From Paludibacteraceae bacterium (GTDB taxonomy: Bacteria > Bacteroidota > Bacteroidia > Bacteroidales > Paludibacteraceae), in NCBI GenBank assembly GCA_905234835.1, contig CAJOIZ010000007.1:45561-109560 (forward strand): a stretch of 64,000 bases of DNA, in the 5' to 3' direction. Below, in pieces: positions 1 to 64,000 of this stretch. Numbering within the stretch: the first letter of the stretch is position 1; each line of letters starts with the position of its first letter. The notes below the pieces were generated by a model that saw only the letters and a list, made by a program, of their open reading frames with translations, was not told the origin of the DNA and made no database searches. The translations under genes were made by a program, and so were the position numbers.

Positions 1-2
1 CG

Positions 3-809
3 CAACCTACCCTCACACCGCTGGAGACATGTGCCAACGACGAGGCACTGCAGATTGTTCTCAACAGCACAACAGGAACACCTGCCGCTTATGACATCAT
101 TTTTGATGACAGAGCCGCAGCACAAGGATTGGTTTCTGTCAGCTATCAGACCATACCTGCCGACAATATCATTGCCATACCGCTCCCAAAAAACGAGGAC
201 TCGACCGTTTATGTTCGACCTGATGACTACTCGCTCACTCTTACGGTCTATGACCAATGCGACAGAAGAACCGACTATCCGCTACTCTTCCGCATTCTCT
301 ATCCATCATGGCTCATTCAACAACGTTGGCGCGATGTACTGGCTCTGTATAACGAAAAGTACAACGGAGGTTACACATTCTCCGTCATACGCTGGTACAA
401 GAACGGAGCAGAAGTAACGGGACAGGGGGTACACAACTCTTACATACAGATGTCGCCCGTATTGGAAATGGCCACATACTACACGCTGCTTACACGTGCG
501 GACGACGGCAAGTCGCTTCGTACCTGCGACTTCATTCCTAATCTGGCTTCGCCGTACTATGCACCCGAAGGCGAAAAGATACGCCTTGTACAACAGAGCG
601 ATTCAAGGCATATTACGGTCAAGACCAACCTGTCAGGTACGTTCCGCATCTATGATGTAACCGGCAAGCAGATTATGAACGGATACTTCGGCGAAGAGTA
701 CGGCAGTCCGGCGATTGTGTTCAGCTCTGCCTGCACAGACGGTGCGTACATCATACACTTCCAAGCCAACGACGGAACAGAAGATACCAAGAAGTGGCTC
801 ATACGCTGA
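3..809 (+). CDS. T9SS-sorted secreted protein, 3' part only (5' end outside window)
   Basis: The reading frame is open to the left edge; the ORF track starts it at an internal TTG (129), but the same frame continues without a stop to base 3, so at least 268 C-terminal residues are seen. The last ~70 residues form a typical type A T9SS sorting domain: a FRIYDVTGKQI strand followed by a GAYIIHF strand and a basic WLIR end. That domain sends proteins through the outer membrane and is cut off at the surface. The upstream part looks like beta-rich repeats (YPLLFRILYPSWLIQQRW, then SVIRWYKNGAEV), but I recognise no catalytic motif. The lipoprotein gene follows 10 bases later, so the two are probably co-transcribed. 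Confidence 0.8.
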   Translation, partial: QPTLTPLETCANDEALQIVLNSTTGTPAAYDIIFDDRAAAQGLVSVSYQTIPADNIIAIPLPKNEDSTVYVRPDDYSLTLTVYDQCDRRTDYPLLFRILYPSWLIQQRWRDVLALYNEKYNGGYTFSVIRWYKNGAEVTGQGVHNSYIQMSPVLEMATYYTLLTRADDGKSLRTCDFIPNLASPYYAPEGEKIRLVQQSDSRHITVKTNLSGTFRIYDVTGKQIMNGYFGEEYGSPAIVFSSACTDGAYIIHFQANDGTEDTKKWLIR

Positions 810-819
810 CACTAGAAGT

Positions 820-1947
820 ATGAAAAAAGCATTTATCCTACTGCTGGGTATCCTTTCTGTGTGTTCCTGCCGCAAGGAGGATATTCTGTGGCAGTCGGAA
901 GAGGAGAAGAAGGGCGACACGGTCCGCAGTGAGATAGTAGGTTTCTACCTGCTCAACGAAGGCAATATGGGATCGAACAAAGCCACACTGGACTACTATG
1001 ACTATACGACGGGCGTTTACCACCGCAACATCTACAGCGAGCGCAACCCGAATCGTGTGCAGTCGCTCGGGGATGTGGGAAACGACCTCAAGATCTATGG
1101 TAACCGCCTCTATGCAGTCATCAACTGCTCGAACATCGTAGAAGTGATGAGTGCCGATTCTGCGAAGCATATCGGAACCATTGAGTGTCCCAACTGCCGT
1201 TACCTGCGTTTCAAGGACGGATACGGCTACCTAACCTCCTACGCCGGTCCGGTACTGATTGACCAGAACTATAAGCAAATAGGCTATGTCGCCAAGTTCG
1301 ATACCGCCACATTGGAGATAACCGACACCTGCCATGTGGGATTCCAGCCAGACGAGCCGGAGATAGTGGGTGACCGATTGTATGTAGCTAATTCGGGCGG
1401 GTATATGGTTCCAAACTACGAGAACGCAGTGAGCGTGATTGATCTCAACACCTTCAAGGAGGTGCAACGCATCGAAGTGGTCAATAACCTGCATCATCTG
1501 CGTGCCGACCGCCACGGACAGTTGTGGGTGACATCACGCGGGGACTACTACAACCAACCATCGCGGCTATACTGTATTGACACGAAGACAGAAACGGTGA
1601 CAGACTCAGTGGACGTGGCGGTGAGCAATCTGTGGTTAGACGGCGACAGTTTGTACGTTTATGGTACGGAATGGAGTTATGTGGATATGAGCAACACCAT
1701 CACTTATTCCATCGTCAATGTTCTTACGCATGAGGTAGTCTGCCATCAGTTCATCACCGACCCAGAAGTACAGATTACCATCCCTTACGGCATTATGGTT
1801 CACCCCGTGACGAAGGACATCTATGTAACGGACGCTAAGAACTACGTCTCACCCGGCATGGTGTGGTGTCTTGACCGTGAGGGCAAAAAGAAGTGGGCGG
1901 TACGTACCGGTGACATACCCGCCCACTTCGCGTTGCTGTATCGCTAA
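820..1947 (+). CDS. Surface lipoprotein with YncE-like beta-propeller (DUF5074-like)
   Basis: The track start at 715 lies inside the previous gene. The ATG at 820 gives a clean lipoprotein signal (MKKAFILLLGILSVCSC, lipidated Cys at residue 15 or 17), so I use it; the product is 375 aa. The body contains recurring propeller-type strands such as DRLYVANSGG, NAVSVIDLNTF and KDIYVTDAKNY, as in YncE-like and DUF5074 proteins of Bacteroidetes. In relatives such lipoproteins often sit beside outer-membrane uptake systems, but no TonB-dependent receptor is visible here, so any ligand-binding role is inference. It is probably in one transcript with the upstream T9SS cargo gene and converges on the phosphoesterase pair. 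Confidence 0.75.
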   Translation: MKKAFILLLGILSVCSCRKEDILWQSEEEKKGDTVRSEIVGFYLLNEGNMGSNKATLDYYDYTTGVYHRNIYSERNPNRVQSLGDVGNDLKIYGNRLYAVINCSNIVEVMSADSAKHIGTIECPNCRYLRFKDGYGYLTSYAGPVLIDQNYKQIGYVAKFDTATLEITDTCHVGFQPDEPEIVGDRLYVANSGGYMVPNYENAVSVIDLNTFKEVQRIEVVNNLHHLRADRHGQLWVTSRGDYYNQPSRLYCIDTKTETVTDSVDVAVSNLWLDGDSLYVYGTEWSYVDMSNTITYSIVNVLTHEVVCHQFITDPEVQITIPYGIMVHPVTKDIYVTDAKNYVSPGMVWCLDREGKKKWAVRTGDIPAHFALLYR

Positions 1948-1955
1948 CAGTCTAA

Positions 1956-4361
1956 TTACAGTTCCTGTCCCGCGGCATTGATTTTCTTGCCATTGATATA
2001 GATGACCATCTTGCCATTCTCTATCCGCTTGACAGCTTGCTCGGGGGCTTCAACCGTTTCGGTTGCGGTTTCCACTTTCTTCTCGAACACCGCAGTATAG
2101 GTAGCGTCCTTGGTAACTTCTATTTCACGCGGGTTATCGGTATTTCCATCGCTCCATTTCGAGAATTCATATTCTTCGTCAGCCGTGGCTGTAAGTGTCA
2201 CTTTCTTGCCATAGTCATACGTTCCCGCTCCGGTTACGTTACCATGTTCTCCAATAACGGTGATAGTAAACTGGTCAAGGGCGAATTCCGCTGTATAGGT
2301 CTCATCCTTTGTGACGGTGATCTCGCGTTTGGCGTTCGTATTGCCGTCTGACCATTTGACGAAGTGATAGTGTTCGTCCGCTTTGGCTTCGAGCGTCACT
2401 TTCTTTCCATAGTCATAGGTTCCTGCACCTGTTACATTACCGTGTTCGCCTGCAACGGTGATGGTAAACTGGTCAATAGCGAAGACAGCAGTATAGGTGG
2501 CATCGGCAGTCACAGTAACCTCACGTGTGGCGTTCGTGTTGCCGTCCGACCATTTGACGAAATGATAGTGTTCGTCAGCAGTGGCTGTGAGCGTCACTTT
2601 CTTGTTATAGTCATAGGTTCCCGCTCCGGTCACCTTGCCATGCTCTCCTGTAACGATAATGGTAAACTGGTCAATGGCAAAGACAGCCGTATAGGTAGCA
2701 TCGGCAGTCACAGAAACTTCTCGTGTGGCGTTCGTGTTGCCGTCCGACCATTTAACGAAATGATAGTGTTCGTCCGCAGTGGCTTTGAGCGTCACTGTTG
2801 TTCCTGCTTCATAGGTACCTGCTCCAGTCACTTTACCGTGTTCTCCATTTACAATCAGTGTATAACTACTCTTGGGATCGCGAAGCGAAACGCCATCAAG
2901 GACTGCTCCTTCGTTTTCTTCACTTTCCATATTTCCTGCGCCGTCGGGTGTGTAGAATTCCTCTCCGTTGATTACAACGATATTTTCGTAGATACTACGG
3001 AAGAGTATCTCGGGATCCACGCCGAAGTCGGTATCAATACCCGCCATTTCAGCGGCAAACACCGCTGTTCCGTAATCCGTTCCGATAATTTCCATCAGCA
3101 TGTCGTTGAACGCGTCTATTCCGTCCTGCACTTCGTTGTCGTAGTAGAAGACATCCTCATCGCCACGTGAGAGCGCGCAAAGAGCCTTGCGCAACTGCTC
3201 GTCGAAGTACTTGTGGGCGACTTTCCGAATTCCGGCGGCATCATAAGAGTACAACTTATCCACATCATAATAATTCTTGAGGTTGGGGTGTTTGTCAATG
3301 ACCGACTTAATGTCGTCAATTCTAGAGTAGAGCGTGGAGGCAAGCGTGTTGATGGCACTGTTGGCAAGGACGGTGTCGCGCAGATAGCCTTCCTCCTGAT
3401 ACTTGGTTATCTCGTCGCCTGTCAGGACGAGGACACCCTTTTCCGTGTCCAACGTACCTATTCGCAGAGGACTAGCATAGGAACTAGTGGAACCGGTGGA
3501 GATATCGTAGAGGTCGCCGTTGGCGGTATGTATGTGTGCAGCCGTATGCAGGTGAGCATGACCGGTGAACACCACATGCACGTGGGCCGCTGTCAACTGC
3601 TCCTGGATATCGCTCAGAGGAATCATACCATCCTTCATATTAGCGATGTGGTTCTTGTCAATGAACGATTGTCCGTTGACATGTTCCATAATGGGATGGT
3701 GCGCCATCACGAGGATATTTTCGCGTCCGTCCTTAAGCGCTTTGTCGGTGCACTGTTTGAGGAAAGTCATCATTCCTTCAGTGAAGCCACCTGCCGATTT
3801 ATGTCCACCAATGTTTGACTCGTTGGTATTCAAACCGATAATAGCGATGTCATCAAAGAGATAAGCCATATATGCGAGCGAGTCCACACCCTTATCAAGG
3901 CGCATAACGGCATCCTTGTAGCCGAAATTAGCGTATAGCTCGACGAATTTGACCGCAGAGCAATTGGCTGTTTTAACGGCAGTACCCGAGGAGTAGTCCC
4001 TTGCTCCCGGATCGGATATGTCGTGGTTGCCCGGGATGACGAACACCTGAATACCGGCTTTTTCCAATTCGGCAAATTTCTTCGCCACGTACTCGTGGTT
4101 CTTCAGTTCGCCATTGTAGGTCAGGTCGCCCGGAACGAGCAGGAAGTCTGGGGCATTGTCCTTGACGCGCTGGATGGCGAGGTCGAATAGTTCGTGCGAG
4201 TGCTCCACCATCTTCGGGTCGGAGTAGAACACGTAGGGCTTTTTCTGATCCCACAGTTCGTTCACCATCACGTGCATGTCACTCATAACCATAAAGGTTT
4301 TCTCATCGGCATACACAAACGCGCATACCGTGAGCATAAGACAGATAAGTGTTTTTTTCAT
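1956..4361 (-). CDS. Secreted calcineurin-like metallophosphoesterase with four InlB-type repeats
   Basis: The start is placed at 4361 rather than 4397 because MKKTLICLMLTVCAFVYA is a normal signal peptide; 801 aa. All metallophosphoesterase motifs are present: SDMHV, PGDLTYNGE, GNHD, HHPIMEH and GHAHLHT, so a two-metal centre should form; the substrate is unknown. After about residue 500 come four ~67-residue repeats (EHGKVTGAGTY ... FVKWSDGNTN ... TYTAVF) of the divergent InlB/Listeria-Bacteroides type, nearly identical at DNA level. The tail (KRIENGKMVIYINGKKI) resembles the end of the next gene and of the giant protein at 61 kb. It is a tandem paralogue of the 4418-6037 gene, which lacks the repeats. 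Confidence 0.88.
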   Translation of the reverse strand: MKKTLICLMLTVCAFVYADEKTFMVMSDMHVMVNELWDQKKPYVFYSDPKMVEHSHELFDLAIQRVKDNAPDFLLVPGDLTYNGELKNHEYVAKKFAELEKAGIQVFVIPGNHDISDPGARDYSSGTAVKTANCSAVKFVELYANFGYKDAVMRLDKGVDSLAYMAYLFDDIAIIGLNTNESNIGGHKSAGGFTEGMMTFLKQCTDKALKDGRENILVMAHHPIMEHVNGQSFIDKNHIANMKDGMIPLSDIQEQLTAAHVHVVFTGHAHLHTAAHIHTANGDLYDISTGSTSSYASPLRIGTLDTEKGVLVLTGDEITKYQEEGYLRDTVLANSAINTLASTLYSRIDDIKSVIDKHPNLKNYYDVDKLYSYDAAGIRKVAHKYFDEQLRKALCALSRGDEDVFYYDNEVQDGIDAFNDMLMEIIGTDYGTAVFAAEMAGIDTDFGVDPEILFRSIYENIVVINGEEFYTPDGAGNMESEENEGAVLDGVSLRDPKSSYTLIVNGEHGKVTGAGTYEAGTTVTLKATADEHYHFVKWSDGNTNATREVSVTADATYTAVFAIDQFTIIVTGEHGKVTGAGTYDYNKKVTLTATADEHYHFVKWSDGNTNATREVTVTADATYTAVFAIDQFTITVAGEHGNVTGAGTYDYGKKVTLEAKADEHYHFVKWSDGNTNAKREITVTKDETYTAEFALDQFTITVIGEHGNVTGAGTYDYGKKVTLTATADEEYEFSKWSDGNTDNPREIEVTKDATYTAVFEKKVETATETVEAPEQAVKRIENGKMVIYINGKKINAAGQEL

Positions 4362-4417
4362 AGGATTTATATTTTGTTGGTTAATAGATTTATGCATATC
4401 CAGAGAGATATTAGGTC

Positions 4418-6037
4418 TTAATAGAACTGTCCGACTACATTCATTCTTCTGCCGCCCTGATAGATAACGATGTGTCCATTCTCGAGGCGTTTAGCAGACT
4501 GCCGGGTTTCACCGTAAACTTCATCCACGGCACTGATAGTCCCTTCGCGAACATTAATGGTGCGGATAGTAGTACAGGAAGCGTCCGGCGTGGTAATCTG
4601 CTCATCGCCTACTGTCACGTAGTTGTAGTAGAGACTACCCAGTATGGCTTCGGGCATAATCGAACTATCGATGTTGTAGCCAAGTTTAGCGAGTGCTGGC
4701 AGCAAGACGGGTATCGCCGCTGATATGTTTTCCACACCCAGCATATCGGATGCCATCTTATAGACGGCATCGACCGCCGCGTTGTAGGCGCTGTCGGTGT
4801 CGAAATAGATGCCCGCGTCCTCATCGCCACGAGAAAGAGCGGTGAAAGCGTGGTGAATTTCATGCCCGAGATAGAGCCATACCAGCGTCTTGAGACCGTC
4901 CTTATCCACATCTCGGAAAGCGCCGTCACGGAACATCATTTTGATAGTTATGTATTTCGGATCGTTATCAATCTTGTTTCCGAGTTCCTCCAATTTGGGG
5001 TAGATTTTGTCCACTATCTTATTTACCGCCGCCTTGGCTAGGACCGTATCACGCTCATACCCTTCCAGCTGGTACTTGGTTATTTCCTCGGTGGTAATAG
5101 CAAGATCACCTGTTTCAGTATCAAGTGTACCTACCCGCATCGGGCTTGGAAAAGAGCAGAGCGAGCCGGTGGAGATATCGTAGAGGTCGCCGTTCTCTGT
5201 GGGTACATAGGTGATGGTGTGGATGTGTGCGTGCCCTGTAAAGACAGCATGAACGTGTGATGCTGTGAGTTGTTCTTGTATCTCACCAAGGGGAATCATA
5301 CCGTCTGACGTATTAGCAACGTGGCTAATATCCACGAGTGACTGTTTGTCAATGTGCTCCATGATAGGATGATGCCCCATTACGAGGATGTTGCTATGTC
5401 CGTCAGTAAGGGCTTTGGTGGTACATTGGCGAAGGAAGTCCAACGTTCCCTGCGTGATACCGCCAACAGACTTGTGACCTCCAATGTTCGATAGGTTGGT
5501 ATTGAGTCCGATGACGGCAATATCGTCCGTCGGGTACACCATATAAGAGAGCGAATCGGTTTCGTTGTCAAGACGCATTACGGCATTGCCATAACCATAG
5601 TCGGCATATAGTTGCGCAAAATCGGCAGCGGGCAGGTTATCTGTCTTCACGCCTTTACCGCTTGTGAAGTCTTTGGCACTCATATTGCTCACGTCGTGGT
5701 TACCAGGGATAACGAACACTTGTGTTCCTGCTTCCCGGATGCGTGCCAGCTGGTTTGCTACGTACTCATGGCTTTTGCGTTCGCCGTTGTAGGTCAAGTC
5801 GCCAGGGATGAGTAGAATGTCGGGGCGGATTTCAAGGATTCGGGTCACCGCCATGTCAAACAGTTCAACGGAGTGTTCCGGCATTTTTGGGTCAGAATAA
5901 AAGATCGTAGGATCCTCCATGTTCCAAAGGGAGTTGTCCAACACGTGTATATCGCTGATAACCATCAACGAACGCTCCTCTGCCGAAAGAAACCCAGCAG
6001 ACAGAAGGAGGAAAAATAGAAGAATTTTATGTTTCAT
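4418..6037 (-). CDS. Secreted calcineurin-like metallophosphoesterase (paralogue without repeats)
   Basis: 539 aa with a signal peptide (MKHKILLFFLLLSAGFLSA). Motifs in order: ISDIHVL, PGDLTYNGERKSHE, IPGNHDVS, GHHPIMEH and GHAHIHT. It aligns along its length with the catalytic part of the downstream gene, so the pair arose by tandem duplication. It ends in KRLENGHIVIYQGGRR, the same short tail as its partner, but goes from the helical C-terminal region straight into the tail, with no InlB repeats. A Bacteroidetes -7 box lies about 85 bases upstream, so this gene is probably the first of the two-gene transcript. The export route is inferred to be T9SS; the substrate is unknown. Confidence 0.87.
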   Translation of the reverse strand: MKHKILLFFLLLSAGFLSAEERSLMVISDIHVLDNSLWNMEDPTIFYSDPKMPEHSVELFDMAVTRILEIRPDILLIPGDLTYNGERKSHEYVANQLARIREAGTQVFVIPGNHDVSNMSAKDFTSGKGVKTDNLPAADFAQLYADYGYGNAVMRLDNETDSLSYMVYPTDDIAVIGLNTNLSNIGGHKSVGGITQGTLDFLRQCTTKALTDGHSNILVMGHHPIMEHIDKQSLVDISHVANTSDGMIPLGEIQEQLTASHVHAVFTGHAHIHTITYVPTENGDLYDISTGSLCSFPSPMRVGTLDTETGDLAITTEEITKYQLEGYERDTVLAKAAVNKIVDKIYPKLEELGNKIDNDPKYITIKMMFRDGAFRDVDKDGLKTLVWLYLGHEIHHAFTALSRGDEDAGIYFDTDSAYNAAVDAVYKMASDMLGVENISAAIPVLLPALAKLGYNIDSSIMPEAILGSLYYNYVTVGDEQITTPDASCTTIRTINVREGTISAVDEVYGETRQSAKRLENGHIVIYQGGRRMNVVGQFY

Positions 6038-6121
6038 TTTTATTAAGTTTGGTTCTAATGGGTATGATCTTGTCCGTTTTCAGTTTGCAAGCCGAATATA
6101 CTCTCTTTTCCAAAGACGCGG

Positions 6122-6129
6122 CAAAGATA
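6122..6129 (-). promoter_or_regulatory. Bacteroidetes -7 box for the phosphoesterase pair
   Basis: Read on the minus strand this is TATCTTTG, matching TAnnTTTG. It is followed by GC and lies about 85 bases before the ATG at 6037. The upstream DNA is T-rich, without a clean TTTG at the -33 position. Confidence 0.55.
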
Positions 6130-6201
6130 GTAGAAAAATAGAAAAAACAGAACTATCCGTATAATTTTTCATAGTACCACTTACGGTTTTTCTCAAAATA
6201 G

Positions 6202-9200
6202 CTATTTCCCTATAAGAATCTTCTCCTGTCGGTTGCCGCTTCGAATGATATAAACACCTGTGGGCAACCGGAACTGCAAACCGTCCATAACGGACTGCAT
6301 TCCGTCAGTGACAGTCTGCGTCAGGAGTAACCTGCCTGCCAGGTCGTAAACCCTTACGGTTCCGTCAGGTGCAATGTCTTCTGAAGTCACATCAATGTCT
6401 GTCGGCACGTTCTCACGGGTGATGGCATCCATTCTGCCGCCATCGGCTGGTCTTACCGTATAACGGTAGCCCTGCTGATATTCCTCGTCAGCGGCAACCA
6501 ACCGGACAACATAATACCCGTTATCCACAGCCGGAGCAGTGTATTTGGCAAGATAAGTCTTCGAGGTGTAGTAACCACCTTCCACGACAACCTGCACATG
6601 GTCACTGCTTGCCTTTATCGCAGCAACACCCGACGGAGCCGAGATATAGAATCTGCCACCTGTGACAAATATCTCCTGATTGTCAGCATCCTCTTTTGCA
6701 TAAATGCCGTATGCTTTCTTATGAGTTGCCGTCACCCTGACCAGACCGTCCTCTATATACGCGCTCCCGTAGGTGAAGAGTCCATGGGCATTGTCCGAGG
6801 CGGAGGACACAATTTGTCCGCCAGTCATGACGAACCGTGTCTGCGGACGAGCTACGACAGCTATTGATTTCACCATATTATTCTCTGCCGAATAGTCGAG
6901 GTCATTCTCTATTTCTATACTGCCACTTTGCAGTTCCATGCCGCCGCGATACAGATAGACGGCTCTCGCTGACGAATTGAAGAAGCAGTCAGCCTTTATC
7001 CTGCCTAACTGTTCCTCGCTACTATCAGTTATGACCAGTCTGCTTGACACATATGCAGGTTTAACATACAACAACGGTGAAGCGGCTCCTTGCAACAGAT
7101 GTCCGTTCAGGTCCAACGTAATGACACTGTTCTCCTTCTTCTGCTTGAAAAGGACATAACTGTCTATATCCGTTATGTTTGTAAGTAGCCGTATCGTAGC
7201 AGTCGTCAGATTTCTGGTTGCCAAGACAGCATTATTCAACGATGTGTAACAGGTGGTCGTGCCGTTTGCGACATTCGTAACCGCCACAGCCGCCTCTTCG
7301 ACTCTGTATCTGTAACCGTCCTGATAATCGCTCTCAGCGGCTGTCAGTTTGCGAGCGTAGAACCGACTATCAGCGTCAGGCGCAAGATATTTTTTCAAAC
7401 CGCCTGTGATGTTGAAACAACCGCCTTCTATTCTCAATGCATCAGGTGTAGCAGCAGTGTTTACCATTTTGGGCGATGCAGGACTCTTGACTATAAAACG
7501 TCCGCCCCTGATAACGGCTTGCGGCGTACAGGAAAGCGATGCTACACCTACGTATATGCCGTAGGCTGTTTTTTTCGTAGCGGTCACATCCATCGTTCCG
7601 CCATTGATGACCATACTGCCATAATTTATCACACCGAATGCCTTGCTCTGCGAAACGGAGACAAGCATACCGTTGTTCAACTCGAACGCCGTATAATTGC
7701 GCGTATAAACAGGGGCAGCGCCTATGCTGCTATTAGCCGATGAGTACTCCAACGTATTAGCCGCCTCTATAACACCTGCATCGATTTGCAAATCGCCTTT
7801 GGACAAATAGATTGTCCGGACAATACCGTTATACGCTGCTTTACTGCTTATCTTTCCTGTCTGCCCCAGGCTCCTGTCGGTAACTACAAACAGATTATCC
7901 TTGCCTGTTGCCTTTAGAAGCAGCAGATACTGCAGTTCGCCCGACAAAGTATGCCCGTTCAAATCAAGCGTGCAAACACTGTTGTCCACGACGGAAGTGT
8001 ATTTCAGTCTGCTTCCGATATCCTCAATGTCCTTGAGCAGCCTGATAGTGGGGTTTGTTTTCTTCGATGCCACGCTGAATGCCGAAGTGAGGGTCTTGCA
8101 ATAGATAGTGGTGTCAGCTGTCAGCACCTTTGCCACGTACTTGGCGGAGTATTTCTCCGTTATCCTGCACAGCGGGAACAACTGATAGAAACCACCGTTC
8201 AACGGGCGGACAGTGTTCAGGCTGTCGTAAACGACCTGAATGGTATAGATGCTGTCCGTTTGCAGGCTGTCGAAAGCAAATCCGTACGTAACCTGTTCCT
8301 GTGGAGCCAATGCCGAACGGTCAGGATTGATTAGCTGCGATGCCAGTACTCCATACTTGCCATTGGCGCTTTTCCGCATCAATGATACTGCCAGCGGGTA
8401 TGACTGTCCGCTTGTACCTGTATTGCGGACGGTCACATTACCTTGCAGCCGTGTATCCTGTATCTCGCCGTTGTCCGACCTGCCACTTATAGAATAATCA
8501 ACCACACTGAGTCCGTGTCCAACGGTGGGGGGCTGAATGGTCAGGGAAAGGCTGTCAAGTATGATACCTTCGCTGAATTTCTGCGCGGTGGTAATATACA
8601 TCCTGTAACCGCCCCACTGACGAGGAGAATGCCCTAACGGAACAACTTTAGTCTGCCCCGGTCCGATATACACCGACTGCGGATTCACGCGGTGCTCATA
8701 ACCGTCGCACGCTACCGAATGAAGATACAATGTGCCGCAGTAGGCCGCCATACCCGTATTCCTGACCGTGGCATAAATTGTAACAAGCGAATCCACATCA
8801 AACTTGCTTTCAACGTTTCTCTCCACAACGGCGAGTTGCGAAGGCTGCGCCGTTACGGTAGCACCGTTCTTACTGACGGTCAGCGTTATTAAAGCGCGGT
8901 TATCATTGTAGTTCGGACTGACAATCCAGTCCTGAGTACCGCTCACACGGCTGATGAATGCCACATTATACGTCCCTTTGGTGCTAATGTTTATAGCAAA
9001 GCCGTGAGTCTTGATGGAGGTGTTGGTATATGCCACGTTCTCTATGCTGTCCAGCACTCTTATTATCTCCCCCTCATCGTCAAGTTGGGCTATGGCGATG
9101 TCGAAATTGGTGGGGCAGGTTGTGTAGTTGCGCGAGCGATAGTACAGACTGTCCGCCGTATTACGCTGCAACTCCATCAGCAGGCGGGCAGGAACGGGCG

Positions 9201-10368
9201 TGACAGTTTCGGTCGTAATACCCACCACAGCTACAGACGACTGCACATATCCTTCGCGCGTGCTGACAGTAGCCGTTCTGTCGAAATTCCGAGGATTGAG
9301 CACATCCAAGAGAAAATAGCCGTCGTATGAACCGCCCCAACCCCAATTGACGTGGTAGTAACCGTTGCTTTCGTAACCGTCCACGATATAAGCATGAGCG
9401 CTACTTGAAGTCGCACCGCAGTATATCACGGGACGGTCATTTGCTATCTCATTATATATAAGTTCGTCCCATTCATCACTGCTAAAACACTCCCGCCGTT
9501 GGTGAATGACGGATGAAGGATAGCCGAAGCAGTCTTTTAACGCGGGTGCCACATTGATGGAGTATGCGCCTGATGATGACGGCGTGTACTGCATCTTCAC
9601 CGCCTTGCCCGCATACATCATCAGATTTGCGATGGCAGTGTCCTGAACGGGTGTATGCGGATGCAACGTGTCGTAAAAGTCCACTATATTGTCCCAATCT
9701 ATAAACAGGTCTTTGGGCATGGCGGGAACGGTTATCTTGGTCTGCACGCCTTCATAATCACCTGTATAGGTGTATTTTGGAATGGCAGCCAGAGTATATG
9801 CCGGATAGCGGTAATGCGACATCGCCATTGCCATAGCCGTTGCGACACAACCCGTTATACTTCTTAATCCTGTTTCCAAGTATTCGGGGCAAGTGAGGTT
9901 GTACGGCTCGCGCTGGTACCATTGAGCCGTAATAATCGGTTCAACCGGCATACGGTCCGCAAGCTGCTGAACAAAACGCTGCCTGCGCGGAATTGCAGCC
10001 TCCGTATCTTCGGATTCTGGTATCTTATTCAAGAGGTCTTCAATCTCATCCAACCATCCTTCCATAGCAGCCGGCATAGTGCCGTCCGGCGAAAGGGTAT
10101 TTGAGGTGGAATATCCTAACACCAAAGGCAGACGGTCATCGCCTGACGCTACCACGATACCCTCGTCATAACTGAAGATATAATAAGGCGGAGTGGTCGT
10201 ATGCTTACCTTGTGATTTTCTAACAGTAGAGAGTTTGGTAACGCGGGCGTTCCTTCCATGCTGAACCAGAAACTCTTCAGCAGACTGTTGCGCCTGATTG
10301 CGGCTTACAGGACGGGCGAACAAAAGCATCGGCAGTAATGCAATGAGGAGGAATAGAGACTTTTTCAT
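6202..10368 (-). CDS. C10 (streptopain-type) cysteine peptidase with two beta-helix-like modules and T9SS domain
   Basis: 1388 aa with a signal peptide (MKKSLFLLIALLPMLLFA). Residues ~20-150 look like the C10 inhibitory propeptide. The catalytic cysteine is in RSITGCVATAMAM (Cys174) and the histidine in SSSAHAYIVDGY (His325), followed by HVNWGWGG, as in SpeB, interpain and periodontain. After Ig-like regions come two related ~260-residue modules, each starting near IRLL..I.DI and a LDLNGH strand and running through VINGGTM / VTGGRF-type turns, like a parallel beta-helix. The end (VRVYDLAGRLL ... GVYIIRSG) is a type A T9SS domain. It is probably a secreted protease activated by propeptide removal. 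At 1388 aa it is far longer than the ~400-residue minimal enzymes; the modules may bind substrate or surface. Confidence 0.9.
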   Translation of the reverse strand: MKKSLFLLIALLPMLLFARPVSRNQAQQSAEEFLVQHGRNARVTKLSTVRKSQGKHTTTPPYYIFSYDEGIVVASGDDRLPLVLGYSTSNTLSPDGTMPAAMEGWLDEIEDLLNKIPESEDTEAAIPRRQRFVQQLADRMPVEPIITAQWYQREPYNLTCPEYLETGLRSITGCVATAMAMAMSHYRYPAYTLAAIPKYTYTGDYEGVQTKITVPAMPKDLFIDWDNIVDFYDTLHPHTPVQDTAIANLMMYAGKAVKMQYTPSSSGAYSINVAPALKDCFGYPSSVIHQRRECFSSDEWDELIYNEIANDRPVIYCGATSSSAHAYIVDGYESNGYYHVNWGWGGSYDGYFLLDVLNPRNFDRTATVSTREGYVQSSVAVVGITTETVTPVPARLLMELQRNTADSLYYRSRNYTTCPTNFDIAIAQLDDEGEIIRVLDSIENVAYTNTSIKTHGFAINISTKGTYNVAFISRVSGTQDWIVSPNYNDNRALITLTVSKNGATVTAQPSQLAVVERNVESKFDVDSLVTIYATVRNTGMAAYCGTLYLHSVACDGYEHRVNPQSVYIGPGQTKVVPLGHSPRQWGGYRMYITTAQKFSEGIILDSLSLTIQPPTVGHGLSVVDYSISGRSDNGEIQDTRLQGNVTVRNTGTSGQSYPLAVSLMRKSANGKYGVLASQLINPDRSALAPQEQVTYGFAFDSLQTDSIYTIQVVYDSLNTVRPLNGGFYQLFPLCRITEKYSAKYVAKVLTADTTIYCKTLTSAFSVASKKTNPTIRLLKDIEDIGSRLKYTSVVDNSVCTLDLNGHTLSGELQYLLLLKATGKDNLFVVTDRSLGQTGKISSKAAYNGIVRTIYLSKGDLQIDAGVIEAANTLEYSSANSSIGAAPVYTRNYTAFELNNGMLVSVSQSKAFGVINYGSMVINGGTMDVTATKKTAYGIYVGVASLSCTPQAVIRGGRFIVKSPASPKMVNTAATPDALRIEGGCFNITGGLKKYLAPDADSRFYARKLTAAESDYQDGYRYRVEEAAVAVTNVANGTTTCYTSLNNAVLATRNLTTATIRLLTNITDIDSYVLFKQKKENSVITLDLNGHLLQGAASPLLYVKPAYVSSRLVITDSSEEQLGRIKADCFFNSSARAVYLYRGGMELQSGSIEIENDLDYSAENNMVKSIAVVARPQTRFVMTGGQIVSSASDNAHGLFTYGSAYIEDGLVRVTATHKKAYGIYAKEDADNQEIFVTGGRFYISAPSGVAAIKASSDHVQVVVEGGYYTSKTYLAKYTAPAVDNGYYVVRLVAADEEYQQGYRYTVRPADGGRMDAITRENVPTDIDVTSEDIAPDGTVRVYDLAGRLLLTQTVTDGMQSVMDGLQFRLPTGVYIIRSGNRQEKILIGK

Positions 10369-10404
10369 TATGATAGTGATATTTGGTTTTCAGTGGTCAG
10401 GGGT

Positions 10405-10443
10405 ATTTCGGGATGTCGGGATAACGATATATCGGTATTTCGG
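10405..10443. repeat. Dispersed 39-bp repeat (first copy)
   Basis: Lies in the short spacer between tsaC and the C10 peptidase; begins ATTTCGGGATGTCGGGATAA. The related copy is at 25008-25046. Confidence 0.55.
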
Positions 10444-10456
10444 TGAATCCATTGTT

Positions 10457-11038
10457 TTACGGTCGTATGGTGATGAAGGAGATTGAGCCCTCGTCATCGT
10501 TATTAAGGCGCAGGATCGTACTCGGTTGAACGTGTGCCGTGTCGTCCTGACGGTAGCGGCAGACATAATCGACTGCACCCAATATCTGAGGGTCAATCTG
10601 TCCGAAACACTGCGGTGTGGGCTGTCCGCTGATGTTGGCAGAAGTGGAGACGAGAGGCCGCTGCAGCGCAGCGCATAGGTCGTGCGAAAAGGGTTCTTTT
10701 GTCAGGCGTATAGCTACCGAGCCGTCCTCTGCCTTAAGGAAAGCGGGAACATTCCTAACTTTGGGATAAATAATAGTGGTCGGGCGGATAAAGCCTGCGA
10801 AGATATTGTCGGACAGACCGTCAAGGGGGACATACTGCCGCAGGCTGTCAGAGCTGTCAAGAAGGAGGATGAGTGCTTTGGAGTCATCGCGCTGCTTGAT
10901 ACGGAACACGCGGCGGACGGCGGCCTCGTTGGTAGCATCACAGCCTATGCCCCAAACGGTGTCAGTAGGATAAAGGATGACCCCACCCTGCTGCAGAACG
11001 GACAAAGCCGTATTCAAATCGTCTGACGCGTAGTTCAT
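10457..11038 (-). CDS. tsaC: L-threonylcarbamoyladenylate synthase (TsaC/YciO family)
   Basis: 193 aa, the short form without the Sua5 C-terminal domain. The N-terminal signature LYPTDTVWGIGCDATN and the RIKQRD segment mark the YrdC fold, which makes threonylcarbamoyl-AMP from Thr, bicarbonate and ATP for the t6A37 modification of ANN-reading tRNAs. Later motifs include a KVRNVPAFLK-like segment and PLVSTSANISGQP. It is the last gene of the minus-strand group that starts at yicC, 19 bases after smpB. The TsaC and YciO branches are hard to separate by eye; the strong SANISG and KQRD motifs fit the enzyme. Confidence 0.88.
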   Translation of the reverse strand: MNYASDDLNTALSVLQQGGVILYPTDTVWGIGCDATNEAAVRRVFRIKQRDDSKALILLLDSSDSLRQYVPLDGLSDNIFAGFIRPTTIIYPKVRNVPAFLKAEDGSVAIRLTKEPFSHDLCAALQRPLVSTSANISGQPTPQCFGQIDPQILGAVDYVCRYRQDDTAHVQPSTILRLNNDDEGSISFITIRP

Positions 11039-11057
11039 TGCCTGCCTGATTGTTGTA

Positions 11058-11498
11058 TTATCTTTTTATATACCTTGCAGTGTCGCGGTCAAGGTCTTTT
11101 TCGCGGAGTGACTGGCGTTTGTCGTAGTTGTGCTTACCCTGCGCAAGAGCGATTTCCATTTTCGCCAGCCCTTTTTCGTTAAAGAAAATCTTGAGTGGTA
11201 TGATGGTTTTACCACTGTCGGCTACCTGACGTTCAAGCCGCCGCAGTTCTTGCCGGTTAAGGAGCAGTTTACGTTTGCGCAATTCGTCGTGGTTGGCATA
11301 GGAGCCGAACTTGTACGGAGCTATCCGCATCTGGTTGACCCACAGTTCGCCGTTCTCAAACCGGCAGAAGGCATCAGTGAGCGAGGCTTTGCCTTCGCGA
11401 ATGGACTTAATTTCCGTTCCGTAAAGGACAATACCAGCAGTGAAGCGGTTGATAAGAAAATAGTCGAACGATGCGCGGCGATTGACGATAGATGACAT
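11058..11498 (-). CDS. smpB: SsrA-binding protein SmpB
   Basis: 146 aa, the usual length. It begins with NRRASFDYFLINRFTAGIVL, then GTEIKSIREGKASL, and ends with a basic tail (KHNYDKRQSLREKDLDRD) that enters the empty mRNA channel of a stalled ribosome. SmpB binds tmRNA and is needed for trans-translation, which rescues stalled ribosomes and tags the unfinished protein. A tmRNA gene is not visible in this window. The gene is between the response regulator and tsaC in one minus-strand run with short gaps. Confidence 0.95.
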   Translation of the reverse strand: MSSIVNRRASFDYFLINRFTAGIVLYGTEIKSIREGKASLTDAFCRFENGELWVNQMRIAPYKFGSYANHDELRKRKLLLNRQELRRLERQVADSGKTIIPLKIFFNEKGLAKMEIALAQGKHNYDKRQSLREKDLDRDTARYIKR

Positions 11499-11519
11499 GG
11501 CAATAGTATGTTTCGGCGG

Positions 11520-12200
11520 TTACTGTTTGTCTGTAAGCATATACCCTTTTCCCCTGACAGGCAGGATGCTGACAGCGGAGTCGGGTCCGAGATGATGCCG
11601 CAGACGATTAATATAGACGCTGAGTGAACGGGAAGCGAACACATCCTCGTTTGCCCAGATGGAACGCAGAATATGCGAGCGAAGAACCGTCTTGTTTTTG
11701 TAACGGCAGAGCAGCAGGAGCAGGTCGCTTTCGCGTACAGACAACGTCCTGTCACCCAAGCGGTGGTTCGTCCCGTCAAAACGGACACTGCCCAACTGGA
11801 ATACGGCGGGCATCATGTCTTCTTCATCGGGTGCAACCAAGCGGATAAGCACCGCCATACGTGCGAGCAGAATCTCCATATCCGCAGGAACGGGTATATA
11901 TCCAACGGCACCGGCGCGCAAGGCAGTCAGTTGTTCTTCGCGTGAGGCGGCAGCTGACAGCATCAGCACGGGCAAATGGGGATAATGAACACGGAGGCTT
12001 TTTGTCAAGTCAAATGCCTGTTGGTCCGAAAGCATAGCGTCCACAAGACAAAGTTGGATGGCGTGTCCGGCAAGCATAGGCAAAACCTGACGGGCATCCA
12101 TCGTGGTATAGACGGTATAGTCCCGTTCGCGTATATAGTCGCCCAACAGAGCAAGATACCCCGGGTCGTGATGGCAGATGATGACAGAAGGCTGAAGCAT
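11520..12200 (-). CDS. OmpR-family response regulator with degenerate receiver domain
   Basis: 226 aa: a receiver (~1-120) and a winged-helix DNA-binding domain (~130-226). The effector half is well conserved: LSVRESDLLLLLCRYKNKTV, SRSLSVYINRLRHHL and PVRGKGYML, similar to RprY-type regulators. The receiver keeps the acceptor Asp (CLVDAMLSD) and the Ser of the switch (MLSAAAS). However, the acidic Mg-binding pair after strand 1 is His-His (ICHHDP), and the invariant Lys before the last Pro is Val (GYIPVPAD). Those changes usually abolish normal phosphotransfer, so it may act independently of phosphorylation. No histidine kinase is nearby. It sits 24 bases downstream of the PagL-like gene. Confidence 0.88.
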   Translation of the reverse strand: MLQPSVIICHHDPGYLALLGDYIRERDYTVYTTMDARQVLPMLAGHAIQLCLVDAMLSDQQAFDLTKSLRVHYPHLPVLMLSAAASREEQLTALRAGAVGYIPVPADMEILLARMAVLIRLVAPDEEDMMPAVFQLGSVRFDGTNHRLGDRTLSVRESDLLLLLCRYKNKTVLRSHILRSIWANEDVFASRSLSVYINRLRHHLGPDSAVSILPVRGKGYMLTDKQ

Positions 12201-12224
12201 AGGGAGGTTATCAAGAGTAGTGTA

Positions 12225-13613
12225 TCATATACGGAAACCTAACCCGGCATCTATAAACTCCGCCTTGAAGATGTGGAGTTTGAGTCCGACATGCACAAAG
12301 AAGTGCTGTCCGCAATAGTAGCGCATAATGAGTTTCTGGTAGCACCAACCATCCTGATAGTTGCTGGCCTTGGTGGGGTCGTATGGATAGAAGATGCCCC
12401 TGTTGAGCGGTTTGCCGCCGTTCTTCTTAACATCCGCAAATGGTTCGAGGTTCTTCACCGGATCATAAAGATAAATACCCACGTGATAGCCGAAAGTAAG
12501 ATTGCCAAACACAAATTCGGGTTGTACGCTCACACCTGCACGGAAACAGTTGATGGTTTTGCTCTCCGAGAGGTAAGTCTTGCTATAATAGGTAACATGC
12601 GCAGTCTGTTCGGTCTTGAAATCCTTATAGACAGCGGCATAAGCTCCGTCGTAATACATATCCGCGCCGAGACCTATACGGAAGATGCTGTAGGGTTGCC
12701 AATAGGCTGCAAGGCTAAATGAGGCTGCAGCAAACCAGTCACGGTCGCGGTAATAAACGCTACGCGTGCCTGCTCCGAGGGTGAAATCGATACCCCATTT
12801 CTTAGTTACGCCGTCATGCAGTTTGGACGGCACTTCGGGGTCGGGCTTGTAGTAGTGGAAACCGTTGGTCATACGTGACGGCGTATAAGCGAAGCCTACT
12901 TCAGCGTTGAACATGTTGTACCCACCATTAGGTGTCATGACGCTTCCGTTGCTCAGGTGCTGCCATCCGCCGGAGAAGGTGAAATCCCACTCTCTCGCCA
13001 GCGAGACATCGACATACAATCCACCTGTCAGAAAGACGTTGGCGATGCTGCCTATCGACTGGTTGGCAATCGGTATTTTCTTACCATTTTCGTTTTTCGT
13101 TATCGCAAGCCATTTTTGGTCGGGAGGAACGGTGTTGGCGTATGTTCTATTGACGAAAGCGAGTCCTATTCCCGGGCGCAGTCCGAAGGTAACACGCGGA
13201 CGAGTCAGTAGCGGGACGTTGAGGTAAGTATGGGGAGTGAAAACCTGTCCGAGGTACTGCTGCTGTCCGAGGTCGAAGACAGAGAAGGCGAGTCCGACGG
13301 AGGCGTTGTTCCACTGCTGCATACATTTCCACCGTCCTGTAGGCAAGAACTCGACAGCGACCGTACCGCCGGTGATTACGGGGCGGTCGAACTTGAAGTC
13401 GCGCACCTTGTCATCGCGGTTGAGAAAGCCGACCGCCCCTGCCATACGGTAACGCAACTGGCATGGTGCAGTCGTACGGTCCTTATGATTGGCCTTGCGG
13501 TAGAGACGCGGTGTCGATGCAGCCAAATGACCTGCGCACAGAAAGGTCAGCAGCAAACACAGACAAGCCGGTTGAATCGCTCTGAAAAAGGTATTTAATC
13601 GAAGTGTGGTCAT
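12225..13613 (-). CDS. Outer-membrane acyloxyacyl hydrolase / lipid A deacylase (PagL-like)
   Basis: 462 aa with an N-terminal signal (ACLCLLLTFLCAGHLAA) and alternating beta-barrel strands. The segment WQHLSNGSVMTPNGGYN matches the His-x-Ser-Asn core of PagL-type enzymes, in which His and Ser are catalytic, and LRPGIGLAFVNRTY is also typical. PagL removes the 3-linked acyl chain from lipid A in the outer leaflet; that exact reaction here is inferred from family. The protein is longer than classical PagL. It overlaps gmk by 4 bases (ATGA), and the response regulator follows, so lipid A remodelling and that regulator may be linked. It could be a barrel without enzyme activity. Confidence 0.68.
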   Translation of the reverse strand: MTTLRLNTFFRAIQPACLCLLLTFLCAGHLAASTPRLYRKANHKDRTTAPCQLRYRMAGAVGFLNRDDKVRDFKFDRPVITGGTVAVEFLPTGRWKCMQQWNNASVGLAFSVFDLGQQQYLGQVFTPHTYLNVPLLTRPRVTFGLRPGIGLAFVNRTYANTVPPDQKWLAITKNENGKKIPIANQSIGSIANVFLTGGLYVDVSLAREWDFTFSGGWQHLSNGSVMTPNGGYNMFNAEVGFAYTPSRMTNGFHYYKPDPEVPSKLHDGVTKKWGIDFTLGAGTRSVYYRDRDWFAAASFSLAAYWQPYSIFRIGLGADMYYDGAYAAVYKDFKTEQTAHVTYYSKTYLSESKTINCFRAGVSVQPEFVFGNLTFGYHVGIYLYDPVKNLEPFADVKKNGGKPLNRGIFYPYDPTKASNYQDGWCYQKLIMRYYCGQHFFVHVGLKLHIFKAEFIDAGLGFRI

Positions 13614-14167
13614 TTTGACAAAAATGCATTTGTTTTTTCCAAGAGTTCCTGCTGCGCTTTTTCGAGGTTGTCATTGACGATAACAATGTCAAAATTCTTC
13701 TGCTGCTTGAGTTCCTCTTCGGCTTTCTGTATTCTTTCCTCTATCTTTTCGGGTGCATCCGTAGCGCGACAGACCAGTCTTCTGCGCAGTTCGGCGATGC
13801 TTGGCGGCGCAACAAAAACGGACAATGCCCTGTCCCCGAAAATACGTTTGAGATTCATACCTCCCATCACGTCCACATCGAAGACAGCGTGACACCCTTT
13901 CTGCTCAATGCGCTGAATTTCTTTCTTGAGTGTGCCGTAGTACGTACCCGCATATACGTTTTCGTACTCAATGAAAGCGTCCTCACGGATGAGTTGTTCA
14001 AACTCCTGATTGGAAATGAAATAGTAGTCCCGTCCGTTTTGTTCTTTGCCGCGCGGTGGGCGCGTGGTGCAGGAAACGGAGAACTCCAAGTCACTTCGTT
14101 GCGTAAGAAGGTAATGAACGAGCGTCGATTTGCCGCTACCTGAAGGTGCCGAGAAAATGAGTATCAT
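13610..14167 (-). CDS. gmk: Guanylate kinase
   Basis: 185 aa. The P-loop SAPSGSGKSTL is at residues ~6-16, followed by SCTTRPPRGKEQNGRDYYF, the GMP-binding region, and FDVDVMGGMNLK. It converts GMP and ATP into GDP and ADP in the cytosol, feeding GTP and dGTP synthesis. Length and motifs are normal. It overlaps yicC by 4 bases upstream and the PagL-like gene by 4 bases downstream, which suggests coupled translation. A yicC-gmk pairing is common in many bacteria. Confidence 0.96.
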   Translation of the reverse strand: MILIFSAPSGSGKSTLVHYLLTQRSDLEFSVSCTTRPPRGKEQNGRDYYFISNQEFEQLIREDAFIEYENVYAGTYYGTLKKEIQRIEQKGCHAVFDVDVMGGMNLKRIFGDRALSVFVAPPSIAELRRRLVCRATDAPEKIEERIQKAEEELKQQKNFDIVIVNDNLEKAQQELLEKTNAFLSK

Positions 14168-15093
14168 AACACGTTGAGTACTTGTTCTTTTATTTGTTCA
14201 AGGAGGTCTTTCATTTTCACAACGATAATCTGCATTTCGCTGTGATTGGCTTTGGAGCCGAGGGTGTTGATTTCGCGTCCCATTTCCTGCGCCACAAAGC
14301 CGAGTTTCTTCCCTACCCCGTCAATAGCAGTGCCCTCCATTGTTTCGCGGAAATAGCGTATGTGGTTGCGAAGCCGCACCTTCTCTTCCGTTATATCCAA
14401 TTTTTCGAGGTAATAGATGAGTTCCGCCTCGAGTCTGTTCTGGTCTATTTGCCGTTTCGTCTGCTCACCCAATTCGGCAAGCTGACTAACAAGCCGTTGC
14501 TTAATTTTGTCAATACGTTCCTTTTCCAACGGTTCGACTTGTCCGAGCAGACACTCTATTCCGTCCAATTTCTCGGCAAACATGACCCGAAGCGCCTCTC
14601 CCTCCTGTTTCCGAAAGTCGTTAAACGCATCAATGGCCTGACCGACTGTCTGTTGCAGAATCTCCCATTCGTCATTGGAAACAGACTCCTCAGCAGCTGC
14701 CTGCATGACATCCGGCAGACGCAGGATGGTTGCAAAAAGCGGTTCATCGGGAGCCTTCAGACGAACCTGCAAATCGCGCAACTGATTGTAGTAGTAACAA
14801 AATGCTTCCTGGTTGATGGATGAGAATGACTGCTGCGACACATTCACGGGACATGCCGTGTCGGTTGAAGACGAATTGGCAACAGGCATCGTGGACAAGG
14901 TAACATCCACTTTCCCGCGTTGGAGGACAGGAACCAACACAGCACGGATTTCCTGCTCTTTCGTACGGAAGAAGGGGCTGATTTTAAGAGTCAGGTCAAG
15001 TTGCTTAGAATTGAGACTGCGAATCTCAAGAACGGTTTTGTGGCCGGCAAAACTATACTCTGCTCTGCCGTAGCCGGTCATACTCAGAATCAT
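14164..15093 (-). CDS. yicC: YicC family endoribonuclease
   Basis: The start is moved from 15168 to 15093, because the family always begins with the MILSMTGYGRAE motif and the upstream codons cover the promoter. 309 aa. A conserved C-terminal part includes GREINTLGSKANHSEMQ and ends in VKMKDLLEQIKEQVLNVL, the DUF1732 signature. YicC-type proteins are reported to be RNases involved in RNA turnover; which RNA is cut here is unknown. It is the first gene of the operon yicC-gmk-PagL-like-regulator-smpB-tsaC, with a -7 box about 35 bases upstream. Confidence 0.92.
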   Translation of the reverse strand: MILSMTGYGRAEYSFAGHKTVLEIRSLNSKQLDLTLKISPFFRTKEQEIRAVLVPVLQRGKVDVTLSTMPVANSSSTDTACPVNVSQQSFSSINQEAFCYYYNQLRDLQVRLKAPDEPLFATILRLPDVMQAAAEESVSNDEWEILQQTVGQAIDAFNDFRKQEGEALRVMFAEKLDGIECLLGQVEPLEKERIDKIKQRLVSQLAELGEQTKRQIDQNRLEAELIYYLEKLDITEEKVRLRNHIRYFRETMEGTAIDGVGKKLGFVAQEMGREINTLGSKANHSEMQIIVVKMKDLLEQIKEQVLNVL

Positions 15094-15124
15094 CTTATTG
15101 TTGATGTTTAGCGATTGACGCCCG

Positions 15125-15132
15125 CAAAAGTA
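15125..15132 (-). promoter_or_regulatory. -7 box for yicC-gmk operon
   Basis: The minus-strand sequence TACTTTTG followed by CGGG fits TAnnTTTG. It lies about 32 bases before the yicC ATG and supports the start at 15093, since the longer ORF would begin upstream of the predicted transcript. Confidence 0.6.
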
Positions 15133-15206
15133 CAACGATTTTGGCATTATTTGCCATACTTTGCGCATTTTTTCGGTCAGTAGCCGCTTTTTTCAAAATA
15201 TATATG

Positions 15207-15214
15207 TACTTTTG
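15207..15214 (+). promoter_or_regulatory. -7 box for the 15.2 kb plus-strand pair
   Basis: TACTTTTG followed by CGGCG on the plus strand, 19 bases before the ATG at 15234. With the box at 15125-15132 it forms a divergent promoter pair. A T-run at about 15188-15193 could serve as the -33 element. Confidence 0.6.
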
Positions 15215-15233
15215 CGGCGTTAATCGAACGACT

Positions 15234-15746
15234 ATGGCAGAGATATTAAAACTGACTATACCGTCCCTTATCGTACTGCTGTGCGTATGGGTGGTAATGC
15301 ACTACCTGCTTCGCGGCGAGCGGGAAAGACGGTTGTGGGAAACCAAAAAGAACACGGAGAAGGAGGTTACTCCTATCCGTCTGCGGGCATACGAGCGTTT
15401 AGCCTTGCTGTTGGAGCGCACTGAGCCAGAGCACCTGCTCTCGGACTTGGACATAGCGCAGATGACCATACCCGAACTGGAACAACATCTGCTGCTGACC
15501 GTCCGCCGCGAATGGGAACACAACATGAGCCAGCAGATTTACGTGGGCGACGAGTTGTGGGCGAAGGTGATGAAGGCGCGTGACGAGATTGCGTCCTTCA
15601 TTCATACGATGGCACTCCAAATGCCCGAAGGGAGCACTGTCTTTGACTATGCCAAGGTGCTGATGACCGCCTACCGGCTTAATGGCACGACCCCGCACCA
15701 AATAGCCATGGAAGCTCTGAAAGAGGAAGTGAGGCTGATGTGGTAG
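15234..15746 (+). CDS. Conserved Bacteroidetes membrane-anchored protein (DUF7935-like)
   Basis: 170 aa from the ATG at 15234; the longer track ORF would start upstream of the promoter. One N-terminal membrane helix (IPSLIVLLCVWVVMHYLL) is followed by a basic stretch (RGERERR) and a helical cytosolic part with conserved-looking acidic and tryptophan residues (YERLALLLERTEPEHLL, QQIYVGDELWAKVMKARDE). I know this as a conserved, uncharacterised Bacteroidetes family; no catalytic motif is seen. The next gene overlaps its stop by 7 bases, so the two are translated together. Confidence 0.72.
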   Translation: MAEILKLTIPSLIVLLCVWVVMHYLLRGERERRLWETKKNTEKEVTPIRLRAYERLALLLERTEPEHLLSDLDIAQMTIPELEQHLLLTVRREWEHNMSQQIYVGDELWAKVMKARDEIASFIHTMALQMPEGSTVFDYAKVLMTAYRLNGTTPHQIAMEALKEEVRLMW

Positions 15747-16351
15747 GAAGGAGGCTGCTTGCCATATTGTGTCTGTGTGCAACAGTATTCCCTGCTTTCG
15801 CGCAAGACAGGGCTACTCCAACCAATCCCCTTCACCCGTATAGCGACACGGCTGTTTATCAAGGCACATTTGTCAAGATTGATGCTTTTATGCCCGTTTA
15901 TACGGCAGCGCGTTCCAGAGGTGCTTTACAGAGTTATGAGGCGGCAGTGAACGTGCGTCTGAGTAACAAATTCTATCCTGCTGTAGAAGGCGGTTACGCT
16001 TTCGGGCAAGTGAGTCAAGACAGTATCACGCAGACCGTCAACGGCGGTTTCCTTCGTGCCGGATTAGACTACAATCCTCTGAAGAAAAGCATCCGTTTGC
16101 CGCATGCCCTGCTGATCGGTCTGCGCGCAGGCTGTTCTCTACAGCAGGTGTGCGATTCGTGGGGCGAAGTAGCAGCGGGTTGCCAAGTGAATATAGTGAG
16201 CGGTTTCTATATGGGATGGACGTTCCGGCTCAAACTGCTTTTTACCCGCCGCAACGCATCCGCTGAACAAGCACCCGTTTATATCCCCGGTTACGGCGAG
16301 CGGAAAGACCTGAACTGGGGGCTGAACTACTACCTCGCATGGCGGTTCTGA
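15740..16351 (+). CDS. Secreted or outer-membrane protein of the DUF6048 type
   Basis: 203 aa starting at GTG 15740, overlapping the previous gene by 7 bases; a signal peptide (RRLLAILCLCATVFPAFA) supports this start. The mature part has beta-barrel-like strands (YEAAVNVRLSNKFYPAVEGGYAFG, GFLRAGLDYNPL, GLRAGCSLQQ) and a long final hairpin ending in WRF, a terminal aromatic typical of outer-membrane proteins. I associate it with the uncharacterised DUF6048 family of Bacteroidetes. No function can be given; the coupling to the membrane protein upstream suggests a shared envelope role. Confidence 0.65.
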   Translation: MVGRRLLAILCLCATVFPAFAQDRATPTNPLHPYSDTAVYQGTFVKIDAFMPVYTAARSRGALQSYEAAVNVRLSNKFYPAVEGGYAFGQVSQDSITQTVNGGFLRAGLDYNPLKKSIRLPHALLIGLRAGCSLQQVCDSWGEVAAGCQVNIVSGFYMGWTFRLKLLFTRRNASAEQAPVYIPGYGERKDLNWGLNYYLAWRF

Positions 16352-16394
16352 GAGCCGCGACTATTCCATAAAAAGAATAAAATGCCATGCAGAG

Positions 16395-16424
16395 TTTGCA
16401 AGTTAGAAAAAAGTTGTACCTTTG
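16395..16424 (+). promoter_or_regulatory. Bacteroidetes promoter for ansA-pepD
   Basis: A complete promoter: TTTG at 16395-16398, an 18-base spacer, then TACCTTTG at 16417-16424. The ATG of ansA follows 28 bases later. Confidence 0.72.
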
Positions 16425-16451
16425 CAACGTTTTTCATATAAAAAAGACTGT

Positions 16452-17483
16452 ATGAGAATACTGGTTATTCTGACAGGCGGTACCATCACGATGGTCCGCA
16501 ACGAGGCGACAGGGGCGTTACGTCCCGCCGACACCGACACATTCAGGGCGTTCGTTCCCGAGTTGTTCACCTCATCCGTACAAATAGACATGCTCCCGTT
16601 TGAGCCACTGATTGACTCATCGGATGTCAATTGTCAGTTGTGGGAGAAGATAGCCCGCACCATCGAAAAGAACTATCCGAAATACGACGGTTTCGTTGTG
16701 CTTCACGGCACGGATACGATGGCTTACACGGCGAGTGCGCTGTCATTCATGCTGCGCCATCTGACCAAGCCGGTCATTTTCACCGGCAGCCAACTGCCCA
16801 TCGGTGTACTCCGTTCGGATGCCAAAGAGAACCTGATGACTGCCGTGGAGATTGCCTCGGAACAGGATGAACAGGGGCGTAGCCGCGTGCCGGAAGTGTG
16901 CATCTATTTCGGTTCCGCCCTGCTTCGCGCCAACCGCACTACCAAGCGGAACGCGGAACATTTCTCCGCTTTCGAGAGCAGCAACTATCCCTCACTTGCC
17001 AAAGCGGGTGTGCATATCCTCTACCGCACCCGCCTTATCCACAACGAACCTGCCGATTCCCGTCTGCAGGTGGTTACCGCCTGCGATGACCGCGTAGCTG
17101 TTCTGCGTCTGTTCCCCGGCATCCGCCAAGATGTGGTTCACTCCATTCTGTCCACCCCGTCTCTTCGCGGCGTGGTACTACAGACATACGGTTCGGGCAA
17201 TGCACCATCCTCCGAATGGCTGTACAATGAATTAGTAGAAGCCGTTTCGCGGGGTGTTGTGATTGTGAACAAGACCCAATGCAGCACCGGCAGCGTAGAA
17301 ATGGGCCGATACGATGCGAGCATCAACCTTCTCAAAGCAGGTGTGTTGTCGGGCTACGATATTACCACCGAAGCCCTGCTTACCAAAATGATGGTACTGT
17401 TCGGCGAGTACCCCGACGATACAGAAAAAGTCAAGACTTTGCTGCAACAATCTTTAGCAGGAGAGATGTCAGCTGAAATGTAA
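16452..17483 (+). CDS. ansA: Type I L-asparaginase
   Basis: 343 aa from the ATG at 16452; the ten extra residues of the track ORF lie next to the promoter. The first catalytic motif ILTGGTI (nucleophile Thr11) and the second VLHGTDTM (Thr87, Asp88) are intact. There is no signal peptide, so it is the cytosolic type I enzyme, converting asparagine to aspartate and ammonia. The N- and C-terminal domains are complete (GVVLQTYGSGN, TQCSTGSVEMGRYD). pepD follows after 29 bases, which suggests shared use in peptide and amino-acid breakdown. Confidence 0.93.
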   Translation: MRILVILTGGTITMVRNEATGALRPADTDTFRAFVPELFTSSVQIDMLPFEPLIDSSDVNCQLWEKIARTIEKNYPKYDGFVVLHGTDTMAYTASALSFMLRHLTKPVIFTGSQLPIGVLRSDAKENLMTAVEIASEQDEQGRSRVPEVCIYFGSALLRANRTTKRNAEHFSAFESSNYPSLAKAGVHILYRTRLIHNEPADSRLQVVTACDDRVAVLRLFPGIRQDVVHSILSTPSLRGVVLQTYGSGNAPSSEWLYNELVEAVSRGVVIVNKTQCSTGSVEMGRYDASINLLKAGVLSGYDITTEALLTKMMVLFGEYPDDTEKVKTLLQQSLAGEMSAEM

Positions 17484-17512
17484 TCATCCAAACTTCTAAA
17501 AATAACACAGAC

Positions 17513-18958
17513 ATGAGAACACAAGAACCCAAGGCACTGTGGGAGAATTTCTACAGCCTCACCCAGATTCCCCGCCCGTCGGGCAAGAAAGAAGCCATCA
17601 GCCAGTTCCTCGCCAACTACGGCAGGAAACTCGGATTAGAAACCGTAGTGGACGAGATAGGCAACGTGATTATCCGCAAGCCAGCCAGTCCCGGCTACGA
17701 GAACCATCCCGGCGTTATCCTTCAAGGTCACATGGACATGGTGCCGCAGAAGAACGGCGACAAGGTGTTCGACTTTGAGAAAGACCCTATCTGCGCCTAC
17801 GTTGAAGACAACAAGGAATGGGTTACTGCAGACGGCACGACCCTCGGTGCAGACAACGGAATCGGCGTTGCTACAGCCATGGCTATACTGGCAGACAAGT
17901 CAGTGGTACACCCGCCGTTGGAGGCGTTCTTCACCGTGGACGAAGAGACGGGTATGTACGGTGCGCAGGCACTTGAAGGCGGCGTTCTGAAAGGCAGCAC
18001 CCTGCTCAATCTGGACTCCGAAACGGAGGGCGAATTGTATATCGGTTGCGCCGGCGGCGTTGACACCACGGCCCGTTTCGACTTTGCACCAGTAGCCGTA
18101 GAAGAGGGCGACATCGCACTCAAAGTGACCATCAAGGGTCTAAAAGGCGGACACTCAGGTTGCGACATCCACCTGCAGCGCGCCAACGCCAACAAACTGC
18201 TGTTCCGCTTCCTCAAAGACGCTGTTGCCAACCACGAGGCACGTTTAGCAAGCGTGGAAGGCGGTTCGCTGCGCAATGCCATCCCGCGTGAGGCGGAAGC
18301 CGTCATCACCATCCCGAAAGACGGCAAGGAAGAGATGATGCAATTGGTTCGCGACTACGAAGACCTCTTTATTACCGAATACAACGGTGTAGAAGACAAC
18401 CTGCAGTTCACAGCCGCAGAGACAGCCTGCCCGAAAGAGGAGATGCCCGAAGATGTACAGGACTTTCTCATCCATGCCATCACTATCTGCCCGCACGGCG
18501 TTTACCGTATGATTCCCGAAATGCCGGACGTAGTGGAGACAAGCAACAACCTGAGCACCATCGCCATGGAAGGCAACAGCGTCAAGGTTCTGTGCCTGAC
18601 CCGTTCGTCGGTTGAGTCGCGCAAAGAGGAACTCAAGCAGATGATTGATTCGACTTTCCGTTTGGCAGGTGCCGATGTCGAGTTCTCAGGTGCATACCCC
18701 GGATGGAAGCCCAATGTGAACAGCCATATCCTTCGCGTGATGAAGGGCATCTACGAGAAAGAGTTCAACCAGGAGCCGAAAGTAATCACCATCCACGCCG
18801 GATTGGAATGCGGTATCATCGGCAGGAACTACCCGGGTATGGATATGATCTCGTTCGGTCCGACCATCGAGCATCCCCACTCGCCCGACGAGCGCGTGAA
18901 CATCGCCACCGTGCAGAAGTTCTACAAATACGTTCTGGCTGTTCTGAAAGAGCTGTAA
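17513..18958 (+). CDS. pepD: Aminoacyl-histidine dipeptidase (M20 family)
   Basis: 481 aa, the usual length for PepD. Metal and catalytic motifs of the M20 family are visible: GHMDMVPQK, ADNGIGVA, VDEETGMYGA and a late GLECGIIG. The segment KGGHSGCDIHLQRANANKLL belongs to the lid domain. The enzyme is a cytosolic zinc dipeptidase acting on Xaa-His and other dipeptides. It is the second gene of the ansA-pepD unit and is followed at 18989 by a hairpin with a T-run that probably ends the transcript. Confidence 0.94.
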   Translation: MRTQEPKALWENFYSLTQIPRPSGKKEAISQFLANYGRKLGLETVVDEIGNVIIRKPASPGYENHPGVILQGHMDMVPQKNGDKVFDFEKDPICAYVEDNKEWVTADGTTLGADNGIGVATAMAILADKSVVHPPLEAFFTVDEETGMYGAQALEGGVLKGSTLLNLDSETEGELYIGCAGGVDTTARFDFAPVAVEEGDIALKVTIKGLKGGHSGCDIHLQRANANKLLFRFLKDAVANHEARLASVEGGSLRNAIPREAEAVITIPKDGKEEMMQLVRDYEDLFITEYNGVEDNLQFTAAETACPKEEMPEDVQDFLIHAITICPHGVYRMIPEMPDVVETSNNLSTIAMEGNSVKVLCLTRSSVESRKEELKQMIDSTFRLAGADVEFSGAYPGWKPNVNSHILRVMKGIYEKEFNQEPKVITIHAGLECGIIGRNYPGMDMISFGPTIEHPHSPDERVNIATVQKFYKYVLAVLKEL

Positions 18959-18988
18959 CCCGAACATATCGAACGATAGACCAAGAAG

Positions 18989-19011
18989 AAAGCGTGGTTA
19001 TTCCGCTTTTT
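18989..19011 (+). terminator. Probable terminator of ansA-pepD
   Basis: AAAGCG and CGCTTT form a 6-bp stem with a 9-base loop, followed by two more T residues. A second, much stronger hairpin (19025-19065, 19-bp stem with two G-T wobbles and a 3-base loop) comes right after it but lacks a T-run; both may act together. Confidence 0.5.
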
Positions 19012-19500
19012 CAGCACAGGTCCGAGCAACGGAATACTCCTGAATATCAGGGGTATTCTGTTGCTATGCGTTGCGTCGGTCATACGACATACCTACTTAT
19101 GTCGAATCGTCAGCTAATTACTATGTCAAAGATCACTTGCAGTTTGTGAATGGGGAGCTGCAATCCGCCCCGCCGTTCCGCAGCGCTATGTTGTGGCAAT
19201 CGTCGTACATAGGTGATGGCACTCTGCTACACGAACAGAAACAGAAAAAAGAAAACATCCTGTACGATAGATGCCCCTTCCCGTCCTTATCCGCCTGTGC
19301 ACAAGGCGGATAATACGTCTGACTGCCACTTGTAATACGCCTCACGGCGTGAGGTCATTTCCACTGAAAAGACGTGCAAAGATAATACATTTTTGGGCAA
19401 AATGCAAGAGCTTTTGAAAGATTTGTGATTTCAAATTTCAAATTGCAAATTTCACATTGCAAATTTGTTTGTTTAGGAGGTTTATGCGTTTTAGGATGCC

Positions 19501-19627
19501 GATTTTGTAAAATATTGCGTTTTGGAAGAGTGATTTTTGTAAAATAATGCGTTGTAGAAGGGTGATTTTTTTGTAAAATAATGCGTTCTGAGGAAGCGAT
19601 TTTTGTAAAATAATGCGTTTTGAGAGC
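19501..19627. repeat. Four tandem 30-34 bp repeats
   Basis: Units begin at 19501, 19532, 19564 and 19598. Each has a conserved core of about 22 bases (GATTTTTGTAAAATAATGCG plus TT) and a variable 8-12 base tail. A degenerate partial unit (TTTATGCGTTTTAGGATG) precedes them. The minus-strand ORF at 19438-19629 is only the translation of this array. Confidence 0.8.
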
Positions 19628-19718
19628 AAAAAAGAGGTGCCAACTATTTCATAATTACTTAAGATGCAGTATTTTGCGGATTCAAGTGACCAAGTGCGAC
19701 AACTTATTGTTGCTAACC

Positions 19719-19756
19719 TTTACCACTATAATCGAGGAGCTCGATAGGAGGAAAAA
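19719..19756. repeat. Gene-fragment repeat, copy 1 (upstream of fic1)
   Basis: Shares the core GAGGAGnTCGATAGGAnGAAAAA with copies at 21045-21084 and 21804-21843. It can be read as FTTIIEELDRRK; the other copies read [13 protein letters not shown] and [13 protein letters not shown]. This copy is the most diverged. It lies before fic1 and copy 2 lies right after, so they bracket the gene. Confidence 0.6.
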
Positions 19757-19789
19757 CGCACAGAAAACAAATAATAATGCAGAAATATT

Positions 19790-19820
19790 TGGTCTTATCA
19801 ATTTGTTTTTTGTAATTTTG
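19790..19820 (+). promoter_or_regulatory. Bacteroidetes promoter for fic1
   Basis: TTTG at 19790-19793, a 19-base spacer and TAATTTTG at 19813-19820. The predicted leader is about 115 bases long and carries two hairpins before the ATG at 19941. Confidence 0.6.
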
Positions 19821-19940
19821 CAGCCAATTTGGTTACATGCAAGTAACCTTGCAGTACAAAGTATTGATAAATTGATATTTTGAAAGCAGCCTAAAAGGTT
19901 ACACAACAATAACCATTTAGGCATATAATAATTAAGATAT

Positions 19941-21014
19941 ATGAAACAAGTTAGCGTAAAGAAGGCGTTGCAAGCTTGGCAAGGCATCCAACCGATTTCG
20001 GAGAAAGATCGGGAGCGTCTGAGTCGTCGGTTCACCATTGACTACAACTACAACAGCAACCATATTGAGGGAAATACCTTGACCTATGGTCAAACGGAGA
20101 TACTGCTGTTGTTTGGAAAAGTAATAGGTGAAGCGACTCTTCGTGATGTGCAGGAGATGACCGCCAGCAACGTGGGATTGAAGATGATGACTGAGGAGGC
20201 AAAGATAAAGGACATGCCGTTGACGCAGAACTTCATCCGCACTTTGCATCAAACGCTGTTGCGTGAGGATTATACGGTTTATCGTGAGTTGCCCAACGGT
20301 GTGCAGACCAGTTACACGATCCATGCCGGGCAGTACAAGACGCGCCCGAATAGCGTTATTACTCGTTATGGCGACCGCTTTGAGTACGCTTCTCCGGAAG
20401 AGACACCTGCGTTAATGTCAGACCTCGTTACCTGGTACAACTCTGAGGAAGAAGCCGGGCGGTTGTCTCCGATTGAGTTGGCGGCGTTGTTTCATTATCG
20501 CTACATCCGCATTCACCCGTTCGAGGACGGTAACGGTCGTATTGCACGCCTGATGGTGAACTTCATCCTGGCGCGTCACGGTTTGCCGATGATCGTGGTA
20601 CGTAGTCGCAAGAAACAGGACTATCTGGAGGCATTGCATCAAGCAGATTTGATAGTGGGCAAAGTGCCGAGTGACGGTGCACACGCCACCATCAATGATA
20701 TTGCGCCGTTTGTGCAGTATTTTCAAGGGATAGTTGCTAACGAAATATACCACGACTACCTGTTTGTGACGCACAAGGATGAGAATGTATGGTGGTATGA
20801 CGGAGAGATGATTGAGTTCCGCACACCGAACTACGCAAAGATTCTTCGAATGATGCAGACACGACCGGCATTGACGCAAGAGGATATGCGGGATGAGTTG
20901 GGTATCAGTCTGACGGCAGTGCGGAAACTGGTCGGGCAGTTAACGGAAAAGAACTATGTAGAGAAGAACACAAAGGACGGTTCGTGGCGAGTAATAATTA
21001 CTCCTTCTATGTAA
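19941..21014 (+). CDS. Fic family protein (class II, self-inhibited) with C-terminal winged helix
   Basis: 357 aa. The Fic core motif HPFEDGNGRIARL is complete, so AMP (or another nucleotide) transfer to hydroxyl side chains of target proteins is expected. An N-terminal inhibitory helix is present (NSNHIEGNTL, matching S/T-x-x-x-E-G/N), which marks a class II protein that restrains its own activity, and explains why no separate antitoxin gene is needed. The last ~60 residues (LTQEDMRDELGISLTAVRKL) form a helix-turn-helix or winged-helix domain common in this subgroup. The target is unknown. The gene is bracketed by fragment repeats and lies in the accessory region. Confidence 0.9.
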   Translation: MKQVSVKKALQAWQGIQPISEKDRERLSRRFTIDYNYNSNHIEGNTLTYGQTEILLLFGKVIGEATLRDVQEMTASNVGLKMMTEEAKIKDMPLTQNFIRTLHQTLLREDYTVYRELPNGVQTSYTIHAGQYKTRPNSVITRYGDRFEYASPEETPALMSDLVTWYNSEEEAGRLSPIELAALFHYRYIRIHPFEDGNGRIARLMVNFILARHGLPMIVVRSRKKQDYLEALHQADLIVGKVPSDGAHATINDIAPFVQYFQGIVANEIYHDYLFVTHKDENVWWYDGEMIEFRTPNYAKILRMMQTRPALTQEDMRDELGISLTAVRKLVGQLTEKNYVEKNTKDGSWRVIITPSM

Positions 21015-21044
21015 AAGCACAACTAAAAGGTGGTTATATGTGAA

Positions 21045-21084
21045 TTTCACGGCTACCTCCGAGGAGTTCGATAGGAAGAAAAAG
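21045..21084. repeat. Gene-fragment repeat, copy 2
   Basis: 40 bases, 36 of them identical to 21804-21843. The core is GAGGAGTTCGATAGGAAGAA. It lies 30 bases after the fic1 stop codon. Confidence 0.75.
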
Positions 21085-21121
21085 AAACAGGAAGCGGGCG
21101 ATTTGAACCCGAATGAGATTA

Positions 21122-21146
21122 TTAGCCGCAAGGGCGCGATAATTTC
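21122..21146. repeat. Dispersed TTAGCCGCAAGGGC repeat, copy 1
   Basis: 25 bases matching 23823-23847 at 23 positions (TTAGCCGCAAGGGCnCGAT, then nATTTC). The second copy is just downstream of fic2, so each copy lies next to the 3' end of a fic gene. Confidence 0.6.
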
Positions 21147-21170
21147 CGAGCAAAGGACAAACGCTATGAA

Positions 21171-21579
21171 CCCGAATGAGATTCGGGGCTAATTGACGAA
21201 GGAATAAGGGTTCCCTGCCGCTACAAGAGACGAAAGGGCTGCGAATAAAATTCGCAGGCAATAAAAAGACAGAAGGCAATAAAAGAAAAAGACAAAAGAC
21301 AATAAAAGAAAAAGACAGAAGGCTATAAGAAACAAACAGAAGGCTATCCGTGGGGGTAGCCTTCTAGTGTGATAGAGGTGCGGATAGTATCCGCACGAAA
21401 TGAACGAAACCTACTTGCGGGATGAACCGCAAGAGCAGAACCATTTTCGGCAGAGCCGATGTTCAAATAGTATTTGAACGCAATGGACAAAACCACATCC
21501 ACTACAGACGGCTCTGGGGAGTCGTGTCTGAATAAAATTCAGACATAATAGACGGAGTGAATGCCGATTGGCAATCGGC
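21171..21579. repeat. Array of eight different short palindromes
   Basis: Stems and loops: 21171-21187 (CCCGAAT, 3-base loop), 21239-21257 (CTGCGAAT, loop AAA), 21338-21365 (AGAAGGCTA, 10-base loop), 21378-21396 (GTGCGGATA around a central G), 21414-21433 (CTTGCGG, 6-base loop), 21461-21479 (GTTCAAATA around a central G), 21526-21544 (GTCTGAAT, loop AAA) and 21563-21579 (GCCGATT, loop GGC). All stems are perfect, yet they differ in sequence; several share the centre ATAAAAT or ATAGTAT. An additional 8-bp inverted repeat (CAGAGCCG 21451-21458 / CGGCTCTG 21509-21516) encloses one of them. Confidence 0.8.
21257..21342. repeat. A-rich tandem repeat
   Basis: Four imperfect units of 18-23 bases of the type GGCAATAAAAGAAAAAGACA, ending in the hairpin at 21338-21365. 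Confidence 0.65.
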
Positions 21580-21705
21580 GAAAAGAGAAGAATACAGCAA
21601 GCGGGGGGCAATGGATGCTCCGCGCTTGGAGATAAGATAGAGAGAGATGTCGGGACAAGGATATGTCGAAAAGGGGGGGTATTTCACCTCCTGACCTTGG
21701 AGGGA

Positions 21706-21852
21706 GTGTCTTATGTTGCTATGCAGGCAGTGGCTGTCGGTTTCATCATCGGTGTCGTCCAAGACTCCGTCGAAACCGCCCTCAACAGCAGCGGCGATGT
21801 GTTTTTTACGGCTACTGCCGAGGAGTTCGATCGGAAGAAAAAGGGAGAATAA
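21706..21852 (+). CDS. Small hypothetical ORF (48 aa)
   Basis: GTG start at 21706 with GGAGGG just upstream, unusual in this genome; an ATG at 21721 is the alternative. The peptide has a short hydrophobic stretch ([13 protein letters not shown]), then [15 protein letters not shown] and ends with the repeated [13 protein letters not shown] segment. It reads more like protein than the surrounding repeats, but I do not recognise it. It could be the surviving C-terminal part of an older gene whose end was copied to 21045-21084 and 19719-19756. Confidence 0.3.
21804..21843. repeat. Gene-fragment repeat, copy 3
   Basis: 40 bases with 36 identical to copy 2 (21045-21084). It lies at the end of the small ORF 21706-21852. 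Confidence 0.75.
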
Positions 21853-22024
21853 AAGCGACAATCAGATTGCTGAATGTAAGAACGGCGAATACAGATATAA
21901 ACGCGGAAATTAGGTAATTACGATGATGTCCGAATTCGATTCAGACGCAATTGACAAAGTATCCAAATAATAGACGAAGCCATTGGACGGTGTTTACTAA
22001 ACGCCTATAACTGCCAAGAAAAAC

Positions 22025-22056
22025 AAAGCCGCCTCGCTGAATGGCGAGACGACTTT
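22025..22056 (-). terminator. Terminator of the FN3 lipoprotein gene
   Basis: On the minus strand a 13-bp stem (AAAGTCGTCTCGC / GCGAGGCGGCTTT, two G-U wobbles, 6-base loop) is followed by TTTGTTTTTC. It begins 16 bases after the stop at 22072. The wobbles make it stable only as minus-strand RNA, which agrees with the gene direction. Confidence 0.75.
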
Positions 22057-22071
22057 GACCTTTATTGATTT

Positions 22072-23184
22072 TTAATAGTACCATTTCTTTTCATCAATCA
22101 TATAAACTAACGTACGAGTATCTGTTCCGTAATCATTTGTGGCTCTTATAGCGATTTTAACAGAACCGTACTCATCCCTATAACCAGTATAGTATCCTCT
22201 TATCTTATGTGAGCCTGATGTGACACTGCTTCCTGTATATGTTCCATCAACTACCCATCCCCAGCCATCATAAGTTTCGTTTCCGATAGGGTCATGAATC
22301 CATACTTCTATTTTATCTGCTGCATCCCAGCCCAATCCGCTACCTGATTTCGTTTTCCATTTTACTGTGATATAATTACCACTAACACTACCACTTACTT
22401 CGGTGATAAGCGGACCATAATGTTGTTCATTTCCACCTCCGCCACCTCCTCCTGAATTGATTTTGGCAGAAGCGTAGGCACTTTTTCCGCTTTCCCCTGC
22501 ACTATTTTCTGCTGTGACTTTGTAATAATAGGTAGTCCCAGCATTGACATTATAGTCTGTATAGGAAGTAGAATAAACTGTAGAAATGAAAGAATAAGTA
22601 CCACTTGCAGAAGTAGAACGATAGACGTTGTAATTATCTGCTCCGCTTACAGACTTCCATGTAACAGTTATATATGACGAGCTGGCAGTTGCTTCCACTC
22701 CGGATGGCGTATTCGGTTTTGAAGTAGTTCCTCCGCCTCCGCCAGAGTTACCATTAAATGTAATCTGGTCATATGCGATTTCACCATTATTGCCATTTGC
22801 ATCAATTGCAGTTACTCCATAAATATATGTTGCACCAGCGGTCACATCATAATCCTTATAACTCGTTGATGTGGTTTCCCCGAGTATATACCATGTTTCC
22901 TCATCCTTATTATACCATAAGGCATAATAGCCAACAGCCCCAGTTACTTTATTCCATGATAATTTAACATATTCCGAAGTTTGTGACAATTTAAAGCCTG
23001 TTGGTGCAGAGAGAGAACTGGTTCCCCCACCTCCTCCACCAGAGCTATTTTTTTCAAAACTACATGACACATACACTGATTCAGACCAACCATAAGTACT
23101 TCCACATGCTCGTAACTCATAATTATTCAGCCCTTCTTTAGGAGATTGATCAGTAAAGGAAGTTGAACTAATATGTTTAGTCAT
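22072..23184 (-). CDS. Fibronectin type III repeat lipoprotein, signal peptide out of frame
   Basis: The track ORF (370 aa) lacks an export signal. The same frame continues upstream through another FN3 strand set (GFVAKQVGNAIELTWNRVYE) and the lipobox region ALCLISCEEEK, but it meets a stop before any start codon. An ATG at 23386 begins MKKTLLAFIT in a different frame that stops after 25 codons. Deleting one copy of the perfect 19-bp duplication at 23337-23374 joins them into one lipoprotein with a normal signal. The protein has three FN3 domains linked by glycine runs (SSGGGGGG, GGGGG, SGGGGGGG) and a last beta domain ending in DEKKWYY. It is probably a surface protein; the DNA looks more AT-rich than its neighbours. 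Function unknown. Confidence 0.8.
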   Translation of the reverse strand: MTKHISSTSFTDQSPKEGLNNYELRACGSTYGWSESVYVSCSFEKNSSGGGGGGTSSLSAPTGFKLSQTSEYVKLSWNKVTGAVGYYALWYNKDEETWYILGETTSTSYKDYDVTAGATYIYGVTAIDANGNNGEIAYDQITFNGNSGGGGGTTSKPNTPSGVEATASSSYITVTWKSVSGADNYNVYRSTSASGTYSFISTVYSTSYTDYNVNAGTTYYYKVTAENSAGESGKSAYASAKINSGGGGGGGNEQHYGPLITEVSGSVSGNYITVKWKTKSGSGLGWDAADKIEVWIHDPIGNETYDGWGWVVDGTYTGSSVTSGSHKIRGYYTGYRDEYGSVKIAIRATNDYGTDTRTLVYMIDEKKWYY

Positions 23185-23336
23185 ACCTGTACTGATATTT
23201 TCTATGCAATATTCATCCGCTTCATATACACGGTTCCACGTTAATTCAATAGCGTTACCTACTTGCTTTGCTACGAATCCCGTTGGCGAAGCGGTTCGTT
23301 TTTCTTCTTCACAACTTATTAGGCATAATGCAACTA

Positions 23337-23374
23337 ATGTAATGAATGCTAATAGATGTAATGAATGCTAATAG
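23337..23374. repeat. Perfect 19-bp tandem duplication in signal-peptide codons
   Basis: ATGTAATGAATGCTAATAG occurs twice without a break (23337-23355 and 23356-23374). The extra 19 bases shift the frame of the FN3 lipoprotein by one base: the ATG at 23386 then leads to a stop at 23309-23311. With one copy the translation is MKKTLLAFITLVALCLISC, a standard lipoprotein signal peptide. One or four copies are in frame; two or three are not. Confidence 0.92.
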
Positions 23375-23450
23375 AGTCTTTTTCATATTAGTAATAAATT
23401 TATTTTTTCTCTACTCACTTAACGGCTTTTCGAATACTCCGTTAGCACCG

Positions 23451-23479
23451 TTTGAATTGGGAAATTGGCACATAAAAAG
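23451..23479 (+). promoter_or_regulatory. Possible promoter of the 6S-like RNA
   Basis: TTTG at 23451-23454 and TAAAAAGA about 18 bases downstream roughly fit TTTG-N19-TAnnTTTG. The RNA fold would start at about 23480. The -7 match is imperfect. Confidence 0.35.
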
Positions 23480-23662
23480 AGCGTGGCGCTAAGTCGCTTT
23501 CAATCTGGGTCTGAAGGATTTGCTGGACTACCTTGATATACCAAATCTATGTGAACAAAGCCCACGCTTCAACGTGAGCATTTCGGCTTGTTCCTTGGTA
23601 TATCATAAGTCTATAATAAGTGTCCAGCTTTTTACAGACCCAAGTATTTGAGCTAAAACGCT
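23480..23662 (+). ncRNA. ssrS: Candidate 6S RNA (ssrS), long rod-like hairpin
   Basis: A single ~183-base rod with nested paired blocks in matching order: AGCGT 23480/ACGCT 23658, GCT..CAA 23496/TTGAGC 23648, TGGGTCTG 23506/CAGACCCA 23635, GCTGGAC 23522/GTCCAGC 23622, GATATACCAA 23535/TTGGTATATC 23595, GAACAAAGCC 23553/GGCTTGTTC 23585, and a terminal CACG/CGTG hairpin. Between the GCTGGAC and GATATACCAA blocks is an asymmetric bubble (3' side AAGTCTATAATAAGT). Length and the long interrupted rod with a central bubble fit 6S RNA, which binds RNA polymerase holoenzyme by mimicking an open promoter. The strand is chosen from the possible promoter; the structure is symmetric enough that minus is not excluded. 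Confidence 0.55.
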
Positions 23663-23822
23663 ATTATTTATGTATTATGCCTTTTATTTGTTTTTCTTCA
23701 TAGGCGGTAATTTTGTTTATATTCAAGTTGTTATATCTGTCAAGTTGGGGCGATAGGTTGCTTCTCCGTGTTTTAACGTCTCGCAGCGGGAGACCCGTTA
23801 TTTTATATTCTTATCTCACTTC

Positions 23823-23847
23823 TTAGCCGCAAGGGCACGATTATTTC
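23823..23847. repeat. Dispersed TTAGCCGCAAGGGC repeat, copy 2
   Basis: Matches 21122-21146 at 23 of 25 positions. It ends 10 bases before the fic2 stop codon. Confidence 0.6.
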
Positions 23848-23857
23848 ATTCGAATGA

Positions 23858-24631
23858 TTACTTTATATTCAACGCCATAGGTAACATGCAAAGGAAGGGA
23901 ATGCACCTTGCGTAGTCAATGGAGTTGTAATTGTCACGGAAATGCAAGTTTTCGTAGTACGATCTTTTGCGTTTGAAATACAATTTCTCGGACGGAATCG
24001 CCCATGCCACATTGCCGAGTTTCTGCGCAAGGAACCATTTCTCCAATAAGCGTGAAACCCGACCATTGCCATCTGCAAAAGGATGGATACTAACACAGAC
24101 AAGATGAATCATGCTTGCATAAAAGAAAACCTCGTCGTACGATAAATCGGCTCGTACAAGCATGTCTATATCGTGCATGAGTTTATTCATTTCTTCCTCC
24201 ACGATACTCGGCTCCGCGCCGGTATAGACTTTCACACCGCTGCCGAACACGCCTACAGGCATGTCACGGAAAACACCTTTATACTTGTCTGCTATACCGG
24301 AACTGTTGGAAAGGATTCTGTGCGCTTTGAGAAACGAGTCCGTATTGATAGCATTCTTTGCGGCAAACTCATAAGCGGCAATCATATCATCTATCTCTTG
24401 CACATCACGGCTAATGATTTTGGCTTCCTTGAGTTTCATGTAATCGTCTTCCGTCATCGAAGATCCCTCAATAAGGCTGGAGTTACAGGATGAACTCAAC
24501 AAGTAGAACTTGAAGTTCTGGGGCGTGAGCGGCTTGGAAGCAAGTCTCTTGACGCGCTTCTCAATAGTAATCGGCTGCTGTGCCTGGTAGTCAGCCAAAA
24601 ACTCACTATGTATAACCTGTAATGACTCCAT
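23858..24631 (-). CDS. Fic family protein, class II (self-inhibited)
   Basis: 257 aa from the ATG at 24631; the track begins at an upstream TTG inside the probable leader. The Fic motif HPFADGNGRVSRL is intact, and an inhibitory helix motif (NSSLIEGSSM) is in the N-terminal half, so it should be an auto-inhibited AMP-transferase. Later residues RKRSYYENLHFRD are typical of this branch. It lacks the C-terminal winged helix of fic1 and is only distantly similar to it. A -7 box overlaps the immediate upstream region. The target is unknown; like fic1 it has no companion gene. Confidence 0.88.
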   Translation of the reverse strand: MESLQVIHSEFLADYQAQQPITIEKRVKRLASKPLTPQNFKFYLLSSSCNSSLIEGSSMTEDDYMKLKEAKIISRDVQEIDDMIAAYEFAAKNAINTDSFLKAHRILSNSSGIADKYKGVFRDMPVGVFGSGVKVYTGAEPSIVEEEMNKLMHDIDMLVRADLSYDEVFFYASMIHLVCVSIHPFADGNGRVSRLLEKWFLAQKLGNVAWAIPSEKLYFKRKRSYYENLHFRDNYNSIDYARCIPFLCMLPMALNIK

Positions 24632-24659
24632 TTCCCTGTGTCTTTGCAACTTTTGGCTG

Positions 24660-24667
24660 CAAAGGTA
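24660..24667 (-). promoter_or_regulatory. -7 box for fic2
   Basis: TACCTTTG followed by CAGCC on the minus strand, 28 bases upstream of the ATG at 24631. A TTG lies about 21 bases further up. The short distance favours 24631 over 24649 as the start codon. Confidence 0.6.
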
Positions 24668-24782
24668 CTACTATTTTGTTGAGATATGCAAGAAAAAGAA
24701 TGAGAAAGTGCCGATCATCGACGGTGAGGGTACGGTGAAGGTTCGGTCGGATCTGCTTAATGTATCGGTAAAAGGAGTGCCC

Positions 24783-24870
24783 GTTATCGTGTCGTTATCG
24801 TGTCATTATCGTGTCGTTGTCGTGTCGTTGTCGTGTCGTTGCCGTCTCGTTGCCGTGTCGTTGCCGTACC
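24783..24870. repeat. 11-bp minisatellite, eight units (GTTATCGTGTC)
   Basis: Eight consecutive 11-base units of the form GTT(A/G)(T/C)CGTGTC without gaps, with slight decay toward the 3' end. The exact complement, GACACGATAAC, is the unit of the array at 57786-57840. Confidence 0.9.
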
Positions 24871-24912
24871 TTGTCACTGCGTGTTAGGGAGCTGCGCTGT
24901 TGGGGAGTGTTC

Positions 24913-24960
24913 ATGTTTATGATTTATGGTTTATGGTTTATGGTTTATGGTTTATGGTTT
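24913..24960. repeat. 7-bp tandem repeat (GGTTTAT)
   Basis: About six units of the 7-base word, followed by a CAAATTGCAAATTT stretch that also appears near 19437-19470. Confidence 0.75.
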
Positions 24961-25007
24961 CAAATTGCAAATTTAGGGGGCGGATGTCGGGATGTCGTCC
25001 TGCCGGA

Positions 25008-25046
25008 ATTTCGGGATACCGGGATTACGAGATGTCGGTATCTCCG
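25008..25046. repeat. Dispersed 39-bp repeat (second copy at 10405-10443)
   Basis: Starts ATTTCGGGAT and continues with CGGGATTACGA; it aligns with the stretch between the C10 peptidase and tsaC with about 30 matches over 39 bases and no gap. Confidence 0.55.
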
Positions 25047-25121
25047 TTATTCTAAAGAGGACGGCGGGTCTTTATCAAGCGGCTCTGGGGAGCCGATGTC
25101 AGAATCATCCTCCCACTATGC

Positions 25122-25170
25122 CGCAACTGCCTACATAAAAGCCCGGTTGGCTTTTATGTAGGCAGTTGCG
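25122..25170. repeat. Perfect 22-bp inverted repeat with 5-base loop
   Basis: Left arm starts CGCAACTGCCTACATAAAAG; the right arm is its exact complement; loop CGGTT. It lies 45 bases past the nrdG stop on the minus strand, so it could end or protect the nrdDG transcript, but no T-run follows on either strand. Confidence 0.85.
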
Positions 25171-25214
25171 TGTTGATTACTGCGTGTTGGGGGTGTGCGT
25201 GCCTTGATTAAAGT

Positions 25215-25667
25215 TTATTTCCAGAAGACGGAGGTGATGTCCACCCAGTCGTTGTCAGAGCGGCGATAGAGACGCTGATTGGTGGTAGGCTGCTTAAGCC
25301 CACCCTTCTCCTCTATATACGCCCCAATCTTAAGGTAGTCAAGATTGTCATCCGCCACCTCCGGCGCCTTAGTATCCCTTCCCGAATACCAGCCCGTCTT
25401 TTTGCCCAGACCATGAATGTACGCAAGCCACTCATTGACCTCATTAGGCATCGCATCACCACCCATGATGCAGACACAGGTGACAGCCGACCGGTATCGG
25501 TCCAAGAGATTCTGCAACAGTTCGGTGGTGAGCTGCTCGCCAATGTCCTCGGCAAGATGAGGGCTGTGACACCCCTGACAATGACACGGGCACTGGCTGA
25601 TATTCAACGCCAAAGTTACTTCTTCAGGTATTTCCTGAAAGACGATGTCGTAAGAGGCTACTTTCAT
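25215..25667 (-). CDS. nrdG: Anaerobic ribonucleotide reductase activating protein
   Basis: 150 aa. The radical-SAM cluster motif is CPCHCQGC: Cys26, Cys30 and Cys33 fit CxxxCxxC, with an extra Cys28. NrdG uses S-adenosylmethionine and a reduced 4Fe-4S cluster to create the glycyl radical on NrdD. The fold core is seen in CIMGGDAMPNEVNEW and the late LKIGAYIEEKGGL, typical of short activases. Its start overlaps the nrdD stop by 4 bases, so the pair is translationally coupled. Confidence 0.93.
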   Translation of the reverse strand: MKVASYDIVFQEIPEEVTLALNISQCPCHCQGCHSPHLAEDIGEQLTTELLQNLLDRYRSAVTCVCIMGGDAMPNEVNEWLAYIHGLGKKTGWYSGRDTKAPEVADDNLDYLKIGAYIEEKGGLKQPTTNQRLYRRSDNDWVDITSVFWK

Positions 25668-27754
25668 AGTGTCTCTCCGTTGGCATAATAGCGTTTCGCC
25701 GCCTCGACCTGTCGCGCGGCAGAGAAGTTGGAGACACGCTTCATATAGCCTATGATACGGGTTAGATAGTCAATGTTCTCGCTTCCGCAGTTGGGGCATT
25801 TCTTCAAGTAGCGTTTGTCGATATGTCCGCAGTCGTTGCAGATGGTGTTGGGTATATTGAAGGTGAAGTAGTTGCACCCTTCGACCGCCGCTACGCGGAG
25901 CAACTGGCGGTACTGCTCTTTGGAGAGGTGTTCCTCAAGGTTGCAGTGCAGTGCAGAGCCGCCGGTGAGGTGCTCGATGTACTTGCGGCCGTGGAGACGG
26001 AACTTGTCAACGACATTGAGGGTGGTGTCCTCCACCACGTAGAAATAGCTGTTGTAGCAGTCACGCGGTACGATGTAGCCGTCCTCCTTGTCCCACTTGG
26101 CATGCTTGACGCCCACGTTCTCGGCAGGAATCATTTCGCAGTTGAACATCAGGTCTTTAGAACGGTACTTGCGGTTGAGTTTCTCGATTGTGCCGAGGAT
26201 AGTCTGTACGAAATTGAGGTAGTCCTCGTTGTCGTTGATCTTGAGTCCGAGGAACTCCGCCGCCTCGACGATACCGTTGACACCGATGGTGAGGTACTGG
26301 CGCGCAATGTTGATATAACCCGCGTCGAAGAGTGGCAACAGGCCACGACGCTGGAACTCGGCAAGGTTCTCGTTGTACGCCATCTGCACTTTGTGCATCA
26401 GGTCCACCACATCCTCCACGAATGACTGGTAAGGGATGTTGTTACGCACGGCATACTGCACGCAACGGTTGATATTGATGGTCAGCACCGATTTGGAACC
26501 CGTGCTGACACCTCCGGCACCAAGCGTATAACTGAAACCGTTGTCCTGAATCTCGTTACGCAGGCGGCAGCAGCTGGCGAGCGAGTCGGCGTTGTCGCTG
26601 ATATAGGTGAAGAATGAGTGACCTTCGGCGTACATCTCGGCGGTGAAGTCACCGTACTCCTCGTCCTTGCAGTCGCCGTTCTCGGAGAGAAGCGCCATCG
26701 TCTCGACCGGGAAAGTAAGAACAGTGCGCAGACGTTCGGCATTGAACCACTTCATAAAGCGCTTCTGGAGCCAGTTGAGTCCGTCCCAATCGGGTTGCGA
26801 GCCGTCGGGGAAGAAGAAGTTGCCGAAGATGGACTGGAAATAGAACTTGTCGTAGTAAGAGATGTTCCAGAAGACAGACTGGTAGTTGCGTGCGCCCGTG
26901 GGCTGGTTGATGGAATAAACGACCTGCTGGAAGCAGTCGGTAATTACCTTGTCAAGCGTGCGGTGCTTGAGGCTGAGATCCACCACTTTGTCGGGGTCCT
27001 TCCAATAGTCCTTACCGTACTCCTTGCCGATGAAGTAGTTCATATACATAAGGAACTCCGGCGTGGCACATGCACCAGACAACATACTGGACACCATAAA
27101 GACCATATTGATGAAGCCTCCGCAGAAGGACTTGAGGTTGGTCGGTTGGGTGGCGTTTCCGCCGATGGACTTGGTGCCGCCGATGAGCCACGGGTACATG
27201 GTGATGGAGGCGCAGTAGTTGGCAATGGATGTCTCGTCGTTCTTGTAGATGAAGTGCTGGTTGAGCAGGGAGATGTACTTGTCGGCGTATTCCTTTCCGA
27301 ACATCTGCTTGATGCGGTCGGTGAGGAGACGGCGGTTGAGGCGGATGAAGTTGGACTTGGGCAGTTCGCCGATGAGCGTCGCAATGTTCTTGTGCTCGAC
27401 ATTGGCATTGGCATCGTACTTGGAGCCTTCGGCTGCGTTCTTGGCGTCACAGTAGTTGCTCAAGAAGTTGAGTTTCGCCTGCGTCTCGCGGTCCTCCTGA
27501 TGTTTCGAGCGGTAAAGGATGTAGGCTTTGGCAACCTTGTAATAGCCCTCGGACATGAGTGCCACCTCAACCTGGTTCTGGATTTCCTCGACACTGGTTC
27601 CCCCTTGAATACGAAGGTGAGAGAGAATAGAGACAAGCGTTTCTTCCGTGGCATACGCACCTACCGCCAGGAAGGACTTTTCAATAGCGTTTTTGATTTT
27701 GTCGATGGAGAAGATCTCTTGCTTCCCGTCGCGTTTGATAATGTATGTTTCCAT
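25664..27754 (-). CDS. nrdD: Anaerobic (class III) ribonucleoside-triphosphate reductase
   Basis: 696 aa from the ATG at 27754; the 61 extra residues in the track are promoter and leader DNA. The N-terminal ATP-cone (YIIKRDGKQEIFSIDKIKNAI) gives allosteric control. The C-terminal zinc site is CNDCGHIDKRYLKKCPNCG and the glycyl radical residue is in RIIGYMKRVSNF (about Gly669). It reduces NTPs to dNTPs without oxygen, which points to an anaerobic life style. It is coupled to nrdG by a 4-base overlap. A -7 box lies about 87 bases upstream. Confidence 0.95.
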   Translation of the reverse strand: METYIIKRDGKQEIFSIDKIKNAIEKSFLAVGAYATEETLVSILSHLRIQGGTSVEEIQNQVEVALMSEGYYKVAKAYILYRSKHQEDRETQAKLNFLSNYCDAKNAAEGSKYDANANVEHKNIATLIGELPKSNFIRLNRRLLTDRIKQMFGKEYADKYISLLNQHFIYKNDETSIANYCASITMYPWLIGGTKSIGGNATQPTNLKSFCGGFINMVFMVSSMLSGACATPEFLMYMNYFIGKEYGKDYWKDPDKVVDLSLKHRTLDKVITDCFQQVVYSINQPTGARNYQSVFWNISYYDKFYFQSIFGNFFFPDGSQPDWDGLNWLQKRFMKWFNAERLRTVLTFPVETMALLSENGDCKDEEYGDFTAEMYAEGHSFFTYISDNADSLASCCRLRNEIQDNGFSYTLGAGGVSTGSKSVLTININRCVQYAVRNNIPYQSFVEDVVDLMHKVQMAYNENLAEFQRRGLLPLFDAGYINIARQYLTIGVNGIVEAAEFLGLKINDNEDYLNFVQTILGTIEKLNRKYRSKDLMFNCEMIPAENVGVKHAKWDKEDGYIVPRDCYNSYFYVVEDTTLNVVDKFRLHGRKYIEHLTGGSALHCNLEEHLSKEQYRQLLRVAAVEGCNYFTFNIPNTICNDCGHIDKRYLKKCPNCGSENIDYLTRIIGYMKRVSNFSAARQVEAAKRYYANGETL

Positions 27755-27840
27755 ATATATAGGGTTTACGATATTCCGAAGAAAATCTAAAAATAGGGCA
27801 AAAAAAACACCGTCTCGAACAGAATTGCCGAAAACGATTG

Positions 27841-27848
27841 CAAAAGTA
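27841..27848 (-). promoter_or_regulatory. -7 box for nrdDG
   Basis: TACTTTTG followed by CAATCG on the minus strand. The predicted leader to the ATG at 27754 is about 80 bases. I did not find convincing NrdR boxes near it. Confidence 0.55.
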
Positions 27849-28003
27849 AGGTGTTTTTCGATAGGGGAAAAACTTTGCCCGAAAAAGTTATCTACAACAA
27901 AAAAAGGCAGGGAGTACGAACGCCGATGAATACGCACCCCCGAATGTTTACAACTCTTGTATATCGGTCGTTATCAGTTTTTCAGAGACTTTTTTTCTTG
28001 ATG

Positions 28004-28168
28004 TTACGATTGAGCATAATCCATTTGGTACAACTGCTTTTCGCAGTCGTCAAGAAGCACTTTGATTTCCTGCGCCTTTTCGTGATACTCTTTTGCGCCG
28101 ATGGGACCAGCCTGCTCAAGCTGAATGATGAGCTGTTCGGCACGTTGTATGGATTCGTCGTATGTCAT
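28004..28168 (-). CDS. xseB: Exodeoxyribonuclease VII small subunit
   Basis: 54 aa, below the cut-off of the ORF track. The translation starts MTYDESIQRAEQLIIQLEQA and continues with KAQEIKVLLDDCEKQLYQMD, matching the XseB pattern (Y-E-x-A..L..I...LE, then a second helix with LL..C...L). Many XseB subunits bind the large subunit XseA to make a nuclease that degrades single-stranded DNA. xseA is not in the window. The gene follows the CPBP protease by 30 bases and is the last of a minus-strand run from gpmI. Confidence 0.8.
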   Translation of the reverse strand: MTYDESIQRAEQLIIQLEQAGPIGAKEYHEKAQEIKVLLDDCEKQLYQMDYAQS

Positions 28169-28225
28169 GGGGAGTGAATGTTGGGGAGTGAATGTTGATT
28201 ACTGCGTGTTAATTACTACGTGTTG
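28160..28225. repeat. GGGGAGTGAATGTT / ACTGCGTGTT intergenic repeat cluster
   Basis: Two copies of GGGGAGTGAATGTT in a row, then ACTGCGTGTT and ACTACGTGTT, filling the gap between xseB and the CPBP gene. The same words recur near 24876-24915, 25176-25190 and, inverted, at 40945-41085. Confidence 0.6.
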
Positions 28226-29137
28226 GTTAGTTCCTGATGTTATTCTGTATATGCAGAAGATGAGGAGTAAGGAGAGAACGAGACTGGTGATGCCCAACCA
28301 AAGGGTGTCGCCTGTTCCAATGGTTTCGAGGACAGAGGTGTCCGCCTGCGAACGAAAGGCAATGTAATAGGTGGTGACAGCAATGGCATTGTTGGTGAAA
28401 TGCGCCAATATCGGCAGCCATAGCGAGCCAGACCAGAGAAGGAGGTAGCCGAGGTAGGCACCTATAAGCATACGCGGGATGAAGCCATAGAACTGGAGAT
28501 GGATGGCTGAGAAGAGTATGGCAACTACCCAGACGGCGATATGGAACGAGGAGCGACGGGCCGTCTGTACCGATTCGCCCGACGGTCTTGTCAGACTATT
28601 CAGGAGCAAGCCGCGGAAGGAGAGTTCTTCTCCCATTGCAGGCAAGAGTGCCATAATAAGGATATTAACAAGGAGTCCCTTGACGGAATGGACCTGCAGG
28701 AACTGTTCGGTAAGCTCGGCTGCACGGAGTTCCATCTCCTTCATTATCTCTTCCAGCGGTTGCAGGAAAGCGGGCAGCGATACCTGTTCGTTCAGATGCG
28801 CAAGAAGGTTGATGCCGGGAGCAGCGATTACCATAGAAAGCGGAACAAGCAGCCAAAGAACGGCGGGACAGGATGTTTTCTGAAGATGAAGCCATCGAAG
28901 AGGCTGCTCCGACCAGAGGTAAGCAACCACAAACGGCGGCAGGAAGAAAACGCACAATGTCTGGAGAGCCTGTACCGTTCTAAGATAATTGGTGTCCGCA
29001 AGACTCCATCCGCAAAGTGTTTTGAGTACCGACACGATGAGCACAGCAAGGACGAAGAGCAGCATGACCGCTCCCATCCATTGCAGCACCTTGACCAAGG
29101 GACGGCTACCGGCATATTTGGCTTTCAGCGGGTTCAC
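28199..29137 (-). CDS. CPBP family intramembrane glutamic endopeptidase (CAAX-like)
   Basis: 312 aa with about eight membrane helices. The CPBP motifs are present: [13 protein letters not shown] (Glu-Glu and Arg), [25 protein letters not shown] (motif with His) and a last [10 protein letters not shown]. Such Abi-like proteases cut within the membrane; known relatives process prenylated proteins or peptides, or act in bacteriocin immunity. A substrate cannot be inferred here. It overlaps gpmI by 4 bases, which is probably economy of space rather than function. Confidence 0.88.
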
Positions 29138-30696
29138 TTCTGCTTTTTGCTGCGATGGATGGTTATGAGGTTGTGTCCCGTCATCTCTTCGGGCTGCGGG
29201 ATGCCGAGCAGACGGCAGATGGTCGGAGCCACATCCGCGAGAATACCGTTCGCTACCATGGCACAGACTTCGTTTTTGTGGTTCTTCGGAGACGGGATAT
29301 AGACGAACGGCACAGGGTTGAGCGAGTGCGCCGTGTTAGGCGTTCCGTCCGGGTTGATGGCGTTGTCGGCATTGCCATGGTCGGCGATGATGATGACTTC
29401 GTAGCCGTTCTTCTGCGCACTGCAAACCACACTGTCCACGCATATATCGATGGTAACAACCGCCTGTTGTATAGCCTGATACTTTCCGGTATGTCCGACC
29501 ATATCGCCGTTGGCGAAGTTGAGTATGATGCAGTCGTATATGCGTTTGTCCATCGCATCGGTAAGAGCCGCAGCCACTTCGGGCGCAGACATCTCCGGCT
29601 GCATATCGTAGGTCGGCACCTTGGGCGACGGGATAAGAATACGGTCCTCGTTGTCGAAAGGCAGGTCGCGGCCGCCGGAGAAGAAGAAAGTGACATGTGC
29701 GAATTTCTCGGTTTCTGCGATACGCAGTTGCCGCATCCCCTGCTTAGCCACCAGTTCGCCAAGTGTATTGGTTACATCCTCCTTCGGGAAGAGGATATGC
29801 AGTCCCTTGAACGTGGACTCGTAGGGGGTCATACAATAGTAATTGAGTCCGGGGATGGTCTTCATTCCGAAGTCGGGATAGTCTTTCTGTGTGAGAACTT
29901 CGGTTATCTCGCGTGCACGGTCGTTGCGGTAGTTGAAGAAGATGACCACATCGCCTTCCTTGATGGTGGCGACGGGCTGTCCGCCACGTGTATGCACAAT
30001 GGGAAGAATGAACTCATCGGTCACACCTTTATCGTATGATGCCTGCACCACCTCGTGCATAGACTCGAAACTGTTGCCCTGTCCGCGGACAAGACAGTCG
30101 TAGGCTTTTTGGATGCGCTCCCAGCGGTGGTCGCGGTCCATAGCATAGAACCGTCCCTGTATGGAAGCAATCTCACCGCAGGACTGCGCCATGTGCTGCT
30201 CGAGACGGTCAATGAACCCTATTCCCGAGCGGGGATCGGTGTCGCGTCCGTCCATAAAGCAGTGGACGAACGTCCTGCCCTGCAGGCCGTACTCTTTTGC
30301 TATGTCCAGCAATGCGAACAGGTGTTCAAGGGATGAGTGTACGCCTCCGTCGGAGGTCAGTCCCATTATATGAAGACGTCTGCCTTGCTGTTGCGCCGTG
30401 GTGAAAGCGGAGATGATTTCGGGGTTCTTGCGGATAGAGCCGTCCTTGACAGCGTTGTTGATTTTAACAAGATCCTGATAGACAATCCGTCCCGCGCCTA
30501 TGTTCAGGTGTCCCACTTCGGAATTGCCCATCTGTCCATCAGGCAGTCCGACGTTTTCGCCAGAGGCTTGGAGTTGACTATTGGGATAGGTGTTGAGGAT
30601 ATGGTCCCAATGGGGGGTGGATGTGGAATAGATGGCATTGGCTTTGCGTTTTGCACCGATGCCCCATCCGTCAAGTATCATTAAAAGAGTCTTCAT
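29134..30696 (-). CDS. gpmI: 2,3-bisphosphoglycerate-independent phosphoglycerate mutase
   Basis: 520 aa, normal length. It begins [11 protein letters not shown] (first metal-binding Asp), and the phosphoserine nucleophile lies in [17 protein letters not shown]. Further metal ligands are in [10 protein letters not shown] and HSLNPVPFV. The enzyme interconverts 3- and 2-phosphoglycerate in glycolysis and gluconeogenesis and needs Mn2+. It is the first gene of a group with the CPBP protease and xseB. Confidence 0.97.
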
Positions 30697-30739
30697 GGTA
30701 GTGGAGAGTTGAAAGTTGATAGTTGAGTGTTTAGAGTTT

Positions 30740-32647
30740 TTAGTTATTATCTACGCGGTCTTCTTCGACCACGAGGTTGTTGATGATAAAGTTCTGTCTT
30801 TCCGCCGTGTTGGTTCCCATATAGAAAGATAACAGTTCCTGCACGGCATCCTCCTTGCGGAGCGTAACCTGGTCCAGACGAATGGACTTGCCGATGAATC
30901 CCTTGAACTCGTCAGGCGATATTTCCCCGAGTCCTTTGAACCGTGTTATTTCGGGGTTTTTAAGTTCCTCAATGGCGCGCAGCCGCTCCTCTTCGGAATA
31001 GCAATAGCGTATCTCCTGTTTGTTCTTGACGCGGAAGAGCGGTGTCTGGAGAATATAGACATGTCCTTTCTTGACGAGGTCGGGAAAGAACTGCAGGAAG
31101 AAGGTGAGCATCAGCAGCCGTATGTGCATACCGTCCACATCGGCATCGGTGGCGATGATGACTTTGTTGTAGCGCAGGTCGTCCAACCCTTCCTCTATAT
31201 TAAGCGCGGACTGCAGGCAGTTGAACTCGACGTTCTCATAAACCACTTGTTTGGTGAGGGCGTAGCAGTTGAGAGGTTTACCACGGAGGGAGAAGACCGC
31301 CTGCGTGCGTACGTCTCGGCTCTTGGTGATGCTTCCCGATGCGGACAGACCCTCGGTGATGAAGATGGAACTTTCCTCGCGGAGGTCGGTCCGTTCGACA
31401 TCATCCATATCCTTGCTCTTGGCGGATTTGTCCGATATTTCGTAGGTGGGTTTGGGGTCGTTGTAATGCACCTGACAATCGCGCAGTTTGGGATTGTTGA
31501 GGAGGTTCTTCTTCGCCCTGTCGCGTGCCGCTTTGGTGACTCCCTGTATGGCTTTTCGCTCTTTCTCGGAGTCCTGTATTTTCTGGAGCAGCACTTCGGT
31601 TATCTCTGGGTGCTTGTGGAGATAGTTGTCAAGTTGCTGCTTGACAAAGTCGTTGACGAACTTATTGACACTCACTCCACCCTTTTCCATATCCTTAGAG
31701 CCGAGTTTGACTTTGGTCTGGCTCTCGAAGACGGGTTCGGAAACGTTGATGGCGATGGCACCGACCAGTCCGTTGCGTATGTCGGCAAGTTCCATGTTCT
31801 TGTTGAAGAACTCCTTGATGGTCCTTCCGATGGCCTCGCGGTAAGCGACCTGATGTGTTCCGCCCTGAATGGTGTGCTGTCCATTAACGAAAGAAAAGTA
31901 CTCGTCGTTGTTCTGGTTGGTATGGGTGAGTGCTATTTCGATGTCTTCCCCTTTGAGGTGGATGATGGGATACAGCGGTGTGTCGGTCATCTGTTCGGAA
32001 AGGAGGTCGAATAAACCGTTCTTGGAGTAGAACCGCTTGGAATTATAGATGAGCGTCAGCCCCGTATTGAGGTACGCATAATTGCGCATCATCGTTTCCA
32101 CGAAGTCGTCGCGGAAAGCATAATTCTCAAAGAGTCCGTAGGAGTTGTCAGGTGTGAAGCGTATAAACGTTCCTCTTTTTTCATCGCCAGTATAGAGTTG
32201 TACGTCGGTATCCTCTACGAGATGTCCCTGATGGAAGCGTACGCAACGTGTCTGTCCGTCGCGCCATGCCCGCACTTCAAAATCCATACTGAGCGCATTG
32301 ACAGCTTTGAGTCCGACACCGTTCAGTCCGACGGATTTCTTGAAGGCTTTAGTGTCGTACTTGGCACCCGTATTAAGAACAGATACGGCTTCAATCATTT
32401 TTCCGAGCGGAATACCGCGTCCGAAGTCGCGGACAGTGACCGTACCGTCCTGTATGGTGATGGAGATATTTTTGCCTTCCCCCATACGGAATTCGTCAAT
32501 GGAGTTGTCGATAGTTTCCTTGATGAGCACATAAATGCCGTCGTCGGAATGGCTACCGTCACCGAGTTTGCCGATGTACATACCCGGACGCTGGCGGATA
32601 TGTTCGCGGTCGTCAAGATGGATAATATTATCTTCTGTATATGCCAT
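30740..32647 (-). CDS. parE: DNA topoisomerase IV subunit B
   Basis: 635 aa. GHKL ATPase motifs: [23 protein letters not shown] and [16 protein letters not shown]. The TOPRIM domain is [14 protein letters not shown] and [17 protein letters not shown]; the EGLSASGS form, rather than EGDSAGG, is characteristic of the Bacteroidetes ParE branch, which separates it from GyrB. With ParC it decatenates daughter chromosomes; parC is not adjacent here. It follows the lipoprotein gene at 32672 on the same strand, 24 bases apart. Confidence 0.93.
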
Positions 32648-32671
32648 AGTACGTATAATTTGCGCTTTATA

Positions 32672-33136
32672 TCAATTTCGTATCTGCAAGATGGTTCCTG
32701 CCAGTCTTGCGGAGAACCGCCGCAGTGTTTGTTTTGCTATCCCTTTGGTCGGATTGGCGAGTCCGTAACTCAGGTCGTATTGTTCTCCACATACAGGACA
32801 GACGGCAAAGATACCGTCGGGCGTAACGGGTTGTTTATGATCGATGCAGTGCGAGCAGCAGAGGTCAGCGGCGTAATACCTGCCGTCCATACTTATCCAC
32901 ACCAGAACGCCTGCATAGCCAATCAGTTCGTACTCGTATCTCTTCTGCGTGAAAACGAGGGTCTGAAATCCGTTGTCAGGTACGAAATGCGGATACAATG
33001 CGGGAATATTGAGGTCGAGATAAACGGGAAAATCGGGTACGGGATTGGTTTTGTTTTCACAGGCAGAAAGCAGAAAGAAGCAACATACGACAAGTAAGAT
33101 GCGGAGAAGGTGTCTATGTACTATTTCTGTTTTCAT
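32672..33136 (-). CDS. Rieske-like lipoprotein
   Basis: 154 aa with a lipoprotein signal ending FFLLSAC. The C-terminal half looks like a small Rieske domain: CSHCIDHKQP then CPVCGEQYDLSYG with PTKG, where the second cluster motif has Cys instead of the usual His (CxxC rather than CxxH). The same arrangement is familiar in a Bacteroidetes family of short lipoproteins. Whether a 2Fe-2S cluster, a zinc ion or nothing is bound is not known. It is in an envelope cluster between parE and an FKBP isomerase, 12 bases from the latter. Confidence 0.75.
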   Translation of the reverse strand: MKTEIVHRHLLRILLVVCCFFLLSACENKTNPVPDFPVYLDLNIPALYPHFVPDNGFQTLVFTQKRYEYELIGYAGVLVWISMDGRYYAADLCCSHCIDHKQPVTPDGIFAVCPVCGEQYDLSYGLANPTKGIAKQTLRRFSARLAGTILQIRN

Positions 33137-33148
33137 TCCGGCAACGGG

Positions 33149-33643
33149 CTAATAAACATCATAGAGTACTACATCGAAGACAAGAGTCGAATAAGGAGGA
33201 ATGTAGTTTTTTACTCCTTTCGTTCCCTGTTCCTCCTTGCCGTATCCAAGTTCCTGCGGGATGTAGAAGACATAGTGTCCCGACTTCTTCATTAGTTTCA
33301 ATCCCTCTTTGAGTCCGTCCACCACCTCGGACACTGCGAAAGAGGCGTTTTCGCTTTGGTCGAAGATGTCCCCAGTGATGAGTCTGCCCGTGTAACTGAT
33401 GCGCACGTGTTTGATGTCATCGGGTCGTCCATAAACACCCTGCCGGATGACTTTGTACTGCAGTCCTGACGATGTAATCTGTATGCTATCGTTCTGCATG
33501 TTTCTAACAAGGAATGCGGCGTTCTGCGCTTTCCAGTCAAGCCAGCTGTCTTTCTTACACGAAGTGAGAAGAAAGACGGCGAAGCACGAGAAGAGAAGCA
33601 CGAGGCGGCAAGCAGTGAAGGTATTGGATTTTAGATGTTTCAT
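33149..33643 (-). CDS. FKBP-type peptidyl-prolyl isomerase lipoprotein
   Basis: 164 aa. Lipoprotein signal LLFSCFAVFLLTSC. The FKBP domain contains HVRISYTGRLITGDIFDQS, VDGLKEGLKLMKKSGHYVFYIPQELGYG and IPPYSTLVFDVVL, with the usual Tyr, Phe, Asp and Ile of the pocket. It should speed proline cis-trans isomerisation of proteins in the periplasm and perhaps aid folding of outer-membrane or secreted proteins. It follows the EnvC-like gene by 18 bases. Confidence 0.9.
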   Translation of the reverse strand: MKHLKSNTFTACRLVLLFSCFAVFLLTSCKKDSWLDWKAQNAAFLVRNMQNDSIQITSSGLQYKVIRQGVYGRPDDIKHVRISYTGRLITGDIFDQSENASFAVSEVVDGLKEGLKLMKKSGHYVFYIPQELGYGKEEQGTKGVKNYIPPYSTLVFDVVLYDVY

Positions 33644-33661
33644 TGATTCTGTCGTTTAATG

Positions 33662-34828
33662 TTATTGGGCAATCCACGATGCGGGATTAAGCAGTGTGCG
33701 GTCTTTATAAACCTGGAAGAACAGTTCGGTTTTGTTATCCTGCGAAGGGTCGGAAGCGATGATGCCGAGGTTCTGTTTCGTTTTGAGTTTATCCCCTTGC
33801 TTGACGATCAGGGTATCAAGGTTAGAATAGACGGTCCGGTAATTACCGTGCTGGACGATGACTGCGTAGGTGTTACCAAGTTGGACACAACTGGTAACTT
33901 CGCCATCGAAGACGGTTCGGGCGAATGAGCCTGCCGAAGCCTGGATATAAAGTCCCTTGTTATTGACAGTGACGTGTTCATAAACGGGGTGCTGGTGTAC
34001 ACCGAAATGGCCACTGATGAATCCTTTTTCCACGGGCCACGGCAGTCTGCCTTTGTTGGCCTCGAATCCTCCGGCAATGAGTTTCTGCTCTTTGGTGAGG
34101 TCCGATTTCGCCTGCTGGCGTATGATTTCGTCTATTTTGCGCTGCAGTTCGTCGGCTTTCTTCTGCTGTTTCTTCTGCTGGGCAATAAGTTCCTTTTCTT
34201 TCTTTTTGAGGTCGTTAAGCATCGAACGCTGCTTGCGTTCGTCGCGGTTGAGTTTGTCCTGTTCCCTTTTCTGCGACTGCAGCGCAGTAGCCCTTTCCTG
34301 CCGGCGGTCGCTGAGGAGGTTGTTCTGGATGGCAATCTGCGTCTGCAGGTCCTCAATCTGCGCCACCTGCTGCTTGCGGTAAGCGGCGAACTGCCTCATA
34401 TACTGTATCCTTCTGAGGAGTTGTTGCAGGTTGTCGGCAGAGCAGATAAAAAGCAGCGGCGAGGCGTGCATGTCAGCATAATGCGTTTCGCGCACGAGAT
34501 GTGCATAGTCCTCTTTGAGACGGGTTATTTCGTTGTTGTTTTGTTTCTGCTGCGTATTGAGTTTGCTGATGTCGCCATCCAGCGCATTGATTTCCTTGTT
34601 AATGTTCTTGATAAGTTTCTTACGTGTCTTGATATTTTCGTTGAGCAGATTGAGTTTATTGACGGTCGCTTTCTCGTCTTTTTTTGTTTGGGACAGTATC
34701 TCGGATGTCTGCTGCAGTTGCTGTTCGAGTTTTTTCTGCTGTTTCTGCAAGTCCTTAATATCGTCAGCGAGCGAAAACCCACTCACGACACAGAGCAGAA
34801 AAAACGATATGTACAAACGTATTCGCAT
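33662..34828 (-). CDS. EnvC-like murein hydrolase activator (degenerate M23)
   Basis: 388 aa, signal peptide (FFLLCVVSGFSLA), then a long coiled coil (~20-250, KDLQKQQKKLEQQLQ and many Q/K/E heptads), then a LytM domain. The LytM part lacks metal ligands: where active enzymes have H-x(n)-D it reads HVTVNNKGLYI, and where they have HxH it reads VQHGNYRTVYSNL. That loss is typical of EnvC, which activates amidases at the division septum rather than cutting peptidoglycan itself. The active M23 enzyme of this cluster is at 37756-38994. It overlaps no neighbour but lies 4 bases from the DUF4292 gene. Confidence 0.87.
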   Translation of the reverse strand: MRIRLYISFFLLCVVSGFSLADDIKDLQKQQKKLEQQLQQTSEILSQTKKDEKATVNKLNLLNENIKTRKKLIKNINKEINALDGDISKLNTQQKQNNNEITRLKEDYAHLVRETHYADMHASPLLFICSADNLQQLLRRIQYMRQFAAYRKQQVAQIEDLQTQIAIQNNLLSDRRQERATALQSQKREQDKLNRDERKQRSMLNDLKKKEKELIAQQKKQQKKADELQRKIDEIIRQQAKSDLTKEQKLIAGGFEANKGRLPWPVEKGFISGHFGVHQHPVYEHVTVNNKGLYIQASAGSFARTVFDGEVTSCVQLGNTYAVIVQHGNYRTVYSNLDTLIVKQGDKLKTKQNLGIIASDPSQDNKTELFFQVYKDRTLLNPASWIAQ

Positions 34829-34832
34829 AGTT

Positions 34833-35393
34833 TCAAAGCAGGTTTTTGATTAGAGTCTGAATGTCTGTTTTCTTATAGTTTTCAATGTTTTTCGGCCGGA
34901 TATTAAGCGGTTGGTCGTAACGTATTTCGGGGAAGGTGATAGTAACTTCGGCTTCGTGCCTGCCTGCGGAGAACCGCCGTTTAAGGGTGAGGACTCCCTG
35001 CGGGAGTTCCGAGCCGCTGACCATATTCTGCAGCAACTTAAAGTCAATCTGCGGGGTTACGAAAGCGTTGAGCGTCTGGTAGTCTGTCATGGCATACAGA
35101 CGGTGCATACGGTCAATAATCAATATATGCCCGGGGGTGGCGTGCATGGCGTACATCTCCATCCCTCCGAGGGGCTGCACAGAAACGACACAAATAGAGT
35201 CGAAGACTGTCTGCAACTGACATCCGACAGACAGTTTGTTTCCTCCCGACTGCACCTTGACGGTGGCCCGCTTGGTTTCGGCAGTTTTATGTTCAGGCTG
35301 TACGGGCTGAACGGTCTTTTTGGACGTAGCACATGCCGCCATCAAACAAACAACAGCTATCAGAAAGAGAGTATGGAAGAAAGAGCGTTTCAT
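34833..35393 (-). CDS. DUF4292 family lipoprotein
   Basis: 186 aa. Lipoprotein signal with lipobox CLMAAC. The mature part has the LolA/LolB-like pattern of DUF4292: KVQSGGNKLSVGCQLQTV, then FDSICVVSVQPLGGMEMYAMHATPGHILIIDRMHRLY, then a positive C-terminal tail. Such proteins are found in Bacteroidetes between a TPR gene and an EnvC-like gene, as here, and probably handle lipoprotein or lipid transport; that role is inference. Its ATG overlaps the TPR gene stop by one base. Confidence 0.8.
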   Translation of the reverse strand: MKRSFFHTLFLIAVVCLMAACATSKKTVQPVQPEHKTAETKRATVKVQSGGNKLSVGCQLQTVFDSICVVSVQPLGGMEMYAMHATPGHILIIDRMHRLYAMTDYQTLNAFVTPQIDFKLLQNMVSGSELPQGVLTLKRRFSAGRHEAEVTITFPEIRYDQPLNIRPKNIENYKKTDIQTLIKNLL

Positions 35394-36277
35394 TATTTGG
35401 TGTTCATTATGATTTTATAGTGTTGCAGCACCTCGTCGGGTATGGTCTGTTCGTTGTAGCCGTGCAGAGCCTGGCGTATATACATTTGCGCAAGCAGGTT
35501 TTCACCTCGCAGATAAAGGATCCATGCATAGGTATCGAGGAAGACAGGATTATCCGGCTCAGCCCGAACGGCATACCTGCTCAGGTCCTCGGCTATCTTG
35601 AGATCGCCCTTGTGGGTAGCGAGGAAATAGGCGTAGTTGTTCATTACAGTGACGTTCTCAGGGTCCATAGAAAGTACTTTCTGATACGCCTCCTCCATAG
35701 TCTTTTTCGGTGTTTTCATTACCTCGAGCGTCTGCAGCCGCAGAAGAAGGAACTGCAGGTTTTCGGGATCGAGTTTGAGGTATTTCTCTGCTTCTTTGCG
35801 TGCGTTTTTGACATCTCCGACAGACGCGTAAATACGATACCGCTGCATAGCGCTGTACATATCGTAGCCGTCTCGCTTGTCAATCAGGTCCTGGATATGC
35901 AGTGCTTTTTTGGTGTTCCGTGTATAGTAGTAAGTCTGTTCGAGCCGGGTGAGGATGGTTTCGCTTTCAGGGTCATTCCTATAGGACGTTTCGTAGAAAG
36001 GCAGCGCGAGGTCGGGGCGTTTGAATCCCATAAAGAAATCACCCATATATTGATTGACGGCAGGGTCTTCGGGACAGAGCCTGTAACAGAATTCGATAAG
36101 CTGGTATGCGGTCTGGTAGTCAGCCTTGTGGAAGAGCCGCTGTGCCTCGTAGAAATAGTACAGGAAACGCTGCCTTGTGTTCTCATCGGGTTGTTCAGGA
36201 CGTTTACCTGCAGCAGTGCCCATCAAAGGAAATACACAAAGCAGAAGAACAGTCAGTATGTTACGAAGCAATTTCAT
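35393..36277 (-). CDS. Tetratricopeptide repeat protein
   Basis: 294 aa with a signal peptide (LRNILTVLLLCVFPLMGTAA). The mature part consists of TPR helices, e.g. EAQRLFHKADYQTAYQLIEFCYRLCPEDPAVNQYMGDFFM and the later YQKVLSMDPENVTVMNNYAYFLATHKGDL. TPRs hold protein complexes together; the partner is unknown. It lies between dut and DUF4292, an arrangement repeated in Bacteroidetes genomes that also carry an EnvC-like protein next to them. Confidence 0.82.
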   Translation of the reverse strand: MKLLRNILTVLLLCVFPLMGTAAGKRPEQPDENTRQRFLYYFYEAQRLFHKADYQTAYQLIEFCYRLCPEDPAVNQYMGDFFMGFKRPDLALPFYETSYRNDPESETILTRLEQTYYYTRNTKKALHIQDLIDKRDGYDMYSAMQRYRIYASVGDVKNARKEAEKYLKLDPENLQFLLLRLQTLEVMKTPKKTMEEAYQKVLSMDPENVTVMNNYAYFLATHKGDLKIAEDLSRYAVRAEPDNPVFLDTYAWILYLRGENLLAQMYIRQALHGYNEQTIPDEVLQHYKIIMNTK

Positions 36278-36286
36278 CGGTCGGGT

Positions 36287-36721
36287 TTATTTGGTTCCGC
36301 TGTGTCCGAAGCCTCCTTCGCCGCGTTGGGTTTGGTTGATTTCCTGCACTTCGACGAGTTGCGGTTGCACACAAGGGGTGATAACCATTTGTGCTATACG
36401 TTCTCCCGGCTCAACGGTCTGCGGCTGTTGGCTGAGGTTGATAAGGATAATGCCTATCTCTCCTCTGTAGTCGGCATCGATAGTACCCGGTGTATTGAGA
36501 ACAGTGAATCCGCGCTTGAGAGCCAGTCCACTGCGGGGACGTATCTGCGCTTCATATCCGTCGGGCAGTTCGATGAAAAGTCCCGTCGGGAAGAGTTTGC
36601 GTTCCAGCGGTTGGAGCGTAACAGGTTCGGAGATGAAACAACGGATGTCCATACCTGCCGCTTGTTGGCTTTCGTATTGCGGCAACGGATTATCGGAGCG
36701 GTTGATTATTTTTACTGTCAT
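36287..36721 (-). CDS. dut: Deoxyuridine 5'-triphosphate nucleotidohydrolase
   Basis: 144 aa, the standard trimeric form. Conserved motifs: AGMDIRCF (motif 1), RSGLALKRG (2), [17 protein letters not shown] (3), ERIAQMVI (4) and the C-terminal GEGGFGHSG (5), which closes over the active site. It hydrolyses dUTP to dUMP and pyrophosphate, preventing uracil incorporation and supplying dTMP synthesis. It comes 10 bases before the TPR gene. Confidence 0.96.
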
Positions 36722-36761
36722 AGTCTGCTATCGTACGTTAATCTGTTAGAAAATCGGAAGG

Positions 36762-37646
36762 TCAGAAGCGTTTGGCAACAAGTACGCGCAACCCGTCTTC
36801 GACGATGCGTATCCGGATGTCTTTCGGCATATCAACAGGGTCGCCGTCAATATGGAAGGGCGAAGCTTTCTCCCGATAGAGCATGATATCGCGCGCCTGA
36901 ACAGTGTCCATAAAGTAGTTCTTGTCAATGGTTCTCGTAAAGAGATTAAGGGCAACGATGGGTGCTTCAATAATGGCTTTGTTAGAGAGCATACAGATGT
37001 CCATTTTGCCGTCTTGTATGCTGGCTTGCGGCGCAATATATGCCTGATAGCCCCATTGTCCCGCATTGGCGAACGTGATAAGGAAGGCTTTGCGCTCGAT
37101 TTCAACACCTTGTTCAGTTTTGATGCGGTATGTTTCCGGATGATAAGTAATCAGGTCTTTGACCACGTTCTTGAAATACCCCTGAAATCCTCTAACATCG
37201 GTGGTAGCAAAGCGGTAGGCGATAAGTGCGTCAAAACCCGTTCCGCAGGTAGATACGAAGAGTCGGTCATCAGCGAGTCCGTAGTCGGCTTGAATGACTT
37301 CGGAGCGGTTGAACATCTCAATGGCGCGTTGTGTGCGGAGCGGCACACCGATATGTCTTGCGAACCCGTTGCCGCTTCCCATCGGTATGACACCAAGAGC
37401 AGTCTGTGTGTCACGCAGTCCGCAGGCTACTTCGTTGAGCGTGCCGTCTCCTCCGACTGCCACCACAGCATAGAAGCCCATTCGCGCATACTGGAGAGCC
37501 AGTTCACGTGCGTGTCCGGCGTACTCGGTAAACTGAATGTTGGGTAGCCACTGATTCCGGTCGAGCGTATCAGTAATCATCTTCGGCAGACGCTTCTTAT
37601 TCTGTGTCCCGCTGATGGGGTTGATGATGAATGCGATGTTCTTCAT
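36762..37646 (-). CDS. Diacylglycerol/lipid kinase (YegS/DgkB family)
   Basis: 294 aa. Opens with IAFIINPISGTQNKKRLP, and the nucleotide-binding motif is VAVGGDGTLNEVACGL, followed by GVIPMGSGNGFARH. The C-terminal domain has FVSTCGTGFDALIA and HIDGDPVD. Soluble kinases of this fold phosphorylate diacylglycerol or related lipids at the inner membrane, recycling lipids for phospholipid and envelope synthesis. The specific lipid cannot be read from the sequence. Not closely spaced to dut (40 bases), but in the same direction. Confidence 0.88.
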   Translation of the reverse strand: MKNIAFIINPISGTQNKKRLPKMITDTLDRNQWLPNIQFTEYAGHARELALQYARMGFYAVVAVGGDGTLNEVACGLRDTQTALGVIPMGSGNGFARHIGVPLRTQRAIEMFNRSEVIQADYGLADDRLFVSTCGTGFDALIAYRFATTDVRGFQGYFKNVVKDLITYHPETYRIKTEQGVEIERKAFLITFANAGQWGYQAYIAPQASIQDGKMDICMLSNKAIIEAPIVALNLFTRTIDKNYFMDTVQARDIMLYREKASPFHIDGDPVDMPKDIRIRIVEDGLRVLVAKRF

Positions 37647-37649
37647 ACT

Positions 37650-37750
37650 TAGTTGAAAGTTGAGAGTTGAAAGTTGAAAGAAGTTGGGAAGTTGAGAGTT
37701 AATAGTTGATAGTTGAAAGAAGTTAATGAGTTTTGAAGTTTAGGAGTTGA
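37650..37750. repeat. AGTTGA-rich intergenic repeat
   Basis: Degenerate tandem words such as GTTGAAAGTTGAGAGTTGAA fill almost the whole 110-base gap between the lipid kinase and the M23 gene. Shorter stretches of the same kind occur at 30697-30735 and 49490-49512. Confidence 0.75.
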
Positions 37751-37755
37751 GAAGT

Positions 37756-38994
37756 TTACAGGTGCCTTCTGTAGTCGTCAACTATCTGTTGGAAGTCGTT
37801 TTTGAGTTGGTCGGGTACAGGTGTTGCAGGCGGGCTCTGCAGCTTGAGGGGGTCAACAGGTGTGCCGTTCTTCCATACGCGGAAATCGAGGTGCGGACCC
37901 GTGGAATTGCCCGTAGAGCCGACATAACCAATAACCTGTCCCTGCTTGACATGTTTGCCGACCTGTATGTCTTTGGCGTAACCGTTCAAATGGAGATATG
38001 CCGTGGTGTAGGTGGCGTTATGTTTGATTTTGACGGTGTTGCCTCCTCCACCCTTATAGGCTTTGAAGATGACCGTACCATCACCGATAGAGACAACGGG
38101 CGTACCTTTAGGTGCGGCATAATCGACACCCGTATGGGGTCTGACGGTTTTGAAGATGGGGTGTTTGCGTGCGTAGGAGAAATGCGAAGATATGCGCCGG
38201 TAGTTGAGCGGTGCCTTGAGGAAGGCTTTTCGCAGACTCTTGCCTTCACCATCAAAATATCCGTTGATGTCCGGGAAGCGTGCTTGCAGCGAGTCGGCAG
38301 GCTGATAGAGGAAAGCTTCCTGCCACTGACCGCCGTGGTAGAAATTGGCAGCAAAGACCTGCCCTACCCCAAGTTCGGTGGAATCCACATATTGCATTTC
38401 ATAATAGACACGGACAGAGTCGCCTTTCTGCAGTCCGAAGAAGTCGATGGTCCAAGCGTAGATATCACTCAGCCGCAAGACCAATTCAATAGGCAGTTTC
38501 TGCGATGTAAAGGCGTTCCACAGGCTCGATTCGATAACGGCTTGCGCGGAATGTTCTTCCGTCCGTATGGGCTTGACATCGTGCGTGATAATGAGCGAAT
38601 CGCGCATATCGAAGATGTATGTTTCCCGTATGGACGGCAGGTAAATGAGGTAAGCGGGTACCGAGGTAAGAACAGAATCGGTCTGCTGGTGCTGCGGATA
38701 AAGCACGCAATATGTTTTCCCGGGTTGGATGTTCCTTGTGTCGAACTGCTCTTTTTTGAGGAGGCTGACTTGCGCAATCTGTCCTGCAGAAGCACCTGCT
38801 CGGTTGAGCATGCCTCCGAGTGTCTCGCCTTTCTGAATGGTGAGCGTATCAATACGGAATGTGTCAATGCGTATGCCGTATGCGAAGACGGGTTCCTGCG
38901 GTTGCGTGGTTGAAGTTTGTTCCTGAGTTTGCGAATGTGTACAGCCGATGAAGGCTATGGTCAGAAGGATAAACGCTATCTTTTTAACAGACAT
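37756..38994 (-). CDS. M23 family metallopeptidase (active LytM endopeptidase), lipoprotein
   Basis: 412 aa with lipoprotein signal (KIAFILLTIAFIGC). After a LysM-like and linker region comes a complete LytM domain: SSHFSYARKHPIFKTVRPHTGVDYAAPKGTPV (first His and Asp), later TTAYLHLNGY and GPHLDFRVW (HxH-type ligands). It should cut peptide cross-bridges in peptidoglycan, with Zn2+. It may be the hydrolase whose activity the EnvC-like protein (33662) or septal partners control; that link is inference. Longer than minimal LytM proteins because of the N-terminal ~250 residues (HVKQGQVIGYVGSTGNS marks the conserved core near the end). Confidence 0.9.
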   Translation of the reverse strand: MSVKKIAFILLTIAFIGCTHSQTQEQTSTTQPQEPVFAYGIRIDTFRIDTLTIQKGETLGGMLNRAGASAGQIAQVSLLKKEQFDTRNIQPGKTYCVLYPQHQQTDSVLTSVPAYLIYLPSIRETYIFDMRDSLIITHDVKPIRTEEHSAQAVIESSLWNAFTSQKLPIELVLRLSDIYAWTIDFFGLQKGDSVRVYYEMQYVDSTELGVGQVFAANFYHGGQWQEAFLYQPADSLQARFPDINGYFDGEGKSLRKAFLKAPLNYRRISSHFSYARKHPIFKTVRPHTGVDYAAPKGTPVVSIGDGTVIFKAYKGGGGNTVKIKHNATYTTAYLHLNGYAKDIQVGKHVKQGQVIGYVGSTGNSTGPHLDFRVWKNGTPVDPLKLQSPPATPVPDQLKNDFQQIVDDYRRHL

Positions 38995-39075
38995 TTGCTC
39001 TTTGTTCTTTAAGGTTGTTTACCAATTATTCTGAATGGCTGCGAGGAGCCGGTTGGCAGAAAAGGAGGTCGTTTT

Positions 39076-39825
39076 TTACCGTCCTTCGGGATACTTTCTG
39101 AACCACGAACCGACCTTGAGTTTCAGCACTCCGAGCAGTGCTTCGGAGAAGATGCCGCCTGACATCTTGCTGGTACCGAGCACACGGTTAACGAAGATGA
39201 TAGGCACTTCCTGAATACGGAAACCGCATTTGTAGGCAGTGAATTTCATCTCAATCTGGAAGGCATATCCTTTGAACTGAATCTTGTCCAATTCAATAGT
39301 CTCAAGCACTTTGCGGCGGTAACCGACGAATCCGGCAGTGGTGTCATGAACGGGAATACCGAGCACTATACGCACGTACTTGGAAGCGAAATAGCTCATC
39401 AGCACACGTCCCATCGGCCAGTTGACTACATTGACTCCGCTGACATACCGGCTGCCGATAGCCACATCAGCGTTCTCTTCAGCGAGAGCGTTGTAGAGTT
39501 TAAGCAGGTCCTGCGGGTTATGGCTGAAATCGGCATCCATCTCGAAGATGTAGTCGTAGCCATGCTCCAGTCCCCATCGGAAGCCGCATATATACGCTGT
39601 TCCGAGTCCGAGTTTGCCCTGTCTTTCAACGATGAAGAGACGGTCATTGAACTCGTCTTTCATCAATCCTTTGACGATGGCGGCAGTACCGTCAGGCGAG
39701 CCGTCGTCAATGACAAGAACATGGAACTCTCCAGGCAAACCCATCACCGCACGGATGATGGCTTCGATATTCTCTTTTTCGTTATAGGTCGGGATAATCA
39801 CCAACCGTTCCTTTGTATTGCTCAT
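39076..39825 (-). CDS. Polyprenol-phosphate glycosyltransferase family 2 (DPM1-like)
   Basis: 249 aa. The GT-A core is seen in LVIIPTYNEKENI, VLVIDDGSPDGTA and FEMDADFSHNPQDL, which hold the sugar nucleotide and Mn2+; FAYRRKVLE-type segments follow. It resembles dolichyl-phosphate mannose synthase, transferring a sugar from GDP/UDP-sugar to a polyprenyl phosphate at the inner membrane, for glycan assembly. There is no membrane helix at the C-terminus, as in short DPM1 forms. It overlaps the MBL gene by 44 bases, a strong sign of co-expression. Confidence 0.86.
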   Translation of the reverse strand: MSNTKERLVIIPTYNEKENIEAIIRAVMGLPGEFHVLVIDDGSPDGTAAIVKGLMKDEFNDRLFIVERQGKLGLGTAYICGFRWGLEHGYDYIFEMDADFSHNPQDLLKLYNALAEENADVAIGSRYVSGVNVVNWPMGRVLMSYFASKYVRIVLGIPVHDTTAGFVGYRRKVLETIELDKIQFKGYAFQIEMKFTAYKCGFRIQEVPIIFVNRVLGTSKMSGGIFSEALLGVLKLKVGSWFRKYPEGR

Positions 39826-40726
39826 AATTATACAGAATTATTTCCATTGCCTCTTTGTCTTTCTCTTTGTCCGGGCTGTCCTTCGGGAACACTATTCTTC
39901 CCTTTATAGACTTGTCGCCGAGCATGTAGAGCGGACTCCTGCGAATACGATGGAGGGGTACGAGGAACAGGTCTTTACCTGCCTCAATGTCTATTTTTGC
40001 AAGTTCATCCGCCACAGTCTTGTAGGCTATTTCAGGGTCGTTGTTCTCCTGCGAGAGGTGGCAGAGAAAGACGTTGCGCAGTCCCGGATGCCAGTTGCGT
40101 TCAATCAGTTGTGCGCAGGTCTGGTTGCTCTGATGACCCGTGGGGGACAATATACGCTGCTTGAGATAGATGGGGTACGAGCCATTAAGGAGCATGTGTT
40201 CATCGTGGTTCGCCTCGATGACCAGATGGTTCGCCTCACGGATAGCCTGCTCAATATCGGGATTGGGTTCACCACAGTCGGTAACCAGCACGAAACACTG
40301 TCCGCAAGCATGAATCTTGTAACCGAGGCAGTCGGTAGAGTCGTGTTTGATACCAAAAGTGGTAATATCCATACCGTGGAAAGTGAATGTCTCTCCCTTC
40401 TCAATGTAGCGTCTTGACGTGCGGAGTTTCTCGCGCAGTCCGTAGTTACGGTCTATACCTTCGTGTATGAGCGACGTAGTAAAGATAGGGATACGCGCCC
40501 TTTCTCCGAGCGTCCCGACGGAACGTATATGGTCAGCGTGGTCATGGGTAACGAAGACTCCGAAAATGTTACTGAAGTCGAGTCCAATGGAGCGCAAATG
40601 ACGATGGATGGTTCGTGCCGAAACGCCGGCATCGATAAGTATGCCGCCGCTTTTTGTCCCTAAAAAGTAACTATTTCCACTGCTTCCGCTGCCAAAACAT
40701 AAAAATAATAGTTGTTGGTCTTGCAT
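39782..40726 (-). CDS. MBL-fold metallo-hydrolase (WalJ/YycJ-like)
   Basis: 314 aa. The metallo-beta-lactamase motif is VTHDHADHI, after GSGSSGNSYFLGTKSGGILIDAG; further ligands are in HVVIEANHDEHML and LCHLSQENNDP. It is close to YycJ/WalJ-type hydrolases, which act on nucleic acids (exonuclease-like) in other phyla; the substrate here is unproven. A complete promoter lies just upstream. The gene's last 44 bases overlap the start of the glycosyltransferase gene in another frame. Confidence 0.86.
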   Translation of the reverse strand: MQDQQLLFLCFGSGSSGNSYFLGTKSGGILIDAGVSARTIHRHLRSIGLDFSNIFGVFVTHDHADHIRSVGTLGERARIPIFTTSLIHEGIDRNYGLREKLRTSRRYIEKGETFTFHGMDITTFGIKHDSTDCLGYKIHACGQCFVLVTDCGEPNPDIEQAIREANHLVIEANHDEHMLLNGSYPIYLKQRILSPTGHQSNQTCAQLIERNWHPGLRNVFLCHLSQENNDPEIAYKTVADELAKIDIEAGKDLFLVPLHRIRRSPLYMLGDKSIKGRIVFPKDSPDKEKDKEAMEIILYNYEQYKGTVGDYPDL

Positions 40727-40746
40727 TATTGTAATCTAAAACGCGG

Positions 40747-40778
40747 CAAAGATACGACAAAAAGCGTAAAATACAAAA
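40747..40778 (-). promoter_or_regulatory. Bacteroidetes promoter for the MBL-glycosyltransferase pair
   Basis: On the minus strand TTTTG, a 19-base spacer and TATCTTTG (-7 box at 40747-40754). The distance to the ATG at 40726 is about 20 bases. Confidence 0.65.
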
Positions 40779-40944
40779 TAAAAAACAGTCGGATTTTATT
40801 AAATTTTTCCATGGGCTTGTTTTGGGGTCTAATTGCCATGTAACCTACTTATCACAATAGTTTGTGATTTCGTATTTAGATTTCAAATTTCAAGTTTCAA
40901 ACTTAACGCGAGTTCGACATAAAGCGGTTATAGAGTGTTAATTT

Positions 40945-41085
40945 TCAACACGCAGTCCTTAACACGCATTCACCAACAGCGAAACTGACCACATGAAAAT
41001 CCGGTGGATTTTTATGGTTGCGGACAAAGGTAAGGATGACTAACGTCACCAACATTCACTCCCCAACACGAAGTCCCCAACACAA
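40945..41085. repeat. Inverted ACTGCGTGTT / CACTCCCCAAC repeat cluster
   Basis: AACACGCAGT, AACACGCATTC and CACTCCCCAACACGAAGTCCCC are complements of the words in the 28160-28225 cluster. Confidence 0.5.
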
Positions 41086-41108
41086 CTGTGTGTAAACAGC
41101 GAGCAATA

Positions 41109-41174
41109 TTATGTGATTATTATGAGATTATTATGTGATTACTATGTGATTACTATGTGATTATTATGTGATAA
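41109..41174. repeat. 11-bp minisatellite, six units (TTATGTGATTA)
   Basis: Six gapless 11-base units of (T/C)TATG(T/A)GAT(T/A)A. Same period as the arrays at 24783-24870, 57665-57708 and 57786-57840 although the unit sequence differs. Confidence 0.9.
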
Positions 41175-41317
41175 CTCTCTTTTTACTATGGTTGTCAGTG
41201 ACCCACAGCATGTTCGAAGATACCCGTATCGTATGACTCACTGAACCCTCACCGCATAACTTCTGTTTAATCTGCGCAATCTGCGGTTTGTGTTGTCTTG
41301 CGGGCAATGTTTTTATG

Positions 41318-41351
41318 TAAAAAAAATAGTGAGAGACGGAAGTCCCTCACT
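41318..41351 (-). terminator. Terminator downstream of the recG-tonB operon
   Basis: On the minus strand AGTGAGGGAC / GTCTCTCACT forms a 10-bp stem with one mismatch and a TTCC loop, then ATTTTTTTTAC. It is 264 bases past the recG stop codon; no gene lies between. Confidence 0.7.
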
Positions 41352-41614
41352 ACGATGATGTCGGCGTGCCGACCAAGTAAATGCTGCCCGCCCCAAACGG
41401 TCGATGTAACCTGTCAATGCTGTGCCCATAAATATCAAATTCAGGTAATCCCAAATCGTCCAATAGATATATCGACACATTGCCGTTGTTATATATAATT
41501 GATATGCATCTAATTATATATTGTATTTTCTAATGACAGATTGGGGTTTATTTACTGCGTAATTCGTTGCAACAGAGGCGTTAAGAGTCAGGATAATAGC
41601 AGCACGTAATAAAC

Positions 41615-43702
41615 TCAGGAGATGTCGCTCCAATTGGTTGCGGTAAGACGAAGAAGGTCCAATTGCCTCTTGTAGATGCGGTTGCGCTCCTTTTCCAGCA
41701 ATGGGTCGTCATTGAGAAGGGTCTGCGCCGCCTCGCGTGCCAGTTCGAGCAGTCTGCCATCAGTGGCGAGCGAAGCAATCTTAAGGTCAAATGGCAGACC
41801 GGACTGCTGCGTGCCTTCCAGGTCGCCGGGACCACGCAACTGAAGGTCCGCTTCGGCAATGCGGAAGCCATCGTTGGTAGCCACCATAATATCCATCCGC
41901 TGGCGAGTGTCCTTAGACAGTTCGACACGCGTGAGCAGGATGCAGTAGCTCTGTTCGGCTCCGCGCCCCACCCTGCCGCGCAACTGGTGCAGTTGGCTCA
42001 GTCCGAACCGCTCTGCGTTCATAATCACCATCACACTGGCATTCGGCACGTTCACCCCGACTTCAATCACCGTGGTTGCCACGAGAATCTGCGTCTCGCC
42101 ACGCTGGAATCGCTGCATCTGGAAGTCCTTGTCGGCAGACTTCATCTGACCATGTATCATCGAGACACGATACTGCGGAAACGCCTGACATATCTCCTCA
42201 AAGCCGTTCTGCAAGTCCTGCAGGTCGAGTTTCTCGTTCTCCTTAATCAGCGGAAAGACGACATAGACCTGATGCCCTTGCGCAATCTGCTGCTCCATAA
42301 ACCGATAGACCGCGCCCTTCCGATAAAGCGTATAATGGATGGTCTGCACAGGCTTTCGTCCCGGAGGCAGTTCGTCGATGACGCTGACCTTGAGGTCGCC
42401 ATAGACGGTCATCGCCAGTGTCCGAGGAATAGGCGTGGCGGTCATGACAAGGATATGCGGCGCGTGCTCGTTCTTGTACCACAGGCGCGAACGCTGGGCA
42501 ACGCCGAAGCGGTGCTGCTCGTCAATGATACACAGTCCGAGATTGGCAAACTGCACTTCGTCTTCCAACAGAGCGTGCGTTCCTATAAGTATATGTATCT
42601 GTCCTGCACGGAGAGCCGCATGGAGCGATTCGCGCCGCTTGCGCGTGGTCGAGCCCGTGAGAAGAGCCACCTGTACATCCGTGTCGCGCAACATATCCGA
42701 CACGGTCTGCATGTGCTGCTGCGCAAGAATCTCGGTAGGAGCCATAATGCAGGTCTGGTAGCCATTATCTGCCGCGAGAAGAGCACAGAGGAGAGCGACC
42801 AACGTCTTTCCAGAGCCGACATCGCCTTGCAACAATCGGTTCATCTGGCTGCCCGAACGCAAATCGCCCTGTATCTCACGGATGACGCGTTTCTGCGCAC
42901 CAGTGAGTTCAAAGGGAAGGCAATCGCGATAGAAGTGATGGAAGAAACGCCCGACCACCGGCATCTTGTAGCCCGTATTCTGTTCGCGCCGCTTCATCTG
43001 CCGCAGCAACTGAAGCTGGATGTAGAACAACTCCTCGAACTTGAGCCTTGCCCGCGCCTGCTGCATCGTGGACGTGTCCTTCGGGAAATGAACCGAATAG
43101 ACCGCCTCCGCCCTACCCATCAAATGGTAGGCGTGCACAAGGTCTATCCCCAGCGTTTCGGGCAGTCCCTGACGGAGTTCCTCCTTCAGATTGAGGATGA
43201 TGGCGCGCATGGCACGGGAGTTGAGACCCGCTTTCTTCATCCGCTCCGTCGTGTTGTAGTACGGCTCAAGGCCTGAGGTCATCTCCGGCTTGACCTTGTC
43301 CCAGGGAGTGAGCTCGGGGTGAACGAAATTGTACTGGTGATTGAATGCGGAAGGTTTGCCGAAGAGCAAGTACGGGGTATTGAGTTGCAGTTTCAAGTAC
43401 TGTATCTGACGAAACCAGACCAGTTCAATCGTGCGCTGTCCGTCCGAAAAAGCCGCGACCATACGCTGCGCCTTACCAATACCAACGGTATGGAACTCGG
43501 TGATGACACCCTTGATCTGGACAAACGTGTCCTCGTTGTCAATCTCGTGGATATAGACAAAGCGGCTGCGGTCAATGTACTTGTAGGGGTACTGCTGCAA
43601 CATATCGAGAGCCGTATGCACCCCCAACTCTTTACGAAGAATGTCGGCACGCTTGGTACCGACACCCTTGCAATACGTAATATCTTGTGTAGATAAATCC
43701 AA
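41615..43702 (-). CDS. recG: ATP-dependent DNA helicase RecG
   Basis: 695 aa, usual length. N-terminal wedge/OB domain (GTKRADILRKELGV, VQIKGVITEF), then helicase motifs: Walker A GDVGSGKTLVALL, DEAD-like box IDEQHRFG, motif III MTATPIPRTLAM, and QLRGRVGRG near the end, followed by the RecG-specific LRGPGDLEGTQQSG. It remodels stalled replication forks and branch-migrates Holliday junctions. It comes 3 bases after tonB. Confidence 0.96.
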   Translation of the reverse strand: MDLSTQDITYCKGVGTKRADILRKELGVHTALDMLQQYPYKYIDRSRFVYIHEIDNEDTFVQIKGVITEFHTVGIGKAQRMVAAFSDGQRTIELVWFRQIQYLKLQLNTPYLLFGKPSAFNHQYNFVHPELTPWDKVKPEMTSGLEPYYNTTERMKKAGLNSRAMRAIILNLKEELRQGLPETLGIDLVHAYHLMGRAEAVYSVHFPKDTSTMQQARARLKFEELFYIQLQLLRQMKRREQNTGYKMPVVGRFFHHFYRDCLPFELTGAQKRVIREIQGDLRSGSQMNRLLQGDVGSGKTLVALLCALLAADNGYQTCIMAPTEILAQQHMQTVSDMLRDTDVQVALLTGSTTRKRRESLHAALRAGQIHILIGTHALLEDEVQFANLGLCIIDEQHRFGVAQRSRLWYKNEHAPHILVMTATPIPRTLAMTVYGDLKVSVIDELPPGRKPVQTIHYTLYRKGAVYRFMEQQIAQGHQVYVVFPLIKENEKLDLQDLQNGFEEICQAFPQYRVSMIHGQMKSADKDFQMQRFQRGETQILVATTVIEVGVNVPNASVMVIMNAERFGLSQLHQLRGRVGRGAEQSYCILLTRVELSKDTRQRMDIMVATNDGFRIAEADLQLRGPGDLEGTQQSGLPFDLKIASLATDGRLLELAREAAQTLLNDDPLLEKERNRIYKRQLDLLRLTATNWSDIS

Positions 43703-43705
43703 AAC

Positions 43706-44386
43706 TTACTGGAGACGGAAGTTTACAGGAACCGTATATTTAACGCGAACAGGTTTACCACGCTGCATACCGGGTTTCCACTTCGGCATTGATTTGATAA
43801 CACGGATAGCCTCCTTGTCAAGCGACGGGTCACCACCAGTACGGACCACCTCAACGTCCACAATGTTGCCATCCTTATTGACCACAAACTGGCAGATGAC
43901 GCGCCCTTGGATACCGTTCTCCTGAGCGATGATAGGATACTTGACGTTGTCGCTGAGGAACTTGAAGAGAGCCTGCTGGCCTCCCGGGAACTCGGGCATA
44001 TCTTCCACTACAACGAAGACAACCTCTTCCTCCTCTTCCTCTTCTACGACCTCAACAGGAGCCTGAATAACCACCTCGACATCCTTTTGGTCCTCGGTGT
44101 TAATCTCTATCTCTTGGGTCTCTACGTCGTCTTCCACAACGTTGAGCACTTCCACTTCCTGTATGACAGGTGGCGGTGGTGGAGGAGGAGTTTCCTGACT
44201 GGTTTGCTGGATTTCGATTTCCTCTTCAAACTGGAAATCCAAATCCGCCATTTCATACTTGGTTACGTCTCTTTCCGTCCACTCGAAAGCGACATAGCAA
44301 ATGCTCAATACGAATACCAGACCTACCAAAACGTAGGTAACTTTTTGGCCTTCAAGACTGGCACTTGGAGATTTCTTAAGTTGCAT
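43706..44386 (-). CDS. tonB: TonB-family energy transducer
   Basis: The start is placed at 44386; the longer track ORF translates through the tRNA gene. 226 aa: a membrane helix (KVTYVLVGLVFVLSICYVAF), a proline run (TPPPPPPPVIQEVE), an unusually acidic stretch (VEVVEEEEEEEVV), and a TonB C-terminal domain with FPGGQQALFKFLSDNVKYP, ENGIQGRV and YTVPVNFRLQ. It couples the inner-membrane proton force to outer-membrane TonB-dependent receptors. It is transcribed with a tRNA-Pro gene 23 bases upstream, and recG follows after 3 bases. Confidence 0.9.
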   Translation of the reverse strand: MQLKKSPSASLEGQKVTYVLVGLVFVLSICYVAFEWTERDVTKYEMADLDFQFEEEIEIQQTSQETPPPPPPPVIQEVEVLNVVEDDVETQEIEINTEDQKDVEVVIQAPVEVVEEEEEEEVVFVVVEDMPEFPGGQQALFKFLSDNVKYPIIAQENGIQGRVICQFVVNKDGNIVDVEVVRTGGDPSLDKEAIRVIKSMPKWKPGMQRGKPVRVKYTVPVNFRLQ

Positions 44387-44409
44387 GATGTTGAGTTTTA
44401 TCGTATATG

Positions 44410-44483
44410 TCGGGAAGACAGGATTCGAACCTGCGACCCCCTGCTCCCAAAGCAGGTATTCCACCGGACTGAACTACTTCCCG
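44410..44483 (-). tRNA. tRNA-Pro (anticodon UGG)
   Basis: 74 bases. Acceptor CGGGAAG pairs with CTTCCCG (discriminator A); D-arm region GTAGTTCAGTCCGGTGG; anticodon stem CCTGC/GCAGG around the loop TTTGGGA, giving the anticodon TGG; T-arm GGGTCGCAGGTTCGAATCCTG-type ending. CCA is not encoded. A -7 box lies 30 bases upstream and tonB starts 24 bases downstream, so the two are probably one transcript. Confidence 0.95.
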
Positions 44484-44512
44484 TAGTTGGTTCTTCTCAT
44501 ACCAAGGGCGTG

Positions 44513-44520
44513 CAAAAGTA
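44513..44520 (-). promoter_or_regulatory. -7 box for tRNA-Pro, tonB, recG
   Basis: TACTTTTG on the minus strand followed by CACGCC, 30 bases before the tRNA 5' end. Confidence 0.6.
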
Positions 44521-44625
44521 CAACATTTTGAACATATAACAATAATGCAGTAACTTTTTTTTCGCATTTTAGCGATTATCCTGCTGCTGGAGTTGAATTA
44601 AGACAATTTTATTATATAGCATAAA

Positions 44626-45189
44626 TCACTCATCCACAGTAAAATACCCTGTCGGATTGAGAATCGTATAGTTGGTCATCGTCTGATTGGACTCGAAGCC
44701 GATTCCCTGAATAACCGAAGAATCACGGGTGATGGTGATGGCTGAATCGGAATAGACACGTTCCGTCTTCTGGTCCCACACAAGCAGTTCGGTATCAAAT
44801 GTTTCACCTTGTTCGTTCAGAGCATGTACGTGTCCTGTCAGTTCCCATCGCTCTTCCTTATCCCAATAGCGGGCATAATCGGCACAAAGGGATGCCTGAA
44901 CAGATAACGATTCGTCAAACTCCTCCAAATAGAGTCCCTGCTTGAACTCCCAATACGACGGCTCGGCTTTGTCATAAATCTGCCACCGAGGTGCGGAAAT
45001 ACGATAGCGCACAACGCCTGAATCGGAGATGAGCGTCGAGACACTATCCACATCAAGAATAGGAGTAAGTTGCCTATCCGCAACAGCTTCCGTTTGACGC
45101 ACATCGCTTTGCTGACAAGCAGAGAAAAAGACAGGTGCCGCCATAAGCAAGACGACACCTGTGAATATGGGGAACTTAATGCGCCGCAC
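44626..45189 (-). CDS. lptC: Lipopolysaccharide export protein LptC (lipoprotein form)
   Basis: 187 aa. Signal with lipobox FFSAC, so in this group LptC is probably lipid-anchored rather than held by a helix. The rest fits the LptC/OstA beta-jellyroll: SGVVRYRISAPRWQIYDK, EFDESLSVQASLCADYARYW, DKEERWELTGHVHALNEQGE and the last FESNQTMTNYTI. It carries LPS from the LptBFG extractor to LptA in the periplasm. It overlaps the upstream TPR gene by 14 bases. The layout barrel-TPR-lptC is widespread in Bacteroidetes. Confidence 0.87.
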   Translation of the reverse strand: MRRIKFPIFTGVVLLMAAPVFFSACQQSDVRQTEAVADRQLTPILDVDSVSTLISDSGVVRYRISAPRWQIYDKAEPSYWEFKQGLYLEEFDESLSVQASLCADYARYWDKEERWELTGHVHALNEQGETFDTELLVWDQKTERVYSDSAITITRDSSVIQGIGFESNQTMTNYTILNPTGYFTVDE

Positions 45190-46579
45190 GACAAACGGTA
45201 CGTTCGTTAATCCAGCCTCCTACGACAAAGGTCCCTTCACCGAACTCGTTGGGCAGGTCAAACATATCTTCCTTAGTGGGGAAATACTTGCTGTAGGTGT
45301 TGATGAGTTTGTTGGCATCATCAACACAAGACGAATCTACCTGTTTGGCTTTCTGGAACTGGTCCACCGCAGCCCAATAAACCGTCTTGTTGAGGATGGC
45401 AGATTTGGCACTTCCGTCCGTATAGGGTTTGGCTGAGGCGTAGCAGTAGCCAATCAGGATATAGCAACGCCCCTGCTTGGGATTCGCCTCAAGGCTCATA
45501 CGCGCATAGCGGCGGGCTTCCGTAAAGTTTTTAAGTTTGTCGAAATAGATGAAGGCAATGTTATAGAGGTAGTCGTCAATGTCATCGTCGTTTTCGTCCT
45601 CCACGAGTTTGAGAGCCTCCTCATAATAAGCAATTGCCCCACGCCAATCCTCTTTCTTCATGCACATCTTCGCACAACCGGCGGCAGACTCCTCAGCGGG
45701 CTGCATCTTGTGAGCGAACTCGGACGCGGCGAAATAGGTGTCCGACTCTGTGCAGCCTACGCGCTTGTAGAGACCGATTACCTTGAACAGATTCTCCATA
45801 TTGTCCTTGTTCTCCTGCACGTATGCGGTATAGAGTTTGTCCAGTTGGTCGCAGTTGGCGGCACCCGATGCAGCAAACAGGTTATCTACATTGTCTTTCT
45901 GCTGTGCGGCTGCAGAAGCGTTCTTGTTGGTATGGTCAGAAGCCTGCGCCTGCAAATAGCCGCTAACCATCGTGTAGTCGGCAATGAACTGCTCTCCATA
46001 CTGCCCCGGGTCAGACTTGTACAGGTTGTAGCTCACCTTCATAAACTCGAACAGAACCGTGATTTTCGAGCGTTCTTTCAGTCCCTCAATGGACTGTTTG
46101 AACCACGGATAGGCGGCAGATTTCACCTCGTCTTCGGGGAAATGCTCGCAATACGCCAGACCCTTCTCGCCCAGAATATAGGCTGTCGGATACTTGGGGT
46201 CACTGCCGAAATAGCGGATGCGCTTGTCGCACATATCCACAGAGAGTTGCGCCCAACGTTGTTTCTCTGCTGGATCGGTAGCGGCTGCATAGAAGTAGTC
46301 CACTATTTTTGCGCCGTCTGTATAAATCGACTTGTTGGCATTCGGACAATCCGTATAAACCGCCATCCACGGCTCATAAGCCTCAGCAAACTGCTTGGCC
46401 TTGACAAGGGTGTGAACGACAGACACATTCTTGAGACACTCCTCCGTAATGGTAGGTTCTTCTTCATCTGCATACATACCGGCTGCCTTGTCGGCAAGGT
46501 TATTCTTGGGCTGTTTGGCAATAGCGAGTGCCGGAACGGCAACGCACAGCGCAACGAGGATAAGAGATTTGATTTTCAT
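45176..46579 (-). CDS. Periplasmic TPR protein
   Basis: 467 aa with signal peptide (IKSLILVALCVAVPALA). Helical throughout, with TPR motifs best seen near the C-terminal half (AIAYYEEALKLVEDENDDDIDDYLYNIAFIYFDKLKNFTEARRYARMSLEANPKQG). It begins with KNVSVVHTLVKAKQFAEAYEPW. No enzyme motif. Situated between a beta-barrel gene and lptC, it probably supports envelope assembly; this is inference from position. Confidence 0.8.
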   Translation of the reverse strand: MKIKSLILVALCVAVPALAIAKQPKNNLADKAAGMYADEEEPTITEECLKNVSVVHTLVKAKQFAEAYEPWMAVYTDCPNANKSIYTDGAKIVDYFYAAATDPAEKQRWAQLSVDMCDKRIRYFGSDPKYPTAYILGEKGLAYCEHFPEDEVKSAAYPWFKQSIEGLKERSKITVLFEFMKVSYNLYKSDPGQYGEQFIADYTMVSGYLQAQASDHTNKNASAAAQQKDNVDNLFAASGAANCDQLDKLYTAYVQENKDNMENLFKVIGLYKRVGCTESDTYFAASEFAHKMQPAEESAAGCAKMCMKKEDWRGAIAYYEEALKLVEDENDDDIDDYLYNIAFIYFDKLKNFTEARRYARMSLEANPKQGRCYILIGYCYASAKPYTDGSAKSAILNKTVYWAAVDQFQKAKQVDSSCVDDANKLINTYSKYFPTKEDMFDLPNEFGEGTFVVGGWINERTVCRAAH

Positions 46580-46622
46580 AGTATTTATACTTTTAGTTAG
46601 TTACACTTGATGAGGTGGACAA

Positions 46623-47834
46623 TTATAGTTTGCGTTTGAAAAACCAGTTTTCTGCAACGGCAATATTGACTGTCAGTTTGAGATTGTCTTCTATCAGATT
46701 AGCGGCTGAATGACGTCGGGTATATTCAAGGGAAAGATTAAACAATGTTTCCGATGTACGAAGCGGGAACCCCATACCTGCAGAAACGGCAAAGTCTTTT
46801 TTTGCTCCCTGTTGTACATACGAGTCCATCACAGTAGCCCCCAACCGCCAATACATACGTTCCGCGTAATTCCTGCTCATACGATTGTGCCGATATTCAG
46901 CTCCAAAAGCATAACGGGCGCGATTGTGAAGCACACCAGTCAGTCCGAAGTACTTGGCTTCGCTCCATAATTGATTGCTGTAGTCAGCGGCAATCAGCAA
47001 CCGGTCATCGTAACAATAACTTACACCTGCGCTATAATACAATGGTACCTGAAAGCCATCGTCCTGCACCAGAACCGAATCCAACGTAGTCAGTTCATAC
47101 TGCACAAACTCTCCCCGCAAAGGCTGTTTGTTCTCCATCACAGCTCCCAGAACGATTTTGTGCCGATCTGCAAAGGTATGAAAGAACTGGGCTCCGTAAC
47201 GGAATCGGAACGAGTTGACCCGCATATTCTGATACATCGTAGAGCCCTTGACAGCAGCATCCGTAAAGGTGAGATTGATTGCATTGGTGGCATCGCCAAA
47301 CATATAATAGGCATTGGCACCCAATGCAAACCAGTCGAGTATATTGAAACTCAAACCGGCATAAACATTGGTTATTCCGCCTTCGCCCTCATAATTAACC
47401 TGATAGTCATATCCGCCTTCCGTTCCGCTCAAAGCGAAATTGTAGCCGACAGACGTATAGGGCATTATACCTGCCGAGAAGGCGATATGCTGCTTCCATA
47501 TAGGAAACTGCAACGTCACAAACTCCAAATTGCCGTTCGGACGGTTGCGGTGTCCGTTAAGATCAGCATAGCGCGTCCACATCCCGCTGGCAGCAAGGTC
47601 AAACATAAAGGTCACACTATCGCACACCGTATAGGAGGCCGGCTGCGAAGGGTTGATAACAGACCGCTGCCGAAGTCCCGCCGACACGCCCCCCATACCC
47701 CGGTAGGCAGTGGGAATATTCTCATTCATCTCGCCGTAGCCAAAACGCGATGACGGAGAAGAAGTCGAGTTCTGCGCATTCAATGCAGGATAGAGAACAA
47801 GAACTGCGAGCAATATGACAGCTAATCGTTTCAT
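46623..47834 (-). CDS. Outer-membrane beta-barrel protein (FadL/OMPP1-like)
   Basis: The start is placed at 47834 (MKRLAVILLAVLVLYPALNA is a clean signal peptide); 403 aa. The mature N-terminus SSRFGYGEMNENIPTAYRGMGGVSAGLR recalls the FadL/OMPP1 hatch region of Bacteroidetes, and the remainder alternates polar and hydrophobic residues with many aromatic ends (FRFRYGAQFFHTF, LFNLSLEYTRRH). The last strand ends in a WFFKRKL rather than a final Phe. It forms a unit with the TPR protein and LptC. Its cargo is unknown. Confidence 0.78.
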   Translation of the reverse strand: MKRLAVILLAVLVLYPALNAQNSTSSPSSRFGYGEMNENIPTAYRGMGGVSAGLRQRSVINPSQPASYTVCDSVTFMFDLAASGMWTRYADLNGHRNRPNGNLEFVTLQFPIWKQHIAFSAGIMPYTSVGYNFALSGTEGGYDYQVNYEGEGGITNVYAGLSFNILDWFALGANAYYMFGDATNAINLTFTDAAVKGSTMYQNMRVNSFRFRYGAQFFHTFADRHKIVLGAVMENKQPLRGEFVQYELTTLDSVLVQDDGFQVPLYYSAGVSYCYDDRLLIAADYSNQLWSEAKYFGLTGVLHNRARYAFGAEYRHNRMSRNYAERMYWRLGATVMDSYVQQGAKKDFAVSAGMGFPLRTSETLFNLSLEYTRRHSAANLIEDNLKLTVNIAVAENWFFKRKL

Positions 47835-47890
47835 TATTTGACAAAAGACGTTCTTTTTATCTGTTTCTACAAAATCCATACCAAAAAAAA

Positions 47891-48931
47891 TCATATTGCA
47901 GGCAGAAAGGCGGGCAGCAAGATGCCTGCCAGCAAAAGCAGGATTCCCGTAACCATCCATTTCACCGTTTTACGGCTGATTCCGTGCCATTCGTTCACAA
48001 TCAGTTCCCACATCAGCGAGAATAGGTATTGTCCGACGAGAAGGATGATGAAAGCGAAAAGCGTCAGCGGCGTTGTCTTCATAAAAGCCCGTCCTACACA
48101 GAACGCAAACAAAGCGGCAAACTCCGTGGAACCGGTCACCGCACAGATAATGAAATTCATCTTCCATACGCCTACCTGCGAGTAGTCAGAGAAAGAATGG
48201 TTGCGGATGTTCTGGATAATACAAATGACGGTATTAGAGGCAAACGCCCCAATGCTGAAAAGGAAGAGAGCAGGTAGCCAACGATACGCGACAAGCGTCT
48301 CGGGCAGAAAAATCCCCTCCCCCGTCACCATCGCGATGTTAAGACAAGCTCCCATCACGCCGCCAAGAAGAGCAAATGTAATCCCTTTCTTTTTATCAAA
48401 CTGGCGACGGTCGTCATCCTGTTCGGAAAGTATCTCCCTGTCTTTTCTGTCCCCTGCCTTGCCGATATACCAGTAACCCGCCAATGCTATCACCATACAC
48501 AGAACGACTGAGACAGAGATTCCCCATTCCGGATGTGTATGGTAAAAGAACCCGCGCATAACCAGTACGGACAGCACGATTCCGAACAAACCGGTCATTG
48601 CCATAGAAAAAGCCTTTCCCCGAGAAGCCCCCATATAGTACATACTCTTTTCGTACAACAAGTCCGCCGCTCCCCAGATGACTCCCAAAACGATGGTTGA
48701 AGAAAGCTGGAATACGGGAACCTCGTCAAACATCTCGTAGAAAAGATACCCCGGCGGTAAAGCCAGTTTGGAGGCTGCCCATAAAGGCCAAAACATATAG
48801 ATAATAATCCCTCTGACAAATGAGAAAGATTCCCACGACCATTCCTGTACCATACTGATTGGTACGTAGGACGAGGATTGCAGTAAAGTCCCTAAAAAGA
48901 TGATTCCGACAGCGGTAAGGTATGCTTCCAT
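47891..48931 (-). CDS. RhaT-like sugar/drug permease (DMT superfamily)
   Basis: 346 aa with ten predicted membrane helices. The first part (QSSSYVPISMVQEWSWESFSFVRGIIIYMFWPLWA) matches the L-rhamnose/proton symporter family, in which a WSWE motif is conserved, and later VIWGAADLLYEKSMYYMG and GMGFLFGAC-type turns agree. A cytosolic basic loop lies in the middle (GDRKDREILSEQDDDRRQFDKKK). Rhamnose transport is only a guess, since no rhamnose catabolic genes are here. It is 1 base from def and shares its direction. Confidence 0.8.
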   Translation of the reverse strand: MEAYLTAVGIIFLGTLLQSSSYVPISMVQEWSWESFSFVRGIIIYMFWPLWAASKLALPPGYLFYEMFDEVPVFQLSSTIVLGVIWGAADLLYEKSMYYMGASRGKAFSMAMTGLFGIVLSVLVMRGFFYHTHPEWGISVSVVLCMVIALAGYWYIGKAGDRKDREILSEQDDDRRQFDKKKGITFALLGGVMGACLNIAMVTGEGIFLPETLVAYRWLPALFLFSIGAFASNTVICIIQNIRNHSFSDYSQVGVWKMNFIICAVTGSTEFAALFAFCVGRAFMKTTPLTLFAFIILLVGQYLFSLMWELIVNEWHGISRKTVKWMVTGILLLLAGILLPAFLPAI

Positions 48932-48932
48932 A

Positions 48933-49484
48933 TCAGTGTTTGTACTTGTAACGTGACACTGTCTTTCCTTTGGCTATATTGGCCAATTTGCTACGCACAA
49001 ACTGCTTGCGGATAGGCGAAATACGATCGGTAAAGACGTGCGCTTCAAGGTGATCATACTCATGCAAAACGATGCGTGCTTTGAAATCGGTGAAGGTATC
49101 CGTGTGCTCGTTGAAATCTTCATCCTGATAACGGATGGTGATTGTTTTTGGACGTACCACGTTCTCCGATATGCCGGGCAGCGACAGGCAGCCTTCACTA
49201 TAAGATACCGTTTCTTCGCTTTGCTCGAGGATGACAGGGTTGATAAAAGCCTGCTTAAAATCCGCACATTCAGGGTAGTCGTCTTTCAGTTCCGAACCGT
49301 CCACAACGAACAGCCGAATAGACTTTCCGACTTGCGGAGCTGCCAAACCGCAACCCTCCGCACCGGTCAGTGTCTCGTGCATATCAGCAATCAGTTGCTT
49401 GATGTTCAAGTCCGTGTCGGGAGCAATCTCCTCTGTCGGTTTGCGAAGCGCCGGCTGACCATATAAATAGATAGGAAGAATCAT
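48933..49484 (-). CDS. def: Peptide deformylase
   Basis: 183 aa. Three motifs: GCGLAAPQVG, EGCLSLPG (metal-binding Cys) and HEYDHLEAHVF (HExxH; the next Gly is Ala here). The Fe2+ enzyme removes the formyl group from new proteins' N-terminal Met. It begins with the usual MILPIYLYGQPALRKP. It follows ruvX by 30 bases. Confidence 0.96.
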   Translation of the reverse strand: MILPIYLYGQPALRKPTEEIAPDTDLNIKQLIADMHETLTGAEGCGLAAPQVGKSIRLFVVDGSELKDDYPECADFKQAFINPVILEQSEETVSYSEGCLSLPGISENVVRPKTITIRYQDEDFNEHTDTFTDFKARIVLHEYDHLEAHVFTDRISPIRKQFVRSKLANIAKGKTVSRYKYKH

Positions 49485-49514
49485 TTCAATGGATAGTTGA
49501 GAGTTGAGGGTGTT

Positions 49515-49925
49515 TTAAAGAGTCTGAAGGTAGTCTTCAAGGATGATACATGCAGCGATTTTATCAACTACTGCTTTGTCCTGCCGCTGTTTCTTCTTCA
49601 TTCCTCCTAATATCATCGCCTGATGCGCGAGAGTGGAGGTGAAACGCTCATCATATTCATATAAAGGCTTTTCGGGAAAAAGTTTGCGGAAACGTTGAAC
49701 GAAGGGACGTATATACTGCATACTGCTACTTTCCTCCCCGTTTAGTTGGGTCGGATGTCCGATGACCACTTCATCCACCTCGTTGTTTTGAAAATACTCT
49801 TGCAACCAATCAACGAGCTGACCTGTCGGCAGCGTGAGCAACGGATTAGCCGTTATCCGAAGCGGGTCGGTGACGGCTAATCCGGTACGTTTCTGTCCGT
49901 AGTCGATTGCAAGAACACGTCCCAT
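49515..49925 (-). CDS. ruvX: Putative pre-16S rRNA nuclease / Holliday junction resolvase (YqgF)
   Basis: The start is placed at the ATG 49925, two codons after the TTG used in the track and directly after the previous stop. 136 aa. RNase H-like motifs: VLAIDYGQKRTGLAVTDP (first Asp), VIGHPTQLNGEESSS, YDERFTSTLA and DKIAACIIL (last Asp). YqgF matures the 5' end of 16S rRNA in E. coli; resolvase activity was proposed earlier. Confidence 0.93.
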   Translation of the reverse strand: MGRVLAIDYGQKRTGLAVTDPLRITANPLLTLPTGQLVDWLQEYFQNNEVDEVVIGHPTQLNGEESSSMQYIRPFVQRFRKLFPEKPLYEYDERFTSTLAHQAMILGGMKKKQRQDKAVVDKIAACIILEDYLQTL

Positions 49926-49927
49926 TA

Positions 49928-51154
49928 TCAATCAGCGAGTTCGTCGTACTCTTTCTGCATACCCAGGCGGTAATAGAGCGAACGCAACTGATGCTTGTAC
50001 GTGTAGTCTTCCGGCTTGAGTTCGTGCGCCTTTTGGAAGTAAGGCAGCGCTTTCTTGAACGTGTCAGTAATTTCCACGCGGGCCATCTTGAAGTCTTTCG
50101 CATTCATATAAGCCGCTTTCTCATTCAGTTCGTTGGCTATATCCACATAGACTACGCCATAGTTGTACCAAAGATCCGCATTGTCGGGAGCACCTTTCAA
50201 AGCCTCTTCATAGACCGCTATCGCTTCATCGAAACGCTTTTGCATATCCAGAATGGAACCTTTGAGCAGGAGATACTGGGTCTGCGGATCCACTGCAATG
50301 GCTTTGTCCAGATAAGCCAGAGCTTCATCCATATGACCGCTGTTAACGAGGTTGTTGATGCGGTTCTGCATAAACCACGTATTGTCAGGGAAACGGTTAA
50401 TGCACTCGTCCAGCCATGCATTGGCAGATGCCGAGTCGTTGGCATTGATATAACTCTGATAGATGAACTGTCCTGCCTGAACCGGCTTGATATTCTGTTC
50501 TATCAGTTTACGAAATTCCACAATAGCCACATCGTACATCTGTGCATTATAAGCAGCCAAAGCGGTATTGTAGCAGATGTCCTGATAAGTGGTATCACGT
50601 GGAAGACGTTCCTGATAGCGTTTTTCCGCCATCATTTCGAGGTCGGGAATAGAGACGTAGGCATTGAACGCCTCGTAAGCCTTCGCAAAATCCTGCTTTT
50701 CCCACAGGTTGTAAGCGTAGTAAACCAGTTCTCGACGCTCGTAGTATTCCACCATCTTTTCGGCTATTTTTCTGCGGGTACCCGTATCATATTTAGCTTT
50801 GCCCTTCTTGTCATAAACAGGGGTCATAGCCAGTTTGTCCGCCTGCAGCCAATAGTTGTAACTCTCCAAAACAGCGGTGCCGCGGACGTTGTAATCCGTT
50901 CCCCCTTTGCCCAATTGCAGTTTGAGGTATTCGGCCTCGTTCTGTTTGTAGCCGATCATACCGGCGATATACCATGTCTTGGCCTGGTCTTTGGTTTCGT
51001 CGTTGGCGATTGCCTCCTTGATAGCGGCACGCGCCCCCGCATAATCGGGTGTTTCCGCTAAAGCGAGGTTCTCGGCTTTCCGTACATTCGCTTTCTGTGC
51101 TATGCAGCTTGCGCTTATCAGCGCAACAGCTGCCATACATAAAATCTTCTTCAT
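49928..51154 (-). CDS. Secreted TPR protein
   Basis: 408 aa with signal peptide (KKILCMAAVALISASCIAQ; a lipobox is conceivable at SASC). TPR helices run from about residue 40 to the end, clearest in DEALAYLDKAIAVDPQTQYLLLKGSILDMQKRFDEAIAVYEEALKGAPDNADLWYNYGVVYVDI. It is likely to scaffold proteins in the periplasm. It is between gyrA (14 bases downstream of it in transcription order, gyrA first) and ruvX. No partner is evident. Confidence 0.8.
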   Translation of the reverse strand: MKKILCMAAVALISASCIAQKANVRKAENLALAETPDYAGARAAIKEAIANDETKDQAKTWYIAGMIGYKQNEAEYLKLQLGKGGTDYNVRGTAVLESYNYWLQADKLAMTPVYDKKGKAKYDTGTRRKIAEKMVEYYERRELVYYAYNLWEKQDFAKAYEAFNAYVSIPDLEMMAEKRYQERLPRDTTYQDICYNTALAAYNAQMYDVAIVEFRKLIEQNIKPVQAGQFIYQSYINANDSASANAWLDECINRFPDNTWFMQNRINNLVNSGHMDEALAYLDKAIAVDPQTQYLLLKGSILDMQKRFDEAIAVYEEALKGAPDNADLWYNYGVVYVDIANELNEKAAYMNAKDFKMARVEITDTFKKALPYFQKAHELKPEDYTYKHQLRSLYYRLGMQKEYDELAD

Positions 51155-51168
51155 AGTCTTTCTATGTA

Positions 51169-53748
51169 TTATTCGTTGTTATCTGAAAGTATCTCCGTCT
51201 GTGAATCCTCTGCAACATCCGTGCCATTCTGTTCTTCGTCCTCGTTTTTAGGCACTATGCACCCAAACATCAGTGTGTCGTTGCGCTTCTGCAGTTCAAT
51301 GAGTTTGACGCCCTGTGTGGCACGACCCTGCACACGGATGGAGTCCATCGCCATACGGATAGCAGTACCCGACTTGGTAATGAGCATCAAGTCGTCGTTG
51401 TCGTCCACAGCGTGCAGACCGATTACGTTGCCGGTCTTGTCGGTTATGTTCATCGTCTTCACGCCCTTCGCTCCGCGGCTCGTGATGCGGTAAACGGGTT
51501 CGCCGTCCTCGTCGTCAAGGCGCGTGCGCTTGCCGTAGCCGTTCTCCGAGATGACCAGAACTGTCTTGTCGCTGTTCTTCTCGACGCAAATCATACCTAC
51601 GGCGTAGTCTTTTCCGTCCTCCTCTAACCGGATGGCCCGTACGCCGCTCGCCGTTCTGCCCATCGGACGCACCAGGTTCTCCGGGAAACGGACCACCTTG
51701 CCGTTATACGACGCAATGAGCATCTGACTCTCGCCGTCCGTCAGCGTCACGCCTATCAGCGCATCGCCTTCACGCAGACCAACCGCATTGATACCGTTGG
51801 CACGCGGACGGCTGTACGACTCCAGTGTGGTCTTCTTCATCAGACCGTTGCGCGTAGCAAAAATCAGGTAATGGTTCTGCACGTAGTCGGGATCGTTCAA
51901 GCCCTTCACATTGATGAAGGCACATACCTTGTCGCCCTTCTCAAGGTTGATAATATTCTGTATGGCGCGCCCTTTCGACTGGCGGTTGCCTTCCGGCAGG
52001 TCATATACTTTCTGCCAATACAGGCGGCCGTTAGCCGTAAAGAACATCATCGTCGAGTGCATCGAGGCCTGATGGACGTACTCGATGAAATCCTCGTCGC
52101 GCGAAGCGGAGGCACGTGAGCCGATGCCGCCTCTTCCCTGCTGACGGAAATCCGCCAGCGGAGTGCGCTTGATATAGCCGAGATGGGAAATAGTGATGAC
52201 CATATCGTCGTCGGCATACATATCCTCGGGATTGAACTCGGTCGCCATCTTCACCACTTTGGTGCGGCGTTCGTCCGCATACTTGGTCTTAATCTCCTCG
52301 CACTCCTCAATGATGACCTGATAGCGCAGGATCTCGCTGCCGAGCAGTTCCTTCAGGTGCTCGATCTGCTTCTGCAGGTCGGCATACTCCTGTTTGAGTT
52401 CGTCTATACGCAGACCGGTGAGGGCGCTCAGACGCATATCCACGATGGCCTTCGACTGGAGGTTATCCAGATTGAAGCGTTTCTCAAGGTTGGTCTGCGC
52501 GTCCTGCGGGGTACGCGATGCGCGGATGATGTGCACCACCTCGTCTATGTTGTCCACTGCAATAATCAAGCCTTCGAGGATGTGCGCACGTTCTTCGGCT
52601 TTGCGCAGTTCCCAGCGTGTGCGGCGTGTCACCACGTCCATACGGTGCTCAATGAAATTGCCAATGAGCTGTTTGAGATTCAGCAACATCGGACGGCCTT
52701 TCACGAGCGCAATATTGTTCACCGAGAAGCTTGACTGCAGGTCGGTGTATTTGTATAGTTTGTTGAGAACCACCTGCGCGTTGGCGTCTTTCTTCAGCTC
52801 AACCACAATGCGGATGTCGCGTTTTGACTGGTCACTGATGTCGCTGATGCCCTCTATCTTCTTATCGCTGACGAGGTCGGCTATTTTCTTCACGAGGTCG
52901 CTTTTCACCACGCCATAAGGCAGTTCGGTGATGATAATATGCTCACGACCGTTGTTCTCCGTCTCTATGTCGGCATTGGAGCGGATGACGATACGTCCTC
53001 TACCTGTCTCAAAAGCGTCACGAACGCCCTGATAGCCGTAGATGGTGCCGCCTGTGGGGAAATCGGGAGCCTTGACGTATTGCATCAGTTCGGCTACGGT
53101 TATCTCTTCGGGCACTTCCATTCCGTTGGCTTTGGCTTCGTCAATGGCAATCTGCCGCTTAACGTATGCCACGCAGCCGTCTATCACCTCACCGAGGTTG
53201 TGGGTCGCCATGTTTGTCGCCATACCCACGGCTATACCTGTCGCGCCATTCACCAGCAGATTGGGGAAACGGGTAGGCAGAACGACCGGCTCGCGCATCG
53301 TGTCGTCGAAGTTCAGCTGCATGTCCACGGTGTCCTTCTCTATGTCGCGCAGCATCTCCTCTGCCAGTTTGCTCAGGCGCGCCTCCGTATAACGCATCGC
53401 AGCGGGGCTGTCGCCGTCCACCGAGCCGAAGTTGCCCTGGCCGTCCACGAGGCAGTAGCGCATGTTCCACGGCTGCGCCATACGCACCAGCGTGCCATAG
53501 ATGGATGAGTCGCCGTGGGGGTGGTACTTACCCATTACCTCACCCACGATACGTGCGCTCTTCTTCGTCGGTTTGTCGCTCGTGTTGCCCAGTTCATTCA
53601 TTCCGAACAGCACGCGCCGGTGAACGGGCTTGAATCCGTCGCGCACATCAGGCAGGGCGCGGCTCACAATCACACTCATCGAATAGTCGATATACGACGA
53701 GCGCATTTCTTCATCAATCTTAACGGGAATAATTCTGTCTTCTGACAT
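51169..53748 (-). CDS. gyrA: DNA gyrase subunit A
   Basis: 859 aa. The breakage-rejoining core has [35 protein letters not shown] and the catalytic Tyr in [14 protein letters not shown]. The GyrA box at the start of the C-terminal pinwheel is QGRGGIG, which makes it gyrase (negative supercoiling) rather than ParC. In the quinolone region the position equal to E. coli Ser83 is Ser, and that of Asp87 is Gly; the effect on drug binding is not known. A -7 box is about 73 bases upstream. The C-terminal tail is acidic ([15 protein letters not shown]), as in many gyrases. Confidence 0.97.
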
Positions 53749-53820
53749 AATATATTGTATATTTTTGTATTACATTCCTTTCAACATCGGGAGAAGCAGG
53801 TTATCCCCCGAAAAAGCGTG

Positions 53821-53828
53821 CAAAAATA
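53821..53828 (-). promoter_or_regulatory. -7 box for gyrA
   Basis: TATTTTTG on the minus strand, followed by CACGC. The leader to the ATG at 53748 is about 70 bases. Confidence 0.5.
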
Positions 53829-53919
53829 CATCAAAAAAGGGAAATGTGCAACACCTCCCTTGTTTTTTTTCGTTTTTTCGCTTCCATTAGTTGTTTGGAA
53901 CACTCCCCGAAAAGGCATA

Positions 53920-54807
53920 CTACCTGCCCTTAAAATGCAAATAAAGCCCGTTTTCACCGATTTGCATCCGACAAGAGCTGTTGAAAAGCAGCGGAAAATT
54001 CATTTCGTCATGCCCTGCGGGAAAGCCGAAATACAGCGGATACGAATAGTCGCTCACAGCATCGGCTATAGTCTCATATACGCTTTGCCCCATTCCTGCA
54101 TCGTCCTCGCAATCAGTCATCTGCCCCACAACCAGTCCGCTTATCCGTTCCAGCACGCCGCTCATTCGCAGGTTGCGCATCATGCGGTCAATATGGTAAT
54201 GCCGTTCGCATATATCCTCGATGAAAAGAATGACAGGCTCTTCCGCCTTGTCCAAGACAGCACCCAACCCCCACGGCGTGGCCTGCAGACCGTACAGCAC
54301 ACTCAGATTGCCACCGACCATCCGTCCTTCCGTCTCGCCCGAGCGGTTCAGCGCGTGTGCAGGAAACTGATACTCAATATCCTCCCCTTCGATGGCACGC
54401 TTCCACTGCAGCACATCCCCACGCCCTTCGTTCTCCGCATTCAGCCTGCACATCATCCCGTGAAGCGACTTGCGTCCGTTCACGGTGCACCACTGATGCA
54501 ACAAAGTTATATCCGAAAAACCTACCACTAAAGGCATCTGTTCCCTTGCTAACGATGCCGGCAGACAGTCAATAATCTGCTGCAGACCGTACCCGCCGCG
54601 TGAGCAAAGCACCACATCGGCATCCGACTCCAGAGCCTCCGTCAGGTCTTCCAACCGCTGTTCCGCCGTGGCGGCAAAACGTCCGCACCGTCCGCGTGCG
54701 TACCTCCCTTCGCACACCTGCCAGCCCCAGCCGCGCATAACGGCGGACGACTGCTCAATGCGCTCCGGGTCAACCGCACCCGACGGAGATATAATCCTTA
54801 CCTTCAT
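53920..54807 (-). CDS. ldcA: Muramoyltetrapeptide carboxypeptidase (S66, LD-carboxypeptidase)
   Basis: The ATG at 54807 (MKVRIISPSGAVD) is used because it overlaps the dapA stop by one base (TGATG); the track starts at an upstream GTG. 295 aa. The nucleophile region is CSRGGYGLQQIIDCLP and the conserved VVGFSDITLLHQW follows; the catalytic Glu/His pair lies in the C-terminal half (PVILFIEDICERHYHIDRMM). It trims the terminal D-Ala from tetrapeptides during murein recycling in the cytosol. Close to dapA, which supplies diaminopimelate for the same peptide. Confidence 0.92.
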   Translation of the reverse strand: MKVRIISPSGAVDPERIEQSSAVMRGWGWQVCEGRYARGRCGRFAATAEQRLEDLTEALESDADVVLCSRGGYGLQQIIDCLPASLAREQMPLVVGFSDITLLHQWCTVNGRKSLHGMMCRLNAENEGRGDVLQWKRAIEGEDIEYQFPAHALNRSGETEGRMVGGNLSVLYGLQATPWGLGAVLDKAEEPVILFIEDICERHYHIDRMMRNLRMSGVLERISGLVVGQMTDCEDDAGMGQSVYETIADAVSDYSYPLYFGFPAGHDEMNFPLLFNSSCRMQIGENGLYLHFKGR

Positions 54808-55691
54808 CAATGTAAACACTTAATACATTCCCGCAACTCGTCCTGCACCGCCTGCGAATTGGCGACCAACGGAAGCCGCAGCACATTCTCTATCAGCCCC
54901 ATCTGGCTGAGGACTGTTTTTATGCCCGCAGGGTTGCCCTCCTTGAAGAGCAGCCGTATGAACAGGTCGTATTCCGCCTGCAGACGGCTGTCCTGTTCGT
55001 GAACTATCCGTCTGAACACCTCGGGATAAGCATTGGAAGCCACAGAAATCAGTCCGTTGCCACCACGAGCCATCACCTCTGCCGCTAAACCGTCATCCCC
55101 GCTGATAACCAACAGCCTGCCGTCCGTTTCCTCCTTGCTCAAATCAATCAGCCTGCCTATCTGCTCCATATTGCCAGACGCTTCCTTCACGCCCGCCACC
55201 TTGTCAGGACAGCTCTTGTATATCCGTATGGCGGTCTCGGGCAACATATTCACGCCCGTACGACCCGGTACATTATATAATATGAGAGGTACGGGACTCA
55301 CTTCCGCTATAGCACTGAAGTGTCGGTACAGACCTTCCTGTGAGGGTTTGTTGTAGTAGGGGCAGACGCTCAGTATAGCGGAGAAATGCGCAGAAAGCCA
55401 CTCCTTCTGTGCTTTCAGTCGGGCTGTCACGGCTGCTGTGCAATTACCGCCCAGACCCAGTACCAACGGCAGACGGCCCGCGTTCCGACTGATAACAAAG
55501 TCCGCAACCGCCCGTTGTTCCTCGTCCGTCATCGTCACCGCCTCGCCCGTCGTTCCTAATACTACAAGGTAGTCCGCACCGTCAGCCACCTGTCGGTCAA
55601 CCAACCGCGCCAGAGCATCATAGTCCGGATCGCCCGTGCCCGTGAACGGAGTGACCAAAGCCGTACCCAGTCCTGTCAGTTCAGCTTTCAT
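54807..55691 (-). CDS. dapA: 4-hydroxy-tetrahydrodipicolinate synthase
   Basis: 294 aa. GTALVTPFTGTGDPDY begins the barrel; LVVLGTTGEAVTM follows; the Tyr of the catalytic triad is in LILYNVPGRTGVNM and the Schiff-base Lys in VAGVKEASGNM. It condenses pyruvate and aspartate semialdehyde, the first step to diaminopimelate and lysine. It shares its last base with the ATG of ldcA and is 3 bases after the DUF6913 gene, so the three are co-expressed. Confidence 0.95.
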   Translation of the reverse strand: MKAELTGLGTALVTPFTGTGDPDYDALARLVDRQVADGADYLVVLGTTGEAVTMTDEEQRAVADFVISRNAGRLPLVLGLGGNCTAAVTARLKAQKEWLSAHFSAILSVCPYYNKPSQEGLYRHFSAIAEVSPVPLILYNVPGRTGVNMLPETAIRIYKSCPDKVAGVKEASGNMEQIGRLIDLSKEETDGRLLVISGDDGLAAEVMARGGNGLISVASNAYPEVFRRIVHEQDSRLQAEYDLFIRLLFKEGNPAGIKTVLSQMGLIENVLRLPLVANSQAVQDELRECIKCLH

Positions 55692-55694
55692 ATC

Positions 55695-56225
55695 TCAGTC
55701 CTTGCTTTCAATCGTCTGCAGGTAATGCACAATCTGGTTGAACAGCGGCGTATGGTCATCCTGCGCAGCCATCTCGATGTCGAAGTCGTGCAGACCGTCC
55801 ACGATATGCCGTCCAGCTTTGAACCGCGCCCGTGCCGACATCGCTGCGTAATGCAACGGAAGACACAGCGTTTGTGTCAGGTCAATCACAAGGTCATACT
55901 CATTCTCCGCAATATCGGCAACCACTTCTTTGTTGAGCCGGTTCAGTATGTTCCTGTCCTTCGTACCCAGCATACGGCTCTGCGGCAGGATGGGCGACTG
56001 CACGTCCTTGCGCTCCACGTAACCTAACAGCGACACCTGCTTGTCTTCCAGCATCAGCCGTCGCATGATCTCGCGCACGTCGCCGTTCTTCTCCATCACG
56101 TCGCTGTCATACACCAGCAGCACCGTCCGCACCTTGTCCCATTGAGGGAAGCGCACGTCGCGGATGGGTTGCCGCTTCAGCTCACGCTCGAACAACCACT
56201 GCCTGAATCTGTCAAGGATATTCAT
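55695..56225 (-). CDS. DUF6913 family protein
   Basis: 176 aa. Begins MNILDRFRQWLFERELKRQP; then VRTVLLVYDSDVMEKNGDV and the pair YDLVIDLTQTLCLPLHYAAMSARARFKAGRH. The pattern is the uncharacterised DUF6913 family, often found next to dapA in Bacteroidetes. It might bind a nucleotide sugar or small molecule (a Rossmann-like layout with LLVYDSD and DLVIDL strands), but no catalytic site is known. No signal peptide; cytosolic. Confidence 0.72.
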   Translation of the reverse strand: MNILDRFRQWLFERELKRQPIRDVRFPQWDKVRTVLLVYDSDVMEKNGDVREIMRRLMLEDKQVSLLGYVERKDVQSPILPQSRMLGTKDRNILNRLNKEVVADIAENEYDLVIDLTQTLCLPLHYAAMSARARFKAGRHIVDGLHDFDIEMAAQDDHTPLFNQIVHYLQTIESKD

Positions 56226-56234
56226 TGCTTTGGT

Positions 56235-57530
56235 TTACTTGCAGGTAACGAGATAGTAACTCTTCTTGCCCTTCTGGAATAGGATGTACCGGCTGTTGAT
56301 GAGAGACTGCACGGTGATAGGTGTCTGCGCATCAGTCAGTTTCTGCTTGTTCATACTCAGTCCGTTCGCCTGTATCATCTTTCTTGCCTCGCCTTTCGAG
56401 GGGAAGATATGCGTCTTCTCAGCCAGCAGGTCAAGCGGTGCAATGCCCTGTTCCAGTTCCTCGCGGCTCACTTCGTACTGCTCAACGCCCTCGAACACTT
56501 GCAGGAACGTCTCCTCGTCTAACCCTTCCAATGCCTCTTTCGTGGCGTTGCCGAACAGGATATTGGTGGCATTGACGGCTGTCTCGTAGTCCTGCACGCT
56601 GTGTACCATGCATGTCACCTCTTTGGCAAGCCGTTTCTGCAGTACGCGCAGGTGCGGAGCGGCATCGTGTTCCGCTATCAGAGCATCTATCTCCTCTTTC
56701 TCAAGGGAAGTGAATATCTTGATGTACCGCTTGGCGTCCTCATCTGCCACGTTCAGCCAGAACTGATAGAAACGGTACGGACTGGTGTAGTTCCTGTCGA
56801 GCCACACGTTGCCGCTCTCCGTCTTGCCGAACTTCACGCCGTCCGATTTGGTTATCAGCGGACACGTCAGCGCATAGGCGTCGTTGCCTGTCATCTTCTT
56901 GATGAGTTCCGTACCGGTCGTGATGTTGCCCCATTGGTCCGAACCGCCCATCTGCAACTTGCAGTTCTTGTGCTCGTTCAGATAAACAAAGTCGTACCCC
57001 TGCAGCAGCTGGTAGGTAAACTCCGTGAACGACATGCCCTGCGAGTACTCGCCGTTGAAGCGTTTCTTCACCGAGTCTTTCGCCATCATGTAGTTCACTG
57101 TGATGAGTTTGCCCACGTTGCGCGCGAAGTCGAGGAACGTGTAGTCTTTCATCCAGTCGTAGTTGTTCACCAGTTCGGCGGCGTTGGGCGCGTCCGAATT
57201 GAAGTCAAGGAAATGCTCCAACTGCTTCCGTATGGCGGCAACGTTATGACGAAGGGTCTCTTCCGTCAGCAGATTGCGCTCGGCGGACTTGCCCGACGGG
57301 TCGCCTATCATGCCGGTCGCACCGCCTATCAGCGCGATAGGCTTGTGTCCGCAGCGTTGCAGGTGACGCAGCATCATGATGCTGCACAGGTGTCCTATAT
57401 GCAGGCTGTCTGCGGTCGGATCGATGCCCACGTAGGCCGTTGTCGGCTCTTTCATCAGTTGCTCCTCCGTGCCGGGCATGATGTCCTGCAGCATACCACG
57501 CCAACGGAGCTCTTCTACAAAGTTCTTCAT
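56235..57530 (-). CDS. tyrS: Tyrosine--tRNA ligase
   Basis: 431 aa. Class I signatures: the HIGH-like segment [13 protein letters not shown] and the KMSKS-like [11 protein letters not shown]. The Tyr-binding site includes [19 protein letters not shown] and [12 protein letters not shown]. An S4-type RNA-binding domain forms the C-terminus ([19 protein letters not shown]). It charges tRNA-Tyr. It has its own -7 box 32 bases upstream and precedes the DUF6913 gene by 9 bases. Confidence 0.96.
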
Positions 57531-57561
57531 ATATGATTTGGTTCTTTTATGTCAAGTGCCG

Positions 57562-57569
57562 CAAAATTA
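57562..57569 (-). promoter_or_regulatory. -7 box for tyrS
   Basis: TAATTTTG on the minus strand, followed by CGGC, 32 bases before the ATG at 57530. Confidence 0.55.
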
Positions 57570-57664
57570 CAACATTTTCACAATATGCAGCAACAATATA
57601 CAAACTTTTTCACGCTCGCCGGTATTTCATGCCTCTGCCGCATCTCTCCCAAACGTTACCCACA

Positions 57665-57708
57665 GGTAGCGCAAGGGTAGCCCAAGGGTAGCGCAAAGGT
57701 AGCGCAAA
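57665..57708. repeat. 11-bp minisatellite, four units (GGTAGCGCAAG)
   Basis: Four gapless 11-base units: GGTAGCGCAAG, GGTAGCCCAAG, GGTAGCGCAAA, GGTAGCGCAAA. Confidence 0.9.
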
Positions 57709-57785
57709 GCAGTGTTCTATACTGCTCCACTCTACCGTTCTTTCAGCATCACAACAGCGTCAAAACAGCAAGCAATTACGACAAC

Positions 57786-57840
57786 GACACGATAACGACA
57801 CGACAACGACACGATAACGAGTCGATAACGACACGATAAC
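57786..57840. repeat. 11-bp minisatellite, five units (GACACGATAAC)
   Basis: Five gapless 11-base units, three of them GACACGATAAC exactly, preceded by a partial unit. The unit is the exact complement of GTTATCGTGTC at 24783-24870, 33 kb away. Confidence 0.92.
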
Positions 57841-57989
57841 GAGCCATACTTTCACCGTATAATCCCAGTATGACGAAACTCCCTCCGTATGACCCTTCCT
57901 CTTTCGTCGCCGGATGCCCTTAAAGTGCACCCGAAAAGACACCAAAAGACAAAAGCGATAGCCTATCTTACGAAAAAATACACATCCTA

Positions 57990-58020
57990 TTGCAAATTTT
58001 AACGAAACGCCATACCTTTG
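57990..58020 (+). promoter_or_regulatory. Bacteroidetes promoter for ppdK
   Basis: TTG at 57990-57992, a 20-base spacer and TACCTTTG at 58013-58020, followed by TGCGC. The ATG of ppdK is about 75 bases downstream. Confidence 0.65.
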
Positions 58021-58094
58021 TGCGCTTTTTTGATAAAAGACTGCAAACGAAAGACGGCAACAATATTAACTTAACATAACATTCACAATCAACT

Positions 58095-60827
58095 ATGGAA
58101 CAGAAAAAACGCGTTTACACCTTCGGTAACGGTAAGGCCGAAGGTAATGCCCAGATGCGCGAGCAATTGGGTGGCAAGGGTGCCAACTGCGCCGAGATGA
58201 ACCTTGTAGGTGTTCCCGTACCTCCGGGATTCACCATTACGACGGATGTGTGCAACGAGTACTACCAGGTAGGTCAGGAGAAGATTGTTGCTCTTCTGAA
58301 CGACGATGTAATGGCAGCCGTAAAGCACATTGAGACGCTGATGAACAGCCGCTTCGGCGATCCTCAGAACCCGCTGTTGGTAAGCGTCCGTTCGGGTGCC
58401 CGCGCTTCGATGCCGGGTATGATGGACACCATTCTGAACCTCGGATTGAACGACACCGTGGCAGAAGGTATGGTCAAGAAGACCAACAACCCCCACTTCG
58501 TATATGACAGCTACCGCCGCTTCGTACAGATGTACGGCGACGTTGTTCTGGGCATGAAGCCTGTGAACAAGACAGATATCGACCCCTTCGAGAAAATCAT
58601 CGAGGAAGTGAAAGCCATCCGTCACATCGAGTTGGACAAAGACCTGAATGTGGACGAGTTGAAGCTGTTGGTAGCCCGCTTTAAGACCGCTATCAAGGAG
58701 CAAACGGGCAAAGATTTCCCGAACGACCCGATAGAGCAGTTATGGGGTGCCATCTGCGCAGTGTTCCGCAGTTGGATGAACGAGCGCGCTATCCTCTACC
58801 GTAAGATGGAAGGTATTCCTGACGAATGGGGAACAGCCGTTAGCGTAATGGCAATGGTATTCGGCAACATGGGTGAGACATCCGCTACTGGTGTATGCTT
58901 CAGCCGCGACGCTGCAACAGGTGAAGACCTGTTCAACGGTGAGTACCTCGTTAACGCACAAGGTGAAGACGTTGTAGCAGGTATACGCACTCCGCAACAG
59001 ATTACTATCGAAGGCAGCCGCCGCTGGGCTAAACTGCGCGGCATCAGCGAAGAGGAACGCGCAGCCAAGTATCCCTCTATGGAAGAGGCAATGCCCGCTC
59101 TGTATAAAGAACTCAACGAAATCCAGCAACGTCTCGAAGACCACTACCGCGATATGCAGGATATGGAGTTCACCGTACAGGAAGGCAAACTATGGTTCCT
59201 CCAGACACGTAACGGAAAACGCACCGGTACTGCCATGGTTAAGATTGCAATGGACCTCGTACGTGAGGGCAAGATTACCGAACAAGAGGCTATCATGCGC
59301 TGCGAACCGCAGAAACTGGATGAGCTGCTCCACCCCGTCTTCGACAAAGACGCACTGAAGAAAGCACAAGTGATTACGCAAGGTCTGCCCGCTTCTCCGG
59401 GTGCTGCCTGCGGACAGATTGTCTTCCACGCCGATGATGCACAGGCATGGCATAAGGACGGTCACAAAGTGATTATGGTACGTATCGAGACCAGTCCCGA
59501 AGACCTTGCCGGCATGTCTGCTGCCGAAGGTATCCTTACCGCTCGCGGAGGTATGACTTCGCACGCCGCTGTGGTTGCACGTGGTATGGGTAAGTGCTGC
59601 GTCAGCGGTGCAGGCGCTATCATAGTAGATTACAAAGCAAAGACCGTTACCATAGAAGGCGTTACCTACAAGGAAGGTGACTATATCTCGCTGAACGGCT
59701 CTACAGGTCAAGTATATGCAGGTCAGATTCCGACAAAGGCTGCCGAACTGAGTGGTGACTTCAAGGCTCTGATGGACCTCTGCGACAAATACACTCGCTT
59801 GCAGGTACGTACCAACGCAGATACACCGCACGATGCACAGATTGCACGCGACTTCGGTGCTAAGGGTATCGGTCTGACACGTACAGAGCACATGTTCTTT
59901 GAAGACAAGAAGATTGTTGCCATGCGCGAAATGATTCTTGCCAAGGACACTGCCGGCCGTGAGAAAGCCCTTGCCAAACTGCTGCCTTACCAGAAGGCTG
60001 ACTTCAAGGGTATTTTGGAAGCCATGGACGGACTGCCTGTTAATATCCGCCTGCTCGATCCTCCTTTGCATGAGTTCGTTCCCCATGATCTTGCCGGTCA
60101 GGAGACAATGGCGAAAGAGATGGGTGTTACCGTGGAAGAGATACAGCAACGCGTGAACAGCCTTGCGGAGAACAACCCGATGTTAGGTCACCGTGGCTGC
60201 CGTTTGGGAATCACGTTCCCCGAGATAACCGCCATGCAGACCCGCGCCATCATGTCCGCCGCCTGCGAGTTGAAGAAAGAGGGCAAGAACCCGATGCCGG
60301 AGATTATGGTTCCGCTGATTGGTATCCTGTACGAGTTCAAGCAGCAGAAAGAGATTATCATGCGCGTTGCACAGGAAGTGTTCAACGAGTACGGTGTACA
60401 GGTAGAGTTTGAGGTAGGTACGATGATTGAGATTCCTCGTGCTGCACTAACCGCCGACCGTATAGCCACCGAAGCCCAGTACTTCAGCTTTGGTACGAAC
60501 GACCTGACGCAGATGACCTTCGGCTATAGCCGTGACGACATTGCTTCGTTCCTGCCCGTTTATCTTGATAAGAAGATTCTTAAAGCTGACCCGTTCCAGG
60601 TTCTTGACCAGAAAGGTGTTGGGCAACTCATCAAGATGGCAGTGGAGAAAGGTCGCGCTATCCGTCCCGCTCTGCGCACGGGTATATGCGGCGAACATGG
60701 CGGCGAACCTTCGTCTGTCAAGTTCTGCGCACGTATCGGCATGAATTACGCATCCTGCTCGCCTTTCCGTGTTCCTATTGCACGTCTCGCCGCCGCACAA
60801 GCAGCCGTCGAAGACGAAAAAGCATAA
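58095..60827 (+). CDS. ppdK: Pyruvate, phosphate dikinase
   Basis: 910 aa, usual length. The N-terminal ATP-grasp domain has GGKGANCAEMNLVGVPVPPGFTITT and SVRSGARASMPGMMDTILNLG; the phosphotransfer His is in GGMTSHAAVVARGMGKCCVSG; the PEP/pyruvate barrel ends with GICGEHGGEPSSVKF, containing the catalytic Cys. It interconverts pyruvate, ATP and Pi with PEP, AMP and PPi; in gut anaerobes this works for PPi-linked glycolysis or gluconeogenesis. A single gene with its own promoter and a strong terminator. Confidence 0.97.
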   Translation: MEQKKRVYTFGNGKAEGNAQMREQLGGKGANCAEMNLVGVPVPPGFTITTDVCNEYYQVGQEKIVALLNDDVMAAVKHIETLMNSRFGDPQNPLLVSVRSGARASMPGMMDTILNLGLNDTVAEGMVKKTNNPHFVYDSYRRFVQMYGDVVLGMKPVNKTDIDPFEKIIEEVKAIRHIELDKDLNVDELKLLVARFKTAIKEQTGKDFPNDPIEQLWGAICAVFRSWMNERAILYRKMEGIPDEWGTAVSVMAMVFGNMGETSATGVCFSRDAATGEDLFNGEYLVNAQGEDVVAGIRTPQQITIEGSRRWAKLRGISEEERAAKYPSMEEAMPALYKELNEIQQRLEDHYRDMQDMEFTVQEGKLWFLQTRNGKRTGTAMVKIAMDLVREGKITEQEAIMRCEPQKLDELLHPVFDKDALKKAQVITQGLPASPGAACGQIVFHADDAQAWHKDGHKVIMVRIETSPEDLAGMSAAEGILTARGGMTSHAAVVARGMGKCCVSGAGAIIVDYKAKTVTIEGVTYKEGDYISLNGSTGQVYAGQIPTKAAELSGDFKALMDLCDKYTRLQVRTNADTPHDAQIARDFGAKGIGLTRTEHMFFEDKKIVAMREMILAKDTAGREKALAKLLPYQKADFKGILEAMDGLPVNIRLLDPPLHEFVPHDLAGQETMAKEMGVTVEEIQQRVNSLAENNPMLGHRGCRLGITFPEITAMQTRAIMSAACELKKEGKNPMPEIMVPLIGILYEFKQQKEIIMRVAQEVFNEYGVQVEFEVGTMIEIPRAALTADRIATEAQYFSFGTNDLTQMTFGYSRDDIASFLPVYLDKKILKADPFQVLDQKGVGQLIKMAVEKGRAIRPALRTGICGEHGGEPSSVKFCARIGMNYASCSPFRVPIARLAAAQAAVEDEKA

Positions 60828-60850
60828 CAGGCAACACATATAATAGAGAA

Positions 60851-60882
60851 GATAGTGTGTCAATCGGCACACTATCTTTTTT
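60851..60882 (+). terminator. Terminator of ppdK
   Basis: GATAGTGTG and CACACTATC form a perfect 9-bp stem (11 with AA/TT) around an 8-base loop, followed by TTTTTT. It begins 24 bases after the stop codon. Confidence 0.9.
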
Positions 60883-60930
60883 GCTTGTTATACAGAGTTT
60901 GTTCAGCGAATAGCGCGGTCACTATACCAA

Positions 60931-60960
60931 ACGAAAGAGCAGCTACCGCTGCTCTTTCGT
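60931..60960 (-). terminator. Hairpin ending the GCDS-repeat gene
   Basis: A perfect 13-bp stem (ACGAAAGAGCAGC / GCTGCTCTTTCGT, loop of 4), 28 bases past the stop of the minus-strand gene. The T-run after it is short (TTTGG), so it may be a weak or bidirectional terminator. Confidence 0.55.
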
Positions 60961-60987
60961 CTTATGGATTCAGTATGCAGGAAGTAG

Positions 60988-63900
60988 TCAGTCAACCCGC
61001 TGCCCCTGCGCTGTATAAACGACACCGTTACGTTCGATATAGAGGATACCGTCACGGATGTACTTCTTCGGCGCAGAAGCATCCACTATACGGCCGTCAA
61101 TGACTTCCAGTTCGCTGACAATCTCACCATCCTCACCTTCCGCCACAATACGCACACGTGTAGCCTGCATCTCTTCACCTTTGTTGAAGAGGATACCACG
61201 GTAGGCATTGACTACCGTACCCTGCTCGGCGTTCGGATAGTAGATCCTGTTGTCCTTCAGTCCCATATAGTAACTGCCTGTATTCGAACCGTAAACCCTT
61301 CCTTTGCGGAGCGTACCGATTAGATAGACGGAGCCTTCCGAATTGTAGCCTTCCAGATTAGCTATATTGAATTCGGACTGAATATCCACATCGGTATTGA
61401 CTATCACACCGGGGAATTCGAACTGTGTCCGCTTGGCGAGAGCAGCATTGGCATTCACAATGTAGCCCTTGCCCGCCTCCAGTTTGGTAGCCTGAGCAAA
61501 ATAGAGAGTGAAACCGGCCTCTATATCCCCTTTCGTGTAGCAGAACTCATACACACGCCCCTTCATACTCAGGTTGGTGAGCAGTGCGGACGGCACGTTG
61601 AACGGCAGACAAAGGGTCGCCCATTTGCTACGGGTGAACTGACGGTTCAGCCATGCCTTTGTGGCACGCTCGCCATTGTACTTGTTGGAGAAATTGGTGT
61701 AGAAGTCATCGTCTTTCTGCTCCTGCAGGATGATGTACAAGTCCTTCTTGTACTGCGCCGTATAGACGGTGTCCTGTGTAACAGCGGGCAGCGCGTTATC
61801 CTTGTCGTAGAAGTTATTCTTACTGTCCGCCCAGCCAGTAAAGGTGAACTCGTACCAGTTGTACTCGTCACCGTCTTTCTCGCGTTCAGGTGTACCCTCA
61901 TAGGAAGGAATAGCTCCCTGCTCTAACTCGTAAGTCCGCAGTTCACTACCATCATAATTCTCGAAGCGTACCGTATAGGTCAGCGAACCCACAACAGTAA
62001 GATTGAGCGTGCAAATACTGTCGCAGCCTTCAGCATTGACGAGCGTATCACGCACCGAAACAGGCTTGCTGTACTCTTTGCCGTGCCACGGGAAAGTCTC
62101 GCCCGCATTGATAGTGGCAACGGTGTTCTCATACGTGCGGAGACGGACCTCCACGTTGTATGCCACGAGACTGTCGGCACCCGATGCCGCCGTGTACATG
62201 CGCTGGTAGATACCCGCCGTCTTGACAAGAGTGTCGTTATCGAAAATCCACACGCTGTCCCCCTCGCAGATGCTTACGGGGAAAGTCTCGGTAATCAGGT
62301 CGTTCACCCACAAGTCAAATACTACCACACTATCACAACCCGCCGCGTTCTCTAACGTCTTGGTCAGATAGGTCGTTTCCGAGTATTCGGTGCCGTCCCA
62401 CGTATAAGTCTGTCCGTGGTTGATAATCACTTTTTCAAGCGAATCGGTAGGTTCATTGACCGACACGTGGATATGGAACACACTGTCACAACCGTCCACC
62501 GTTTCGTAACGGCGAATATAGTCACCCGCCGTCTCCGTGGTGATACCGTAGTCGGAGTAGGTATCGCCTGCGCAGATTGACGCATAGATATGCTCCTCGT
62601 AGGTGTCTTTCACGGTGAGAACCAGCGTCACGAGACTGTCGCAGCCGCCAATGCTTTGATGGGTCTGGGTGTAGGTGCCTTTAGCCGAATGATTGAAGTT
62701 GTAATCGGTATATGCATCGCCTGCGCAAATAGAGGCAACGATGGTGTCCTTATATACAGGCACTTCACGTAGCCGCAGTATGCGCAGTCCCTCACGTCCG
62801 TCAGGACGGATATAGGTAGCGGGATAGTTGCCCGCATGGTCATACTCCTCTCCTGTCTCATTCCAAGTGTACTTGCCGCCCGTGCAGACCGCCGCGTCCA
62901 CATATTCCGGCTCAACCGGCGGGAGGACGGTCAGGTGCAAGATGGTGGTGCTGTCGCAGCCTCCTGCAGTCCGGTCGGTGCGGGTATATTCGCCGCCAGT
63001 ATAGGCAAGGAAGCCGTTTTGGTCATAGACCTCGCCCTCACTGATGGTGGCTGATATTTCCTTCAGCTTCTGGTCGCAGACGGTAAGGTTAAGTATGTAA
63101 GTGCTGTCGCATCCCCATACAGACTGATATTCCTTGCTGTAAACGCCTGTTGTACTCTCGTTGAAATGTTCGTCCTTGTAGGTCTTTCCGCTCTGGATGG
63201 TCTCATTAAGCACGAACTCATACACTGGATGCACGCGGAGCAGCAACTGGGTGATGTTGAAGCCCTGTTTGCCCGCCACCTTGGCAGAGTCGATATACGT
63301 CCCAGGACGGCTGATTTCGTTGCCCGCAAAGTCATATACACCGCCCGCACAGATGTCCACCGTGTCGTATCGCAGGTCGAGAACCGGCTGTGTCACAGTC
63401 AGGATGACCGTGCTGTCGCAGCCGAAGCGCGACTGAAAAGTCTCGGTATAAACGCCTTCCTCAGAGATGGTCTGCGTACCGAACGTGATAGTCTCATGCG
63501 GGGCAAGGACATACGTCTCGTTATACGTATTATTGCCCATCAGCGTGAGAATCATACGGTAGCGTTTGCATTCCAGCTGGTCGCGGACCTCTAACACGTA
63601 GTCAATGGGATAAGACTCCGGCACAGGTATATCGAATGTATGGTCGCGGTAGGTGTAGCTATTAGCGGTGACGGAGCAAAGGGTGTCATAGACCTCCTCC
63701 TCTATGCCGACCACCTTGCGGACATGCGCTATATAGACGCTGTCGCAGCCATCCTCTGTGGTGTAAGGAACTGTATAGGTGCCCTTCTGACTGAGTGTCA
63801 GTCCGTGCCACTCGCGAGTCTCCTCATCCACCAATTTGATGTTCTCCTCAAAGAGGTAGGACTGCGCCTCGCGCAGCACGAGCGTAACGGTGCTGTCGCA

Positions 63901-64000
63901 GCCGAAGCGGTTGCGCAAAGCACGCACGTAGGTGCCTGCCGCCGTCTCGGAGAAGCCGTACTTGTCATACGTGGTACCCGAGCAGATGACATCCTCAATC
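60988..64000 (-). CDS. Giant GCDS-repeat surface protein, C-terminal part (5' end outside window)
   Basis: The frame is open to the right edge: codons upstream of the track start (GTG at 63927) continue IEDVICSGTTYDKYGFSETAAGTY in frame, so at least 1003 residues are seen. About twelve ~75-residue modules each end in GCDSxxxLxLxV (GCDSTVTLVL, GCDSTTILHLTV, GADSLVAYNV and others), with an ICAGDTY-type strand starting the next one. Two modules have lost the motif (KQGFNITQLLLRV, EGLRILRLREV). A Listeria-Bacteroides repeat (YTVRFENYDGSEL ... YTAQYKK) and an Ig-like region follow. It ends YIRDGILYIERNGVVYTAQG, like the phosphoesterase tails. It is probably a secreted, surface-displayed adhesin-like protein. 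Confidence 0.85.
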   Translation of the reverse strand, partial: IEDVICSGTTYDKYGFSETAAGTYVRALRNRFGCDSTVTLVLREAQSYLFEENIKLVDEETREWHGLTLSQKGTYTVPYTTEDGCDSVYIAHVRKVVGIEEEVYDTLCSVTANSYTYRDHTFDIPVPESYPIDYVLEVRDQLECKRYRMILTLMGNNTYNETYVLAPHETITFGTQTISEEGVYTETFQSRFGCDSTVILTVTQPVLDLRYDTVDICAGGVYDFAGNEISRPGTYIDSAKVAGKQGFNITQLLLRVHPVYEFVLNETIQSGKTYKDEHFNESTTGVYSKEYQSVWGCDSTYILNLTVCDQKLKEISATISEGEVYDQNGFLAYTGGEYTRTDRTAGGCDSTTILHLTVLPPVEPEYVDAAVCTGGKYTWNETGEEYDHAGNYPATYIRPDGREGLRILRLREVPVYKDTIVASICAGDAYTDYNFNHSAKGTYTQTHQSIGGCDSLVTLVLTVKDTYEEHIYASICAGDTYSDYGITTETAGDYIRRYETVDGCDSVFHIHVSVNEPTDSLEKVIINHGQTYTWDGTEYSETTYLTKTLENAAGCDSVVVFDLWVNDLITETFPVSICEGDSVWIFDNDTLVKTAGIYQRMYTAASGADSLVAYNVEVRLRTYENTVATINAGETFPWHGKEYSKPVSVRDTLVNAEGCDSICTLNLTVVGSLTYTVRFENYDGSELRTYELEQGAIPSYEGTPEREKDGDEYNWYEFTFTGWADSKNNFYDKDNALPAVTQDTVYTAQYKKDLYIILQEQKDDDFYTNFSNKYNGERATKAWLNRQFTRSKWATLCLPFNVPSALLTNLSMKGRVYEFCYTKGDIEAGFTLYFAQATKLEAGKGYIVNANAALAKRTQFEFPGVIVNTDVDIQSEFNIANLEGYNSEGSVYLIGTLRKGRVYGSNTGSYYMGLKDNRIYYPNAEQGTVVNAYRGILFNKGEEMQATRVRIVAEGEDGEIVSELEVIDGRIVDASAPKKYIRDGILYIERNGVVYTAQGQRVD

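Follow-up and report, generated by a model that had tools for sequence, protein, structure and literature searches.

The array described here occupies positions 21171-21579 of a 64-kb stretch of DNA (the window, by which we mean the whole stretch that was analysed) from the host genome, a rumen Paludibacteraceae MAG that is 98% complete. It is made up of hairpins, six of which follow short tags on the minus strand. The features of the locus are listed below, where HP2 stands for the second hairpin of a repeat unit and RAYT for the REP-associated tyrosine transposases considered later.

21108..21150, minus strand: second A-type copy with one arm split by an insertion (ATTATCGCGCCCTTGCGGCTAATA), like insertions in two other host loci (L021, L031)
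21171..21187, minus strand: module A hairpin, CCCGAAT-CTC-ATTCGGG; its stem is that of most RAYT-embedded hairpins in the genus
21188..21200, minus strand: module A tag, TTCGTCAATTAGC in the minus-strand reading
21239..21257, minus strand: module D hairpin, CTGCGAAT-TTT-ATTCGCAG, with its tag at 21258-21270; about 20 copies in its own genome
21260..21341, minus strand: 23-nt direct repeat, present three times between modules D and E
21338..21365, minus strand: module E hairpin, AGAAGGCTACC...GGATAGCCTTCT, with one mismatch and a T-rich tail on the minus strand
21378..21396, minus strand: module F hairpin, GTGCGGAT-ACT-ATCCGCAC, with its tag at 21397-21408
21414..21433, minus strand: module G hairpin, CTTGCGG-TTCATC-CCGCAAG
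21447..21459, minus strand: second hairpin HP2, TCGGC-TCT-GCCGA, after module H
21461..21479, minus strand: module H hairpin, GTTCAAAT-ACT-ATTTGAAC, with its tag at 21480-21492
21509..21524, minus strand: HP2 copy, CGACTC-CCCA-GAGCCG, with one mismatch, after module I
21525..21545, minus strand: module I hairpin, TGTCTGAAT-TTT-ATTCAGACA; the stem also lies inside a RAYT gene of a relative (G002, locus L198)
21563..21579, minus strand: module J hairpin, GCCGATT-GCC-AATCGGC
21680..21699, minus strand: relic of a coding end ('...QGQEVK') from the C-terminal tail of a surface protein; in the array sense it lies upstream
21928..21946, minus strand: extra module I copy, GTCTGAAT-CGA-ATTCGGAC, with one T-G pair and the tag TTTGTCAATTGC
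22024..22057, minus strand: strong intrinsic terminator of the gene at 22072-23184(-), before the array

Three further repeats were seen in the window. A 47-nt direct repeat, 87% identical between its copies, lies on both sides of the array (21038-21084 and 21797-21843). At 25122-25170, towards the end of an ORF rich in repeats, there is a perfect inverted repeat (CGCAACTGCCTACATAAAAGCC) whose 22-bp arms enclose a 5-nt loop. A second dispersed repeat (CCTCACG-G-CGTGAGGTCATTTCCACTGAAA...) is present in two places, at 19340-19370 of the window and near the array of another host locus (L024).

The first-pass annotation of this stretch reported eight perfect palindromes, no two of which had the same stem. 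Seven are indeed perfect inverted repeats with a stem of at least 7 and a loop of at most 6 (modules A, D, F, G, H, I and J), and the eighth, module E, contains a single mismatched pair. The common centres AATAAAATT and ATAGTAT, flanked by differing stems, are present as described there. Across 1000 dinucleotide shuffles of 21171-21579 the hairpin count averaged 0.09 and never exceeded 3, compared with the 7 observed in 409 bp; the palindrome density is thus not reproduced by shuffling, and chance clustering is ruled out. Since the full 64-kb window is at chance level overall (27 hairpins, against 17-29 in shuffles), the cluster is local. A 611-nt stretch folds better than shuffled versions of it whichever strand is taken (z = -8.5 and -8.6), which is what any cluster of palindromes would give. 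The sole match above the gathering score in an Rfam search of the window was a tRNA, with nothing for the array. On the minus strand, similar tags precede six of the array's stems, namely TTCGTCAATTAGC, CTTTTTATTGC, TTCGTTCATTTC, TTTGTCCATTGC, CCGTCTATTA and a weak CTTCTCTTTTC.

Every stem of the array represents a repeated family elsewhere in the host genome, where pieces of the array gave 71 BLAST matches. The dissimilarity of the stems therefore holds within one array but not genome-wide, since an array draws a single copy from each of several repeat families. Reading 34 loci, we found about 12 hairpin modules, each with a characteristic stem that recurs across the genome, arranged in varied order in one-directional mosaic arrays. 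A covariance model of the tag and the first hairpin, HP1 (tag TTYGTCNATTGC, 8-bp stem, 3-nt loop), identified 122 copies in the host, whose arrays number 38. On the minus strand, the typical unit runs from the tag TTYGTCNATTGC, conserved at one foot of the stem, to HP1, often followed by A or AT and HP2, and then to CTTGTAAAG. HP1 is built as 8 bp, 3 nt and 8 bp (GTNNGAAT NNN ATTCNNAC), where the stem has AT next to the loop, and the typical form of HP2 is CGGCTC-NNNN-GAGCCG. HP1 is succeeded by HP2 in 26 of 44 units of the host and in 18 of 44 units of its relatives, against about one in shuffles, and the HP2 stem, too, differs in its entirety from species to species, as with AACAAC...GTTGTT in one relative (G024).

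In an alignment of 62 tag-anchored units whose rows were selected for pairing, 98.8% of stem pair cells form a pair against 78.4% after shuffling, and both partners have changed in 100 cells, against a shuffled mean of 26; slid controls of the stem alignment reach at most 44% pairing. Because these rows had been chosen for pairing, we also tested every tag match regardless of pairing. In the array sense, 72 of 182 such matches lead, at the fixed spacing, to a stem with 7 or more of its 8 pairs formed, compared with none of 23 tag matches elsewhere in the window, and there are almost no cases of intermediate pairing. In module I the fourth stem position takes each of the four Watson-Crick pairs, with the adjacent pairs unchanged. 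The earlier observation that symmetry is kept and sequence is not holds, and it is not due to chance. GTAG is absent from the stem foot in all 62 rows of the alignment, so that the family lacks the canonical REP tag, GT[AG]G.

The named relatives matched by one of the modules are likewise rumen Paludibacteraceae MAGs. Absence from relatives, which the first-pass annotation had given as a ground for refutation, is not what we see: the covariance model finds 2-36 copies in each of 20 of the 24 further genus members examined, whereas 16 genomes from other families have essentially none. Stems vary by species (GTCCAAAT, GTTCGGAT, GTCGGGAT, GCCGGAAT and others), whereas tag and geometry remain constant.

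In one relative (G008, locus L174) units both flank and lie inside a 370-aa ORF (L174:796-1908(-)) with the motifs MPDHLH and RYVQMNPQRLA. Relatives of this ORF, 330-460 aa long and mostly with PDHLH, are encoded in 17 of 25 genus genomes, the host included, in up to about six copies. They possess an HUH motif and a downstream catalytic Tyr in Y-x-x-x-N-P, and the G-Y-T, HxH and Y-N-P columns of their alignment are invariant. The model NF047646 (REP-associated tyrosine transposase) matches all 21 aligned members, with a best E-value of 8.8e-12 and a score of 18 bits for the displayed member against a cut-off of 80, and PF01797 matches 14 of the 21 (best 7.5e-4). The AF2 model was matched by Foldseek to 2xm3, 2vjv and 4er8 with probability 1.00, and the predicted structure resembles ISDra2 TnpA, IS608 TnpA and the E. 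coli TnpA_REP (4er8), that is, the Y1/HUH fold. We take the ORF family to be a divergent REP-associated HUH/Y1 transposase (RAYT).

A profile search of 396 Bacteroidota genomes recovered the RAYT core (positions ~10-205) in 124 of them; among the matches listed, none from outside the genus reached the C-terminal 150 residues. When the C-terminal domain was modelled alone (pLDDT 91), high-probability matches were to DprA and the DprA-like ShosA only. The RAYTs of this genus (L174, L187-L216) are thus predicted to carry a C-terminal DprA-like domain that is found, among the matches listed, in this genus only. Among the papers searched, as far as titles and abstracts tell, there are co-mentions of RAYT and DprA and no description of a fusion of the two.

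A perfect hairpin (stem of at least 7, loop of 3) is present in 18 of 22 RAYT ORFs, compared with 3% of random 1.1-kb pieces. These hairpins are in frame and lie between the HUH and Tyr halves of the gene, most of them at residues 122-177; AlphaFold predicts residues 122-172 to be disordered. Copies often flank the RAYT genes as well (L187, L188, L190, L191, L214 and others). Stems are identical in 33 of 52 pairs from the same locus and in 195 of 938 pairs between loci (permutation p<1e-4), and locus-specific stems include CCCGACT in L191 and L200, four copies of CGGCGAT in L214 and two of TCCGAAT in L207, while CCCCGAAT occurs at both L187 and L188. The modules of the window are part of this picture: the module A stem CCCGAAT is the commonest RAYT stem, and the module I stem in the RAYT gene of G002 is GTCTGAAT. 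None of the four hairpin-free genomes has a RAYT, and each of the 17 genomes that do have one also has hairpins (Fisher p=0.0055, for genomes that are related and not independent). The number of hairpins correlates weakly with the number of RAYTs (rho 0.32, p=0.12), and three genomes (G012, G016, G021) have many hairpins with no RAYT found, for which gaps in the MAGs are a possible reason. The one-to-one pairing of RAYT and stem is not strict, because in G024 the commonest dispersed stem, GTTCGGAT, differs from the RAYT-flanking stem, CCCCGAAT. Cognate pairing is therefore a tendency and not a rule.

A canonical Pfam Y1_Tnp search of the host genome gave no match, which at first suggested a host without RAYT; a search with the enzyme of a relative as query and with a profile overturned this. 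The host encodes one intact, diverged RAYT of 418 aa (L203), flanked and interrupted by the tag CTTTGTTAGGTGCGC and a hairpin with the core CGTCAG. The same tag and core, with a changed stem, are found in three host arrays (L033, L039, L046); the intact RAYT is not paired with the commonest modules. At this locus (L203:741-1030, 1402-1500 and 2074-2136), units of 74 bp are repeated in tandem ahead of the gene, and the tag and hairpin that interrupt it give in-frame repeats like 'GLTSGAPNKEN'. From position 236768 of contig C1 onward (L218; G000:C1:236768) there is also the relic of a decayed RAYT gene, incomplete and broken up by stops and frame changes, in which pieces of the C-terminal domain stand in different frames. 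The main host modules may be the legacy of RAYTs that are now lost, or that are absent from the 98%-complete MAG.

Taken together, we regard it as likely that REP-like elements make up the array as a mosaic, each consisting of the tag TTYGTCNATTGC followed by a perfect hairpin (stem 7-9 bp, loop 3 nt), and that a RAYT family specific to the genus uses these hairpins as non-autonomous units to be moved or cleaved; the mobility of the hairpins is something we infer. The first-pass annotation had offered a structure-based recognition site among its explanations, and this fits best of those it named; its argument that a REP or transposon family would keep its stem fails here, as this REP-like, RAYT-tied family has diversifying stems.

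The placement of the arrays bears on what else the hairpins could be. Host arrays lie nearly always just 3' of a gene, several beginning no more than a few bases from a stop codon. In the gaps between tandem genes (24 arrays), the tag strand is in the sense of the upstream gene in 23 cases and opposite in one, and none of the 38 arrays is mixed in strand. Transcription, replication strand and co-copying with gene ends are candidate causes of this strict orientation. Such an arrangement also fits a structured 3'-UTR RNA, in which the hairpins would be transcribed from the upstream gene and would terminate or stabilise the RNA, with selection on the RNA keeping the pairing. Modules C, E and K do resemble a hairpin with a T-rich tail, but HP1 has no U tract. 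Among non-Watson-Crick pairs in the gene sense, G-U exceeds A-C by 12:4 in the host (p ~0.08) and by 6:3 in relatives (p ~0.5), an asymmetry that is suggestive only as a sign of RNA selection. Orientation is looser in relatives (12:5 for hairpins in tandem gaps), hairpins of the family are also found inside and around transposase genes, and transcription of the window array is doubtful because the gene at 22072 is separated from it by a strong intrinsic terminator. We therefore consider a 3'-UTR RNA unlikely as the primary explanation. The many-hairpin RNA suggested by the earlier annotation retains the gene-sense orientation and the weak G-U excess in its favour as a secondary role, against which the terminator stands, and such a role could coexist with RAYT mobilisation as a later one.

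It is considerably less probable that the array arose by mutation alone, through hairpin-templated repair or template switching that copies one arm onto the other with neither enzyme nor selection. Stems that are perfect or nearly so with few intermediates, and several copies with arms split by insertions, are in keeping with such a process, which nevertheless leaves the conserved tag, the roughly 12 dispersed families, the fixed orientation and the copies in RAYT genes unexplained. Repeated template switching, also proposed at first pass, finds no support as the sole cause, given that copies have tag, orientation and dispersal in common; arm-to-arm mutation may be the way in which stems change in step. 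One such arm was seen in an array orthologous between the host and G016, inherited vertically, where a hairpin arm differs by 21 nt: the insertion in the host (L031:1837-1876) is absent in G016 (L163:1557-1575), and similar insertions recur in four further arrays (L022, L033, L050, L054). Since the array at this locus was inherited vertically, much of it is old, a point that counts against the RAYT reading.

Around 12 of the 38 arrays directly follow genes with the tail RKYIxNGILYIxRNGIxYxAQGQRLD, where about 5% would be expected at random by our own estimate, which assumes 2,000-odd genes. The tail has 104 matches in the host genome (L087-L156). About 100 host proteins end in RKxIxNGxLYIxRNGxxYxxQGQRLD, with examples that contain LRR_5, InlB B-repeat and choice-of-anchor domains, and Pfam and NCBIfam sorting-domain models do not match this C-terminal tail. 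In G003 and G006 a unit begins right past the stop codon of a gene with a similar tail. Out-of-frame relics of the tail precede the arrays of L021, L023 and the window, and hence tail end and array sometimes move together. That the hairpins are mere passengers of a surface-protein 3'-end cassette, spread with the tail by homologous recombination through the common C-terminal sequence, is nonetheless the least probable of these alternatives: the majority of tail genes lack an array, many arrays come after genes of other kinds, and in relatives the hairpins occur outside this context. A cassette of this kind can explain some of the spread but not the origin.

GTCTGAA resembles the DNA uptake sequence (DUS) of Neisseria, which is a single sequence kept across roughly a thousand copies or more; with some 122 copies and many stems, uptake sequences are ruled out here. 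Integron attC sites are ruled out by the absence of gene cassettes, and coding repeats by the position of the arrays outside genes and in frames with stops. A search of the Porphyromonas MITE/BIME literature gave nothing that matches the array.

Returning to mobilisation by RAYT, the enzyme would most probably bind hairpin and tag as single-stranded DNA, cleave on the tag side and paste a copy into intergenic DNA. Each RAYT paralog would keep a preferred stem, and stems would therefore diverge in step with the enzymes but leave tag and shape as they were. Successive insertions beside older copies, together with recombination between copies, could then produce one-directional mosaic arrays, and this recombination might sometimes carry along the 3' end of surface-protein genes. 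More tentatively, and with the balance of probability somewhat against it in full, we propose a genus-restricted RAYT class that combines an HUH/Y1 core with a DprA-like ssDNA-binding domain and carries its own hairpin in frame, with paralogs and stems changing together, many REP families per genome that share a tag and differ in stem, and one-directional arrays near surface-protein genes that serve as recombination or 3'-end cassettes.

How RAYTs and hairpins co-evolve, and of what use RAYTs are to the cell, are open questions in the field. Because the genus has many RAYT paralogs with a hairpin inside each such gene, each enzyme can be set against its own stem, which gives a natural data set on how the two change together; the stem inside the gene can be swapped, so that RAYT specificity can be tested. 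The predicted DprA-like domain suggests a new link between the handling of single-stranded DNA and the spread of REPs. Palindromes of the same shape in different letters can be a REP family without GTAG, one that searches based on tag or stem would miss.

The nearest parallel is the REP/BIME system of E. coli with its TnpA_REP (RAYT), which likewise consists of short 5'-tagged hairpins in many intergenic copies and mosaic clusters, with an HUH/Y1 transposase gene flanked by the repeat and a structure (4er8) that the fold predicted here matches. The present family differs in its tag, TTYGTCNATTGC instead of GT[AG]G, in having many stems per genome and in the additional DprA-like domain predicted for its enzyme; its arrays are all one-directional (0 of 38 mixed), whereas the REPs of BIMEs alternate. 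TnpA_REP subclass 2.4 (RAYT group 4), from Bacteroidetes and Cyanobacteria, has a REP inside the gene between HUH and Y, 'double foot' GT[AG]G REPs, a W-Q motif, NH[IFV]H and a length of about 194 aa (PMC6006769). The genus RAYTs share the in-frame REP between HUH and Y (18 of 22 ORFs) but are set apart by description, being 330-460 aa long, mostly with PDHLH, and having another tag and an extra domain. Subclass 2.6 (RAYT group 5) comes from Bacteroidetes, with atypical hairpins that lack GT[AG]G, proteins of 179 aa and no in-gene REP reported (PMC6006769); our family is also from Bacteroidetes and also lacks GT[AG]G, but its genes carry a REP inside. CGTC-tagged REPs have heterogeneous 8-9 bp stems with AT as first pairs, a CCA tail and no known transposase (PMC3733652). 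Stem length, stem heterogeneity and a CGTC-like tag are common to both, although CGTC lies about 6 nt from the stem here. REPINs are inverted REP doublets, and REP populations are each linked to a RAYT, with clusters that adjoin RAYT genes (PMC3116915); here too repeat populations are tied to RAYT and clustered beside RAYT genes, but the HP1-HP2 pairs are in tandem and in one direction. The genus family therefore belongs to the REP/RAYT kind, filed under neither subclass 2.4 nor BIME, and what is new relative to known REP/RAYT systems is its tag, its one-way arrays, the variety of stems within a genome and the predicted DprA-like domain.
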